38,272 bases of DNA from Planctomycetota bacterium (lineage in GTDB: Bacteria > Planctomycetota > Planctomycetia > Pirellulales > Pirellulaceae). Below are positions 1 to 38,272 of this stretch, in pieces. The DNA lies in the NCBI GenBank assembly GCA_027619595.1, contig JAQCHP010000035.1, positions 1 to 38,272 of the forward strand, read 5' to 3'. The notes under the pieces are model-generated. The model was not told where the DNA came from. It ran no database searches and saw nothing but the letters and a program-made list of their open reading frames with translations. Both the position numbers and the translations under genes were made by a program. Positions within the stretch are counted from its first letter, which is position 1. Every line of letters starts with the position of its first letter.

Positions 1-97
1 GCAGACACCAGTTTCGAGGCATCCCCGCTTTTCTTAAATCCCACGTACCTAGATATAGCCAACTGCGGCGTATCGTCGCCTGGATCCCTCGCTCACG

Positions 98-137
98 CAG
101 CGGGTTACAAGCGAGACAAACTGAATGTAACCCGCTG
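98..137. repeat. Perfect 12-bp inverted repeat, possible terminator
   Basis: The arms CAGCGGGTTACA (98-109) and TGTAACCCGCTG (126-137) are perfectly complementary and are separated by 16 bases. The repeat lies about 60 bases beyond the stop codon of the minus-strand BBP7 gene, so a 3'-end hairpin for that transcript is the simplest reading. Neither strand has a T-run after the stem, so it is not a textbook intrinsic terminator. The remaining bases of 1-195 show no gene that I can support. Confidence 0.5.
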
Positions 138-195
138 GCGTAAAAGAGCCCAGAGTGCATGAACTGGCACGCCCAGAACCTACCGGACCGCGCAT

Positions 196-1413
196 CTAGA
201 ACCCAAATACAATCCCAAGGCTTGGACCGTGGATGATCGTATTGCCTCGGTGCTGTAGCTGGACCGGACCGGAAGCGGTCAGGTTGATGTCGTTGTTAAA
301 GTTCTGCGTGGCCAGGGCGACATCGGTTAACCAGACGGCATTGTATCCAGCACGCAAGGTCAAACGAGGGGTAAACTGATGATTACAATGCATCATCAAT
401 TCACCCAAGAAAGACGTATGATTCCCTTCATCCGTGCCATCAAACGATCCGATCGGCGCCGCAGCACTATTGGTACGCAGGAACGAGGATCGCAACTCGA
501 TATCGTTGGCATAGATGCCCGCCTTCCCCTCGAGGTCGACCCACGTGCGTGGCGTAGCTAAAAATTGCGACATGAACCCGACTTGGGGGCCGATCAGTTC
601 ATTCGTCGTCGTAAGCTGAATCGAGTTCCCCGTTCCGCCCGCCGGCAAATCGGATTGAGTGAGATAGGTGAGTGAATCATCCAAGCTGACATATCGAATT
701 CCCAGCAACAGTGACAGCTCTGCTCGTTCTTGAAATAGGTAGGGTTCTCCTTCGTTGTGTATCGAGGCGTGGGACAACCGATGCGGCGACCTCATCCGAA
801 CTCTTCGCCGCAGATTAATTTCTGCGTTGGAAAAACTTGATTCGTAGCCAACGGTGGCGAAGGTATTGAAATCAACGCCGGCGATCCCTTGTGGACTGCC
901 GAAGCCGCTAAATGGCGAATAAAGATTTCCAGCACCGGGCTGTGCGGGACGGGTAATCGCATCAAGATTCCGCACCGCCATGGTATCGCCCCAACCGAAC
1001 TCGCCAAAATAGGTCCCTTCGAGACGATACCAGTCTCCGAGCGACCGTCCGACGACCAGCCGAGTACCCGCGTCAAAATCGATATCAAAATTATCGCTCC
1101 TCAGGACGTCAGCACCATTCGTACCATTCCTTTGGAATACGACATCGGAAGTTTCATCGCGATACAGTCCCAGCACTTCTGCCGAGGCGTACCAAGTCGG
1201 GAGCTGATTCGTGGGGCACGTTACAGGAATACAGGAATCACTGACACAACCGCGCGGTTAATGCCAATAGAGATTGAACCCGGGCATTGTCTCCAGCAGC
1301 GGTTTGTCGGCGGGACAAGCCTGTGCGAATAAACGTGTGCCCTGAGTGACCAAGGCGAGCGTCAATCCTAAGGCGAACGCCAGCGAGGTCGACCAGAAGT
1401 TCTTTCGCACCAT
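196..1413 (-). pseudogene. BBP7 family outer-membrane beta-barrel protein, interrupted by an in-frame stop
   Basis: Read from ATG 1413, this frame encodes a signal peptide (MVRKNFWSTS, a hydrophobic core, then a likely cut after LFAQA), about 19 further residues, and then a TAA at 1258-1260 in codon 52. The same frame continues without another stop to the TAG at 196. It includes a segment reading WYASAEVLGLYRDE, alternating strand-like stretches such as LLLGIRYVSLDDSLTYL and LTLRAGYNAVWL, and ends in Phe (IVFGF), as outer-membrane barrels usually do. Planctomycete BBP7 proteins have this plan: a signal peptide, a barrel entry shortly after it, and about 400 residues in all (405 here with readthrough). 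The only start after the stop is GTG 1176, which would give a 326-residue protein with no export signal. AAGGA sits 9-10 bases before ATG 1413 and a TGA lies in frame just upstream, which supports that start. I therefore call it a pseudogene or a sequencing error. The family assignment is moderately sure and the stop is certain in the sequence given. Confidence 0.75.
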
Positions 1414-1653
1414 GACCACTCATCCTTGCTTGCAGGTGCTCGACAGCAGCCCAGGTCGGAGTCACGGACTTGTCGCACAAAGCAACCGTCCTTACCCGAC
1501 AATCAGGATCGACAGAACAAGACGTCGACGCCAACACCATCGACCTGCGCGGAACACCCGTCACGTTCATCATGAATCAACAAGAAATGCGCCAGCAGGT
1601 GCGACGAACGCGTGCTTTTTGGAGATGAATGGAGAAGGTCGGGCAAGACGCTA

Positions 1654-2712
1654 CTAAGCCGCTCGTCGCGCAGATGAGGCTAGCAGTCGTTCGCAAGCTC
1701 CACAGACGCGTGCCACATCGATGTCTTGCATGGACCGATTTTGTGGACTCTTGGGCCATCGAAAGCGTTCTTTGTCACGGCTTTCTACCACTTCGTGTCG
1801 TTCGCCATACGGTCCGCATATTTCCGGTTGCGTTGGCCCGTAAAGTCCTACGCAAGCTGTTCCGACTGCCGCCGCTAAGTGCAGCGGGCCCGTATCCGAT
1901 GCGACACAGAGTCGCGCTTGTCGACAGAGAGATGCCAATTGCAAGAGCGTCGTGGCGGGAGCGGTCACGGCATGACCGCCGGAGCGCAAGGCCACATCCT
2001 GCGAAATCCGGAATTCCTCCGGTCCGTGCCAGACCACCAGCGACGGAAGTCGATAGCGTTGTCCGAGAAAGCGAGCGAGTCGAGCGAAGCGTTGGGCGGG
2101 CCAGATTTTCGACGGCCATCCGGCCCCACAATTCACCAATGCGTAGTGGCCAGGGGGGAGATGTGCTTGCCGCAAGATCTCCCGCGCTTGCTGATCGACT
2201 TCGGCTGAACGTGGGACAACAAATTCCACTTCGGGCGACACGACGTCCAAGCCACGCAAGAGCTGTAGATATCGCTGCACGACGTGGGAAGGTTCCGCGC
2301 GGATTACTTGGTTATTCAACCACGGTGCCAATTCTCGGCCGAAGGGACGTGCGAGCCCAATGCGACGATCAGCCCCAGAAAGCCTGGCCACCAAAGCGCT
2401 CTTGGTGAGGCTTTGTGGATCGAGGCTGACATCGGCGCCGAAGGCGGCCAGTCGTGCCCGCAATTGGAAAATCCCTGTTACGGAACGCAATTCGTTGCGC
2501 CGAACGATAATGAGCTCATCGAGCTGGGGATGCCCACGGAGCAATTCGGCGGGACCAGGCTGCGTGGCCCATGCCAATTTTGCCTCGGGGAATTTCCGTC
2601 GCAACGCTGATAGCAACGGCAGCGTGTGAATGCAGTCACCGATCGCACTGAGTCGCGATATCAATATTCGCTTCGGTTGTTCGACCGCGGAAGATTTCGA
2701 CCTAGCTGACAT
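1654..2712 (-). CDS. Glycosyltransferase family 9 (heptosyltransferase-like)
   Basis: This 352-residue protein has the two-domain GT-B plan of ADP-heptose:LPS heptosyltransferases. The N-terminal donor-side opening is RILISRLSAIGDCIHTLPLL (about residues 15-34). A C-terminal nucleotide-sugar motif, SDTGPLHLAAAVGT, followed by VGLYGPT, lies at about residues 272-294. The motif NCGAGWPSKIWP in the middle is also typical. The family adds sugars to lipopolysaccharide core or related envelope glycans at the cytoplasmic face of the inner membrane. The exact sugar cannot be told from sequence. The gene begins 30 bases after the DUF4254 gene and is probably co-transcribed with it. The BBP7 barrel gene follows 240 bases downstream, so the cluster looks envelope-related. 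The family call is firm and the substrate is unknown. Confidence 0.9.
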   Translation of the reverse strand: MSARSKSSAVEQPKRILISRLSAIGDCIHTLPLLSALRRKFPEAKLAWATQPGPAELLRGHPQLDELIIVRRNELRSVTGIFQLRARLAAFGADVSLDPQSLTKSALVARLSGADRRIGLARPFGRELAPWLNNQVIRAEPSHVVQRYLQLLRGLDVVSPEVEFVVPRSAEVDQQAREILRQAHLPPGHYALVNCGAGWPSKIWPAQRFARLARFLGQRYRLPSLVVWHGPEEFRISQDVALRSGGHAVTAPATTLLQLASLCRQARLCVASDTGPLHLAAAVGTACVGLYGPTQPEICGPYGERHEVVESRDKERFRWPKSPQNRSMQDIDVARVCGACERLLASSARRAA

Positions 2713-2742
2713 ATCCAGTTACTTCCCAAATGTCCCGAGAAA

Positions 2743-3345
2743 TTAGGCAACTTTCTTGTCCGACTGGTAGAGATATGGGTTCAATGTAGGATCGTTGTAC
2801 ATCTTGAGCTGCCGGTAATTCAAGTGTCGCTTTTCGCCCGACCGAATTGCATCGAGCAATCGCTGTAACGCGAGCGATAAATCGTCTCGCTGCTGTCGGC
2901 ATACGGTCAATTTGCTGTGGCAACCTTGTCGGTGCTCCGCAGTCGCATCCTGACGCTTACACTGTTCATCTAAGTGGTAAATCCTCAGGGAAATTATCGA
3001 CAATCGATCAATGGCACTCCCTGGGGTCTCTGTGTTGTGTTCAGCGTCGAACCGATGGGTAATCCGGTGCTGCTGAAGTTCGCCCGATATCCAATCGTCG
3101 ACTTTTTCAATCCAATCGTTCCTCTGTTGGTTGAATCGGTCGATTGAGCGTTTGACTGTGGCAATATTTGCATCGGAGACGTCAGGGCTGCGTGCTATGT
3201 CTTCCTGGTGCCAGAGTTGAAAATTAAATCCATGCTGAACACAGATCGTACCGAGGATACCCGTATAGGGATGATCTAATTCTTGCGCATGCCATCGAAC
3301 AACCATTTCGTCATGCAACTTCAAAATTTTTGGCACGTGAATCAT
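2743..3345 (-). CDS. DUF4254 domain-containing protein
   Basis: A soluble, helix-rich protein of about 200 residues with no signal peptide or membrane segment. It carries the characteristic DUF4254 blocks: LWHQEDIARSPDVSD near the N-terminus, VKRSIDRFNQQRNDWIEKVD in the middle, TPGSAIDRLSIISLRIYHLDEQ after it, and YRQLKMYNDPTLNPYLY at the C-terminus. The frame is open back to ATG 3381, but ATG 3345 is preceded by AAGGAG with eight bases spacing and gives the usual family length, so I prefer it. The biochemical role of DUF4254 is not known to me. Its place 30 bases before a GT9 glycosyltransferase suggests a role in glycan assembly, which is inference from position only. Confidence 0.88.
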   Translation of the reverse strand: MIHVPKILKLHDEMVVRWHAQELDHPYTGILGTICVQHGFNFQLWHQEDIARSPDVSDANIATVKRSIDRFNQQRNDWIEKVDDWISGELQQHRITHRFDAEHNTETPGSAIDRLSIISLRIYHLDEQCKRQDATAEHRQGCHSKLTVCRQQRDDLSLALQRLLDAIRSGEKRHLNYRQLKMYNDPTLNPYLYQSDKKVA

Positions 3346-3413
3346 GGGCACCACTCCTTGAATTCGACTTACTTTTTCCATTCGCTCGGGAATTTTCCCC
3401 AGGGTCGGCGCGG

Positions 3414-3443
3414 ATCTTAGAGCAATTTCGTATCTACCTGCAA
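3414..3443 (-). promoter_or_regulatory. Candidate promoter for the DUF4254-GT9 unit
   Basis: On the minus strand TTGCAG (3443-3438) and TAAGAT (3419-3414) are separated by 18 bases, a weak match to a housekeeping -35/-10 pair. It lies about 70 bases before the preferred start codon at 3345. The match is modest, so this is only a candidate. Confidence 0.3.
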
Positions 3444-3494
3444 TTGCGATTATGTTGGCGAATGTCGCGCATCGTTGGGTACATCCAGAGGTAC

Positions 3495-3535
3495 AAAAAA
3501 AAAAGCCCCCGGAAAGGCTCGGTTCCCCGGGGGGC
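3495..3535 (-). terminator. Intrinsic terminator on the minus strand
   Basis: GCCCCC (3505-3510) pairs with GGGGGC (3530-3535). GGAA (3511-3514) continues the stem with TTCC (3523-3526), leaving a three-base bulge and an eight-base loop. On the minus strand the stem is followed at once by ten T residues (complement of 3495-3504). This is a textbook Rho-independent terminator for transcripts coming from higher coordinates. The nearest protein gene it could serve is the sulfite reductase, whose stop is 360 bases away, or an RNA encoded in between. Confidence 0.85.
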
Positions 3536-3894
3536 GGGGGATTCCGTTATTTCCGGGAGCGATTGGACGAAACAGACCGCTCGGTCGTATCTTTTTTATG
3601 CCGTGAAGCACAGCGAACTTGGGCTTCCATGCCCGCGTTCGCCGCTAGCGGCTCGCAGAATTCCCCGCAGGAACTCCCGATGCGAACTCGCGATAGTTGC
3701 CCTGGCCCTTGGTACGGTTAGCTCAACATCCTGTCTCGCCGCCGCCCGACCAAAGAACTTGCTTAACGAGGCGGGAGAATACGCCAACGCCTACCTACGG
3801 GTCAAGGCAAGTTTTTGAATGTTCTTCGTAAGGTAGGTGACCCAACGTGCTGGCATGCTACCAATACGTTGGGTAGGTCCAATTGACCAATTTC

Positions 3895-5604
3895 CTAACG
3901 AAATTTTTCAGAGAATTCAGCGAGTTTTTCTTGGCCTTGTCGAAAACAAAAATCACCCAATGTCTCGTTAGGTTCGCGTTGGCTCTTAAAGAACGCCAAC
4001 ACTGGCCGTAAGGTAGGGACAATGTCGTCAGCCGCTACGAGATCTTTGTAGACAAAGTTGAGACGGTCGCCGAGCCGTCTCCCGCCCAAGTACACCGTGT
4101 ATTTACCGAGAGTCTTTCCGACCAGGCCGATATCGGAATTGTAAGGCCGCGCGCACGCATTGGGGCATCCGGTCATGCGGACCGTGAATTCATCGCGGTC
4201 CAAAGCCAGTTTCGCCAATTCGACTTCCAACTGGTCGATAATACCCGGTAACGCTCGTTCTGATTCGGTAATCGCCAATCCACATGTGGGCCAAGCGACA
4301 CACGCCATCGACCAACGCCGCACCGTAGAGATATCTTCCGACAACGGCACGCCGGCGTCTCGTAAGATGGTTTCTAATTCCAGGCGACGGTCAGGAACGA
4401 TATCCGTAAACAGGATACTCTGGTGCGAGGTTAAGCGAATTTCTGACGGGAATTCGCGACAGATCCTTCTTAACGCCGACTTGAGCTTCATTTTCTCATT
4501 GTCGACAATACGGCCGTTTTCGATATTCAGCCCGTAATACAACAAGCCGTCGCCTTGCTCGCGCCAACCGATATGATCATCGAAGCCTGTGACATCCGCA
4601 GCAGTGGGAGGAGTCAACGCGCGACCGTAGTACTCTTCGACTTTAGCGCGGAAGGCGTCCAGGCCCCAGTTGTGGATTAAGTACTTCAGTCGAGCAACTT
4701 TGCGGTCCTCGCGATTGCCAAAATCACGTTGCACGCACACGACGGCTTCTGCCACAGCAACGGCTTGGTCCGGGGTAACGAAAGCCAGTTTCTTCGCCAA
4801 TGCCGGAAACGTCTTGACGGCCGTCGGCGTAACTCCCATGCCGCCACCGACGAGCACATTGTAGCCTTCCACGCGCCCGCCCACACAAATGGCCATGAAG
4901 GCGAGGTCATTGGTATACATATCAACACAGTTGTCGTCTGGCAGACCGACGGCCGTTTTGAATTTGCGTGGCAAATACGTCTTGCCATAGATTGGTTCGA
5001 TGACCTCGTCTGGACCGCCACCCACCAATTCCTTTTCACCGTTCTCGGGATGCGTTAGCCAGATTTGGTGATAGGATTTCGTACGCGGCGCGAGATGCTC
5101 AGTCAATGCATCGGTGAGATTTTGCATTTCCTGATGAACTGGGTCGTTGCGATGTGGCGCAGGGCAGCACATGACGTTTCGCTGTAGATCACCGCATGCG
5201 CCCAGAGTTGTCAACTGCACGGAATTAATGCGTTCAATGACCGGCTGCAGCCGGTCCTTCAAGATTCCATGCAACTGCAGCCCCTGGCGACTCGTAACAC
5301 GGAGGGTGGTATCACCCAATTCGTCACACAAGTCCAACTCTGCCAGCAACTGACGACTGGTAAGCTTACCCCCTGGAATACGAGTCCTTACCATGAAACT
5401 GTAGTATTTATCGCGCCCCATCGCCCGAGCCTCCTTACGGAGATCCCGATGGTCCTGCTGGTACGTGCCATGGTGCTTGAGGAGGTGGGTGCTTTCCTTG
5501 CTAAAAAACGGGTTTTCGTCTTTCAGTTCTGCGGGAATCGTCCCCTGTAGGTAGTGGCTTTCAAGTTTGGTTTGTTCGACCGGGTTCAAATTTTCTTCGG
5601 ACAT
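3895..5604 (-). CDS. cysI: Sulfite reductase, siroheme/[4Fe-4S] subunit (CysI-like)
   Basis: A 569-residue siroheme protein that reduces sulfite to sulfide in assimilatory sulfur metabolism. It has the duplicated ferredoxin-like and catalytic halves of the sulfite/nitrite reductase family. The cluster and siroheme ligands are all visible: Cys435 and Cys441 in ACVAWPTCGLAITESER, and Cys480 and Cys484 in RMTGCPNACARPY. This is the C-x5-C / C-x3-C pattern, offset by one residue from E. coli CysI. The N-terminal half has RVTSRQGLQLHG and GDLQRNVMCCPAP, which contact siroheme and substrate in relatives. The frame is open to ATG 5685, but homologues begin near SEENLNPVEQTKLESHYLQG, so I chose ATG 5604. 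No flavoprotein subunit gene is adjacent, so the electron donor (NADPH flavoprotein or ferredoxin) is open. An assimilatory nitrite reductase of the same fold is the alternative. Confidence 0.88.
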   Translation of the reverse strand: MSEENLNPVEQTKLESHYLQGTIPAELKDENPFFSKESTHLLKHHGTYQQDHRDLRKEARAMGRDKYYSFMVRTRIPGGKLTSRQLLAELDLCDELGDTTLRVTSRQGLQLHGILKDRLQPVIERINSVQLTTLGACGDLQRNVMCCPAPHRNDPVHQEMQNLTDALTEHLAPRTKSYHQIWLTHPENGEKELVGGGPDEVIEPIYGKTYLPRKFKTAVGLPDDNCVDMYTNDLAFMAICVGGRVEGYNVLVGGGMGVTPTAVKTFPALAKKLAFVTPDQAVAVAEAVVCVQRDFGNREDRKVARLKYLIHNWGLDAFRAKVEEYYGRALTPPTAADVTGFDDHIGWREQGDGLLYYGLNIENGRIVDNEKMKLKSALRRICREFPSEIRLTSHQSILFTDIVPDRRLELETILRDAGVPLSEDISTVRRWSMACVAWPTCGLAITESERALPGIIDQLEVELAKLALDRDEFTVRMTGCPNACARPYNSDIGLVGKTLGKYTVYLGGRRLGDRLNFVYKDLVAADDIVPTLRPVLAFFKSQREPNETLGDFCFRQGQEKLAEFSEKFR

Positions 5605-5645
5605 GTTATTTTTGGACGGCTCACGTGAAAGAAGCAGAAGAACGG

Positions 5646-5695
5646 ACGGGGCCACACGGACGTAGCGATTCCCGGCCCCGTACATTGTGGCCGGG
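5646..5695. promoter_or_regulatory. Two overlapping, mutually exclusive hairpins between cysI and pgpA
   Basis: ACGGGGCC (5646-5653) can pair with GGCCCCGT (5674-5681). CCCGGCC (5671-5677) can instead pair with GGCCGGG (5689-5695). The two stems share 5674-5677 and cannot form together. They lie 42 bases or more before the cysI start on the minus strand and 70 or more before pgpA on the plus strand. They could be a switchable leader or simply GC-rich repeats. Confidence 0.4.
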
Positions 5696-5765
5696 ATAAA
5701 TTCTTGGTCAATACAAGTTCGGCCAATCTAGGGCCCTCAGCAGGAAAAAAAACGGAACGATACGC

Positions 5766-6266
5766 ATGGGGACAGCTTCGCCACGGGGTACGCAATCGGA
5801 TACGGACCGAATCCTCTCTTGGTTTGCGACTTTGGGCAGCGTCGGCACTTTTCCGGGAGGCCCAGGCACGTATGGGGCTGCCCTGGGGGTTGGCGCCTAT
5901 GTCTGTTTAGGATGGTTGCCACCATCGTTTGTGTTTTTCGTGGGGATCGCCGCGTGCGTGATTGGCGTTCCGATCTGTGGGGCCGCCGCACGGCATTTCG
6001 CCACAGGCGACCCATCCCAAGTAATTTGGGACGAATTCGCCAGCGTGCTGTTATTGTGTACCTGTCTCCCAACTACCGTGACGAGCCAAGCGTGGGGACT
6101 ACTACTAGGATTCTTGCTCCACCGAGCATTTGACATCTTCAAACCTCCACCGGTCGCACAATTCGAGCAGTTGCCGGGTGGCTGGGGCATCATGGCAGAC
6201 GACTTGATGGCTGGACTTTATGCGTGGCTGATCCTGCAAATCCTACCTCAGGCATTTGGCCAATAG
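5766..6266 (+). CDS. pgpA: Phosphatidylglycerophosphatase A
   Basis: A 166-residue inner-membrane enzyme that removes the phosphate from phosphatidylglycerophosphate to give phosphatidylglycerol. The PgpA signatures are present: an N-terminal stretch with GTFPGGPGTYGAALG (about residues 27-41), the acidic motif DPSQVIWDEFAS in the middle, and FDIFKPPPV followed by LPGGWGIMADDLMAGLYA near the C-terminus. Three to four hydrophobic segments separate them. The gene is divergent from cysI. It is followed after 21 bases by folD, so the two probably share a transcript. No strong ribosome site precedes ATG 5766 (CGGAACG is closest), so a slightly later start is possible. Confidence 0.9.
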   Translation: MGTASPRGTQSDTDRILSWFATLGSVGTFPGGPGTYGAALGVGAYVCLGWLPPSFVFFVGIAACVIGVPICGAAARHFATGDPSQVIWDEFASVLLLCTCLPTTVTSQAWGLLLGFLLHRAFDIFKPPPVAQFEQLPGGWGIMADDLMAGLYAWLILQILPQAFGQ

Positions 6267-6287
6267 AACTCCACAGGAATTTGGGTC

Positions 6288-7181
6288 ATGACAGTGAAAC
6301 TCTTATCCGGAACTCAGCTAGCAGCGACTTTGCGAGAAGAGCTCAAAGCCGAGGTATCGCAATTCATCGATCGCCATCAGATCAAGCCGACACTGGCCGC
6401 CGTTTTGGTAGGAAACGATCCTGCCAGTGAAGTCTACGTACGTAACAAACATCGTGCCTCGCAATCGATCGGAATGAACAGCCAACTGCACCGGCTGGAT
6501 TCCACGGCCTCGATGCACGAACTCCTTTCGCTGGTCAACCGCCTCAATGCGGACCCTGATGTCCATGGAATCCTAGTCCAGTTGCCACTACCGAAACCGT
6601 TGGATGCCACCAGTGTGCTAGACAGTATCCATCCCGACAAGGACGTCGACGCTTTTCATCCTGAAAACGTCGGGCGTATATTGCAAGGACGTCCTCGATT
6701 TTTGCCTTGCACGCCGCATGGGGTTCAACAATTGCTGATCCGCAACAGCATACCCATCTCAGGGCAGCACGTGGTCATTGTGGGGCGCAGTGACATCGTG
6801 GGCAAACCGCTGGCAGCCATGTTAGTGCAACGTCAGTGCGGCTACGGCCCCAACGCTGTCAACGCGACTGTGACTGTTTGCCACACGGGCACACGGAACC
6901 TGTCAGAAATCACCCGATCGGGCGATATTCTTGTCGCCGCGGTGGGACAACCCCGGTTCATCACCGCAGAGATGGTGCGTCCAGGCGCGACGGTGATCGA
7001 CGTGGGAATTAACCGCGTGGGAGACAGTTTGGTGGGCGACGTCGACTTTGCAGCGGTTTCGCCGATTGCCGGCGCCCTATCGCCTGTACCAGGTGGCGTG
7101 GGCCCGCTAACCATTGCTATGCTACTGCGCAATACGCTCGTGGCAGCGCAGCTCCAGGCAACGTCCCGCGCCGGAGAATAA
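6288..7181 (+). CDS. folD: Bifunctional methylenetetrahydrofolate dehydrogenase / cyclohydrolase
   Basis: A 297-residue cytosolic enzyme that interconverts 5,10-methylene-, 5,10-methenyl- and 10-formyl-tetrahydrofolate. The catalytic Tyr50 and Lys54 lie in SEVYVRNK. Other family blocks follow in order: LVQLPLPK, KDVDAFHPENVGRI, PCTPHGVQQLL, then the NADP-binding VVIVGRSDIVGKPLAAML, and the C-terminal PVPGGVGPLTIAMLLRNT. The length is normal for the family. AGGAA sits 10 bases upstream of ATG 6288. It is the second gene of a likely pgpA-folD-SET unit. Confidence 0.96.
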   Translation: MTVKLLSGTQLAATLREELKAEVSQFIDRHQIKPTLAAVLVGNDPASEVYVRNKHRASQSIGMNSQLHRLDSTASMHELLSLVNRLNADPDVHGILVQLPLPKPLDATSVLDSIHPDKDVDAFHPENVGRILQGRPRFLPCTPHGVQQLLIRNSIPISGQHVVIVGRSDIVGKPLAAMLVQRQCGYGPNAVNATVTVCHTGTRNLSEITRSGDILVAAVGQPRFITAEMVRPGATVIDVGINRVGDSLVGDVDFAAVSPIAGALSPVPGGVGPLTIAMLLRNTLVAAQLQATSRAGE

Positions 7182-7250
7182 TAAAATCGATCGTCTTGTC
7201 CACATCCACGGATATACCCATTTAACTTTGCCCTGACGTTTAGGAGCCCC

Positions 7251-7682
7251 ATGTCCCGTTCATCTCAAGGTCCCCATTTGCCCGTAGTTGTCCGCCAGTC
7301 GGTAGTTGGATTCGGTGTTTATGCACGACGTTGTCTCAAACGAAATACGCGCGTGGGAAGGATTCGCGGCCAGATTATCGACGACGTAGGTTACAGTTCT
7401 GACTATTGCATGGAGTTGGGGGGGAGCCTTTCGCTGGAGCCATCCTATCCTTTTCGTTATCTGAACCACTCCTGCGAACCGAATTGTGAAATCATCCAAT
7501 GGGAATATGAAGGAAATCGCTCGGAGCTATGGCTGCACACACGGCTCCCGGTGGAAGCGGGCGAAGAACTAAAAATCGACTATTCTTGGCCGGCCGAATC
7601 GGCGATCCCCTGCCTTTGTGGCTCACCGAATTGTCGAGGCTGGATTATTGACCCGATCGAACTACCTTTGATACGGGCCTAG
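7251..7682 (+). CDS. SET domain-containing protein (putative protein-lysine methyltransferase)
   Basis: A 143-residue protein that is little more than one SET domain. The cofactor and active-site motifs are visible: GFGVYARRCLKRNTRVG at the N-terminus, RYLNHSCEPNCEI in the middle, GEELKIDYSW with the expected active-site Tyr, and a post-SET-like zinc site CLCGSPNCRGWI. SET proteins transfer methyl groups from S-adenosylmethionine to lysines. The target in a bacterium is unknown, with ribosomal or nucleoid proteins as possibilities. The start is well supported by TAGGAG five bases before ATG 7251. It lies 69 bases after folD. A link with folate one-carbon metabolism is possible but is positional inference only. 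Confidence 0.88.
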   Translation: MSRSSQGPHLPVVVRQSVVGFGVYARRCLKRNTRVGRIRGQIIDDVGYSSDYCMELGGSLSLEPSYPFRYLNHSCEPNCEIIQWEYEGNRSELWLHTRLPVEAGEELKIDYSWPAESAIPCLCGSPNCRGWIIDPIELPLIRA

Positions 7683-7819
7683 CGTTTACGCGAGAGAGGC
7701 CACATTGAAACAAAGAAGCATTTACAAGTCGCCGCAGTTCAAGTTGCCTCGACAGCCATTTGCAGACAATTGACACTGTCGTCGATTCGCATCGCAACCT
7801 GACGTTCCACAGGGACCTC

Positions 7820-8632
7820 ATGTCCAAAGCATCTCTGGTCCGATTAAGTGACGTCAGCTATTGCCTGCAGGACAGGATGATCTTGCGAGGGGTATCCTGG
7901 GAGGTCTTGCGCGGTGAACGATGGGCGATTTTGGGTGCCAACGGGAGCGGCAAATCAACGCTTCTCAGGCTGGCAGCGGGTTACGTCCGTCCCAACGCGG
8001 GGGGCGAGATCTGCTGGCGAGACGAACGACGTATTGATTTGCGGGACTTACGGCTAGGAATTGGGTGGGTGTCAGACTCGATCTCGGCGGACGTTCCGAT
8101 CGACGAACCTGTGCTCGATACGGTTGTTTCCGGCCGTTTCGCTCAGGTCGGACTCGTTCCGTATCCCGGGTATGAACCGAACGAGTCCGACTACGAGGAC
8201 GCTCGGTCCAAATTGTCTGTCTTGGGATTCCAGCACCTTGCATCGGAGCGCTTCGGATATCTATCTCAGGGCGAGAAGCAGCTAGTACTCATTGCGCGCG
8301 CGTGCATGGCCCAGCCGTGGTGGATCGTTCTCGACGAACCATGTGCCGGACTCGATCCAGGAGCTCGTGAACGCTTCTTAGACTCGCTACAGCGATTCCT
8401 TCTCGCAGAACCGAAACTGAGTGTCGCGTTTGTCACGCATCACTTGGAAGAGATCTTGCCTGAATTTGAGTCGCTACTGGTCGTGAAAGAGGGGCAGATC
8501 GTCGCGTCGGGAAAGAAAAGGCAAATCCTGACAAACCGACTGCTAGCGGATTTATATCAAGTTGCCGTGGAGGAATTGGCGGAGCGCAACGGCAGATACT
8601 GGCCGGTATTTGCTCCGTCGAGTCGCCCGTAG
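7820..8632 (+). CDS. ABC transporter ATP-binding protein
   Basis: A 270-residue stand-alone ABC ATPase. Walker A is GANGSGKST (about residues 38-46), the signature is YLSQGEKQLVLIAR, Walker B is WWIVLDEPCAGLD and the switch His is in FVTHHLEEI. The subtype resembles cytosolic ATPases of the molybdate/iron-complex branch (YlmA/ModF-like). No permease or binding protein is next to it, so its transport partner, if any, is elsewhere. The frame is open to ATG 7760, but MSKASLVRLSDVSY from ATG 7820 gives a normal family start, with AGGG shortly before it. The substrate is not predictable. Confidence 0.88.
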   Translation: MSKASLVRLSDVSYCLQDRMILRGVSWEVLRGERWAILGANGSGKSTLLRLAAGYVRPNAGGEICWRDERRIDLRDLRLGIGWVSDSISADVPIDEPVLDTVVSGRFAQVGLVPYPGYEPNESDYEDARSKLSVLGFQHLASERFGYLSQGEKQLVLIARACMAQPWWIVLDEPCAGLDPGARERFLDSLQRFLLAEPKLSVAFVTHHLEEILPEFESLLVVKEGQIVASGKKRQILTNRLLADLYQVAVEELAERNGRYWPVFAPSSRP

Positions 8633-8705
8633 GTAGCAAGCGGCGCCTTGTTGCTGTGACTGCACCGACCAACCTTTCGGTCATCTAGAAGATTCATCAA
8701 CCCAG

Positions 8706-8720
8706 CGTCCAAGCTGGACG
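8706..8720. repeat. Small 6-bp stem, 3-base loop
   Basis: CGTCCA-AGC-TGGACG forms a compact hairpin 73 bases after the ABC ATPase stop. There is no T-run. It could mark the 3' end of that transcript, but short stems like this also arise by chance. Confidence 0.25.
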
Positions 8721-8822
8721 AATAGACAGGAGCATAGCTTTTGATTGCCTCTTGGCTTGCACCCCCTGTATCTGATAATGTCCCGCCAAACTTGCCCACA
8801 TCCATGATCGAAGCGTGAACCC

Positions 8823-8858
8823 ACGATTTCGTCGGGACACCCCGCAACACGAAATCGT
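8823..8858. repeat. Perfect 10-bp inverted repeat upstream of the ABC exporter
   Basis: ACGATTTCGT (8823-8832) and ACGAAATCGT (8849-8858) are perfect reverse complements separated by 16 bases. Each arm is itself partly palindromic. The repeat ends 30 bases before the exporter start codon, so it could be an operator or a leader hairpin affecting translation. Confidence 0.5.
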
Positions 8859-8888
8859 CTCCCCAAACCCTGCTCTCTGCGCTACCGT

Positions 8889-10841
8889 ATGAAAAACTTT
8901 TCTCGTGCCCTTCGCGAAGCTTCCAAATACTGGCACCTACTAGTGTTGGCAACCCTCAGTTCGATGGGAGTGGCATTCCTGTGGGGAGGAAACATAGGTG
9001 CTCTGTTTCCGATTATTGAAGTGACGCTGGCCGGCAAGCCGTTGCAGGATTGGATTGAGGCCGAAATCGGCAAGTCACAGACGGCAATTATCGACTGTCG
9101 TAACACGATTGAGGAATTGAAGCGGCAACAGATATCAGCAGACGGTGCGAAGCACACTTTGCTCGAAATCGAGATCTCCAAACTCGACGCCAGACAACAC
9201 ACCGAAGCGGCCGCCATTGCCTGGTCGCAAAAACTCAAGCCCTATATTGATTACTACTTACCGCGCAGTCCATTCCAAACTGTACAACTTATCGTCGCCG
9301 TGCTTTTCGTTGCGACGATTGTCAAACATATTCTACTACTGGCGAATAGTTATTTGATCTCCAAAGTAGCCTGCCAAATCTCACGCGACATACGCCTGCG
9401 CATCTTCCGTAAGGCGCTCAGCATGGACCGTGCTGGCTTTACGCGATATGGCAGCAGTGGGTTTTCCGCTCATATTGCTCACACTACAGAAACGTTGGCG
9501 AATGGCATCACGAGCGTTTATGGCGGCGCGATTCGGGAGCCCTTAAAATTAATGTCCTGCCTGGCAGGTGCCTGCTTCATTTGCTGGCGGTTGGTCATTA
9601 TATCGCTGATTATTGTCCCGGTGGTCGCGGTTCTGGTTGTGTGGCTCAGCCGAAGCATCAAGAACGTTTGCCAGAGTTTGATCGAGAATGCACTGGGACT
9701 GCACCATGTGATGCTGGAAGCATTCGCGAACATTCACACGGTGCAAGCGTATGGAATGGAATACAAGGAGCAGGAGCGGTTCGAAGCAGCGACTCGGCAA
9801 ATGCTACATTTCTCACTCAAGACGGCTTTCCTGAACTCATTTTCACGTCCGATCACAGAACTCATGGGTGTTGGCATGTTGAGCAGCACCATTCTGGTAA
9901 GTGCCTACCTGGTACTCAACAATACGACGCATTGTTTCGGCGTGCAGATCTGCGACCGGCCGCTCACCATTTCGGCAATTATGGTGTTCTTTGGACTTTT
10001 AGTCGGCGCCACCGATCCGGTTCGGAAGATGTCGACGGTCCTGGAGGGAATCAACACGGGAATTGTAGCGGCCGACGTGCTGTATCCGGTTCTTGATTGC
10101 GAGTCGACGATCAAAGACCCACCCAATCCTCAACCTTTTGAAGAACCGATCCACACGATCGGCCTGCGCAACACTTGGTTTGCTTATTATGGGGAACAGT
10201 GGGTGCTATCGGATGTCAATTTAGATATCCAGCGTGGTACGCGCATCGCTGTGGTTGGACCGAACGGCGCGGGCAAGTCTTCGTTACTGAATCTCGTCTG
10301 CCGTTTTTATGACCCCCAACAGGGAAGCATCCGGTTCAATGACGTTGATCTTCGCGCTATCACGATCGCAAATGTCCGATCCCGAGTCGGGTTGGTCACG
10401 CAACAGACAGAGCTTTTTAATGAATCGATTCGCTACAACCTATGCTATGGTGCTGGAGATGTGACGGAAGAGGAAATCCTTGCTGCCACGCGAATGGCCC
10501 GAGCTCATGATTTTATTGTGAACAAACTTTCCAAGGGTTACGACACGGTCGTGGGGCAGAATGGTCAACGTCTAAGCGGTGGACAACGTCAGCGGATTGC
10601 GCTGGCTCGAGCCATCCTGCGGAATCCTGAAATTTTGATCCTCGACGAAGCGACCAGCCAGGTAGACTACGAAAGCGAGGTCTTGATCCGCGAAGCGCTG
10701 CTGGAGTTCAGCCACGACAAGATCGTGATTATGGTAACTCACCAAAACACGTTGCTTGAAATCGCCGATCGCGTACTCGAGGTAAATGAAGGGCAACTAA
10801 CGGAGCGCAGCCGACCGGCAGCGGAACTTCGCGTGGCGTAG
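8889..10841 (+). CDS. ABC transporter, fused permease and ATPase (MsbA-like exporter)
   Basis: A 650-residue half-transporter of the type I exporter family. The N-terminal half has about six hydrophobic segments, for example residues 16-45 and 135-160, and then pairs further on. The C-terminal half is the ATPase: Walker A GPNGAGKSS (about 456-464), Q-loop LVTQQTELF, signature LSGGQRQRIALARAI (about 561), Walker B ILILDEATSQ, and switch His in MVTHQ. Proteins of this kind flip lipids or export lipopeptides and other hydrophobic cargo. It probably works as a homodimer in the inner membrane. Unusually, about 75 mostly polar residues rich in Glu, Lys and Gln are inserted between the first and second membrane segments, presumably on the periplasmic side. 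No ribosome site is evident before ATG 8889. Confidence 0.92.
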   Translation: MKNFSRALREASKYWHLLVLATLSSMGVAFLWGGNIGALFPIIEVTLAGKPLQDWIEAEIGKSQTAIIDCRNTIEELKRQQISADGAKHTLLEIEISKLDARQHTEAAAIAWSQKLKPYIDYYLPRSPFQTVQLIVAVLFVATIVKHILLLANSYLISKVACQISRDIRLRIFRKALSMDRAGFTRYGSSGFSAHIAHTTETLANGITSVYGGAIREPLKLMSCLAGACFICWRLVIISLIIVPVVAVLVVWLSRSIKNVCQSLIENALGLHHVMLEAFANIHTVQAYGMEYKEQERFEAATRQMLHFSLKTAFLNSFSRPITELMGVGMLSSTILVSAYLVLNNTTHCFGVQICDRPLTISAIMVFFGLLVGATDPVRKMSTVLEGINTGIVAADVLYPVLDCESTIKDPPNPQPFEEPIHTIGLRNTWFAYYGEQWVLSDVNLDIQRGTRIAVVGPNGAGKSSLLNLVCRFYDPQQGSIRFNDVDLRAITIANVRSRVGLVTQQTELFNESIRYNLCYGAGDVTEEEILAATRMARAHDFIVNKLSKGYDTVVGQNGQRLSGGQRQRIALARAILRNPEILILDEATSQVDYESEVLIREALLEFSHDKIVIMVTHQNTLLEIADRVLEVNEGQLTERSRPAAELRVA

Positions 10842-10877
10842 GCCGACCGAAAAAACAGGCGGCACATTCGGCAAAAC

Positions 10878-10928
10878 AGGCACGAATTTCTACTGCCTGC
10901 TCAGGGATCCCGGTAAAATTTCGTGCCT
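10878..10928. repeat. Inverted repeat after the ABC exporter
   Basis: AGGCACGAA (10878-10886) pairs with TTCGTGCCT (10920-10928), and ATTT/AAAT can extend the stem past a one-base bulge. The loop is about 33 bases. It lies 36 bases after the exporter stop codon and is a plausible 3'-end structure. On the minus strand it is followed by TGTTTTG, on the plus strand by no T-run. Confidence 0.4.
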
Positions 10929-11067
10929 CTGATGGGTACGGGGGCCTGTCGGGAGCGAAGAATCGCCGAAAGTTTTCCCTTCTCACGGCTTTTCATCGAT
11001 ACACGTCGTAAAGTTTCATTGCGAGCCAGCACCTATCTTCACCATTTGCATTCGAAGAAGCCACGCC

Positions 11068-11958
11068 GTGACACGCGCCGCCACACTACTGAATCAAGAA
11101 GCTGAGCGACTCCACTTGATGACGAAGGTCCAAGACGGCCTGGAAGACCTCAGCGTTCTACGTCCGTTTCCAGCAGCGGTTACGCAACTTTTAGCGGCGT
11201 GCCAAGACCCGAAATCAACTGCCGCGACGTACGAGAAAATCATCGAAATAGATCCAGGGCTCAGCATGCGACTCCTGCGCATGACCAATAGTCCTCTCTA
11301 TGGGTTCACCAAAGAGATCCGAAATGTTGGCCAGGCCGCGTCATTGCTCGGCGTAAGAAAACTCCGCAGCCTCGCGCTCTCTGTGGCTGGAATGCAGGTC
11401 TTCACGGCCGGTACCGACACGGTAAAAGGTCGGCAAGCTTTATGGAGCCACTCCATCGCATGCGCAACTCTGGCTGGTGTTATTTCCGAACATTGCCGGG
11501 TTGATGGTGAAGAACAGGAATTCTTGGCGGGAATTTTCCATGATGTCGGGATGCTCTTCCTGTACGACATCGTACCCGAGGCCTATGTTAAGCTCGTCGA
11601 TTGCGTGTCGGACGCGAACTTACCTGACGGCGAAAGATTCTTGTTTGGTACGACGCATGAGGAGATTGGCATGCGGTCCGCCAATGGGTGGGGCCTATCG
11701 GAAGAAATCAAAACCACCATCGGATTCCACCATCGACCGGAAGAGGCTCCTGCTCACCGTTCCCTAGTTAGCCTTATTTTCGCCGCAGACGCGTTGGACC
11801 ATGCCTGGGGTGTCAGCACGCAGATGCGACCGCAAACGCCAGTGAGCTTGGGGGGATACCTCTTGGATTTCCTGGGACTGGATGAAGCAGGTCTAGCGCA
11901 GCTGGAGGAAGCATCCCACCAAACGTTCCTGGAAACTCGACGAGTCCTGGGCGCTTAA
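11068..11958 (+). CDS. HDOD domain-containing protein
   Basis: A 296-residue protein consisting mainly of one HDOD domain, a degenerate HD-hydrolase fold found in bacterial signalling and stress proteins. After a short helical lead, the domain starts near LSVLRPFPAAVTQLLAAC and includes IEIDPGLSMRLLRMTNSPLYG, GVRKLRSLALSV, an HD-like IFHDVGML (about 155-162), and TTHEEIGMRSANGWGL followed by IGFHHRP. HDOD proteins usually lack hydrolase activity and act as adaptors. No receiver, GGDEF or EAL partner domain is fused. The start is GTG 11068. A later ATG at 11119 (MTKVQDGLEDL) is an alternative, but no ribosome site decides between them. Confidence 0.88.
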   Translation: MTRAATLLNQEAERLHLMTKVQDGLEDLSVLRPFPAAVTQLLAACQDPKSTAATYEKIIEIDPGLSMRLLRMTNSPLYGFTKEIRNVGQAASLLGVRKLRSLALSVAGMQVFTAGTDTVKGRQALWSHSIACATLAGVISEHCRVDGEEQEFLAGIFHDVGMLFLYDIVPEAYVKLVDCVSDANLPDGERFLFGTTHEEIGMRSANGWGLSEEIKTTIGFHHRPEEAPAHRSLVSLIFAADALDHAWGVSTQMRPQTPVSLGGYLLDFLGLDEAGLAQLEEASHQTFLETRRVLGA

Positions 11959-11991
11959 CGGAATTCTGTGCGGACCTTCCAACGCAACCGT

Positions 11992-13182
11992 TCACACGAC
12001 TGGCGACATACCGCCGTCGCGACTACCGGCCATTCTTGCAATCGCGGCCACGATCCTTTCAGCGACTTGCTCCATATCCTGTGCAGTTACGTCGGCCCCG
12101 ATACTGAATCGAATCGCACTTTGCACATGCTGTTCGGGACAGCCCATCGCCACCAGAACGGGCGAAGGCCGACTAGAACCACTTTCACAGGCCGAACCTG
12201 TGGCACAAGCGATGCCGTGCCGGTCGAGAGCCAAGAGCAACGACTGTCGATCGAGTCCCACGCAGGAAACGTTGAGCGTATTCGGCAGACGCGGCTCCGC
12301 GCCGTTGACGACCACCCAAGGAAAGGCCGCCAGGAGTCGAATCTGTAATTCGTTCCGCAGTAATTGCATGTGCGATATTCGCTGCTGTAGGTCGCGCTGA
12401 CAAATTTCCAATGCCGTTCGCATCCCTACGGCTAATGCGACGGACTCCGTTCCCGGGCGGGTGCCCATTTGCTGACTGCCCCCCAAGAGCACGGGGGGCG
12501 GGGAAATTCCACTTCGGAGGAGCAGTCCGCCAATACCGGCTGGACCGTGAAACTTATGTCCGGAAATTGAGAGGGCATCGACCTGGAGATCGCGAAACAC
12601 AACGGGGTGTTTACCGACGGCCTGAACGGCATCGGTATGAACCAACGTGGGCCAACCCGCTTCGCGTACATGCCGAGTCAGATCGGACACCGGCTGTAGC
12701 ACGCCCGTTTCGTGGTTGGCAAGCATCAGACTGATGAGTTGAGGTGGCTCATCGCACAGAGGAAGCCCAGAAACATCGGCGCGGCCCGCAACGGTCACTG
12801 GCCAGCGAAATACCGTCCGTCCACGTCGCTCCAACCAGTCCGCGCATTCGGACACACTGGGATGTTCGATCGTGGATATCATCAGTGGACGATGGGAGCC
12901 GACGACCAGTCCGCGAATTGCGAGATTATTCGCCTCGGTGGCACCGCTGGTAAAAATGAGCCGATCGCCACGGGCCGCCCCGACCTCCGCTCCCATGAGC
13001 TCCAGAATGCGATCCCGGCAGTCTTCGAGTACTTGCCGGGCCTTGCGACCGAAATAATGCTGACTGGCAGGGTTTGCATATCCCCGCAATTCGTACTCCC
13101 GCATCGACTCGACAACTTCCGGATGAACTCGCGTGGTCGCATTGTGGTCGAGATAGTAGGACTCTGTCGGTACCTTGGTCAT
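11992..13182 (-). CDS. Cysteine desulfurase (NifS/IscS family)
   Basis: A 396-residue pyridoxal-phosphate enzyme that converts cysteine to alanine and passes the sulfur to iron-sulfur cluster or thiolation pathways. The opening YYLDHNATTRVHPEV is typical. His106 in IEHPS stacks on the cofactor in relatives. Lys210 in SISGHKFHGPAG binds it. Cys332 in ATGSACESGSSRPS is the sulfur-accepting cysteine. I chose ATG 13182 because its ATG overlaps the TGA of the upstream gene (ATGA), a typical coupled start. An in-frame codon farther upstream lies inside that gene. No iscU or iscA is adjacent, so the sulfur acceptor is unknown. Confidence 0.93.
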   Translation of the reverse strand: MTKVPTESYYLDHNATTRVHPEVVESMREYELRGYANPASQHYFGRKARQVLEDCRDRILELMGAEVGAARGDRLIFTSGATEANNLAIRGLVVGSHRPLMISTIEHPSVSECADWLERRGRTVFRWPVTVAGRADVSGLPLCDEPPQLISLMLANHETGVLQPVSDLTRHVREAGWPTLVHTDAVQAVGKHPVVFRDLQVDALSISGHKFHGPAGIGGLLLRSGISPPPVLLGGSQQMGTRPGTESVALAVGMRTALEICQRDLQQRISHMQLLRNELQIRLLAAFPWVVVNGAEPRLPNTLNVSCVGLDRQSLLLALDRHGIACATGSACESGSSRPSPVLVAMGCPEQHVQSAIRFSIGADVTAQDMEQVAERIVAAIARMAGSRDGGMSPVV

Positions 13183-13739
13183 GGCCGAGCCGACTCCGCT
13201 TGCCATTCAGCGAAACGCTCTTTCCAGACGGACGCGTCGGTCCGTTCGAGGGCCAAGGCAAACAAGCGTGGAAGTGATACGTACTGCTGACGCTGGACCT
13301 GTAACGCCACGGCCGGCCAAAAATCAGCCGAGCGGCCGGCATTCTTCTGAGACCAATCCAACCAAAACTCTGGATCGGCCACCAGATGGGCAAGTAAGGC
13401 GACTTCGCCACGGACCCCCCCCCGTAGCGAGAATTCCTCCGCCACCTGCCAATCGTGTGCCGCGCCCGGCGTTTCGGCCATCCACCACTCCTGGCCGCTC
13501 AGGTACTCGCACAGTTCTTTCGACTCCGCCGGTTGCCGAAAGGTTGGACTGAATTGAAATTGGGAAAATGGAATCCGCCACAAGGTAAATTGTCGTCGCT
13601 GCAACGTCTGAGGATTAAACTCCTGGCCCGAAACGCGCGAGACCAGAATTCCTACGACGACGACTACCGCTATGGCAAAAACTAGCGTCAAATAAATCCA
13701 CGGCAAGAATTTGTAGTGTGATAAGGAACGCTGCGACAT
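13179..13739 (-). CDS. Hypothetical single-pass membrane protein
   Basis: A 186-residue protein with one strong N-terminal membrane segment (about residues 11-36, FLPWIYLTLVFAIAVVVVVG). The rest is a soluble domain of about 150 residues rich in Trp, Phe and Gln. I do not recognise a family. The N-terminus looks like a membrane anchor with the remainder outside the cytoplasm, though orientation is not certain. Its TGA overlaps the ATG of the cysteine desulfurase by four bases, so the two are translated together. A good -35 box lies 75-80 bases upstream. The open frame, the coupled stop and the promoter make it a real gene of unknown role. Confidence 0.75.
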   Translation of the reverse strand: MSQRSLSHYKFLPWIYLTLVFAIAVVVVVGILVSRVSGQEFNPQTLQRRQFTLWRIPFSQFQFSPTFRQPAESKELCEYLSGQEWWMAETPGAAHDWQVAEEFSLRGGVRGEVALLAHLVADPEFWLDWSQKNAGRSADFWPAVALQVQRQQYVSLPRLFALALERTDASVWKERFAEWQAESARP

Positions 13740-13790
13740 GGGAGTCCCAACACTTTTTTAATGGACCGTGAAGACCCGGTGAATCTTGCT

Positions 13791-13820
13791 AGGCTATTCC
13801 CGCGAGCAAAATTGTGTCAA
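13791..13820 (-). promoter_or_regulatory. Candidate promoter for the membrane protein-cysteine desulfurase pair
   Basis: On the minus strand a perfect consensus -35, TTGACA (13820-13815), is followed after 18 bases by TAGCCT (13796-13791), a weak -10. It would start transcription about 45 bases before ATG 13739. The -35 is convincing and the -10 is not. Confidence 0.45.
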
Positions 13821-13921
13821 GTTGGCCAAATCCCTTCCATTTTTTGCGGGACGACTGCGGGGGAGCCAAATCGGCCGGAATATTCCAAAACTTCAACTGC
13901 TCCTGAAAGATCCCGTATAAA

Positions 13922-15100
13922 ATGACGTTACCACCGCGAGTGCCATCCCGAAACCTAGCCGAACTGGGGCATCAGCCGGTTGGCCGCCGGCTGGGCAGCG
14001 TCGCGACGCGTTACCAGCTTCCGCTCGCCTATCGCCCGGCGAAACAAAAGCCCCCCCAGCGCACGCTCGGCCAAAACGACATATCTTGTCAGACTAGCCT
14101 ACTGGAAGATCCGTTATGCCGAGTGGAAGCGATTTTGTTTCTGGCGAAAGAGCCTCTTCCGAGCCGAAAACTTAGTCGATATGCCAACTTGGCGGACGGA
14201 ACGGAAGCCCGTACACTGGTCAACCAGCTAAATCAGAGGTATGAAAAGCGGGGATCGGCGTTTCATGTGGAGCAGGTGGGTGGAGGCTATCAGCTCTTGA
14301 CCCGGAGCGAGTTTGCTCCGTGGCTGAGGCGATTGCGTCATGTACCTGGCGAGATACGATTGTCGAGCCCTGCGCTTGAAGCCTTGGCAGTGGTTGCCTA
14401 CCGGCAGCCAATACCGCGTGCGGAAGTAGAAGCCATTCGTGGCGTGTCGTGCGGAGAAATCCTACGGCAATTATTGGAACAAGATTTGATACGAATTGGT
14501 GGGCGGGGCAAAGATTTAGGCCGACCCTACCTATACGTAACCACCCGAAAGTTCTTACAACTGTTTGGTATGAGGTCGCTGGAACAGCTGCCGCGGGCAG
14601 ATCAATGGCGTCGTCATGCGTCGCACGGTGCTACGCATGACAATAAGGTTCGCACGGGCAATGACCAAATGGCCCCTGCGGATTCGGGAAAACTGCAAGT
14701 CGAGGAGGAAGCGGACGTGACTCTTTCTAACATCATCGAAACCACTATCATTCACCCCCTGGCTTCCACGCCTCGTTCGGCACGTGGAGATCTCTTGGGC
14801 GCCAAACGCCGAGAAATCGAAGAACTCGTCGGCAAACGTGACGAGGACGAAGACTTCGAAGAAGATGACGAAGACGAAGAGGAAGAGTTCGAAGAAGAAG
14901 ATGAAGAAGAAGATGAGCTCGAGGACGAAGAGCTCGAAGAAGACGAAGAGTTTGAAGACGAGGAAGACGACGAAGAGGAGGAGTGGAACGAGGTCGATGC
15001 AGACGAAGACGAAGAGGAAGATGAAGATTGGGACGACGACGATTGGGATGACGACGAAGAGGACGAAGAGGAAGAAGAAGAAGAAGAAGACTGGGAGTAA
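13922..15100 (+). CDS. scpB: Segregation and condensation protein B with a long acidic tail
   Basis: A 392-residue version of ScpB, which binds the kleisin ScpA and the SMC ATPase in chromosome condensation. The two winged-helix domains fill about residues 63-220: CRVEAILFLAKEPLPSRKLSRYA and VEQVGGGYQLLTRSEFAPWLRRL in the first, SSPALEALAVVAYRQPIPRAEVEAIRGV and LLEQDLIRIGGRGKDLGRPYLYVTT in the second. Usual ScpB proteins are about 200 residues. This one adds about 55 residues at the front and about 170 at the back. The last 86 residues (307-392) are 74 Asp/Glu, with only scattered Phe, Trp and Leu. No scpA lies next to it. The gene is divergent from the membrane protein gene. The core call is firm. 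Confidence 0.9.
   Translation: MTLPPRVPSRNLAELGHQPVGRRLGSVATRYQLPLAYRPAKQKPPQRTLGQNDISCQTSLLEDPLCRVEAILFLAKEPLPSRKLSRYANLADGTEARTLVNQLNQRYEKRGSAFHVEQVGGGYQLLTRSEFAPWLRRLRHVPGEIRLSSPALEALAVVAYRQPIPRAEVEAIRGVSCGEILRQLLEQDLIRIGGRGKDLGRPYLYVTTRKFLQLFGMRSLEQLPRADQWRRHASHGATHDNKVRTGNDQMAPADSGKLQVEEEADVTLSNIIETTIIHPLASTPRSARGDLLGAKRREIEELVGKRDEDEDFEEDDEDEEEEFEEEDEEEDELEDEELEEDEEFEDEEDDEEEEWNEVDADEDEEEDEDWDDDDWDDDEEDEEEEEEEEDWE
14840..15097 (+). repeat. Low-complexity purine-rich tract encoding the ScpB acidic tail
   Basis: About 258 bases built almost wholly from GAA, GAG and GAC codons, giving near-repeats such as GACGAAGAGGAAG. The plus strand is strongly purine-rich, with C mainly at third positions. 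Such tracts are prone to slippage and length change. The reading frame stays open and ends in TAA. Confidence 0.85.
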
Positions 15101-15424
15101 TCGCTGACGCGAACGTCGGCCGGTTACGAAACAGGGGGCAAGCAGCAAACCTTAGGCTAGCGCGAAACGGTGAGTCTTGCGTGGCCTGAAAAGAAGTTGT
15201 GGAAACTGACGATTTTCTCCCGCGCTTTCGATTGCTTAACTTTGGCACCCCTCGCTTCCGTCTTCAGGGAAGTGGGGAGTGAATACGAATCGAGACGCTT
15301 CTTGTGCTATACATCGCGCGCGATTCTTGGTGCGCAGCAACATGATCTCAGCTCGTTGGCCGTTCTCGCCAACTCTTGATAAGCCCAATCTTTGCCAATA
15401 CTGGGCTAACTGATCGCGGACCGA
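15101..15424. other. 324-base convergent intergenic region, two possible hairpins
   Basis: It separates the convergent scpB and hemA genes, and I see no protein or RNA gene in it. CCCC-CTTCC (15248-15259) can pair with GGAAG-GGGG (15268-15277) with a small bulge. AGCCCA (15382-15387) can pair with TGGGCT (15402-15407) about 18 bases beyond the hemA stop. Neither has a clear T-run, so terminator calls here are tentative. Confidence 0.4.
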
Positions 15425-16699
15425 TTAGTCATGTAACTGAAACAGCCGCTTGAGCGCATCCAGCAGTCCGGCTGTATTTCCTTGCCGGGCTTCATCTCGA
15501 AGTGACTCGAGCGGTGGGTGCAGCAGCTTATTGACGAGCCGATCGAAGGACCGCGTGATTTCTCGTTGATCAGCTTCGGATACCTTTTCCAGTCGATTCC
15601 AGAGTCGGCGGAGTTCTCGATCCTTGGCAAGTTCGGCCTGCTCACGAAAACGGCGTATGGTCGGTGCTGAGTCGCGGTGCTGAAGTTCGGTCATGAACCG
15701 AACGGTTTCTGATTCGATAATTCGTTCCGCTTGAGGCCATTCCGCCTGGCGAGACTTTCGGTTCATTTCACAGACCGCTTGCAAATCATCCAGGCTATAG
15801 AGGTAAACGCTAGAAAATTCGCCTAGGTCTGCGGCAAAGTCTCGTGGCACTGCCAGATCGAGAACAAAGAGTGGGCGCTGATGCCGCCGACGACTCACGC
15901 TCCGATACATGTCACTCGTCACGATCGGCTGTGCAGCACCGGTTGTGCTAACCACGAGATCGGCTTCTGATAGCTGATCGACGAGGGAATCCCAATCGGC
16001 AACGACTGCACCCAATTGGGAGGCAAGCTGTTCCGCACGTTCGATATTTCGATTCATGACGGTAACGTGCCTCGCCCCCGCTTCGGTTAGGTACCGCAGG
16101 GTTTCTTGCCCCATTTCTCCCGCCCCGATCAACAGGACGCGCTTATCGTCCAAGCGGTCAAAAAAGCGGCTGACGAAATCTCCCACGGCGACGCTGGGGA
16201 CACTCACGCGTTTCTCATGAATGGCGGTCTGGGACGCTACCAGTTTCGCGACGCGAATGGCCGCCTGAAAACAGCTATGAATCAGCGGCCCGGCGGACTC
16301 ACCCGATTGGGCCATTTCGTAGGCCTGTTTTACCTGCGACAGAATTTGGGCTTCCCCCATCACCATACTGTCGAGACTCGCGGCCACGGTAAATAAGTGC
16401 CGTACGACTTGCTCGTCGGCGTAACGGTGCAAATCGGCTGTAATCTCCTTGGGCAATAGGCCATGGCAACTCGCCAGGAACTCAACGGCCTCTTGCGGAT
16501 TCGGCGCCGCAGCGTCTTGCTCGGATGCTGTATAAAACTCCACACGATTGCAAGTTGACAACAACACAGCTTCGGCGTCAGGAAACCTTTGACGGAATCG
16601 CTGCAGCGCATCGCTGATCTGCTCGCCCGTGAACGCTAGTTTTTCGCGGATACTGACATTGGCCGTACGGTGGCTGCAACCGATCATCTGAAGACGCAT
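15425..16699 (-). CDS. hemA: Glutamyl-tRNA reductase
   Basis: A 424-residue enzyme that reduces glutamyl-tRNA to glutamate-1-semialdehyde, the first committed step of C5 tetrapyrrole synthesis. The catalytic Cys50 is in LLSTCNRVEFYTA, the same position as in E. coli. The N-terminal motif GCSHRTANVSIREKLAF, the block MGEAQILSQVKQAYEMA, the NADPH site LLIGAGEMGQ and a C-terminal helical dimerisation domain follow in order. ATG 16699 shares its A with the TAA of the upstream gene (TAATG) and has GGAG eight bases before it, which decides the start. The product feeds haem and also siroheme, needed by the sulfite reductase at 3.9-5.6 kb. Confidence 0.96.
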   Translation of the reverse strand: MRLQMIGCSHRTANVSIREKLAFTGEQISDALQRFRQRFPDAEAVLLSTCNRVEFYTASEQDAAAPNPQEAVEFLASCHGLLPKEITADLHRYADEQVVRHLFTVAASLDSMVMGEAQILSQVKQAYEMAQSGESAGPLIHSCFQAAIRVAKLVASQTAIHEKRVSVPSVAVGDFVSRFFDRLDDKRVLLIGAGEMGQETLRYLTEAGARHVTVMNRNIERAEQLASQLGAVVADWDSLVDQLSEADLVVSTTGAAQPIVTSDMYRSVSRRRHQRPLFVLDLAVPRDFAADLGEFSSVYLYSLDDLQAVCEMNRKSRQAEWPQAERIIESETVRFMTELQHRDSAPTIRRFREQAELAKDRELRRLWNRLEKVSEADQREITRSFDRLVNKLLHPPLESLRDEARQGNTAGLLDALKRLFQLHD

Positions 16700-17601
16700 T
16701 AACGGGTCTCCGGATTTGGCAACTGCCCGGGCCATGCAGCCGGTGGCTGGATGGCGAACGACTGAGCGTGCTGGGTAGAGGACAACAACAAAATTGCCAA
16801 TACAACACCCAAGAAGACAAGGTTAGCAACCGTCAGGTATGCCACTTTACGACCCTGCCTAGCCGGTCGATACAACAAGCTGAAAAGATCGGCACTCAGA
16901 AGCCACACCAGGAGTAGCACGGAAGTCCATACGACAGGATCGCTCCATGGCACGCCAGCCAGTGAATCCTGCCGCAGGTAGAAATTGGCCAACACGCCAA
17001 CCAACAATCCCGCCAGCACAAATAAGCTAGACACCAACAAGCAACGTTCCGTCACTCGCTGCAGCCATTCGAGATTTGGCAACTGCAACCCCACCATCGT
17101 GGCCTGTTTACGTCGCAATAACTCGGACTGCAACAAATACATTAGTCCAGAAACGCTTCCTAGCAGCACCGCCCCGGTTCCCAGCAACAGACAAACTCCG
17201 TGCAGCGCAATCCACACACGTGAGGTCGTCCGTACGGGAAAGGAGACATCACTGGGTAACTGCCAAGCGATCAAAACCAGGGCTAACAACGGAAGCAAGA
17301 CGAATAGACCAGCGACCGTACGAGGTCGCCACAGAATCCAGAGACCACTCGCTAATCCAATTCCCCAGGCGAGCAACAACCACCACTGGTGCCAGCTTGC
17401 CAAGGGCGTGCCGTCACGAACTCCCTGCGCCAACTCTGCCGCGATATAAATGGTATGGAGCACCCACCCAATGCCCAGTGGCGTAAGTGTCCACCGTTCG
17501 GCAAGCTTTCCCGGAGCAAACTGACGTCGCAGCTCGATCGCGAATGCTAAGGAATAGCAAGTTATGAGGGCTGGCAGTAATAAGGTGAGGAAAATGCTCA
17601 T
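16699..17601 (-). CDS. HemX/CcsA-type cytochrome c assembly membrane protein
   Basis: A 300-residue inner-membrane protein with about eight hydrophobic segments spread along its length. It has the cytochrome-c-assembly (CcsA/HemX) plan: a central RVWIALHGVCLLLGTGAVLLGSVSG helix pair followed by a MYLLQSELLRRK loop, and aromatic-rich SWHQWWLLLAWG earlier. A full WWD haem-binding motif is not obvious, which fits the HemX subgroup. HemX proteins sit next to hemA in other bacteria and affect glutamyl-tRNA reductase levels. Here the gene overlaps hemA by one base, so the pair is translationally coupled. Regulation of HemA or haem handling is an inference from the family and the context. Confidence 0.82.
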   Translation of the reverse strand: MSIFLTLLLPALITCYSLAFAIELRRQFAPGKLAERWTLTPLGIGWVLHTIYIAAELAQGVRDGTPLASWHQWWLLLAWGIGLASGLWILWRPRTVAGLFVLLPLLALVLIAWQLPSDVSFPVRTTSRVWIALHGVCLLLGTGAVLLGSVSGLMYLLQSELLRRKQATMVGLQLPNLEWLQRVTERCLLVSSLFVLAGLLVGVLANFYLRQDSLAGVPWSDPVVWTSVLLLVWLLSADLFSLLYRPARQGRKVAYLTVANLVFLGVVLAILLLSSTQHAQSFAIQPPAAWPGQLPNPETR

Positions 17602-17617
17602 CGTTGATTTGCGCGGA

Positions 17618-18679
17618 TCACTCCGTCATGTCGGAATCGGGCGTCTCCAAACCGTACTGTTTTAGTTTTTTATGAAGCGTATTTCGATTGATCCCCAGGC
17701 GAGTTGCAGCTTTGGTTTGAACTTGATGGCACTGCCGCATAACTTGAACAATCAGCTCCCTTTCCACGCCATCCACGATCTGAGCATGAACACCCTGCGC
17801 ATCTTGCCCGGTGAATCGAAGCCCATGTGTCACAACTTCACGAGTAAATCGCTCTAGCTGATTCGTATTCGAATCGCCAAACGCTTGATCCCGTCCCCCC
17901 AGGATATTCTCCGGCAGTAATTCAACCGTCAACTCGTCCCCTTCCGCCAGCACAACAGCCCTTTCGATCGCATTTTGCAGTTCCCGAACATTACCAGGCC
18001 AATCATAACCTTGCATTGCCTGCAAAGCCTCACGTTGAATATGCACCACGAGTCGGTCATTGACTTCATTGTAATGATTCAAGAAGTGCCCGACGAGCGC
18101 AGGAATGTCTTCGCGGCGTTCGCGCAGGGGAGGCAAAGCGACAGGTACGACATTGAGCCGCCAGTAGAGATCTTCGCGAAATCTTTCTCCGGCAACTTCC
18201 TGCCGTAGATCGCGGTTGCTGGCGGCAATCAGGCGCGTATCGACACGAACCGTTTGTGTATCGCCGACTCGCTCAAATTCGCGTTCCTGCAATACTCGCA
18301 ACAACTTCACTTGCAAATGAGGGGTCGTTGAATTGATCTCATCAAGGAAGATCGTTCCGCCGTGGGCAGCTTCAAAACGACCCGTTCGATTGGCGACCGC
18401 GCCGGTAAATGCACCCCGCACGTGCCCAAAGAGCTCGCTCTCCAGCAAACTTTCACTCAGCGCCCCACAGTTAACCCGGACAAAGGGCCCACCGCTGCGA
18501 AGGCTCAACCTGTGGAGTGCACTGGCAACCAGTTCCTTCCCCGTGCCCGACTCACCTAACAGCAGCACAGAAGCATTGCTGCTCGCCACTTGGCGAATCA
18601 TTCGATACACCCGTTCCATGGCTGGACTCGCACCAATCAAACCAGCGATCGGAGGCCCGGTTGCGGAAAGGTAGTTCAA
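17618..18679 (-). CDS. Sigma-54-interacting transcriptional activator without a receiver domain
   Basis: A 353-residue bacterial enhancer-binding protein. The AAA+ domain begins at once (LIGASPAMERVYRMI, about residue 14). Walker A is GESGTGKE (42-49), the sigma-54 contact loop GAFTGA is at 89-94, Walker B is GTIFLDE (108-114), and an arginine-finger region with REDLYWRLNVVPV follows. A Fis-type helix-turn-helix, TKAATRLGINRNTLHKKL, lies at about 322-339. There is no N-terminal receiver, GAF or PAS domain, so activity must be controlled by amount or by a partner. The start is TTG 18679. No ATG lies between it and the upstream in-frame TGA, and ATG 18619 would cut into the AAA+ domain. It ends 16 bases before the HemX-like gene. 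Confidence 0.9.
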   Translation of the reverse strand: MNYLSATGPPIAGLIGASPAMERVYRMIRQVASSNASVLLLGESGTGKELVASALHRLSLRSGGPFVRVNCGALSESLLESELFGHVRGAFTGAVANRTGRFEAAHGGTIFLDEINSTTPHLQVKLLRVLQEREFERVGDTQTVRVDTRLIAASNRDLRQEVAGERFREDLYWRLNVVPVALPPLRERREDIPALVGHFLNHYNEVNDRLVVHIQREALQAMQGYDWPGNVRELQNAIERAVVLAEGDELTVELLPENILGGRDQAFGDSNTNQLERFTREVVTHGLRFTGQDAQGVHAQIVDGVERELIVQVMRQCHQVQTKAATRLGINRNTLHKKLKQYGLETPDSDMTE

Positions 18680-18757
18680 GGGGAGCAGTCCCGTCGTGAA
18701 TGAAAGCGGATGGGCTGATGAAATACCGTTGTCCCCGCCCCGGGTTCAGCATAACCG

Positions 18758-20653
18758 TCAATTCGCACCATGCGAAGCCGACTCGACAACGGCAATCAGC
18801 GACTGGACTGCAACTTGAAGGTCACCCGGACCGTGCAAACCCGCCGCAATTGCGGGGCGCTGGCGAACCGCAGAAAAAATCGCCGTCGATCCCCCCAGTG
18901 CACCCTGTTCCAACCACTTCAGGGAGCGCGTCGCATTCATCACGCGTTCCTCAGCCGTTATGGCATAAGGACCCTGCCGTTCGGTCAAATACGCAGCAAT
19001 CCTGCGCACTGCAGGCAGGTCTGTGGAAAAAAAACCGAGCGACTCAACTCCCCTGCGGATTTCAAATTCGGTCTGTGACGGACTCGGCGAGTCAGTAGGT
19101 TGAATCCACCACACTGGAAGTTGGCGAGTCCGGGGATTTTGCGCAAGCTGTTGAGTAAATTCGAGCGTCCCGGTATCCAACGGCCTCCACGCCAAAACGG
19201 CGATGTAGTCCGCCGCTGGCTCAAGATCGGCCGTGTGCAGATTGCGCAACGCAGCGAACGAACTGCCGACCGAGTCCGCGTCAAGTCCCGCGGAGCGCAG
19301 CCCGCTGGCTAAATCGAACCCAGCCGCACTTGGTCCGTCAATGATCAGGACCCTTGGCCGACCGCGTGTGGCGGCGAACCAGCCCAATTGATCGATCAGG
19401 CGGCTCGCCCCGGCATGTTGCTCGAGCGGAGTTATTCTCAACAGCGACTCCAACGCTGCGAAACGAACACGACGATTACTGTGCGCGAGCGACTTCCATA
19501 ACAGTGGGTCGGTTCGGTGGGCATCGCGTGCGTCCGCTGCTTCGAGTCGTCCAAAGGCTTCGATCGCGGCCACCAGCGCCAGCTCGGGAGCCTCTTTCCA
19601 ACCGCAGGCCAACGCGGCCGCCGCGCCGTCGACACCTTGGTGACGGACCATCGCGAGCGCCGAACGAGGGCCATCGGGCAACGGCTGACGCCAACCGGCT
19701 AGTTGTTTATCAAGATAGAGATTGATCAGCAGGTCGCACGCATGATCTTCGTTCGTGGCTTGCCCTGATTTCACCAACGTGCGGCTCCACATCCATGCTT
19801 GCCAACTCTGCTCCACTTCGGGCCGCACGACTTGAGTCACTAGCCGCGATCCGTTCCAACGCCAGATCTTCGCTTCGAGAGCCGGATGCTCCGCCGCCGT
19901 GCGTTCATACTCGGCCGCTCGACGCCAGGCGGTTTGCCTGCGATTCCGCCATAAATCAAGCGAATCTCCCGACAGGATCTTGTCGTCGATCTCCGTGAGC
20001 AGTTCGGCTGCCATTTCACGAACAGCTCCGTCACTCTCGTCCATCACGATCATGAGAGGCAAGATCGCCGCCGGACCGAGCATGCGAGCCAGTGATCTTC
20101 GGTGCTCGTGAGACAGATCCTGCGCCATTTCCAAAGCGATGGGGAGCACGTCGACTCCCGCCGTCCGCAATTTGTCCTCAGACTTTGAGCGCAGTTGCCC
20201 GGCGGACGCCCGCCATGCAATCAGCCGTTCGCGAATATTCTCGGCCGAAAACGACTCACGCCGAGCGACTTCCAACCACCGCACGACACGATTGCGGGAC
20301 GCCTCATCAAGCCCCGGCGATCGCCCTAGCTGCAGAAGTCGCAGCGTGCCCCAAGCGCGGACGACCGATTCTTGCTGCTCTGGTGACCAGGTTTCGGTGG
20401 CCATGAGCTTGACGGCATCTTCCGCGTATCCCAATCGAAGTAACGCCTCAACCGCCCCCAACAACTTTTCTGGATTCTGTCGATCGACGGTCAGCAACGC
20501 GAGCTTCGCCGCATCCTGCTCGTCGACGGACGGCCTGGGGGCTGGAGCAGGCTTCAGGGCCGATTGGCCCCGCCCGGAACGGGGCGCTGCTAGGAACAGA
20601 ATCGCCAGTGCGAGGTACAAGATCGTGCGGGAGCCCAAAGTTCCGGTTGCCAT
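18758..20653 (-). CDS. Exported helical-repeat (HEAT-like) protein with a degenerate receiver-like domain
   Basis: A 631-residue protein starting with a signal peptide (hydrophobic TILYLALAILFLAAP, then SGRGQS). Residues from about 40 to 420 are mostly helical with HEAT-like pairs, for example LPLMIVMDESDGAVREMAAELL and SNRRVRFAALESLLRI. Residues about 432-560 follow the strand order of a response-regulator receiver: VLIIDGPSAAG, DYIAVLAWRPLD, LAQNPRTRQLPVWWI. The phosphoacceptor Asp position reads Leu, and the conserved Thr and Lys are also missing. I chose ATG 20653, with AGGA five bases before it, because it places the signal peptide at the N-terminus. A longer frame to 20698 is open. The function is unknown. 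The exported location is inferred from the signal peptide. The next gene on this strand is the sigma-54 activator, 78 bases on. Confidence 0.78.
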   Translation of the reverse strand: MATGTLGSRTILYLALAILFLAAPRSGRGQSALKPAPAPRPSVDEQDAAKLALLTVDRQNPEKLLGAVEALLRLGYAEDAVKLMATETWSPEQQESVVRAWGTLRLLQLGRSPGLDEASRNRVVRWLEVARRESFSAENIRERLIAWRASAGQLRSKSEDKLRTAGVDVLPIALEMAQDLSHEHRRSLARMLGPAAILPLMIVMDESDGAVREMAAELLTEIDDKILSGDSLDLWRNRRQTAWRRAAEYERTAAEHPALEAKIWRWNGSRLVTQVVRPEVEQSWQAWMWSRTLVKSGQATNEDHACDLLINLYLDKQLAGWRQPLPDGPRSALAMVRHQGVDGAAAALACGWKEAPELALVAAIEAFGRLEAADARDAHRTDPLLWKSLAHSNRRVRFAALESLLRITPLEQHAGASRLIDQLGWFAATRGRPRVLIIDGPSAAGFDLASGLRSAGLDADSVGSSFAALRNLHTADLEPAADYIAVLAWRPLDTGTLEFTQQLAQNPRTRQLPVWWIQPTDSPSPSQTEFEIRRGVESLGFFSTDLPAVRRIAAYLTERQGPYAITAEERVMNATRSLKWLEQGALGGSTAIFSAVRQRPAIAAGLHGPGDLQVAVQSLIAVVESASHGAN

Positions 20654-20674
20654 AAAGGTCCTGGTTGCCAGAAA

Positions 20675-20714
20675 AGTATACGCAAGGTCGCCGCTCAACG
20701 ACTCGTCGTTGAGC
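20675..20714 (-). promoter_or_regulatory. Promoter with an operator-like palindrome
   Basis: GCTCAACGAC (20693-20702), a TC centre, and the exact reverse complement (20705-20714) make a 22-base near-perfect palindrome. On the minus strand a good -10, TATACT (20680-20675), follows about 12 bases later, 21 bases before ATG 20653. The palindrome therefore covers the -35 region, where no good -35 hexamer is seen. This is the usual place for a repressor site or for an activator that replaces the -35. Confidence 0.5.
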
Positions 20715-20811
20715 CTAGGGTCTCTGAATTCACGCGCGCGTGCCTGTAGTCATTGTACCTACGACTTGAGGATCGAGCACGGCAGATCGACGGACCAATT
20801 CCGAGTTCCCG

Positions 20812-20831
20812 CGGTGGGGAAAGCCCCGCCG
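20812..20831 (-). terminator. Candidate terminator after argH
   Basis: CGGTGGGG (20812-20819) pairs with CCCCGCCG (20824-20831), with one T-G wobble and a four-base loop. The hairpin lies about 63 bases beyond the argH stop. It lacks a T-run, so it may terminate only weakly or act as a 3'-end stabiliser. Confidence 0.45.
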
Positions 20832-20893
20832 ACCCGCAGATCAAGACTGACCTCTACCACCCCAACGCAGTGGCGAACCCAGGAATGGCCCTC

Positions 20894-22276
20894 TCAGGAA
20901 TTGCAAGCCAGACGGTTTTTCCAGTAAGCAACTTGAAATTCCACCTCCGGCGGCGCGGTTGAGCCGTAGCTCACGAACCGCCGAATGGCAGCGTCGACCC
21001 CCAACACGTCAGCAACATTCCCGGCGAGGGCCTCGTGCGCTGCTTGAAAGACATCGGTCGGCAACTGGCGAAGGGGTACCTTACGTTGCATGGCTTCCCG
21101 CACCAGTTGTCCAACGAGGTGATGTGCGGTCCGTTGAGGCACTTGCTGTTGAATTAGGTGTTCCATCAACGTGGTCGCATCCAAGTAGCCTTCTTCCAAC
21201 CGCTCGGCAATCACATCGCGACGCAATTCAGCGCCAGCCACCATGGGCGCCGCCAATTCCAAACAGGCCAGCACGGTATCTACTGAATCAAAAAGTGGCG
21301 GCTTGTCTTCTTGTAGGTCCCGGTTGTAGGCCAGGGGAAGCCCTTTGACGAGCACCATCAAGGCTTGTAGATTTCCCAGCACGCGGGCCGACTTGCCGCG
21401 AATCAATTCCAATACGTCCGGATTGACTTTCTGGGGCATGATCGACGAGCCCGTGCAAAAGGCTTGGGGAAGTCGTAGGAAAGAGAATTCTGACGTAGAC
21501 CACAGGATCCACTCCTCGGCCCAGCCGCTCAAGTGGGTGGCGAGCAATGCCAAGGTAAAGGCTAGTTCCAGCGCGAAGTCTCGGTCGCTGGAAACGTCCA
21601 GGCTGTTTCGAGCAACTCCCTCAAAACCTAGCGAATCGGCGACACGCTGCCGATCGATTGGCAAGCTAGTACCGGCGACAGCAGCCACACCGAGACTACA
21701 AACGTTGGCTCGCCGCCGACAGTCGGCCAGGCGACTCCGGTCGCGATCGAGTTTCTCACAGTACGCCAGCCAGTAGTGCGGGGCCAAGACAGGCTGAGCT
21801 CGTTGCAGATGCGTGTAGGCCGGCAATACGACGTCTCGGTCGGCGTCACAACGTCCAACGAACGCCATCTGAAGTTCGCCAATGGCTCGATCCAACGCAT
21901 CCACGCTATCTCGCACCCAAAGTCGTAAGTCTGTGGAGACTTGGTCGTTGCGACTACGTCCCGTGTGCAGCTTCCGCCCCACATCCCCCAATCGATCAAT
22001 CAGCGCCTGCTCTATGTGCATGTGAATATCTTCGAGTTCCGTGCGGAAGGCAAACTCACCACGATCCAACTCCCCTTCGATTTCCGCGAGCACCTTGTCG
22101 ATCTGGGCCTGCTCATCGGGGCGAATCAGCCCAACGTGCGCCAGCATTTCCGCATGCGCACGGGAACCGCGAATATCCTGGTGGTACATGCGATGGTCGA
22201 CCTGGATACTGGCGGTAAATTTCTCCACACGCTGGTCGGCTGCGGACTGAAACACGCCACTTCGAGACGGTGTCAT
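20894..22276 (-). CDS. argH: Argininosuccinate lyase
   Basis: A 460-residue enzyme of the fumarase/aspartase superfamily that splits argininosuccinate into arginine and fumarate, the last step of arginine synthesis. It opens with SGVFQSAADQRVEKFTASIQVDHRMYHQDIRGS as one expects, then has HTGRSRNDQVSTDLRLW, THLQRAQPV and the superfamily signature GSSIMPQKVNPD, whose Ser is the catalytic base in relatives. It is a cytosolic homotetramer in relatives. The frame is open to ATG 22360, but ATG 22276 gives the normal family start. It is divergent from carB, which supplies carbamoyl phosphate to the same pathway. Confidence 0.96.
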   Translation of the reverse strand: MTPSRSGVFQSAADQRVEKFTASIQVDHRMYHQDIRGSRAHAEMLAHVGLIRPDEQAQIDKVLAEIEGELDRGEFAFRTELEDIHMHIEQALIDRLGDVGRKLHTGRSRNDQVSTDLRLWVRDSVDALDRAIGELQMAFVGRCDADRDVVLPAYTHLQRAQPVLAPHYWLAYCEKLDRDRSRLADCRRRANVCSLGVAAVAGTSLPIDRQRVADSLGFEGVARNSLDVSSDRDFALELAFTLALLATHLSGWAEEWILWSTSEFSFLRLPQAFCTGSSIMPQKVNPDVLELIRGKSARVLGNLQALMVLVKGLPLAYNRDLQEDKPPLFDSVDTVLACLELAAPMVAGAELRRDVIAERLEEGYLDATTLMEHLIQQQVPQRTAHHLVGQLVREAMQRKVPLRQLPTDVFQAAHEALAGNVADVLGVDAAIRRFVSYGSTAPPEVEFQVAYWKNRLACNS

Positions 22277-22458
22277 ATTCACGGTGGGTGCGCTACTTTC
22301 GCAAAGAGGGAGGGGTAATATCTCACAATCGCCCGTTCTGACAAAACATTTCTGCAGCAAGGGTTGCCGGATCGTCGCGTATCATGTTAGGCTCAAGCGA
22401 TTTTAGCCACATTGGTAGCTCCCCCGCGACGGGCCTCACAACAAGGTGTCTAATCCCC

Positions 22459-25400
22459 GTGCCAAGACGCGAAGATATCCACAAAATCCTGCTTATCGGT
22501 TCCGGCCCCATCATCATCGGCCAAGCCTGCGAATTTGACTATTCTGGGACCCAGGCCTGCAAGGCGCTCCGCGAAGAAGGGTACGAAGTCGTGCTGGTCA
22601 ATTCGAACCCAGCCACCATCATGACCGACCCCAGTACGGCGGATCGAACCTATATCGAGCCTCTGGCGTGGGAAATCGTGGCCAAAGTCATCGAACGGGA
22701 ACGCCCCGATGCGATCCTTCCCACGCTCGGAGGTCAAACCGGCCTGAATTTAGCCATGGATCTCGACCACCATGGCATCTTGAAGAAATTCAACGTGCTG
22801 ATGATTGGTGCCAACCCCGAGGCCATCGCCAAGGCGGAGGAACGCGACAAGTTCAAGACGGCCATGGAAAAGATTGGCCTTGAATGCTGCCGTGGACGGA
22901 CAGTTCGCACACTCGAAGATGCCCGCGAGGCGATGAGCGAAGTCGGCCTACCATGCGTTGTGCGACCGAGTTTCACATTGGGGGGATCGGGCTCTGCCAT
23001 TGCCTACAATCGGGAAGAATTCGACGTTCTTGCGCGTCGAGGACTCGACCAGTCTCCGATCAGCGAGATTTTAGTGGAGGAGTCGGTACTGGGCTGGAAA
23101 GAGTACGAGATGGAGGTCATGCGGGACCTAGACGATAACGTCGTCATCATCTGCTCGATCGAAAACTTCGACCCCATGGGAATTCATACCGGAGACTCCA
23201 TTACGGTCGCCCCGGCCCAAACGCTCACCGACAAGGAATATCAACGAATGCGGGATGCGAGCATCGCCGTGATTCGAGAAATCGGAGTCGAAACGGGCGG
23301 TTCCAACATCCAGTTCGCGATTGAGCCACAGACGGGGCGGATGATCGTGATTGAAATGAATCCGCGCGTCAGTCGCAGCAGCGCGTTGGCATCGAAGGCA
23401 ACCGGGTTCCCGATTGCCAAGATCGCTGCCAAGCTCGCCGTCGGATACCGACTCCACGAGCTACCGAACGATATCACACGTAAAACGCGGGCCTGCTTCG
23501 AACCGACCATCGATTACGTTGTGACCAAAATTCCGCGATTTGCTTTCGAGAAATTCCCTGAAGCCGACTCCACGCTGACAACCCAAATGAAAAGCGTGGG
23601 TGAAACCATGGCGATCGGCCGAACGTTTAAGGAATCTTTCCAAAAAGCCCTGCGGGGACTCGAAGTGGGAGCCTTTGGTTTTGGCTGCGACCCGAAAGAC
23701 CTCTGGGAAACCGACCTGCAACCATCGAACGGAGAAATTGCCGCAAAAATTTCGCGGCCCAGCGCCGAACGCGTGTGGTATCTGCGATACGCATTGAAGG
23801 CAGGCTTTTCGATTTCCGAGATCTACGATCGGACCGCCATTGACCCGTGGTTTCTTGATCAGTTGTCGCAGATCGTAGAAATGGAAAATGAGCTGCGGGC
23901 TCGAGAGACTCTCGATCGCGTCGACGCCGAACAGATGCGGGCGGCGAAACGCATGGGATTCGCCGACCGTCAATTGGGACACATTTTTCGAACCGGTGAA
24001 CTTGATGTTCGCCGATATCGAAAACAAATGGGGATCCAAGTAACTTTTAAATCGGTTGACACCTGCGCAGCAGAATTCGAAGCCCATACGCCCTATTTTT
24101 ATTCGACGTATGAGGACGAAGATGAGGTCCCAGACAAGGTACCTGGACGCCGCAGGATTATCATTCTCGGCGGCGGGCCCAACCGAATTGGCCAAGGCAT
24201 TGAATTCGACTATTGCTGCTGCCACGCCAGCTATGCGCTGCGTGAACTGGGCATTGAGTCGATCATGGTCAATTCCAATCCGGAAACAGTAAGTACCGAC
24301 TACGACACAAGCGACTTGTTGTTTTTTGAACCACTCACGATCGAAGACGTGCTGAATATTTGTGATCGCGTGCAACCGGACGGAGTCATTGTGCAGTTCG
24401 GCGGGCAAACACCGCTCAATCTCGCGCGCGCACTCTGGAACGCCGGAGTTCCGATTATTGGCACGAGCGTCGATACGATCGAAGCCGCGGAGGACCGTGA
24501 GAAATTTCGGGTCATGCTAGAACAACTGGGACTGCACCAACCGGCCAACGGCATCGCACGCAACATGAGCGAAGCGCGTACGGTGGCCACCGAAGTTGGT
24601 TTCCCGGCACTGGTCCGGCCTAGTTTCGTCCTGGGAGGACGGGCCATGGAAATCTGCTACGACCAATCGCAATTTGACCGCTTCGTGACGGAGGCGTTTG
24701 TTGTGGCCGAAGGGCAACCTGTCCTGATCGACCGGTTCTTGGAAGACGCGACAGAAGTTGATGTGGACGCGATCGCCGACGGAACCCGAGTCGTGGTTGC
24801 CGGCATCATGGAGCACATCGAGGAAGCCGGAGTCCATTCCGGAGATTCAGCCTGTGCCATCCCTTCTTTCAGCCTACCCACGGCCGTCGAAGAAGAAATC
24901 CGGAACGCAACGGTGGCCTTGGCAAGGGCACTGCAAGTTGTCGGGCTCATGAACGTTCAGTTCGCCGTCAAGCGTGAATCCGAGACCTTCAAAGTTTATG
25001 TGCTGGAGGTCAACCCTCGCGCGAGTCGCACCGTTCCCTTTGTGGCCAAAGCGACGGGATTGCCCATTGCCAAAGTCGCCGCAAAAATCATGGCGGGGCA
25101 GACGCTGCAAGAATTAGGCATCCACAGCCAGCCGATTCCCATGCGTGTGTCCGTCAAAGAAAGCGTTTTCCCCTTCCGAAAATTCGCCGGAGTCGATATC
25201 GTGCTGGGTCCGGAGATGCGAAGCACCGGCGAAGTCATGGGCGTCAGTGATCGATTTTCGATCGCCTTCGCGAAAAGCCAGCTAGCGGCAGGCGTTGTCC
25301 TGCCCAGTTCCAAACAGCCATCGGGAAAAATATTTGTTAGTGTGTCAAAACGTCACAAGCATCAGATCGTCACCTTTTGCCGCCGATTACATACGATGGG

Positions 25401-25770
25401 TTACAATCTATTGGCCACGGAAGGAACGGCGAGAGTGCTGGAAGAGGCACAGATCCCTGTACATCGAGTGAAAAAGCTGGCTGAAGGAAATCCTAATCTA
25501 TTGGACCATCTGATTGACGGTGACATCAGTCTCATTGTAAATACGCCCAGCGGAAAAGGGGCACGCACGGACGAAGGACGGATCCGAGCCGCGGCTGTGC
25601 AACATGGCGTCCCTTGCATTACGACCATTGCCGCGGCGGAAGCGGCTGTTTCAGCCATGGAGGCCTTGGAACAAGAAGACATGACCGTAGAAGCCTTACA
25701 AGATCGATTCGTAGAAGGAGCCGTATCGTACTACGCTCCCACCGAGGATCGAACGACCGCGGTAAGCTGA
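22459..25770 (+). CDS. carB: Carbamoyl-phosphate synthase large subunit
   Basis: A protein of 1103 residues that makes carbamoyl phosphate from bicarbonate, ATP and glutamine-derived ammonia, feeding arginine and pyrimidine synthesis. It shows the internal duplication of the family. Each half starts with an N-terminal fold ([21 protein letters not shown], then [21 protein letters not shown]) and continues into an ATP-grasp domain ([13 protein letters not shown] and [13 protein letters not shown]). The C-terminal MGS-like allosteric domain begins near [15 protein letters not shown] chose GTG 22459, which encodes [14 protein letters not shown] and matches the usual N-terminus. The frame is open to ATG 22384, which would add 25 residues unlike the family. 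The small subunit carA is not in the window. Confidence 0.95.
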
Positions 25771-25830
25771 AATCAACTCACGATTTACAACGACGTAACA
25801 TTCTTGTCTTTTCGTGCTTGTCCCCAACAC

Positions 25831-25862
25831 GCGATGGCAACGCCATTCGCCTATTTAATTTT
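25831..25862 (+). terminator. Candidate intrinsic terminator after carB
   Basis: GCGATGGC (25831-25838) pairs with GCCATTCGC (25842-25850) with one bulged T and a three-base loop. It is followed by CTATTTAATTTTTACC, a broken T-tract. It lies about 60 bases after the carB stop and would separate carB from speA. Confidence 0.6.
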
Positions 25863-25910
25863 TACCGGTTAATTTCTGCCCTTCTTGCGCCATCTTGAGG
25901 ATTTCCGATA

Positions 25911-27836
25911 GTGCCAACACGTGAAATGGAAACTTGGAAAACGGCTGACTCGACCGAACTCTATGAAGTAGACCGTTGGGGAAACGGCTATTTCTCCGTA
26001 GGCCAGCAAGGCAATCTGGTCGTTCACCCGACGCAACAACGAGAACGGATGATCGACCTCAAAGAACTGGTGGAGATGCTGAAGCTGCGTGGCATCGTGC
26101 CGCCGGTCTTGCTCCGATTTAACGACATCCTGCGACATCGCTTGGAGACGCTCCAGCAGGCGTTTCAGCGTGCGATTGATGAACATGAGTACAAGGGAAA
26201 GTACATTTGCGTTTATCCCATCAAAGTCAATCAACAGCGGCAGATTGTCGAGAAAATTATTAAATTTGGCCGACCCCACGGTTTTGGACTGGAGGCCGGC
26301 AGCAAACCCGAACTCTTGGCTGTGGTGGCCATGGCCGACAGTCAAACGCCCATTATATGCAACGGATTCAAGGACGAAGCCTACATCGAAATGGCACTGC
26401 TCGCCCAGAAACTGGGCCGTACGGTGATACCGGTCGTCGAGCGTTACCGAGAGCTTGAGCTGATTCTCGATTGCGCTGAAAAACTTGGCGTGCGACCCCA
26501 CATCGGCATGCGCATGAAGCTGGCCGCCCGTGGCTCGGGGCGCTGGCAATCATCCGGTGGATACCGCTCCAAATTCGGGCTCAATGTCAGCGAAATCCTG
26601 CAAGCCGCTGACTACTTGCAGCAACGTGGCATGCTCGACTGTTTCGAATTGTTGCACTTCCATCTCGGCAGCCAAATTACGAATATCCGACGGATCAAAG
26701 GGGCACTCGTGGAAGCGGCGCGCGCCTATGCCGACCTGGCAAGACGCGGCGCCGGGCTCAAATACTTGGATGTCGGTGGTGGATTGGGAGTTGACTATGA
26801 CGGATCGCAAACCAACTTCGAATCCAGCGTCAACTATACGTTGCAGGAATATGCCAATGACGTGATCCACCACGTGCAAGCAATCTGCGACGAGATCGAG
26901 ATTCCTCATCCGCATATTGTCTCCGAAAGTGGACGCGCGGTCGTGGCTTACCACAGCGTGCTGATTTTCGATGTGCTGGGCGTTACTCCCGAGCGGTCTG
27001 TCCCGAAAATAGATAACTTGCCGGAGTTTGACGAACCGTCGTTGTCAGAATTGCGCGAGACGTATACCAACCTCGGCACGCGCAATCTACTGGAAAGTTA
27101 CCACGACGCTCAAGCCGCTCTGGAGATTTCAGTGCACTCGTTCTGCTCGGGACATATGTCCTTGGAACAACGAAGCATCGCCGAAGGGCTCTACTGGGGT
27201 ATTTGCCTAAAAATACGCCAGTTGATCGCTGACGCGGAAGAAGTGCCGGAAGAACTGATGTCGCTCGACTCGCATCTGGCTGACACCTACTTCTGCAATT
27301 TTTCGCTGTTTCAATCTCTTCCCGACAGCTGGGCAATTAAGCAACTTTTTCCCATCATGCCCATCCATCGCCTGAACGAAGAGCCAACTCGGTTCGCCGT
27401 GCTCGGTGACATTACCTGCGATTCCGATGGCAAGGTCGATACCTTTATCGATCGTCGGGATGTCCGTCGATCACTTCCACTCCACCCGCTGAATGGCAAT
27501 CCTTACTACCTCGGCGCTTTCCTGCTGGGGGCCTATCAAGAGATCTTGGGCGACTTACACAATCTGTTTGGGGACACACATGCCGTCCACGTTTCGATCA
27601 ACGATCAGAACGAAACCGTGTTGGAAACGATTATTAAGGGCAATACCGTCAGTGAAGTCCTCGATTACGTCCAATTCAAGCAAAGCGAGCTACTGGAGCG
27701 AATCGAAAGATCAGTCGAACTCGCCGTACGAGAGGGCCTGATCGACCATGAACAAGCCGGGCACTTCGTCCGAATGTACGAAGCCGGGCTGCGGGGGTAC
27801 ACGTACCTCTCGGAAGGCAACGGCCGACGCGATTGA
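25911..27836 (+). CDS. speA: Biosynthetic arginine decarboxylase
   Basis: A 641-residue pyridoxal-phosphate enzyme of the alanine-racemase-like fold that converts arginine to agmatine, the entry to polyamines. The cofactor Lys105 is in VYPIKVNQQRQIVEKI. GLEAGSKPELL, HFHLGSQITNI and YLDVGGGLGVDYDGS are family blocks that bind phosphate and substrate. The C-terminal part has FSLFQSLPDSWAI and VLGDITCDSDGKVD, with the catalytic Cys in the latter. The length is normal for the SpeA type. The start GTG 25911 has GAGGA nine bases before it. An ATG at 25926 is the alternative. It follows carB and lies near argH, so arginine synthesis and its main non-protein use are grouped. Confidence 0.95.
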   Translation: MPTREMETWKTADSTELYEVDRWGNGYFSVGQQGNLVVHPTQQRERMIDLKELVEMLKLRGIVPPVLLRFNDILRHRLETLQQAFQRAIDEHEYKGKYICVYPIKVNQQRQIVEKIIKFGRPHGFGLEAGSKPELLAVVAMADSQTPIICNGFKDEAYIEMALLAQKLGRTVIPVVERYRELELILDCAEKLGVRPHIGMRMKLAARGSGRWQSSGGYRSKFGLNVSEILQAADYLQQRGMLDCFELLHFHLGSQITNIRRIKGALVEAARAYADLARRGAGLKYLDVGGGLGVDYDGSQTNFESSVNYTLQEYANDVIHHVQAICDEIEIPHPHIVSESGRAVVAYHSVLIFDVLGVTPERSVPKIDNLPEFDEPSLSELRETYTNLGTRNLLESYHDAQAALEISVHSFCSGHMSLEQRSIAEGLYWGICLKIRQLIADAEEVPEELMSLDSHLADTYFCNFSLFQSLPDSWAIKQLFPIMPIHRLNEEPTRFAVLGDITCDSDGKVDTFIDRRDVRRSLPLHPLNGNPYYLGAFLLGAYQEILGDLHNLFGDTHAVHVSINDQNETVLETIIKGNTVSEVLDYVQFKQSELLERIERSVELAVREGLIDHEQAGHFVRMYEAGLRGYTYLSEGNGRRD

Positions 27837-27854
27837 TCGCGTCTAGGAACCAAA

Positions 27855-27920
27855 TGCCATCCCAACCGGTGACTTCGGGTTCGCGATGGCAGTTTCTGAT
27901 CCCCCCGCAGAGGAGGGGGG
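27855..27920 (+). terminator. Two successive hairpins after speA
   Basis: TGCCATC (27855-27861) pairs with GATGGCA (27885-27891), with AACC/GGTT (27864-27867, 27878-27881) continuing the stem, and it is followed by GTTTCTGAT. Nine bases on, CCCCCC (27901-27906) pairs with GGGGGG (27915-27920) across an eight-base loop. The first is the better terminator candidate for speA. The second has no T-run. Confidence 0.5.
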
Positions 27921-27926
27921 TGGTAC

Positions 27927-27955
27927 TTGACTTGGCGATGCGCTCTCAGTACGTT
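27927..27955 (+). promoter_or_regulatory. Candidate promoter for the LysR gene
   Basis: TTGACT (27927-27932) and TACGTT (27950-27955) are separated by 17 bases, a good -35 and a weaker -10. Transcription would start about 120 bases before ATG 28082, leaving a long leader in which the regulator itself may bind. Confidence 0.4.
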
Positions 27956-28081
27956 AAAGGGCCTGATATTTGCGATTTCGATCCGCAGTATTAGAAAATC
28001 GAATGTCACTAAACAGCCAGGAGGGCGCACCAGGGGGACATTGTCGAACAATCGGATGGAAGGCTAGGCGGGGGTATTCAG

Positions 28082-29107
28082 ATGCAATTCCGGTCACTCA
28101 AGGTATTTTGTGACGTAATTGACCAGCGTAGCTTTTCGTTGGCGGCCCGGGAAAATGGCTTATCGCAGTCGAGCGCCAGCCAGTTGGTCCATCAGCTGGA
28201 GGGACGGCTTGGAGTTCGTCTGATCGACCGGTCACAACGGCCCCTTACGGTCACGCGGGAGGGTGAAGTCTTTTACGAGGGTTGTCAGCGGTTACTGCGG
28301 CGCTATCGCGATTTGGAACGGCGAGTACGGCGGGTGCGATCGTCGGGCGAAGGACATGTTTCCATTGCCGCCATCTATTCGATTGGACTGAGTCATCTGA
28401 ACGCCTGCATCAAGGCGTTTTTGGGTCGCCATCCGGAAGCCAAGGTTCGTGTCCAGTACCAGCAGCCGGACCGGGTGTACCAATTGGTGGAGAGTCGCCA
28501 GGTCGATCTCGGCCTGGTGAGTTATCCACGTTCTTCGCGCAAGGTGGAGGCGATGGAATGGCGCACGGAGCCCATGGTCCTGGTATGTTCACCTCATCAT
28601 GCACTGTGTTTGAAGCCTGCCGTGGTATGGCAGGACCTGCACGGCCTGCCCATGGTGGGGTTCTCGGAAGAGCTGCGCATTCGCCGTGAAATCGACCGTA
28701 CGCTGACCCGCTGTGGGGTCGAACCACTCGTCGCGATGGAATTCGATAACATTGAAACGATCAAACGTGCCATTGAAATTGACGCCGGAGTAGGGCTGTT
28801 GCCTTTGCCGACAATTGAACGGGAGGTACAGGCGGGCACCTTGGCATCGCGTGTGATTTCTGACGGCGAATTGACACGCCCCTTGGGAATCATCCGGCGT
28901 CGCGACGCACAGCTTTCGCGAACCGCGCAAGGGGTCGTCGATCTGTTACAGCAGCATGCGGATCCGGCAAAGGGTGAAACCGGCGGATCCAATCCGGCAA
29001 AGAGTCCTTTTTCGTTCGAACCGATCGCTTCCCGGCTGTCCGATTCGATAGTTGCTACCGCTGCTACCTCGATTACGCCGGACTGTTCCAAAGCGGCTGC
29101 ACCCTAA
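28082..29107 (+). CDS. LysR family transcriptional regulator, probable gltBD regulator
   Basis: A 341-residue LysR-type protein. The N-terminal winged helix (residues 1-60: FRSLKVFCDVIDQRSFSLAAR, SQSSASQLVHQLEGRLGVRLIDR) is followed by the linker helix and a two-lobed effector domain up to about residue 293. The last 45 or so residues exceed the usual family length and are rich in Ala, Ser, Pro and Lys. They include a tandem near-repeat, DPAKG then NPAKS. The gene lies just before gltB in the same direction, the arrangement in which LysR proteins (for example GltC) control glutamate synthase, so gltBD is the likely target. This is inference. The effector is unknown, with 2-oxoglutarate or glutamate as possibilities. 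Confidence 0.9.
   Translation: MQFRSLKVFCDVIDQRSFSLAARENGLSQSSASQLVHQLEGRLGVRLIDRSQRPLTVTREGEVFYEGCQRLLRRYRDLERRVRRVRSSGEGHVSIAAIYSIGLSHLNACIKAFLGRHPEAKVRVQYQQPDRVYQLVESRQVDLGLVSYPRSSRKVEAMEWRTEPMVLVCSPHHALCLKPAVVWQDLHGLPMVGFSEELRIRREIDRTLTRCGVEPLVAMEFDNIETIKRAIEIDAGVGLLPLPTIEREVQAGTLASRVISDGELTRPLGIIRRRDAQLSRTAQGVVDLLQQHADPAKGETGGSNPAKSPFSFEPIASRLSDSIVATAATSITPDCSKAAAP
28962..29002 (+). repeat. Two copies of an 11-base direct repeat in the LysR tail
   Basis: ATCCGGCAAAG occurs at 28962-28972 and again at 28992-29002, exactly 30 bases apart, so the copies are in frame. They encode the DPAKG and NPAKS near-repeat and point to a small in-frame duplication in the C-terminal extension. Confidence 0.6.
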
Positions 29108-29116
29108 GTTGTGCGA

Positions 29117-29147
29117 TTCGCCGGTGAGCAACGGCGAACGGACTTTT
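29117..29147 (+). terminator. Candidate terminator between the LysR gene and gltB
   Basis: TTCGCCG (29117-29123) pairs with CGGCGAA (29132-29138) across an eight-base loop. It is followed by CGGACTTTT. It begins ten bases after the LysR stop and would separate its transcript from gltB, giving gltB its own start. Confidence 0.5.
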
Positions 29148-29194
29148 CGACCGATTAATTTCGAATGTCAGTTTTACGTAGAAGGTCAAGTGCA

Positions 29195-32100
29195 ATGAAT
29201 ACAGATTCTCGCGAGCAGCGATTCCACCTGCCTCCGGCGCAGGGCCTGTATGACCCTCGTAACGAGAAAGACAGTTGTGGTGTCGGTTTTGTGGCACACC
29301 TCAAGGGACATCGGTCCCATCAGATCATCCTCGACGCCGACACCGTCCTTGGCAACATGGACCATCGCGGTGGCTGTGGCTGTGATGCCGACACCGGCGA
29401 TGGCGCCGGCATGTTAACGGCGCTCCCTTTGGAGTTTCTCCGCAAGGTGGCCTCGCAGACGCTCAAGATCGATTTGCCGCCCGATGGACGGTTTGCTGCC
29501 GGCAATATCTTTCTACCCACCGATGCTATCGAACGGGAGTACTGCAAAGAGACGGTGGCAAGAATTGTCCAAGAGCAAGGACAGCAATTAGTCGGCTGGC
29601 GAAGCGTGCCCTGTGACCCTGATGGTGCCAGAATTGGCAAAATGGCGCGCGACAGCCAGCCGTTCGTTGAACAAATTTTTATTGGGGCCGCTGACGGATT
29701 GCAGGGGGAGGACTTTGAAAGGCAGTTGTACCTGATTCGCAAGCGTGCCAGCCACGCTCTGCGCAACCACATCCGCCTGGCACAGGCCAAGATGTTTTAT
29801 ATCTGCAGCCTTTCCACCAAGGTCATGATCTATAAGGGGATGCTCACCAGTGGGCAGGTCCTCAAGTACTATGCGGACTTGACTGACACGGACTACACGT
29901 CGCATCTCGCCATGGTCCATTCACGATTCTCCACGAATACGTTCCCTAGCTGGGATCGTGCCCAACCGAACCGATTCATGAGCCACAACGGTGAAATCAA
30001 CACGTTGCGCGGCAACATGAACTGGATCGCAGCGCGTGAAGGGATGATGAAAAGCGGTCTGTTTGGTGAACAACTTTCGCGTCTGTTTCCCATCGTCGAA
30101 CCCGATTGTTCCGATTCAGGGACCTTCGACAACGTCTTGGAGTTTCTGCTCATGAATGGCCGCACACTACAGGAAGCGGTCATGATGATGATACCCGAGG
30201 CCTGGCAAAATCACGATACGATGCCAGAAGACAAACGCGCGTTCTACGAGTACTTCAGTTGTCTGATGGAACCATGGGACGGACCCGCTTCAATTGCGTT
30301 TACGGATGGGCATTTCATTGGAGCCGTCTTAGACCGCAATGGGTTGCGTCCTTCTCGATATTACGTGACGTCGGACGACCGTGTCATTATGGCGAGTGAG
30401 GTGGGCGTCTTGCCGGTCGACCCGAAAATCGTGATCGAAAAAGGGCGATTGCAACCAGGGCGAATGTTCTTAATCGACTTTGAACAGGGGCGATTGATCC
30501 CCGATGAAGAACTGAAGCATACATTTTCGCAGGCGCGCCCCTATGGCCAATGGCTGCGAAACCAGCGGATTGTGATGGAGGACCTTCCCGTTGCTGACTG
30601 CGGACCGGAGATGGACGAAACAACCCTCTTGCCGCGACTGCAAGCGTTTGGGTATACCGTCGAAACAATGCAGTTCATGCTGATCCCCATGGTCGAACAA
30701 CAACGCGATCCCGTTGGCTCGATGGGCAACGATTCGTCGATTGCCTGCCTCTCCGATCAACCCCGTATGCTCTACGACTACTTTAAGCAACTTTTTGCCC
30801 AAGTCACGAATCCGGCAATCGATTCGATTCGCGAAGAAGTGGTCATGTCGCTGGAGTGTTACGTTGGCGCCGAAGGGAATCTACTCGAAGCCACCGAAGA
30901 ACAATGCCATCGTCTTTTGATACGTCATCCGATTTTATCAAACCTCGACATGGCACGACTCAAACAACTGGACCATCGTGGCTGGCGCAGCAAGACAATT
31001 GACATCACGTGGCCACGGGCAGAAGGGGCACCGGGATTGGCCCCTGCGCTCGATCGCATTTGCCGCGAGGCTGAACAAGCGGTTGATGCCGGCTATCAAA
31101 TCCTCATTTTGTCCGATCGCGCGATTTCAGCCGAACGCGTTCCACTGAGTTCGCTCTTAGCCTGTGGGGCAGTGCACCATCATTTGGTGCGACGTGCCAA
31201 ACGAACGCTTCTGGGGATCGTGCTGGAAACTGGTGAAGCACGTGAAGTCCATCATCACTGCTTGCTGGTCGGATATGGGGCGGATGCGATCAACCCGTAC
31301 GTCGCCTTTGAAGCCTTATCGCAGTCGCGACGCGAAGGACTATTGCCATCCAGCGAAGACGACGAAAAGGTTGTCTATCGCTATCGAAAGGCGGTTGCCA
31401 AGGGAGTCCTCAAGGTGATGGCCAAGATGGGCATATCGACCTTACAGTCTTATAAGGGAGCTCAAATCTTCGAGGCGCTAGGCCTACAGAAAGAAGTGAT
31501 TGACCGGTGCTTTGTCGGCACGGCAAGCCGTATCCAAGGAGTGAATTTCCGCGTCCTGGCCGAGGAACTGCTCCGTCGGCATGAACTTGGTTTCCCTTCG
31601 CGACCCGAATTGCAAATAAATTCGTTGCCCAACCCGGGCGAATTCCACTGGCGCGCCGAGGGAGAGCGTCATATGTGGGATCCGCAGGCGATTTCCGATT
31701 TGCAATTGGCAGCACGTACCAACGGCAGAGATGCTTACAAACGCTTCTCTCAACATGCCGACTCGGACGCTCGAACTCGCTGCACGTTGCGGGGCTTAAT
31801 GCGATTTAAAGCGGGCGTGAACGGCGGACCCATTCCGCTGGAAGAGGTTGAGCCGGCCAAAGAGATCGTCAAGCGATTCTGCACGGGCGCTATGAGCTTT
31901 GGATCGATCTCGGCCGACGCGCACGAAACACTGGCAATTGCAATGAATCGGATCGGCGGTAAAAGCAACACAGGGGAAGGCGGGGAAGACTCGGCTCGAT
32001 TCGTACCGATGCCCAACGGCGACTCGAAACGCTCCGCCATCAAGCAAGTCGCCTCTGGCCGGTTTGGCGTTACGATCTGGTATCTTGCCAACGCCGACGA

Positions 32101-33790
32101 ACTTCAGATCAAGATCTCGCAAGGGGCAAAACCGGGCGAAGGGGGAGAACTGCCTGGCCGCAAAGTAGACGCCTTTATCGCGCGCATTCGCTACGCCACT
32201 CCTGGCGTCGGACTCATCAGCCCGCCACCCCACCACGACATCTATTCCATCGAAGACCTCAAACAACTGATCCATGATCTCAAAAACGCGAATCCATCCG
32301 CTCGCGTCAGCGTTAAGCTCGTCTCCGAAGTGGGAGTCGGAACGGTTGCTGCCGGTGTAGCCAAAGGGCATGCCGATCACATCTTGATTTCAGGTGATAC
32401 AGGCGGGACAGGTGCATCACCCTTAACGAGTATCAAGCATGCTGGACTCCCCTGGGAATTGGGCCTCGCGGAGACGCATCAGACGTTGGTCATGAACGAC
32501 CTACGCTCGCGCGTTGTCCTGCAGACCGACGGCCAGATCAAGACTGGTAGGGACGTTTCCATTGCCATCATGTTAGGCGCTGAAGAAATCGGCTTCAGCA
32601 CAGGGCCGCTAGTATCTCTGGGCTGTATCATGATGCGCAAATGTCATCTCAATACCTGCCCGGTAGGTATTGCTACGCAAGACCCGGAACTCCGTGAAAA
32701 ATTTACGGGACTACCGGAACACGTGGTCAACTATTTGTTCATGGTGGCAGAAGAAACACGCGAACACATGGCCCAACTTGGATTTCGCACGATCCATGAA
32801 ATGGTGGGACGATCGGACTGCATCGAAATGAATGACGTGATCCGCCATTGGAAGGCCGATGGGCTCGATCTGTCCGACGTGCTCCGTCCGGCAGAAAAAC
32901 CGTATCCGTCTGCCGGCGTGTACTGCCAAATACTTCAAGATCATGGCTTAGAGCGATCCCTCGACATGACACAGTTGGTGCCACTTGCCAAACCGGCCCT
33001 AACCGAAGGGAAGGCGGTCCACGAAGAGCTTCCGATCGTGAACACGAATCGGACCGTGGGCACAATCCTGAGTCATCGCTTGGTGAAGGCGCGCGGCGAA
33101 CATGGCCTGCCCGACGATACGATTCACTTCAAATTCCGCGGGTCTGCCGGACAGAGCTTTGGCGCCTTCTTGGCACATGGCATTACTCTGGAGCTCGAAG
33201 GGGATGCCAATGACTATGTCGGGAAAGGGCTTTCCGGTGGTCGCCTGATGGTCTACCCTCCCCACGAAAGTACGTTCGCGGCCGAAGACAACATCATCGT
33301 CGGCAACGTTTGCTTGTACGGATCGACTTCGGGGCATGCGTACATTCGCGGCCGGGCCGCCGAGCGGTTCGCCGTTCGCAATAGTGGCGCGTACGCCGTC
33401 GTCGAAGGAGTGGGCGATCATGGCTGCGAGTACATGACGGGCGGTCGTGTGGTAATCCTCGGTCCTACCGGACGAAACTTCGCGGCTGGCATGTCGGGTG
33501 GCATTGCCTATGTGTGGGACGAATTTGGCAGCCTGAACCTCCGGTGCAACCTGGGACTGGTGGAACTGGAGCGGGTCGAATGGGAAGCCCATCAAAACGA
33601 ATTGCGGCAGCTCATCGAATCCCATGTGCGATTCACCGACTCGGCGATTGGAAATCGAATCCTTGATACCTGGGAACGATCTTTGGAAAAGTTCGTCAAG
33701 GTCATGCCACGTGACTTCAAACGCGTCTTGGTGGAACGGGGTGAACTTCCAGCCGATACCGTCGTGGCCGGCGCGTCCGAGGATCCCTAA
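29195..33790 (+). CDS. gltB: Glutamate synthase, large subunit
   Basis: A 1531-residue protein that, with GltD, makes two glutamates from glutamine and 2-oxoglutarate. The N-terminal glutaminase domain has its catalytic Cys28 in NEKDSCGVGFVAHL. The short stretch before it is probably removed. The central domain and the FMN-binding synthase domain follow (GAMSFGSISADAHETLA, GGKSNTGEGGEDSARF, QGAKPGEGGELPG). The [3Fe-4S] ligands are in GCIMMRKCHLNTCPVG. The C-terminal beta-helix (GLSGGRLMVYPP, FAAGMSGGIAYV) closes the protein. I chose ATG 29195, with AGAAGG about ten bases before it, over ATG 29165, which has none. GltD follows after 68 bases. The family call is certain. Confidence 0.97.
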   Translation: MNTDSREQRFHLPPAQGLYDPRNEKDSCGVGFVAHLKGHRSHQIILDADTVLGNMDHRGGCGCDADTGDGAGMLTALPLEFLRKVASQTLKIDLPPDGRFAAGNIFLPTDAIEREYCKETVARIVQEQGQQLVGWRSVPCDPDGARIGKMARDSQPFVEQIFIGAADGLQGEDFERQLYLIRKRASHALRNHIRLAQAKMFYICSLSTKVMIYKGMLTSGQVLKYYADLTDTDYTSHLAMVHSRFSTNTFPSWDRAQPNRFMSHNGEINTLRGNMNWIAAREGMMKSGLFGEQLSRLFPIVEPDCSDSGTFDNVLEFLLMNGRTLQEAVMMMIPEAWQNHDTMPEDKRAFYEYFSCLMEPWDGPASIAFTDGHFIGAVLDRNGLRPSRYYVTSDDRVIMASEVGVLPVDPKIVIEKGRLQPGRMFLIDFEQGRLIPDEELKHTFSQARPYGQWLRNQRIVMEDLPVADCGPEMDETTLLPRLQAFGYTVETMQFMLIPMVEQQRDPVGSMGNDSSIACLSDQPRMLYDYFKQLFAQVTNPAIDSIREEVVMSLECYVGAEGNLLEATEEQCHRLLIRHPILSNLDMARLKQLDHRGWRSKTIDITWPRAEGAPGLAPALDRICREAEQAVDAGYQILILSDRAISAERVPLSSLLACGAVHHHLVRRAKRTLLGIVLETGEAREVHHHCLLVGYGADAINPYVAFEALSQSRREGLLPSSEDDEKVVYRYRKAVAKGVLKVMAKMGISTLQSYKGAQIFEALGLQKEVIDRCFVGTASRIQGVNFRVLAEELLRRHELGFPSRPELQINSLPNPGEFHWRAEGERHMWDPQAISDLQLAARTNGRDAYKRFSQHADSDARTRCTLRGLMRFKAGVNGGPIPLEEVEPAKEIVKRFCTGAMSFGSISADAHETLAIAMNRIGGKSNTGEGGEDSARFVPMPNGDSKRSAIKQVASGRFGVTIWYLANADELQIKISQGAKPGEGGELPGRKVDAFIARIRYATPGVGLISPPPHHDIYSIEDLKQLIHDLKNANPSARVSVKLVSEVGVGTVAAGVAKGHADHILISGDTGGTGASPLTSIKHAGLPWELGLAETHQTLVMNDLRSRVVLQTDGQIKTGRDVSIAIMLGAEEIGFSTGPLVSLGCIMMRKCHLNTCPVGIATQDPELREKFTGLPEHVVNYLFMVAEETREHMAQLGFRTIHEMVGRSDCIEMNDVIRHWKADGLDLSDVLRPAEKPYPSAGVYCQILQDHGLERSLDMTQLVPLAKPALTEGKAVHEELPIVNTNRTVGTILSHRLVKARGEHGLPDDTIHFKFRGSAGQSFGAFLAHGITLELEGDANDYVGKGLSGGRLMVYPPHESTFAAEDNIIVGNVCLYGSTSGHAYIRGRAAERFAVRNSGAYAVVEGVGDHGCEYMTGGRVVILGPTGRNFAAGMSGGIAYVWDEFGSLNLRCNLGLVELERVEWEAHQNELRQLIESHVRFTDSAIGNRILDTWERSLEKFVKVMPRDFKRVLVERGELPADTVVAGASEDP

Positions 33791-33858
33791 CGCCATCCGC
33801 ACACTTTCCGTTCCCCAATATATTTTTTTTGTAAGTTTCGAGTGGAGAATAAACGAAT

Positions 33859-35421
33859 ATGGGCAAGCCAACCGGGTTTAAGGAGTTCGCGCGTCAACCC
33901 GTGCCCTACCGGCCCGCCGCCGAACGCCTGCAAGATTTTTTAGAAATCTACACCGATCCCAGTGTGGAGCATTTGACCCAGCAAGGTGCTCGTTGCATGG
34001 ATTGCGGTGTACCGTTCTGTCAGTCAACGACGGGATGTCCAATCGACAATCTCATTCCGGAATGGAATGACCTGGTCTATCAGGGTCGGTGGAAGGATGC
34101 GCTCGATCGATTACACAAAACCAACAATTTTCCTGAATTTACGGGTCGCGCGTGTCCAGCGCCGTGCGAAGGTGCTTGCGTCCTGGGCATTACTAATCCG
34201 CCCGTCACGATCAAGAACATCGAAAATGCGATCATCGACCGAGGCTGGGCCGAAGGCTGGATCCAGCCCAATCCTCCCAAGACTCGCACAGGAAAGCGCG
34301 TCGCGATTGTCGGATCGGGACCCGCCGGACTGGCTGCTGCCGCACAGCTCAATCAAGCCGGGCACACGGTCACGGTCTACGAACGAGCCGATCGGATCGG
34401 CGGCTTGCTCATGTATGGCATCCCCAACATGAAGCTCGACAAAACATTAGTCCAACGTCGCGTCGACCTTTTGACGGCCGAAGGGGTGAAGTTTGTCACA
34501 AACGCTCATGTGGGTGCCAATTCAAGCGGTGATTCCAAATCGGTCGCCGCCCAGATGGGACTACCCCCGCAGGCGCGACGCATCGATCCCAATACTTTGC
34601 GTCAGGAGAACGATGTCGTACTACTTGCCACGGGTGCCACGCATCCACGCGACCTCAAGATCCCCGGCCGTGAATTGAAGGGCGTCCTTTTCGCCATGGA
34701 ATTTTTGTCGGCGAACACGCGGAGCTTCCTCGACTCCAATCACGCCGATGGAAACTACTTCAGTGCCCAAGGCAAGGATGTCGTTGTTATTGGTGGAGGC
34801 GACACAGGCACCGACTGTATTGGCACTTCCTTGCGGCATGGCTGCCGTAGCCTAACAAACTTCGAAATTGTGCCCGAGCCGCCGGCACAACGAGCCCCTA
34901 ACAATCCTTGGCCCCAATGGCCGCGCATCTTACGAGTTGACTACGGGCACGCGGAAGCTCAGCAACGCTTCGGTCACGACCCGCGTCAGTTTGCCGTGGA
35001 AACAATTGAATTCCTCGGAGACGGCCAAGGCAACCTGCAATCGCTGCGGTGCGTCGATCTCGACTGGACCAAGCCAACCCCCGGTGGTGCGCCGTTTTCG
35101 CGTGTACCGGGCTCGGAACGGGAAATACCGTGCCAACTCGCTACACTCGCGATGGGCTTTCTCGGACCGGAACACCTGGTCTCCGACCTGCTGGAAATTG
35201 AATACGACGAGCGTAGCAACTACAAAGCGCAACATGGTCGCTTCGCCACCAGTGTACCCGGTGTGTTTGCCGCTGGCGACTGCCGCCGCGGTCAGTCACT
35301 CGTCGTCTGGGCCATCAACGAGGGACGGGGTGCGGCGAGAGCCATTGACGAGTATCTTATGGGGTCGAGCGCACTCCCAGCGCCCGGTATCACGCTCGGT
35401 ATGTCCATGGCGCGATCTTAA
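33859..35421 (+). CDS. gltD: Glutamate synthase, small subunit
   Basis: A 520-residue flavoprotein that passes electrons from NADPH to GltB. The N-terminal iron-sulfur region has Cys46, Cys49, Cys54 and Cys60 in [16 protein letters not shown], and more in [14 protein letters not shown]. The FAD-binding motif is [17 protein letters not shown] and the NADPH-binding one [15 protein letters not shown]. The C-terminal [19 protein letters not shown] completes the FAD site. It forms one unit with gltB, 68 bases upstream. The ribosome site (GGAG, about 13 bases before ATG 33859) is far but plausible. Confidence 0.96.
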
Positions 35422-35550
35422 GCCGACGATTTCGATCGATAGAAGTTCGCAGCCGACGCGATTGTCGCTGGGATGGTGACTCAGGACGACATCGACTCGT
35501 GTCGTCCACCGTCGGTAAACCCATCACGATCAATTGCAGGAGGCAGAACT

Positions 35551-37545
35551 TTGTCCACGACGCTATCCGAAACCGCACTCCAGGAAGCCGCCCAAATCGC
35601 CCGTGGCTTAGCCATCGATGCCGTTCATGCTTGCAGTTCCGGACACCTGGGACTGCCATTGGGGGCGGCCGAGGTCGGCGCCGTCTTGTTCGGGCATGCG
35701 ATGCAATACCACCCACAGGAACCGAAATGGATGAACCGCGATCGGTTCATTCTTTCGGCCGGACACGGAAGTATGTTCCTGTATTCATGGCTGCATCTTG
35801 CGGGGTACGACCTTCCCTTGACCGAGCTGCGCAATTTTCGGCAGTTGCACAGCAAGACGCCGGGGCATCCGGAGTTTGGCGAGACTCCCGGCGTGGAAGC
35901 GACGACAGGACCGTTGGGGCAGGGGGTGGGTAACGCAGTCGGGTACGCTTTGGCAGGTAAGATGGCCGCCGCGCGATTCAACTCAAGCACCCACAAAATT
36001 CTGGATTATCATGTCTTTGCATTGGCTGGAGACGGTTGCTTGCAAGAAGGGGTCGCGGCCGAGTCGGCGGCGTTGGCCGGTCACCTTGGTCTCGACAATC
36101 TAATCCTGATCTATGACTCGAATGACGTCACGCTCGACACCATGGCGAAGGTCACCCAAAGCGAAAATACCGCACAACGATTTGCATCGTATGGGTTTGA
36201 CGTCGTGACGATCGATGGCCACGACATGCGGGCGATCGCCAAAGCGATCGAAGATGCCCGCGGAAGTGACAACGGAAAACCGAAGTTGATCATTGCGCGA
36301 ACCGAAATCGGGCGTGGCATTCCTGAAGTGGCAGGTACTGCCAAAGCTCACGGCGAAGGGGGAGCCAAGTTTGCCGCCTCCGCGCGAAAAGGACTGGGGT
36401 TGCCCGCCGACCCGTTCTTCGTCAGCGATCAAGTACGTCAATATTTTCAACAGCATCAAACACGTCTCAACGAGCGATACCGCGCATGGAGCGAGATCTA
36501 CAAGAGCTGGCGCGCAGCAAACCCCCAACAGGCGGAACTGCTCGAGGCAGGTTACCGGGGTGATGTCCCGTCAGATCTCACCGATACGATTCCCGAGTTT
36601 GCCCCTGACTACGCGGATGCAACTCGGAATTCCGGCGGCATCGTCATGCAACACGTCGCCACACAGGTTCCGTTGTTAATCACCGGCAGCGCCGACCTGT
36701 TTGGATCGACAAAAAACTATATCAACGACGGACTTGACCTGCAGCGCGAACAACCCTTGGGGCGTAATGTTTGGTACGGGATCCGCGAGCACGGGATGGG
36801 GGCGGTGCTGAATGGGATCGCGTACGACGGATTCTTCCGACCCAGCGGTGCCACTTTTGCCGTGTTCGCCGACTATCTCCGTCCATCCATTCGTTTGGCG
36901 GCCCTGGCACACTTGCCGGTAATCTACATTTTCACGCACGATTCGGTCGGCGTGGGGGAAGACGGGCCAACTCACCAACCGGTCGAAACGTGTAGCGGAT
37001 TACGCGTGATCCCTAATTTGGATGTAATGCGACCAGGAGACCCCGAAGAAGTGGCCGGGGCCTTTGCGGCTGCCATCCAACGCGTTGACGGACCGACCGT
37101 ATTGCTCTTGTCCCGACAAAAGGTTGCCACACAGAATTCTCTTTCCGCCAAAGTCCGTCGGCAAGGGGCTCTTCAGGGTGGCTACATTGCGCGATCCGAA
37201 ACGAAACCGTTGCAACTGATTCTGCTGGCCACGGGGAGTGAACTCCAACATGCCATGGCTGCGGCGGAGCAACTCGGCCCTGCCGTGCGTGTCGTTTCGA
37301 TGCCGTGCCTCGAACGCTTTGATCGTCAGACAAACGAGTATCGAGACCTTGTACTCCCTCCGACCTGTACCAAACGTATCGCTATCGAAGCCGGCGTACC
37401 CGATCTTTGGCACAAATACGTCGGGCCAGCAGGAAGGATCCTAGGTATCCCTCGCTTTGGCCTGAGTGCACCGGGAGACACCGTGATGCGAGAACTCGGA
37501 ATGACCGTCGAAGCGTTGGTGAAGACTGCTCGCGAGCTAGGTTGA
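35551..37545 (+). CDS. tkt: Transketolase
   Basis: A 664-residue thiamine-diphosphate enzyme of the pentose phosphate pathway that moves two-carbon units between sugar phosphates. The N-terminal domain has [15 protein letters not shown], the His-containing [32 protein letters not shown] and the cofactor motif GDGCLQEG through DSNDVTLD. The middle domain has [17 protein letters not shown], whose Glu activates the cofactor, and the block [17 protein letters not shown] chose TTG 35551 because a perfect AGGAGG lies seven bases before it and the length then equals that of the E. coli enzyme. The GTG and ATG codons upstream give a tail unlike the family. It follows gltD by 129 bases. Confidence 0.95.
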
Positions 37546-37561
37546 TACGAAAGGGCTTACC

Positions 37562-38272
37562 ATGCATGATCGGCAGCAGACCTGGATATGGATCGTGTCG
37601 CTTGTGGTATTCTTGCGGGCAGCTGGGGGCAGCGTGGTGCTGATCGCCGAGATGCCCGAGGAACCTACACCCACGCATCGCGACGTACCTTATGGTCCCC
37701 ATGCGCGGAACGTGCTCGATTTTTGGCAGGCAGAAGGGGTCGGCCCCCGTCCACTCCTGGTGTACATCCATGGAGGCGGCTGGACCGGGGGCGACAAGAA
37801 GCAAGACCCAAGGGCATGGCTCCCAGTGCACGAGATGGGGATCTCCTACGCCGCGTTCAACTACCGCCTGGCACCCCAGGACCCCCTGCCAGCACCGGTA
37901 CTCGACGCGGCACGCGCTATCCAGTATCTACGGACGCGCGCTAAAGAATGGAATATCGATACGTCCCGTATCGCGCTCACCGGAGGCAGCGCGGGGGGCT
38001 GCTCTTCCCTTTGGTTACTGCTGCATGACGACCTGGCCGACCCCCAATCGTCCGATCCCGTACTTCGTGAATCGACGCGGGTCTGCGCCGCAACGGTCTT
38101 CGACGCCCAAACGTCCATTGACCCCAAAGTGATCGAGCCATGGGTCGGGCCCAATATCCTCCAACACCGTATGGTCCATCTCTCCGTCGCCGAACCGACC
38201 ATGCAGAGTGCACTCGACAACTACGAGACGCACCGGGCCGCTTATGCGGAATTCTCACCCTACAACCACGTT
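37562..38272 (+). CDS. Alpha/beta hydrolase (esterase/lipase family), 3'-truncated by the window
   Basis: The frame runs open from ATG 37562 to the last base, giving 237 residues of an incomplete protein. AAGGG lies shortly before the start. Residues 7-29 are hydrophobic (WIWIVSLVVFL and following) and look like a signal peptide or anchor. The oxyanion-hole motif HGGGW (70-74) and the nucleophile elbow GGSAGG with Ser143 identify the hormone-sensitive-lipase-like branch. The opening DVPYGPHARNVLDFW is typical of these exported planctomycete esterases. The catalytic Asp and His would be beyond the window. It starts 16 bases after tkt. The natural substrate, perhaps an acetylated polysaccharide, is inference. 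Confidence 0.85.
   Translation, partial: MHDRQQTWIWIVSLVVFLRAAGGSVVLIAEMPEEPTPTHRDVPYGPHARNVLDFWQAEGVGPRPLLVYIHGGGWTGGDKKQDPRAWLPVHEMGISYAAFNYRLAPQDPLPAPVLDAARAIQYLRTRAKEWNIDTSRIALTGGSAGGCSSLWLLLHDDLADPQSSDPVLRESTRVCAATVFDAQTSIDPKVIEPWVGPNILQHRMVHLSVAEPTMQSALDNYETHRAAYAEFSPYNHV

What the first reader, a model, noticed from the sequence alone, without database searches (positions are those of the whole stretch)
1258..1260. In-frame stop between the signal peptide and the barrel of a BBP7 outer-membrane protein
ATG 1413 to TAG 196 is a single continuous frame except for one TAA at 1258-1260. The part before the stop is a full signal peptide and the part after it begins with a typical mature-domain entry (WYASAEVLGLYRDE). 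So one base change has split a complete 405-residue gene. It could be a sequencing error, a recent pseudogene, or a stop that is read through. If recent, the barrel is otherwise intact, with no further damage, which suggests the loss is new or is conditional.
Basis: partly seen in the sequence, partly recalled or inferred. Interest (0 to 1): 0.55.

Follow-up and report, generated by a model that had tools for sequence, protein, structure and literature searches.

The report
Stop codon interrupting a planctomycete porin gene
An outer-membrane barrel gene of an uncultured planctomycete is cut by a single stop codon inside a motif that its relatives keep intact; it looks like an ordinary freshly broken gene, or possibly an assembly error, and not a new mechanism.

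Summary
On the minus strand, ATG 1413 to TAG 196-198 is one frame broken only by TAA 1258-1260. Homology crosses the stop: an intact relative aligns over residues 18-405 with '1 TAA' inside. The stop lies in a conserved motif of one BBP7 clade, roughly G-x-[NS]-L-[YF]-W-H-[DN]-P. The 15 other motif-bearing sequences found (14 genomes) have Asp (13) or Asn (2) there. Those codons differ from TAA at two bases, so 'one base change' is not what relatives show. The barrel still models well (pLDDT 84.3), shows no clear rate rise and has no second stop or frameshift; if neutral since the stop, it is younger than about 0.09 substitutions per site. Recoding is unsupported: no tRNA reading UAA was found, TAA ends 9 of 23 delimited window genes, and four further genes in a one-fifth sample of this genome are also cut by one in-frame stop (TAG three times, TGA once) at differing residues. 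Best reading: a recent nonsense null allele in a metagenome-assembled genome, with consensus error as the main rival. Raw reads would decide. Low interest.

The parts
1423..1427 (-). Shine-Dalgarno-like AAGGA, 9 nt before ATG 1413
   Evidence: read by eye from the sequence printed
1261..1413 (-). 51 codons before the stop: signal peptide plus the first part of the conserved mature N-terminus, ending in GFNLYWH
   Evidence: signal peptide judged by eye (basic start, hydrophobic stretch, LFAQA); no signal-peptide program was available
1252..1281 (-). clade motif, roughly G-x-[NS]-L-[YF]-W-H-[DN]-P; in the window GFNLYWH-stop-PR
   Evidence: 15 other sequences carry it with D or N at the stop position; L038, L039 and L049 vary at other motif positions
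1258..1260 (-). in-frame TAA
   Evidence: reported as '1 TAA' inside the match
1248..1259 (-). 12-base perfect palindrome overlapping the stop; one of 15 such palindromes in the window, probably incidental
199..1257 (-). 353 open codons after the stop: beta-barrel domain, terminator TAG at 196-198
265..837 (-). Pfam PF07585 (BBP7) match

Best explanation
A recently inactivated (nonsense) allele of a BBP7-family outer-membrane beta-barrel gene. Translation from ATG 1413 would stop after 51 residues. The released peptide holds the signal sequence and the first part of the mature N-terminus. The barrel has no exported product, because the first in-frame start after the stop (GTG 1176) lacks a signal peptide. 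Shown: the frame, the stop, its place in a conserved motif, the intact relatives, the absence of other stops or frameshifts, and further single-stop genes in the same assembly. Inferred: that the stop is in the cell's DNA, that no full-length protein is made, and that the loss is recent.
For: Homology through the stop. The 15 other motif-bearing sequences found all have a sense codon (D or N) there. In one search, 1 of 91 listed matches has an internal stop, this gene; only 15 of the 91 (this one included) reach across the codon in question. In one search, 1 of 31. No other stop in 353 codons, which bounds neutral age at d below about 0.083-0.094 per site, or about 0.02-0.035 if frameshifting indels are assumed at 5-10% of substitutions. 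The barrel still folds in the model; relative-rate tests reach p<0.05 with 2 of 12 outgroups against L005 and 0 of 12 against L040. Four other genes cut by one stop in a 1.087 Mb sample of this genome: GT2, TAG where 4 of 4 homologues have Leu; DUF1549/DUF1553 protein, TAG opposite L, V, L; M56 peptidase, TAG opposite Arg of BlaR1 (weak, E 0.047); DDE transposase, TGA. Mixed stops and residues suit scattered inactivation. 3 sulfatase matches against 7-108 in 7 relatives fit gene loss in the lineage.
Against: Asp/Asn to TAA needs two base changes, so a single nonsense mutation from the relatives' state does not fit; an intermediate codon or prior relaxation must be assumed. No other genome of the genus is held, so the immediate ancestral codon is unknown. 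The gene lies at a contig end of a 281-contig assembly, and no reads could be examined. Relaxed selection is not clearly shown.
Confidence: 0.6

Rival explanations
1. Consensus or assembly artefact: the organism has an intact gene, and the TAA comes from miscalled bases or from merged strain variants near a contig end.
For: Two bases at one codon differ from every motif-bearing relative while the barrel has no other stop or frameshift; the gene lies 195 bases from the contig end; five single-stop genes in about one fifth of one draft assembly could be base-call errors; a GC-rich palindrome overlaps the site.
Against: The other 22 genes that I delimited in the window are open (they were picked as open frames, so this is weak), and 21 of the 22 have a Pfam match at E 0.001 or better. 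The changes beside the stop (CAT for His where most relatives use CAC; Cys to Arg) look like ordinary divergence. Two wrong calls in one codon seem unlikely to me as a random error.
Confidence: 0.29
2. Read-through, natural suppression or recoding: UAA at 1258 is translated and a full-length porin is made.
For: The barrel is predicted to fold and shows no clear rate rise; four more genes in the sample have one in-frame stop and open frame on both sides, three of them TAG.
Against: None of 59 distinct tRNA genes called has an anticodon for a stop codon. Of three tRNA hits that ARAGORN did not call, two read CGT and CAT by eye, and the third has a six-base loop (CTAAGC) that would at most read UAG, not UAA. 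TAA, TAG and TGA end 9, 7 and 7 of 23 delimited window genes. Residues at the interrupted sites differ (D/N; L; L or V; Arg, weak), and so do the stop codons. No recoding signal was seen by eye.
Confidence: 0.04
3. The barrel is still made from a downstream start, or the 51-residue product has its own function.
For: Start-like codons exist after the stop (GTG 1176 in frame); the leader keeps its SD-like site and signal peptide.
Against: The in-frame product would lack a signal peptide and the conserved N-terminal segment that the 15 motif-bearing relatives have; the sequence printed before GTG 1176 shows no obvious SD-like site.
Confidence: 0.07

Closest known systems
BBP7 family (Pfam PF07585, putative beta-barrel porin-7), in planctomycetes of the family of the window's genome
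   Same: Pfam match over the cut-off; predicted barrel; C-terminal aromatic residue (GIVFGF) just before the stop; relatives with the same N-terminal motif.
   Different: Interrupted by TAA; the weakest of the 8 PF07585 matches in its genome (40.5 bits); part of a divergent clade whose motif was not found in the loci of the 7 other matches.
Recent nonsense pseudogenes in bacterial genomes (search listing and start of abstract seen only: PMC522871, PMC11078800)
   Same: A single in-frame stop, the rest of the gene conserved, intact relatives.
   Different: The codon differs from the relatives' codons at two bases; seen only in an assembled consensus.
Outer-membrane barrels of solved structure: Legionella Dot/Icm porin I (9nh1), omptins (Pla, OmpT), FadL
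   Same: Beta-barrel fold; best hit 9nh1_A, E 1.4e-10, TM-score 0.52 by query length.
   Different: 12% identity; a resemblance of fold only, with no sign of common function.

Membership tests
BBP7 (PF07585) | match to the family profile over the gathering score | tested here: met
   40.6 bits against cut-off 26, profile positions 130-319 of 350; the match is partial
BBP7 (PF07585) | transmembrane beta-barrel | tested here: met
   predicted only: pLDDT 84.3, pTM 0.80, long consecutive strands; nearest solved folds are outer-membrane barrels
BBP7 (PF07585) | exported by an N-terminal signal peptide in frame with the barrel | tested here: not met
   signal-peptide frame and barrel frame are the same, but TAA 1258-1260 separates them
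BBP7 (PF07585) | channel (porin) activity | not testable with these tools
   no experiment possible; the listings showed no paper on BBP7 function
Nonsense pseudogene | orthologues with an intact frame across the lesion | tested here: met
   15 motif-bearing sequences in 14 genomes
Nonsense pseudogene | relaxed selection after the lesion | tested here: inconclusive
   relative-rate tests mostly not significant; 5 of 41 leave-one-out invariant sites changed
Nonsense pseudogene | lesion present in the organism's DNA | not testable with these tools
   no reads and no second genome of the genus
Stop-codon recoding | a tRNA that decodes the stop (here UAA) | tested here: not met
   0 of 59 distinct tRNA calls have a stop anticodon; one uncalled degenerate hit could at most read UAG; assembly 96.4% complete, so a missing gene is not excluded
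Stop-codon recoding | the same stop codon replaces the same residue in several genes | tested here: not met
   TAA at D/N; TAG at L; TAG at L or V; TAG at Arg (weak); TGA, residue not determined

The most novel reading that the evidence does not exclude
This planctomycete lineage tolerates a low level of stop read-through, so that its several single-stop genes (this porin, a glycosyltransferase, a DUF1549/DUF1553 protein, an M56 peptidase) still yield some full-length protein, perhaps with help from unusual tRNAs such as those of the 14-gene tRNA array on contig C28.
Probability: 0.03. Interest if true: 0.7.

Novelty: new member of a known kind. Interest (0 to 1): 0.14.

Why it matters
If real, it is one more recent loss of a surface protein, in a lineage that also holds far fewer sulfatases than its relatives; a small example of ongoing surface remodelling. 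Side products are a motif-defined BBP7 clade and a list of five single-stop genes with which to test whether this assembly's stops are real.

Tried and rejected
Chance open frame: rejected by homology through the stop. Homologues lacking the leader: rejected for the 15 motif-bearing sequences. Frameshift reading: I saw no other frame that joins the parts (by eye). Palindrome as a cause: one of 15 such 12-base palindromes in the window, so not pursued. Promoter scan: nothing sigma-70-like in 1-2800. Viral collection: no relative. Rfam at gathering scores and tRNA in the window: none. NCBIfam: no family for the window protein, L005 or L043.

Survey for other interrupted genes: the codon-usage filters were weak and missed both genes known by then. 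Pfam on 30 read-through candidates, chosen by me from those two lists, gave 3 with a domain crossing the stop: L198 PSCyt2, L196 DDE_Tnp_1, L186 Peptidase_M56. Scanning the parts separately, both parts match for L198 and L186; for L196 only the downstream part does. Self and relative tblastn over 1.087 Mb (84 loci of this genome) listed 18 stops after filtering. I kept 3 and dropped 15: 7 in L220, and those in L181, L211 and L237, as repeats or antisense frames; L174 and L199:5285 as lying before a start codon; L176, L187 and L188 as weak or gapped. About 264 homology-covered regions is the rough denominator. It favours the two genes known beforehand, for which I had fetched relatives, and this search did not list L186 or L196; so no rate can be given, only at least five in the sample.

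Papers: searches were seen as listings with the start of abstracts; PMC4827864 as passages only, where DUF1551 appears under family 1.B.72. That DUF1551 is the old name of PF07585 is recalled.

Full report
Observation. The minus strand of window 196-1413 is one reading frame with a single internal stop, TAA at 1258-1260. It has 51 codons before the stop and 353 after it, ending in TAG at 196-198. The downstream part is a BBP7 (PF07585) protein. AlphaFold2 on an alignment of 15 sequences gives a confident barrel, mean pLDDT 84.3 and pTM 0.80. Foldseek's best solved matches are outer-membrane barrels, led by Legionella Dot/Icm porin I (9nh1_A, E 1.4e-10, 12% identity).

Homology. The closest homologue held (G004, L005, 405 aa, 48% identity) aligns through the stop. 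Across 241 genomes of the family, 91 matches at E 1e-12 are listed and only the window's has an internal stop; 15 of the 91, this one included, reach across the codon in question, the rest cover only the barrel side. In 396 genomes drawn from the order, 31 matches at E 1e-60 are listed and again only this one has a stop. A Pfam search of the own genome lists 8 PF07585 matches with no stop inside the matched part; the window's stop lies upstream of its match.

What stands at codon 52. A clade of BBP7 proteins carries the motif G-x-[NS]-L-[YF]-W-H-[DN]-P, with small variations in L038, L039 and L049, soon after the signal peptide. Fourteen such sequences in alignment A1, and a second copy from G118, have D (13) or N (2) at the window's stop position, coded by GAY or AAY. 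The two with N are the window gene's nearest relatives in the tree. Among the 29 newly fetched loci of the order-level search, the motif appears in L142, L143 and L170 (already in the set) and in the window's own locus with the stop; 25 loci lack it. All four D/N codons differ from TAA at two positions, so the single-base-change story does not follow from the relatives. Either an intermediate codon existed in this lineage, or the motif was already relaxed, or the consensus is wrong. The Cys found right after the motif's Pro in L005 and L040 is Arg in the window. No other genome of the genus is held.

Age and constraint. If the 353 codons had evolved neutrally after the stop, 32-36 further stops per unit of divergence are expected. 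Seeing none bounds d below about 0.083-0.094 per site, or 0.02-0.035 if frameshifts at 5-10% of substitutions are assumed. Tajima relative-rate tests with 12 outgroups give p<0.05 in 2 of 12 against L005 and 0 of 12 against L040; the outgroups are not independent. The window departs from 5 of 41 positions invariant in the other 14 rows; L010 departs from 8 of 44, the rest from 0-3. At positions conserved at 85% or more it keeps 67 of 80; L010 keeps 66 of 82, the others 73-79 of 79-84. So the barrel probably behaved as a working gene for most of its history, with at most mild relaxation.

Recoding test. A tRNA family search gave 55 places. ARAGORN on the fetched regions called 59 distinct tRNA genes, counting once two that lie in two loci; none has a stop anticodon. 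Three Rfam hits were not called: two read CGT and CAT by eye, and one has a six-base loop CTAAGC. Among 23 genes delimited in the window, TAA, TAG and TGA are the terminators of 9, 7 and 7.

Other interrupted genes. While checking the tRNA array on contig C28 I met a GT2 glycosyltransferase with one TAG (L106:4565-4567). Four of 4 homologues have Leu there and no stop. A sample of 1.087 Mb, about a fifth of the genome, added three: a DUF1549/DUF1553 protein on C27 with TAG (L198:9837-9839) opposite L, V and L in three paralogues; an M56 peptidase on C15 with TAG (L186:3251-3253) just after its HELAH motif, opposite Arg in a weak alignment to BlaR1 (E 0.047); and a DDE transposase on C25 with TGA (L196:4769-4771), whose upstream part alone gives no Pfam match. 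Five genes, three stop codons and differing residues do not suit a code change. They suit scattered nonsense alleles or scattered consensus errors. The search was not exhaustive and gives no rate (see Tried and rejected). The genome has 3 sulfatase matches at E 1e-15 against 7, 32, 34, 36, 81, 81 and 108 in seven relatives, of which three (G004, G104, G001) were scored only in part; this fits a lineage that has lost genes, though it does not bear on the porin directly.

Taxon. Relatives in the named collection are titled Pirellulaceae, Planctomycetaceae, Planctomycetota, Blastopirellula and Anammoximicrobium; Pirellulaceae is my inference.

Verdict. A real sequence feature with an ordinary reading: most likely a recent null allele (0.60), next an assembly or consensus error (0.29). 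Read-through is unlikely (0.04). Reads over 1200-1300 would settle it.

Noticed in passing
L106 (G000:C28) 3884-5167 (-), stop at 4565-4567: GT2 glycosyltransferase with a single in-frame TAG where 4 of 4 homologues have Leu; open on both sides.
   Followed up: yes
L198 (G000:C27) 8580-10103 (-), stop at 9837-9839: DUF1549/DUF1553 protein with a single TAG inside the PSCyt2 domain; three paralogues have L, V, L.
   Followed up: partly
L186 (G000:C15) 2495-6160 (+), stop at 3251-3253: M56 (BlaR1-type) peptidase with a single TAG inside the M56 domain, just after HELAHVRR; both parts match the profile.
   Followed up: partly
L196 (G000:C25) 4022-5392 (-), stop at 4769-4771: DDE transposase frame crossed by TGA; the read-through match spans the stop.
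   Followed up: partly
L106 (G000:C28) 107-2405 (-): Array of 14 tRNA genes in 2.3 kb on a contig with response-regulator, glycosyltransferase and HlyD-like genes; origin not determined.
   Followed up: no
L117 (G000:C166:10630-10699, -): tRNA-like hit with a six-base anticodon loop CTAAGC that ARAGORN does not call.
   Followed up: partly
G000, whole genome: Only 3 sulfatase (PF00884) matches at E 1e-15, against 7-108 in seven relatives of the same family.
   Followed up: no
window 1252-1281 and 15 sequences in 14 genomes: A motif G-x-[NS]-L-[YF]-W-H-[DN]-P after the signal peptide marks a BBP7 clade; its role is unknown.
   Followed up: partly
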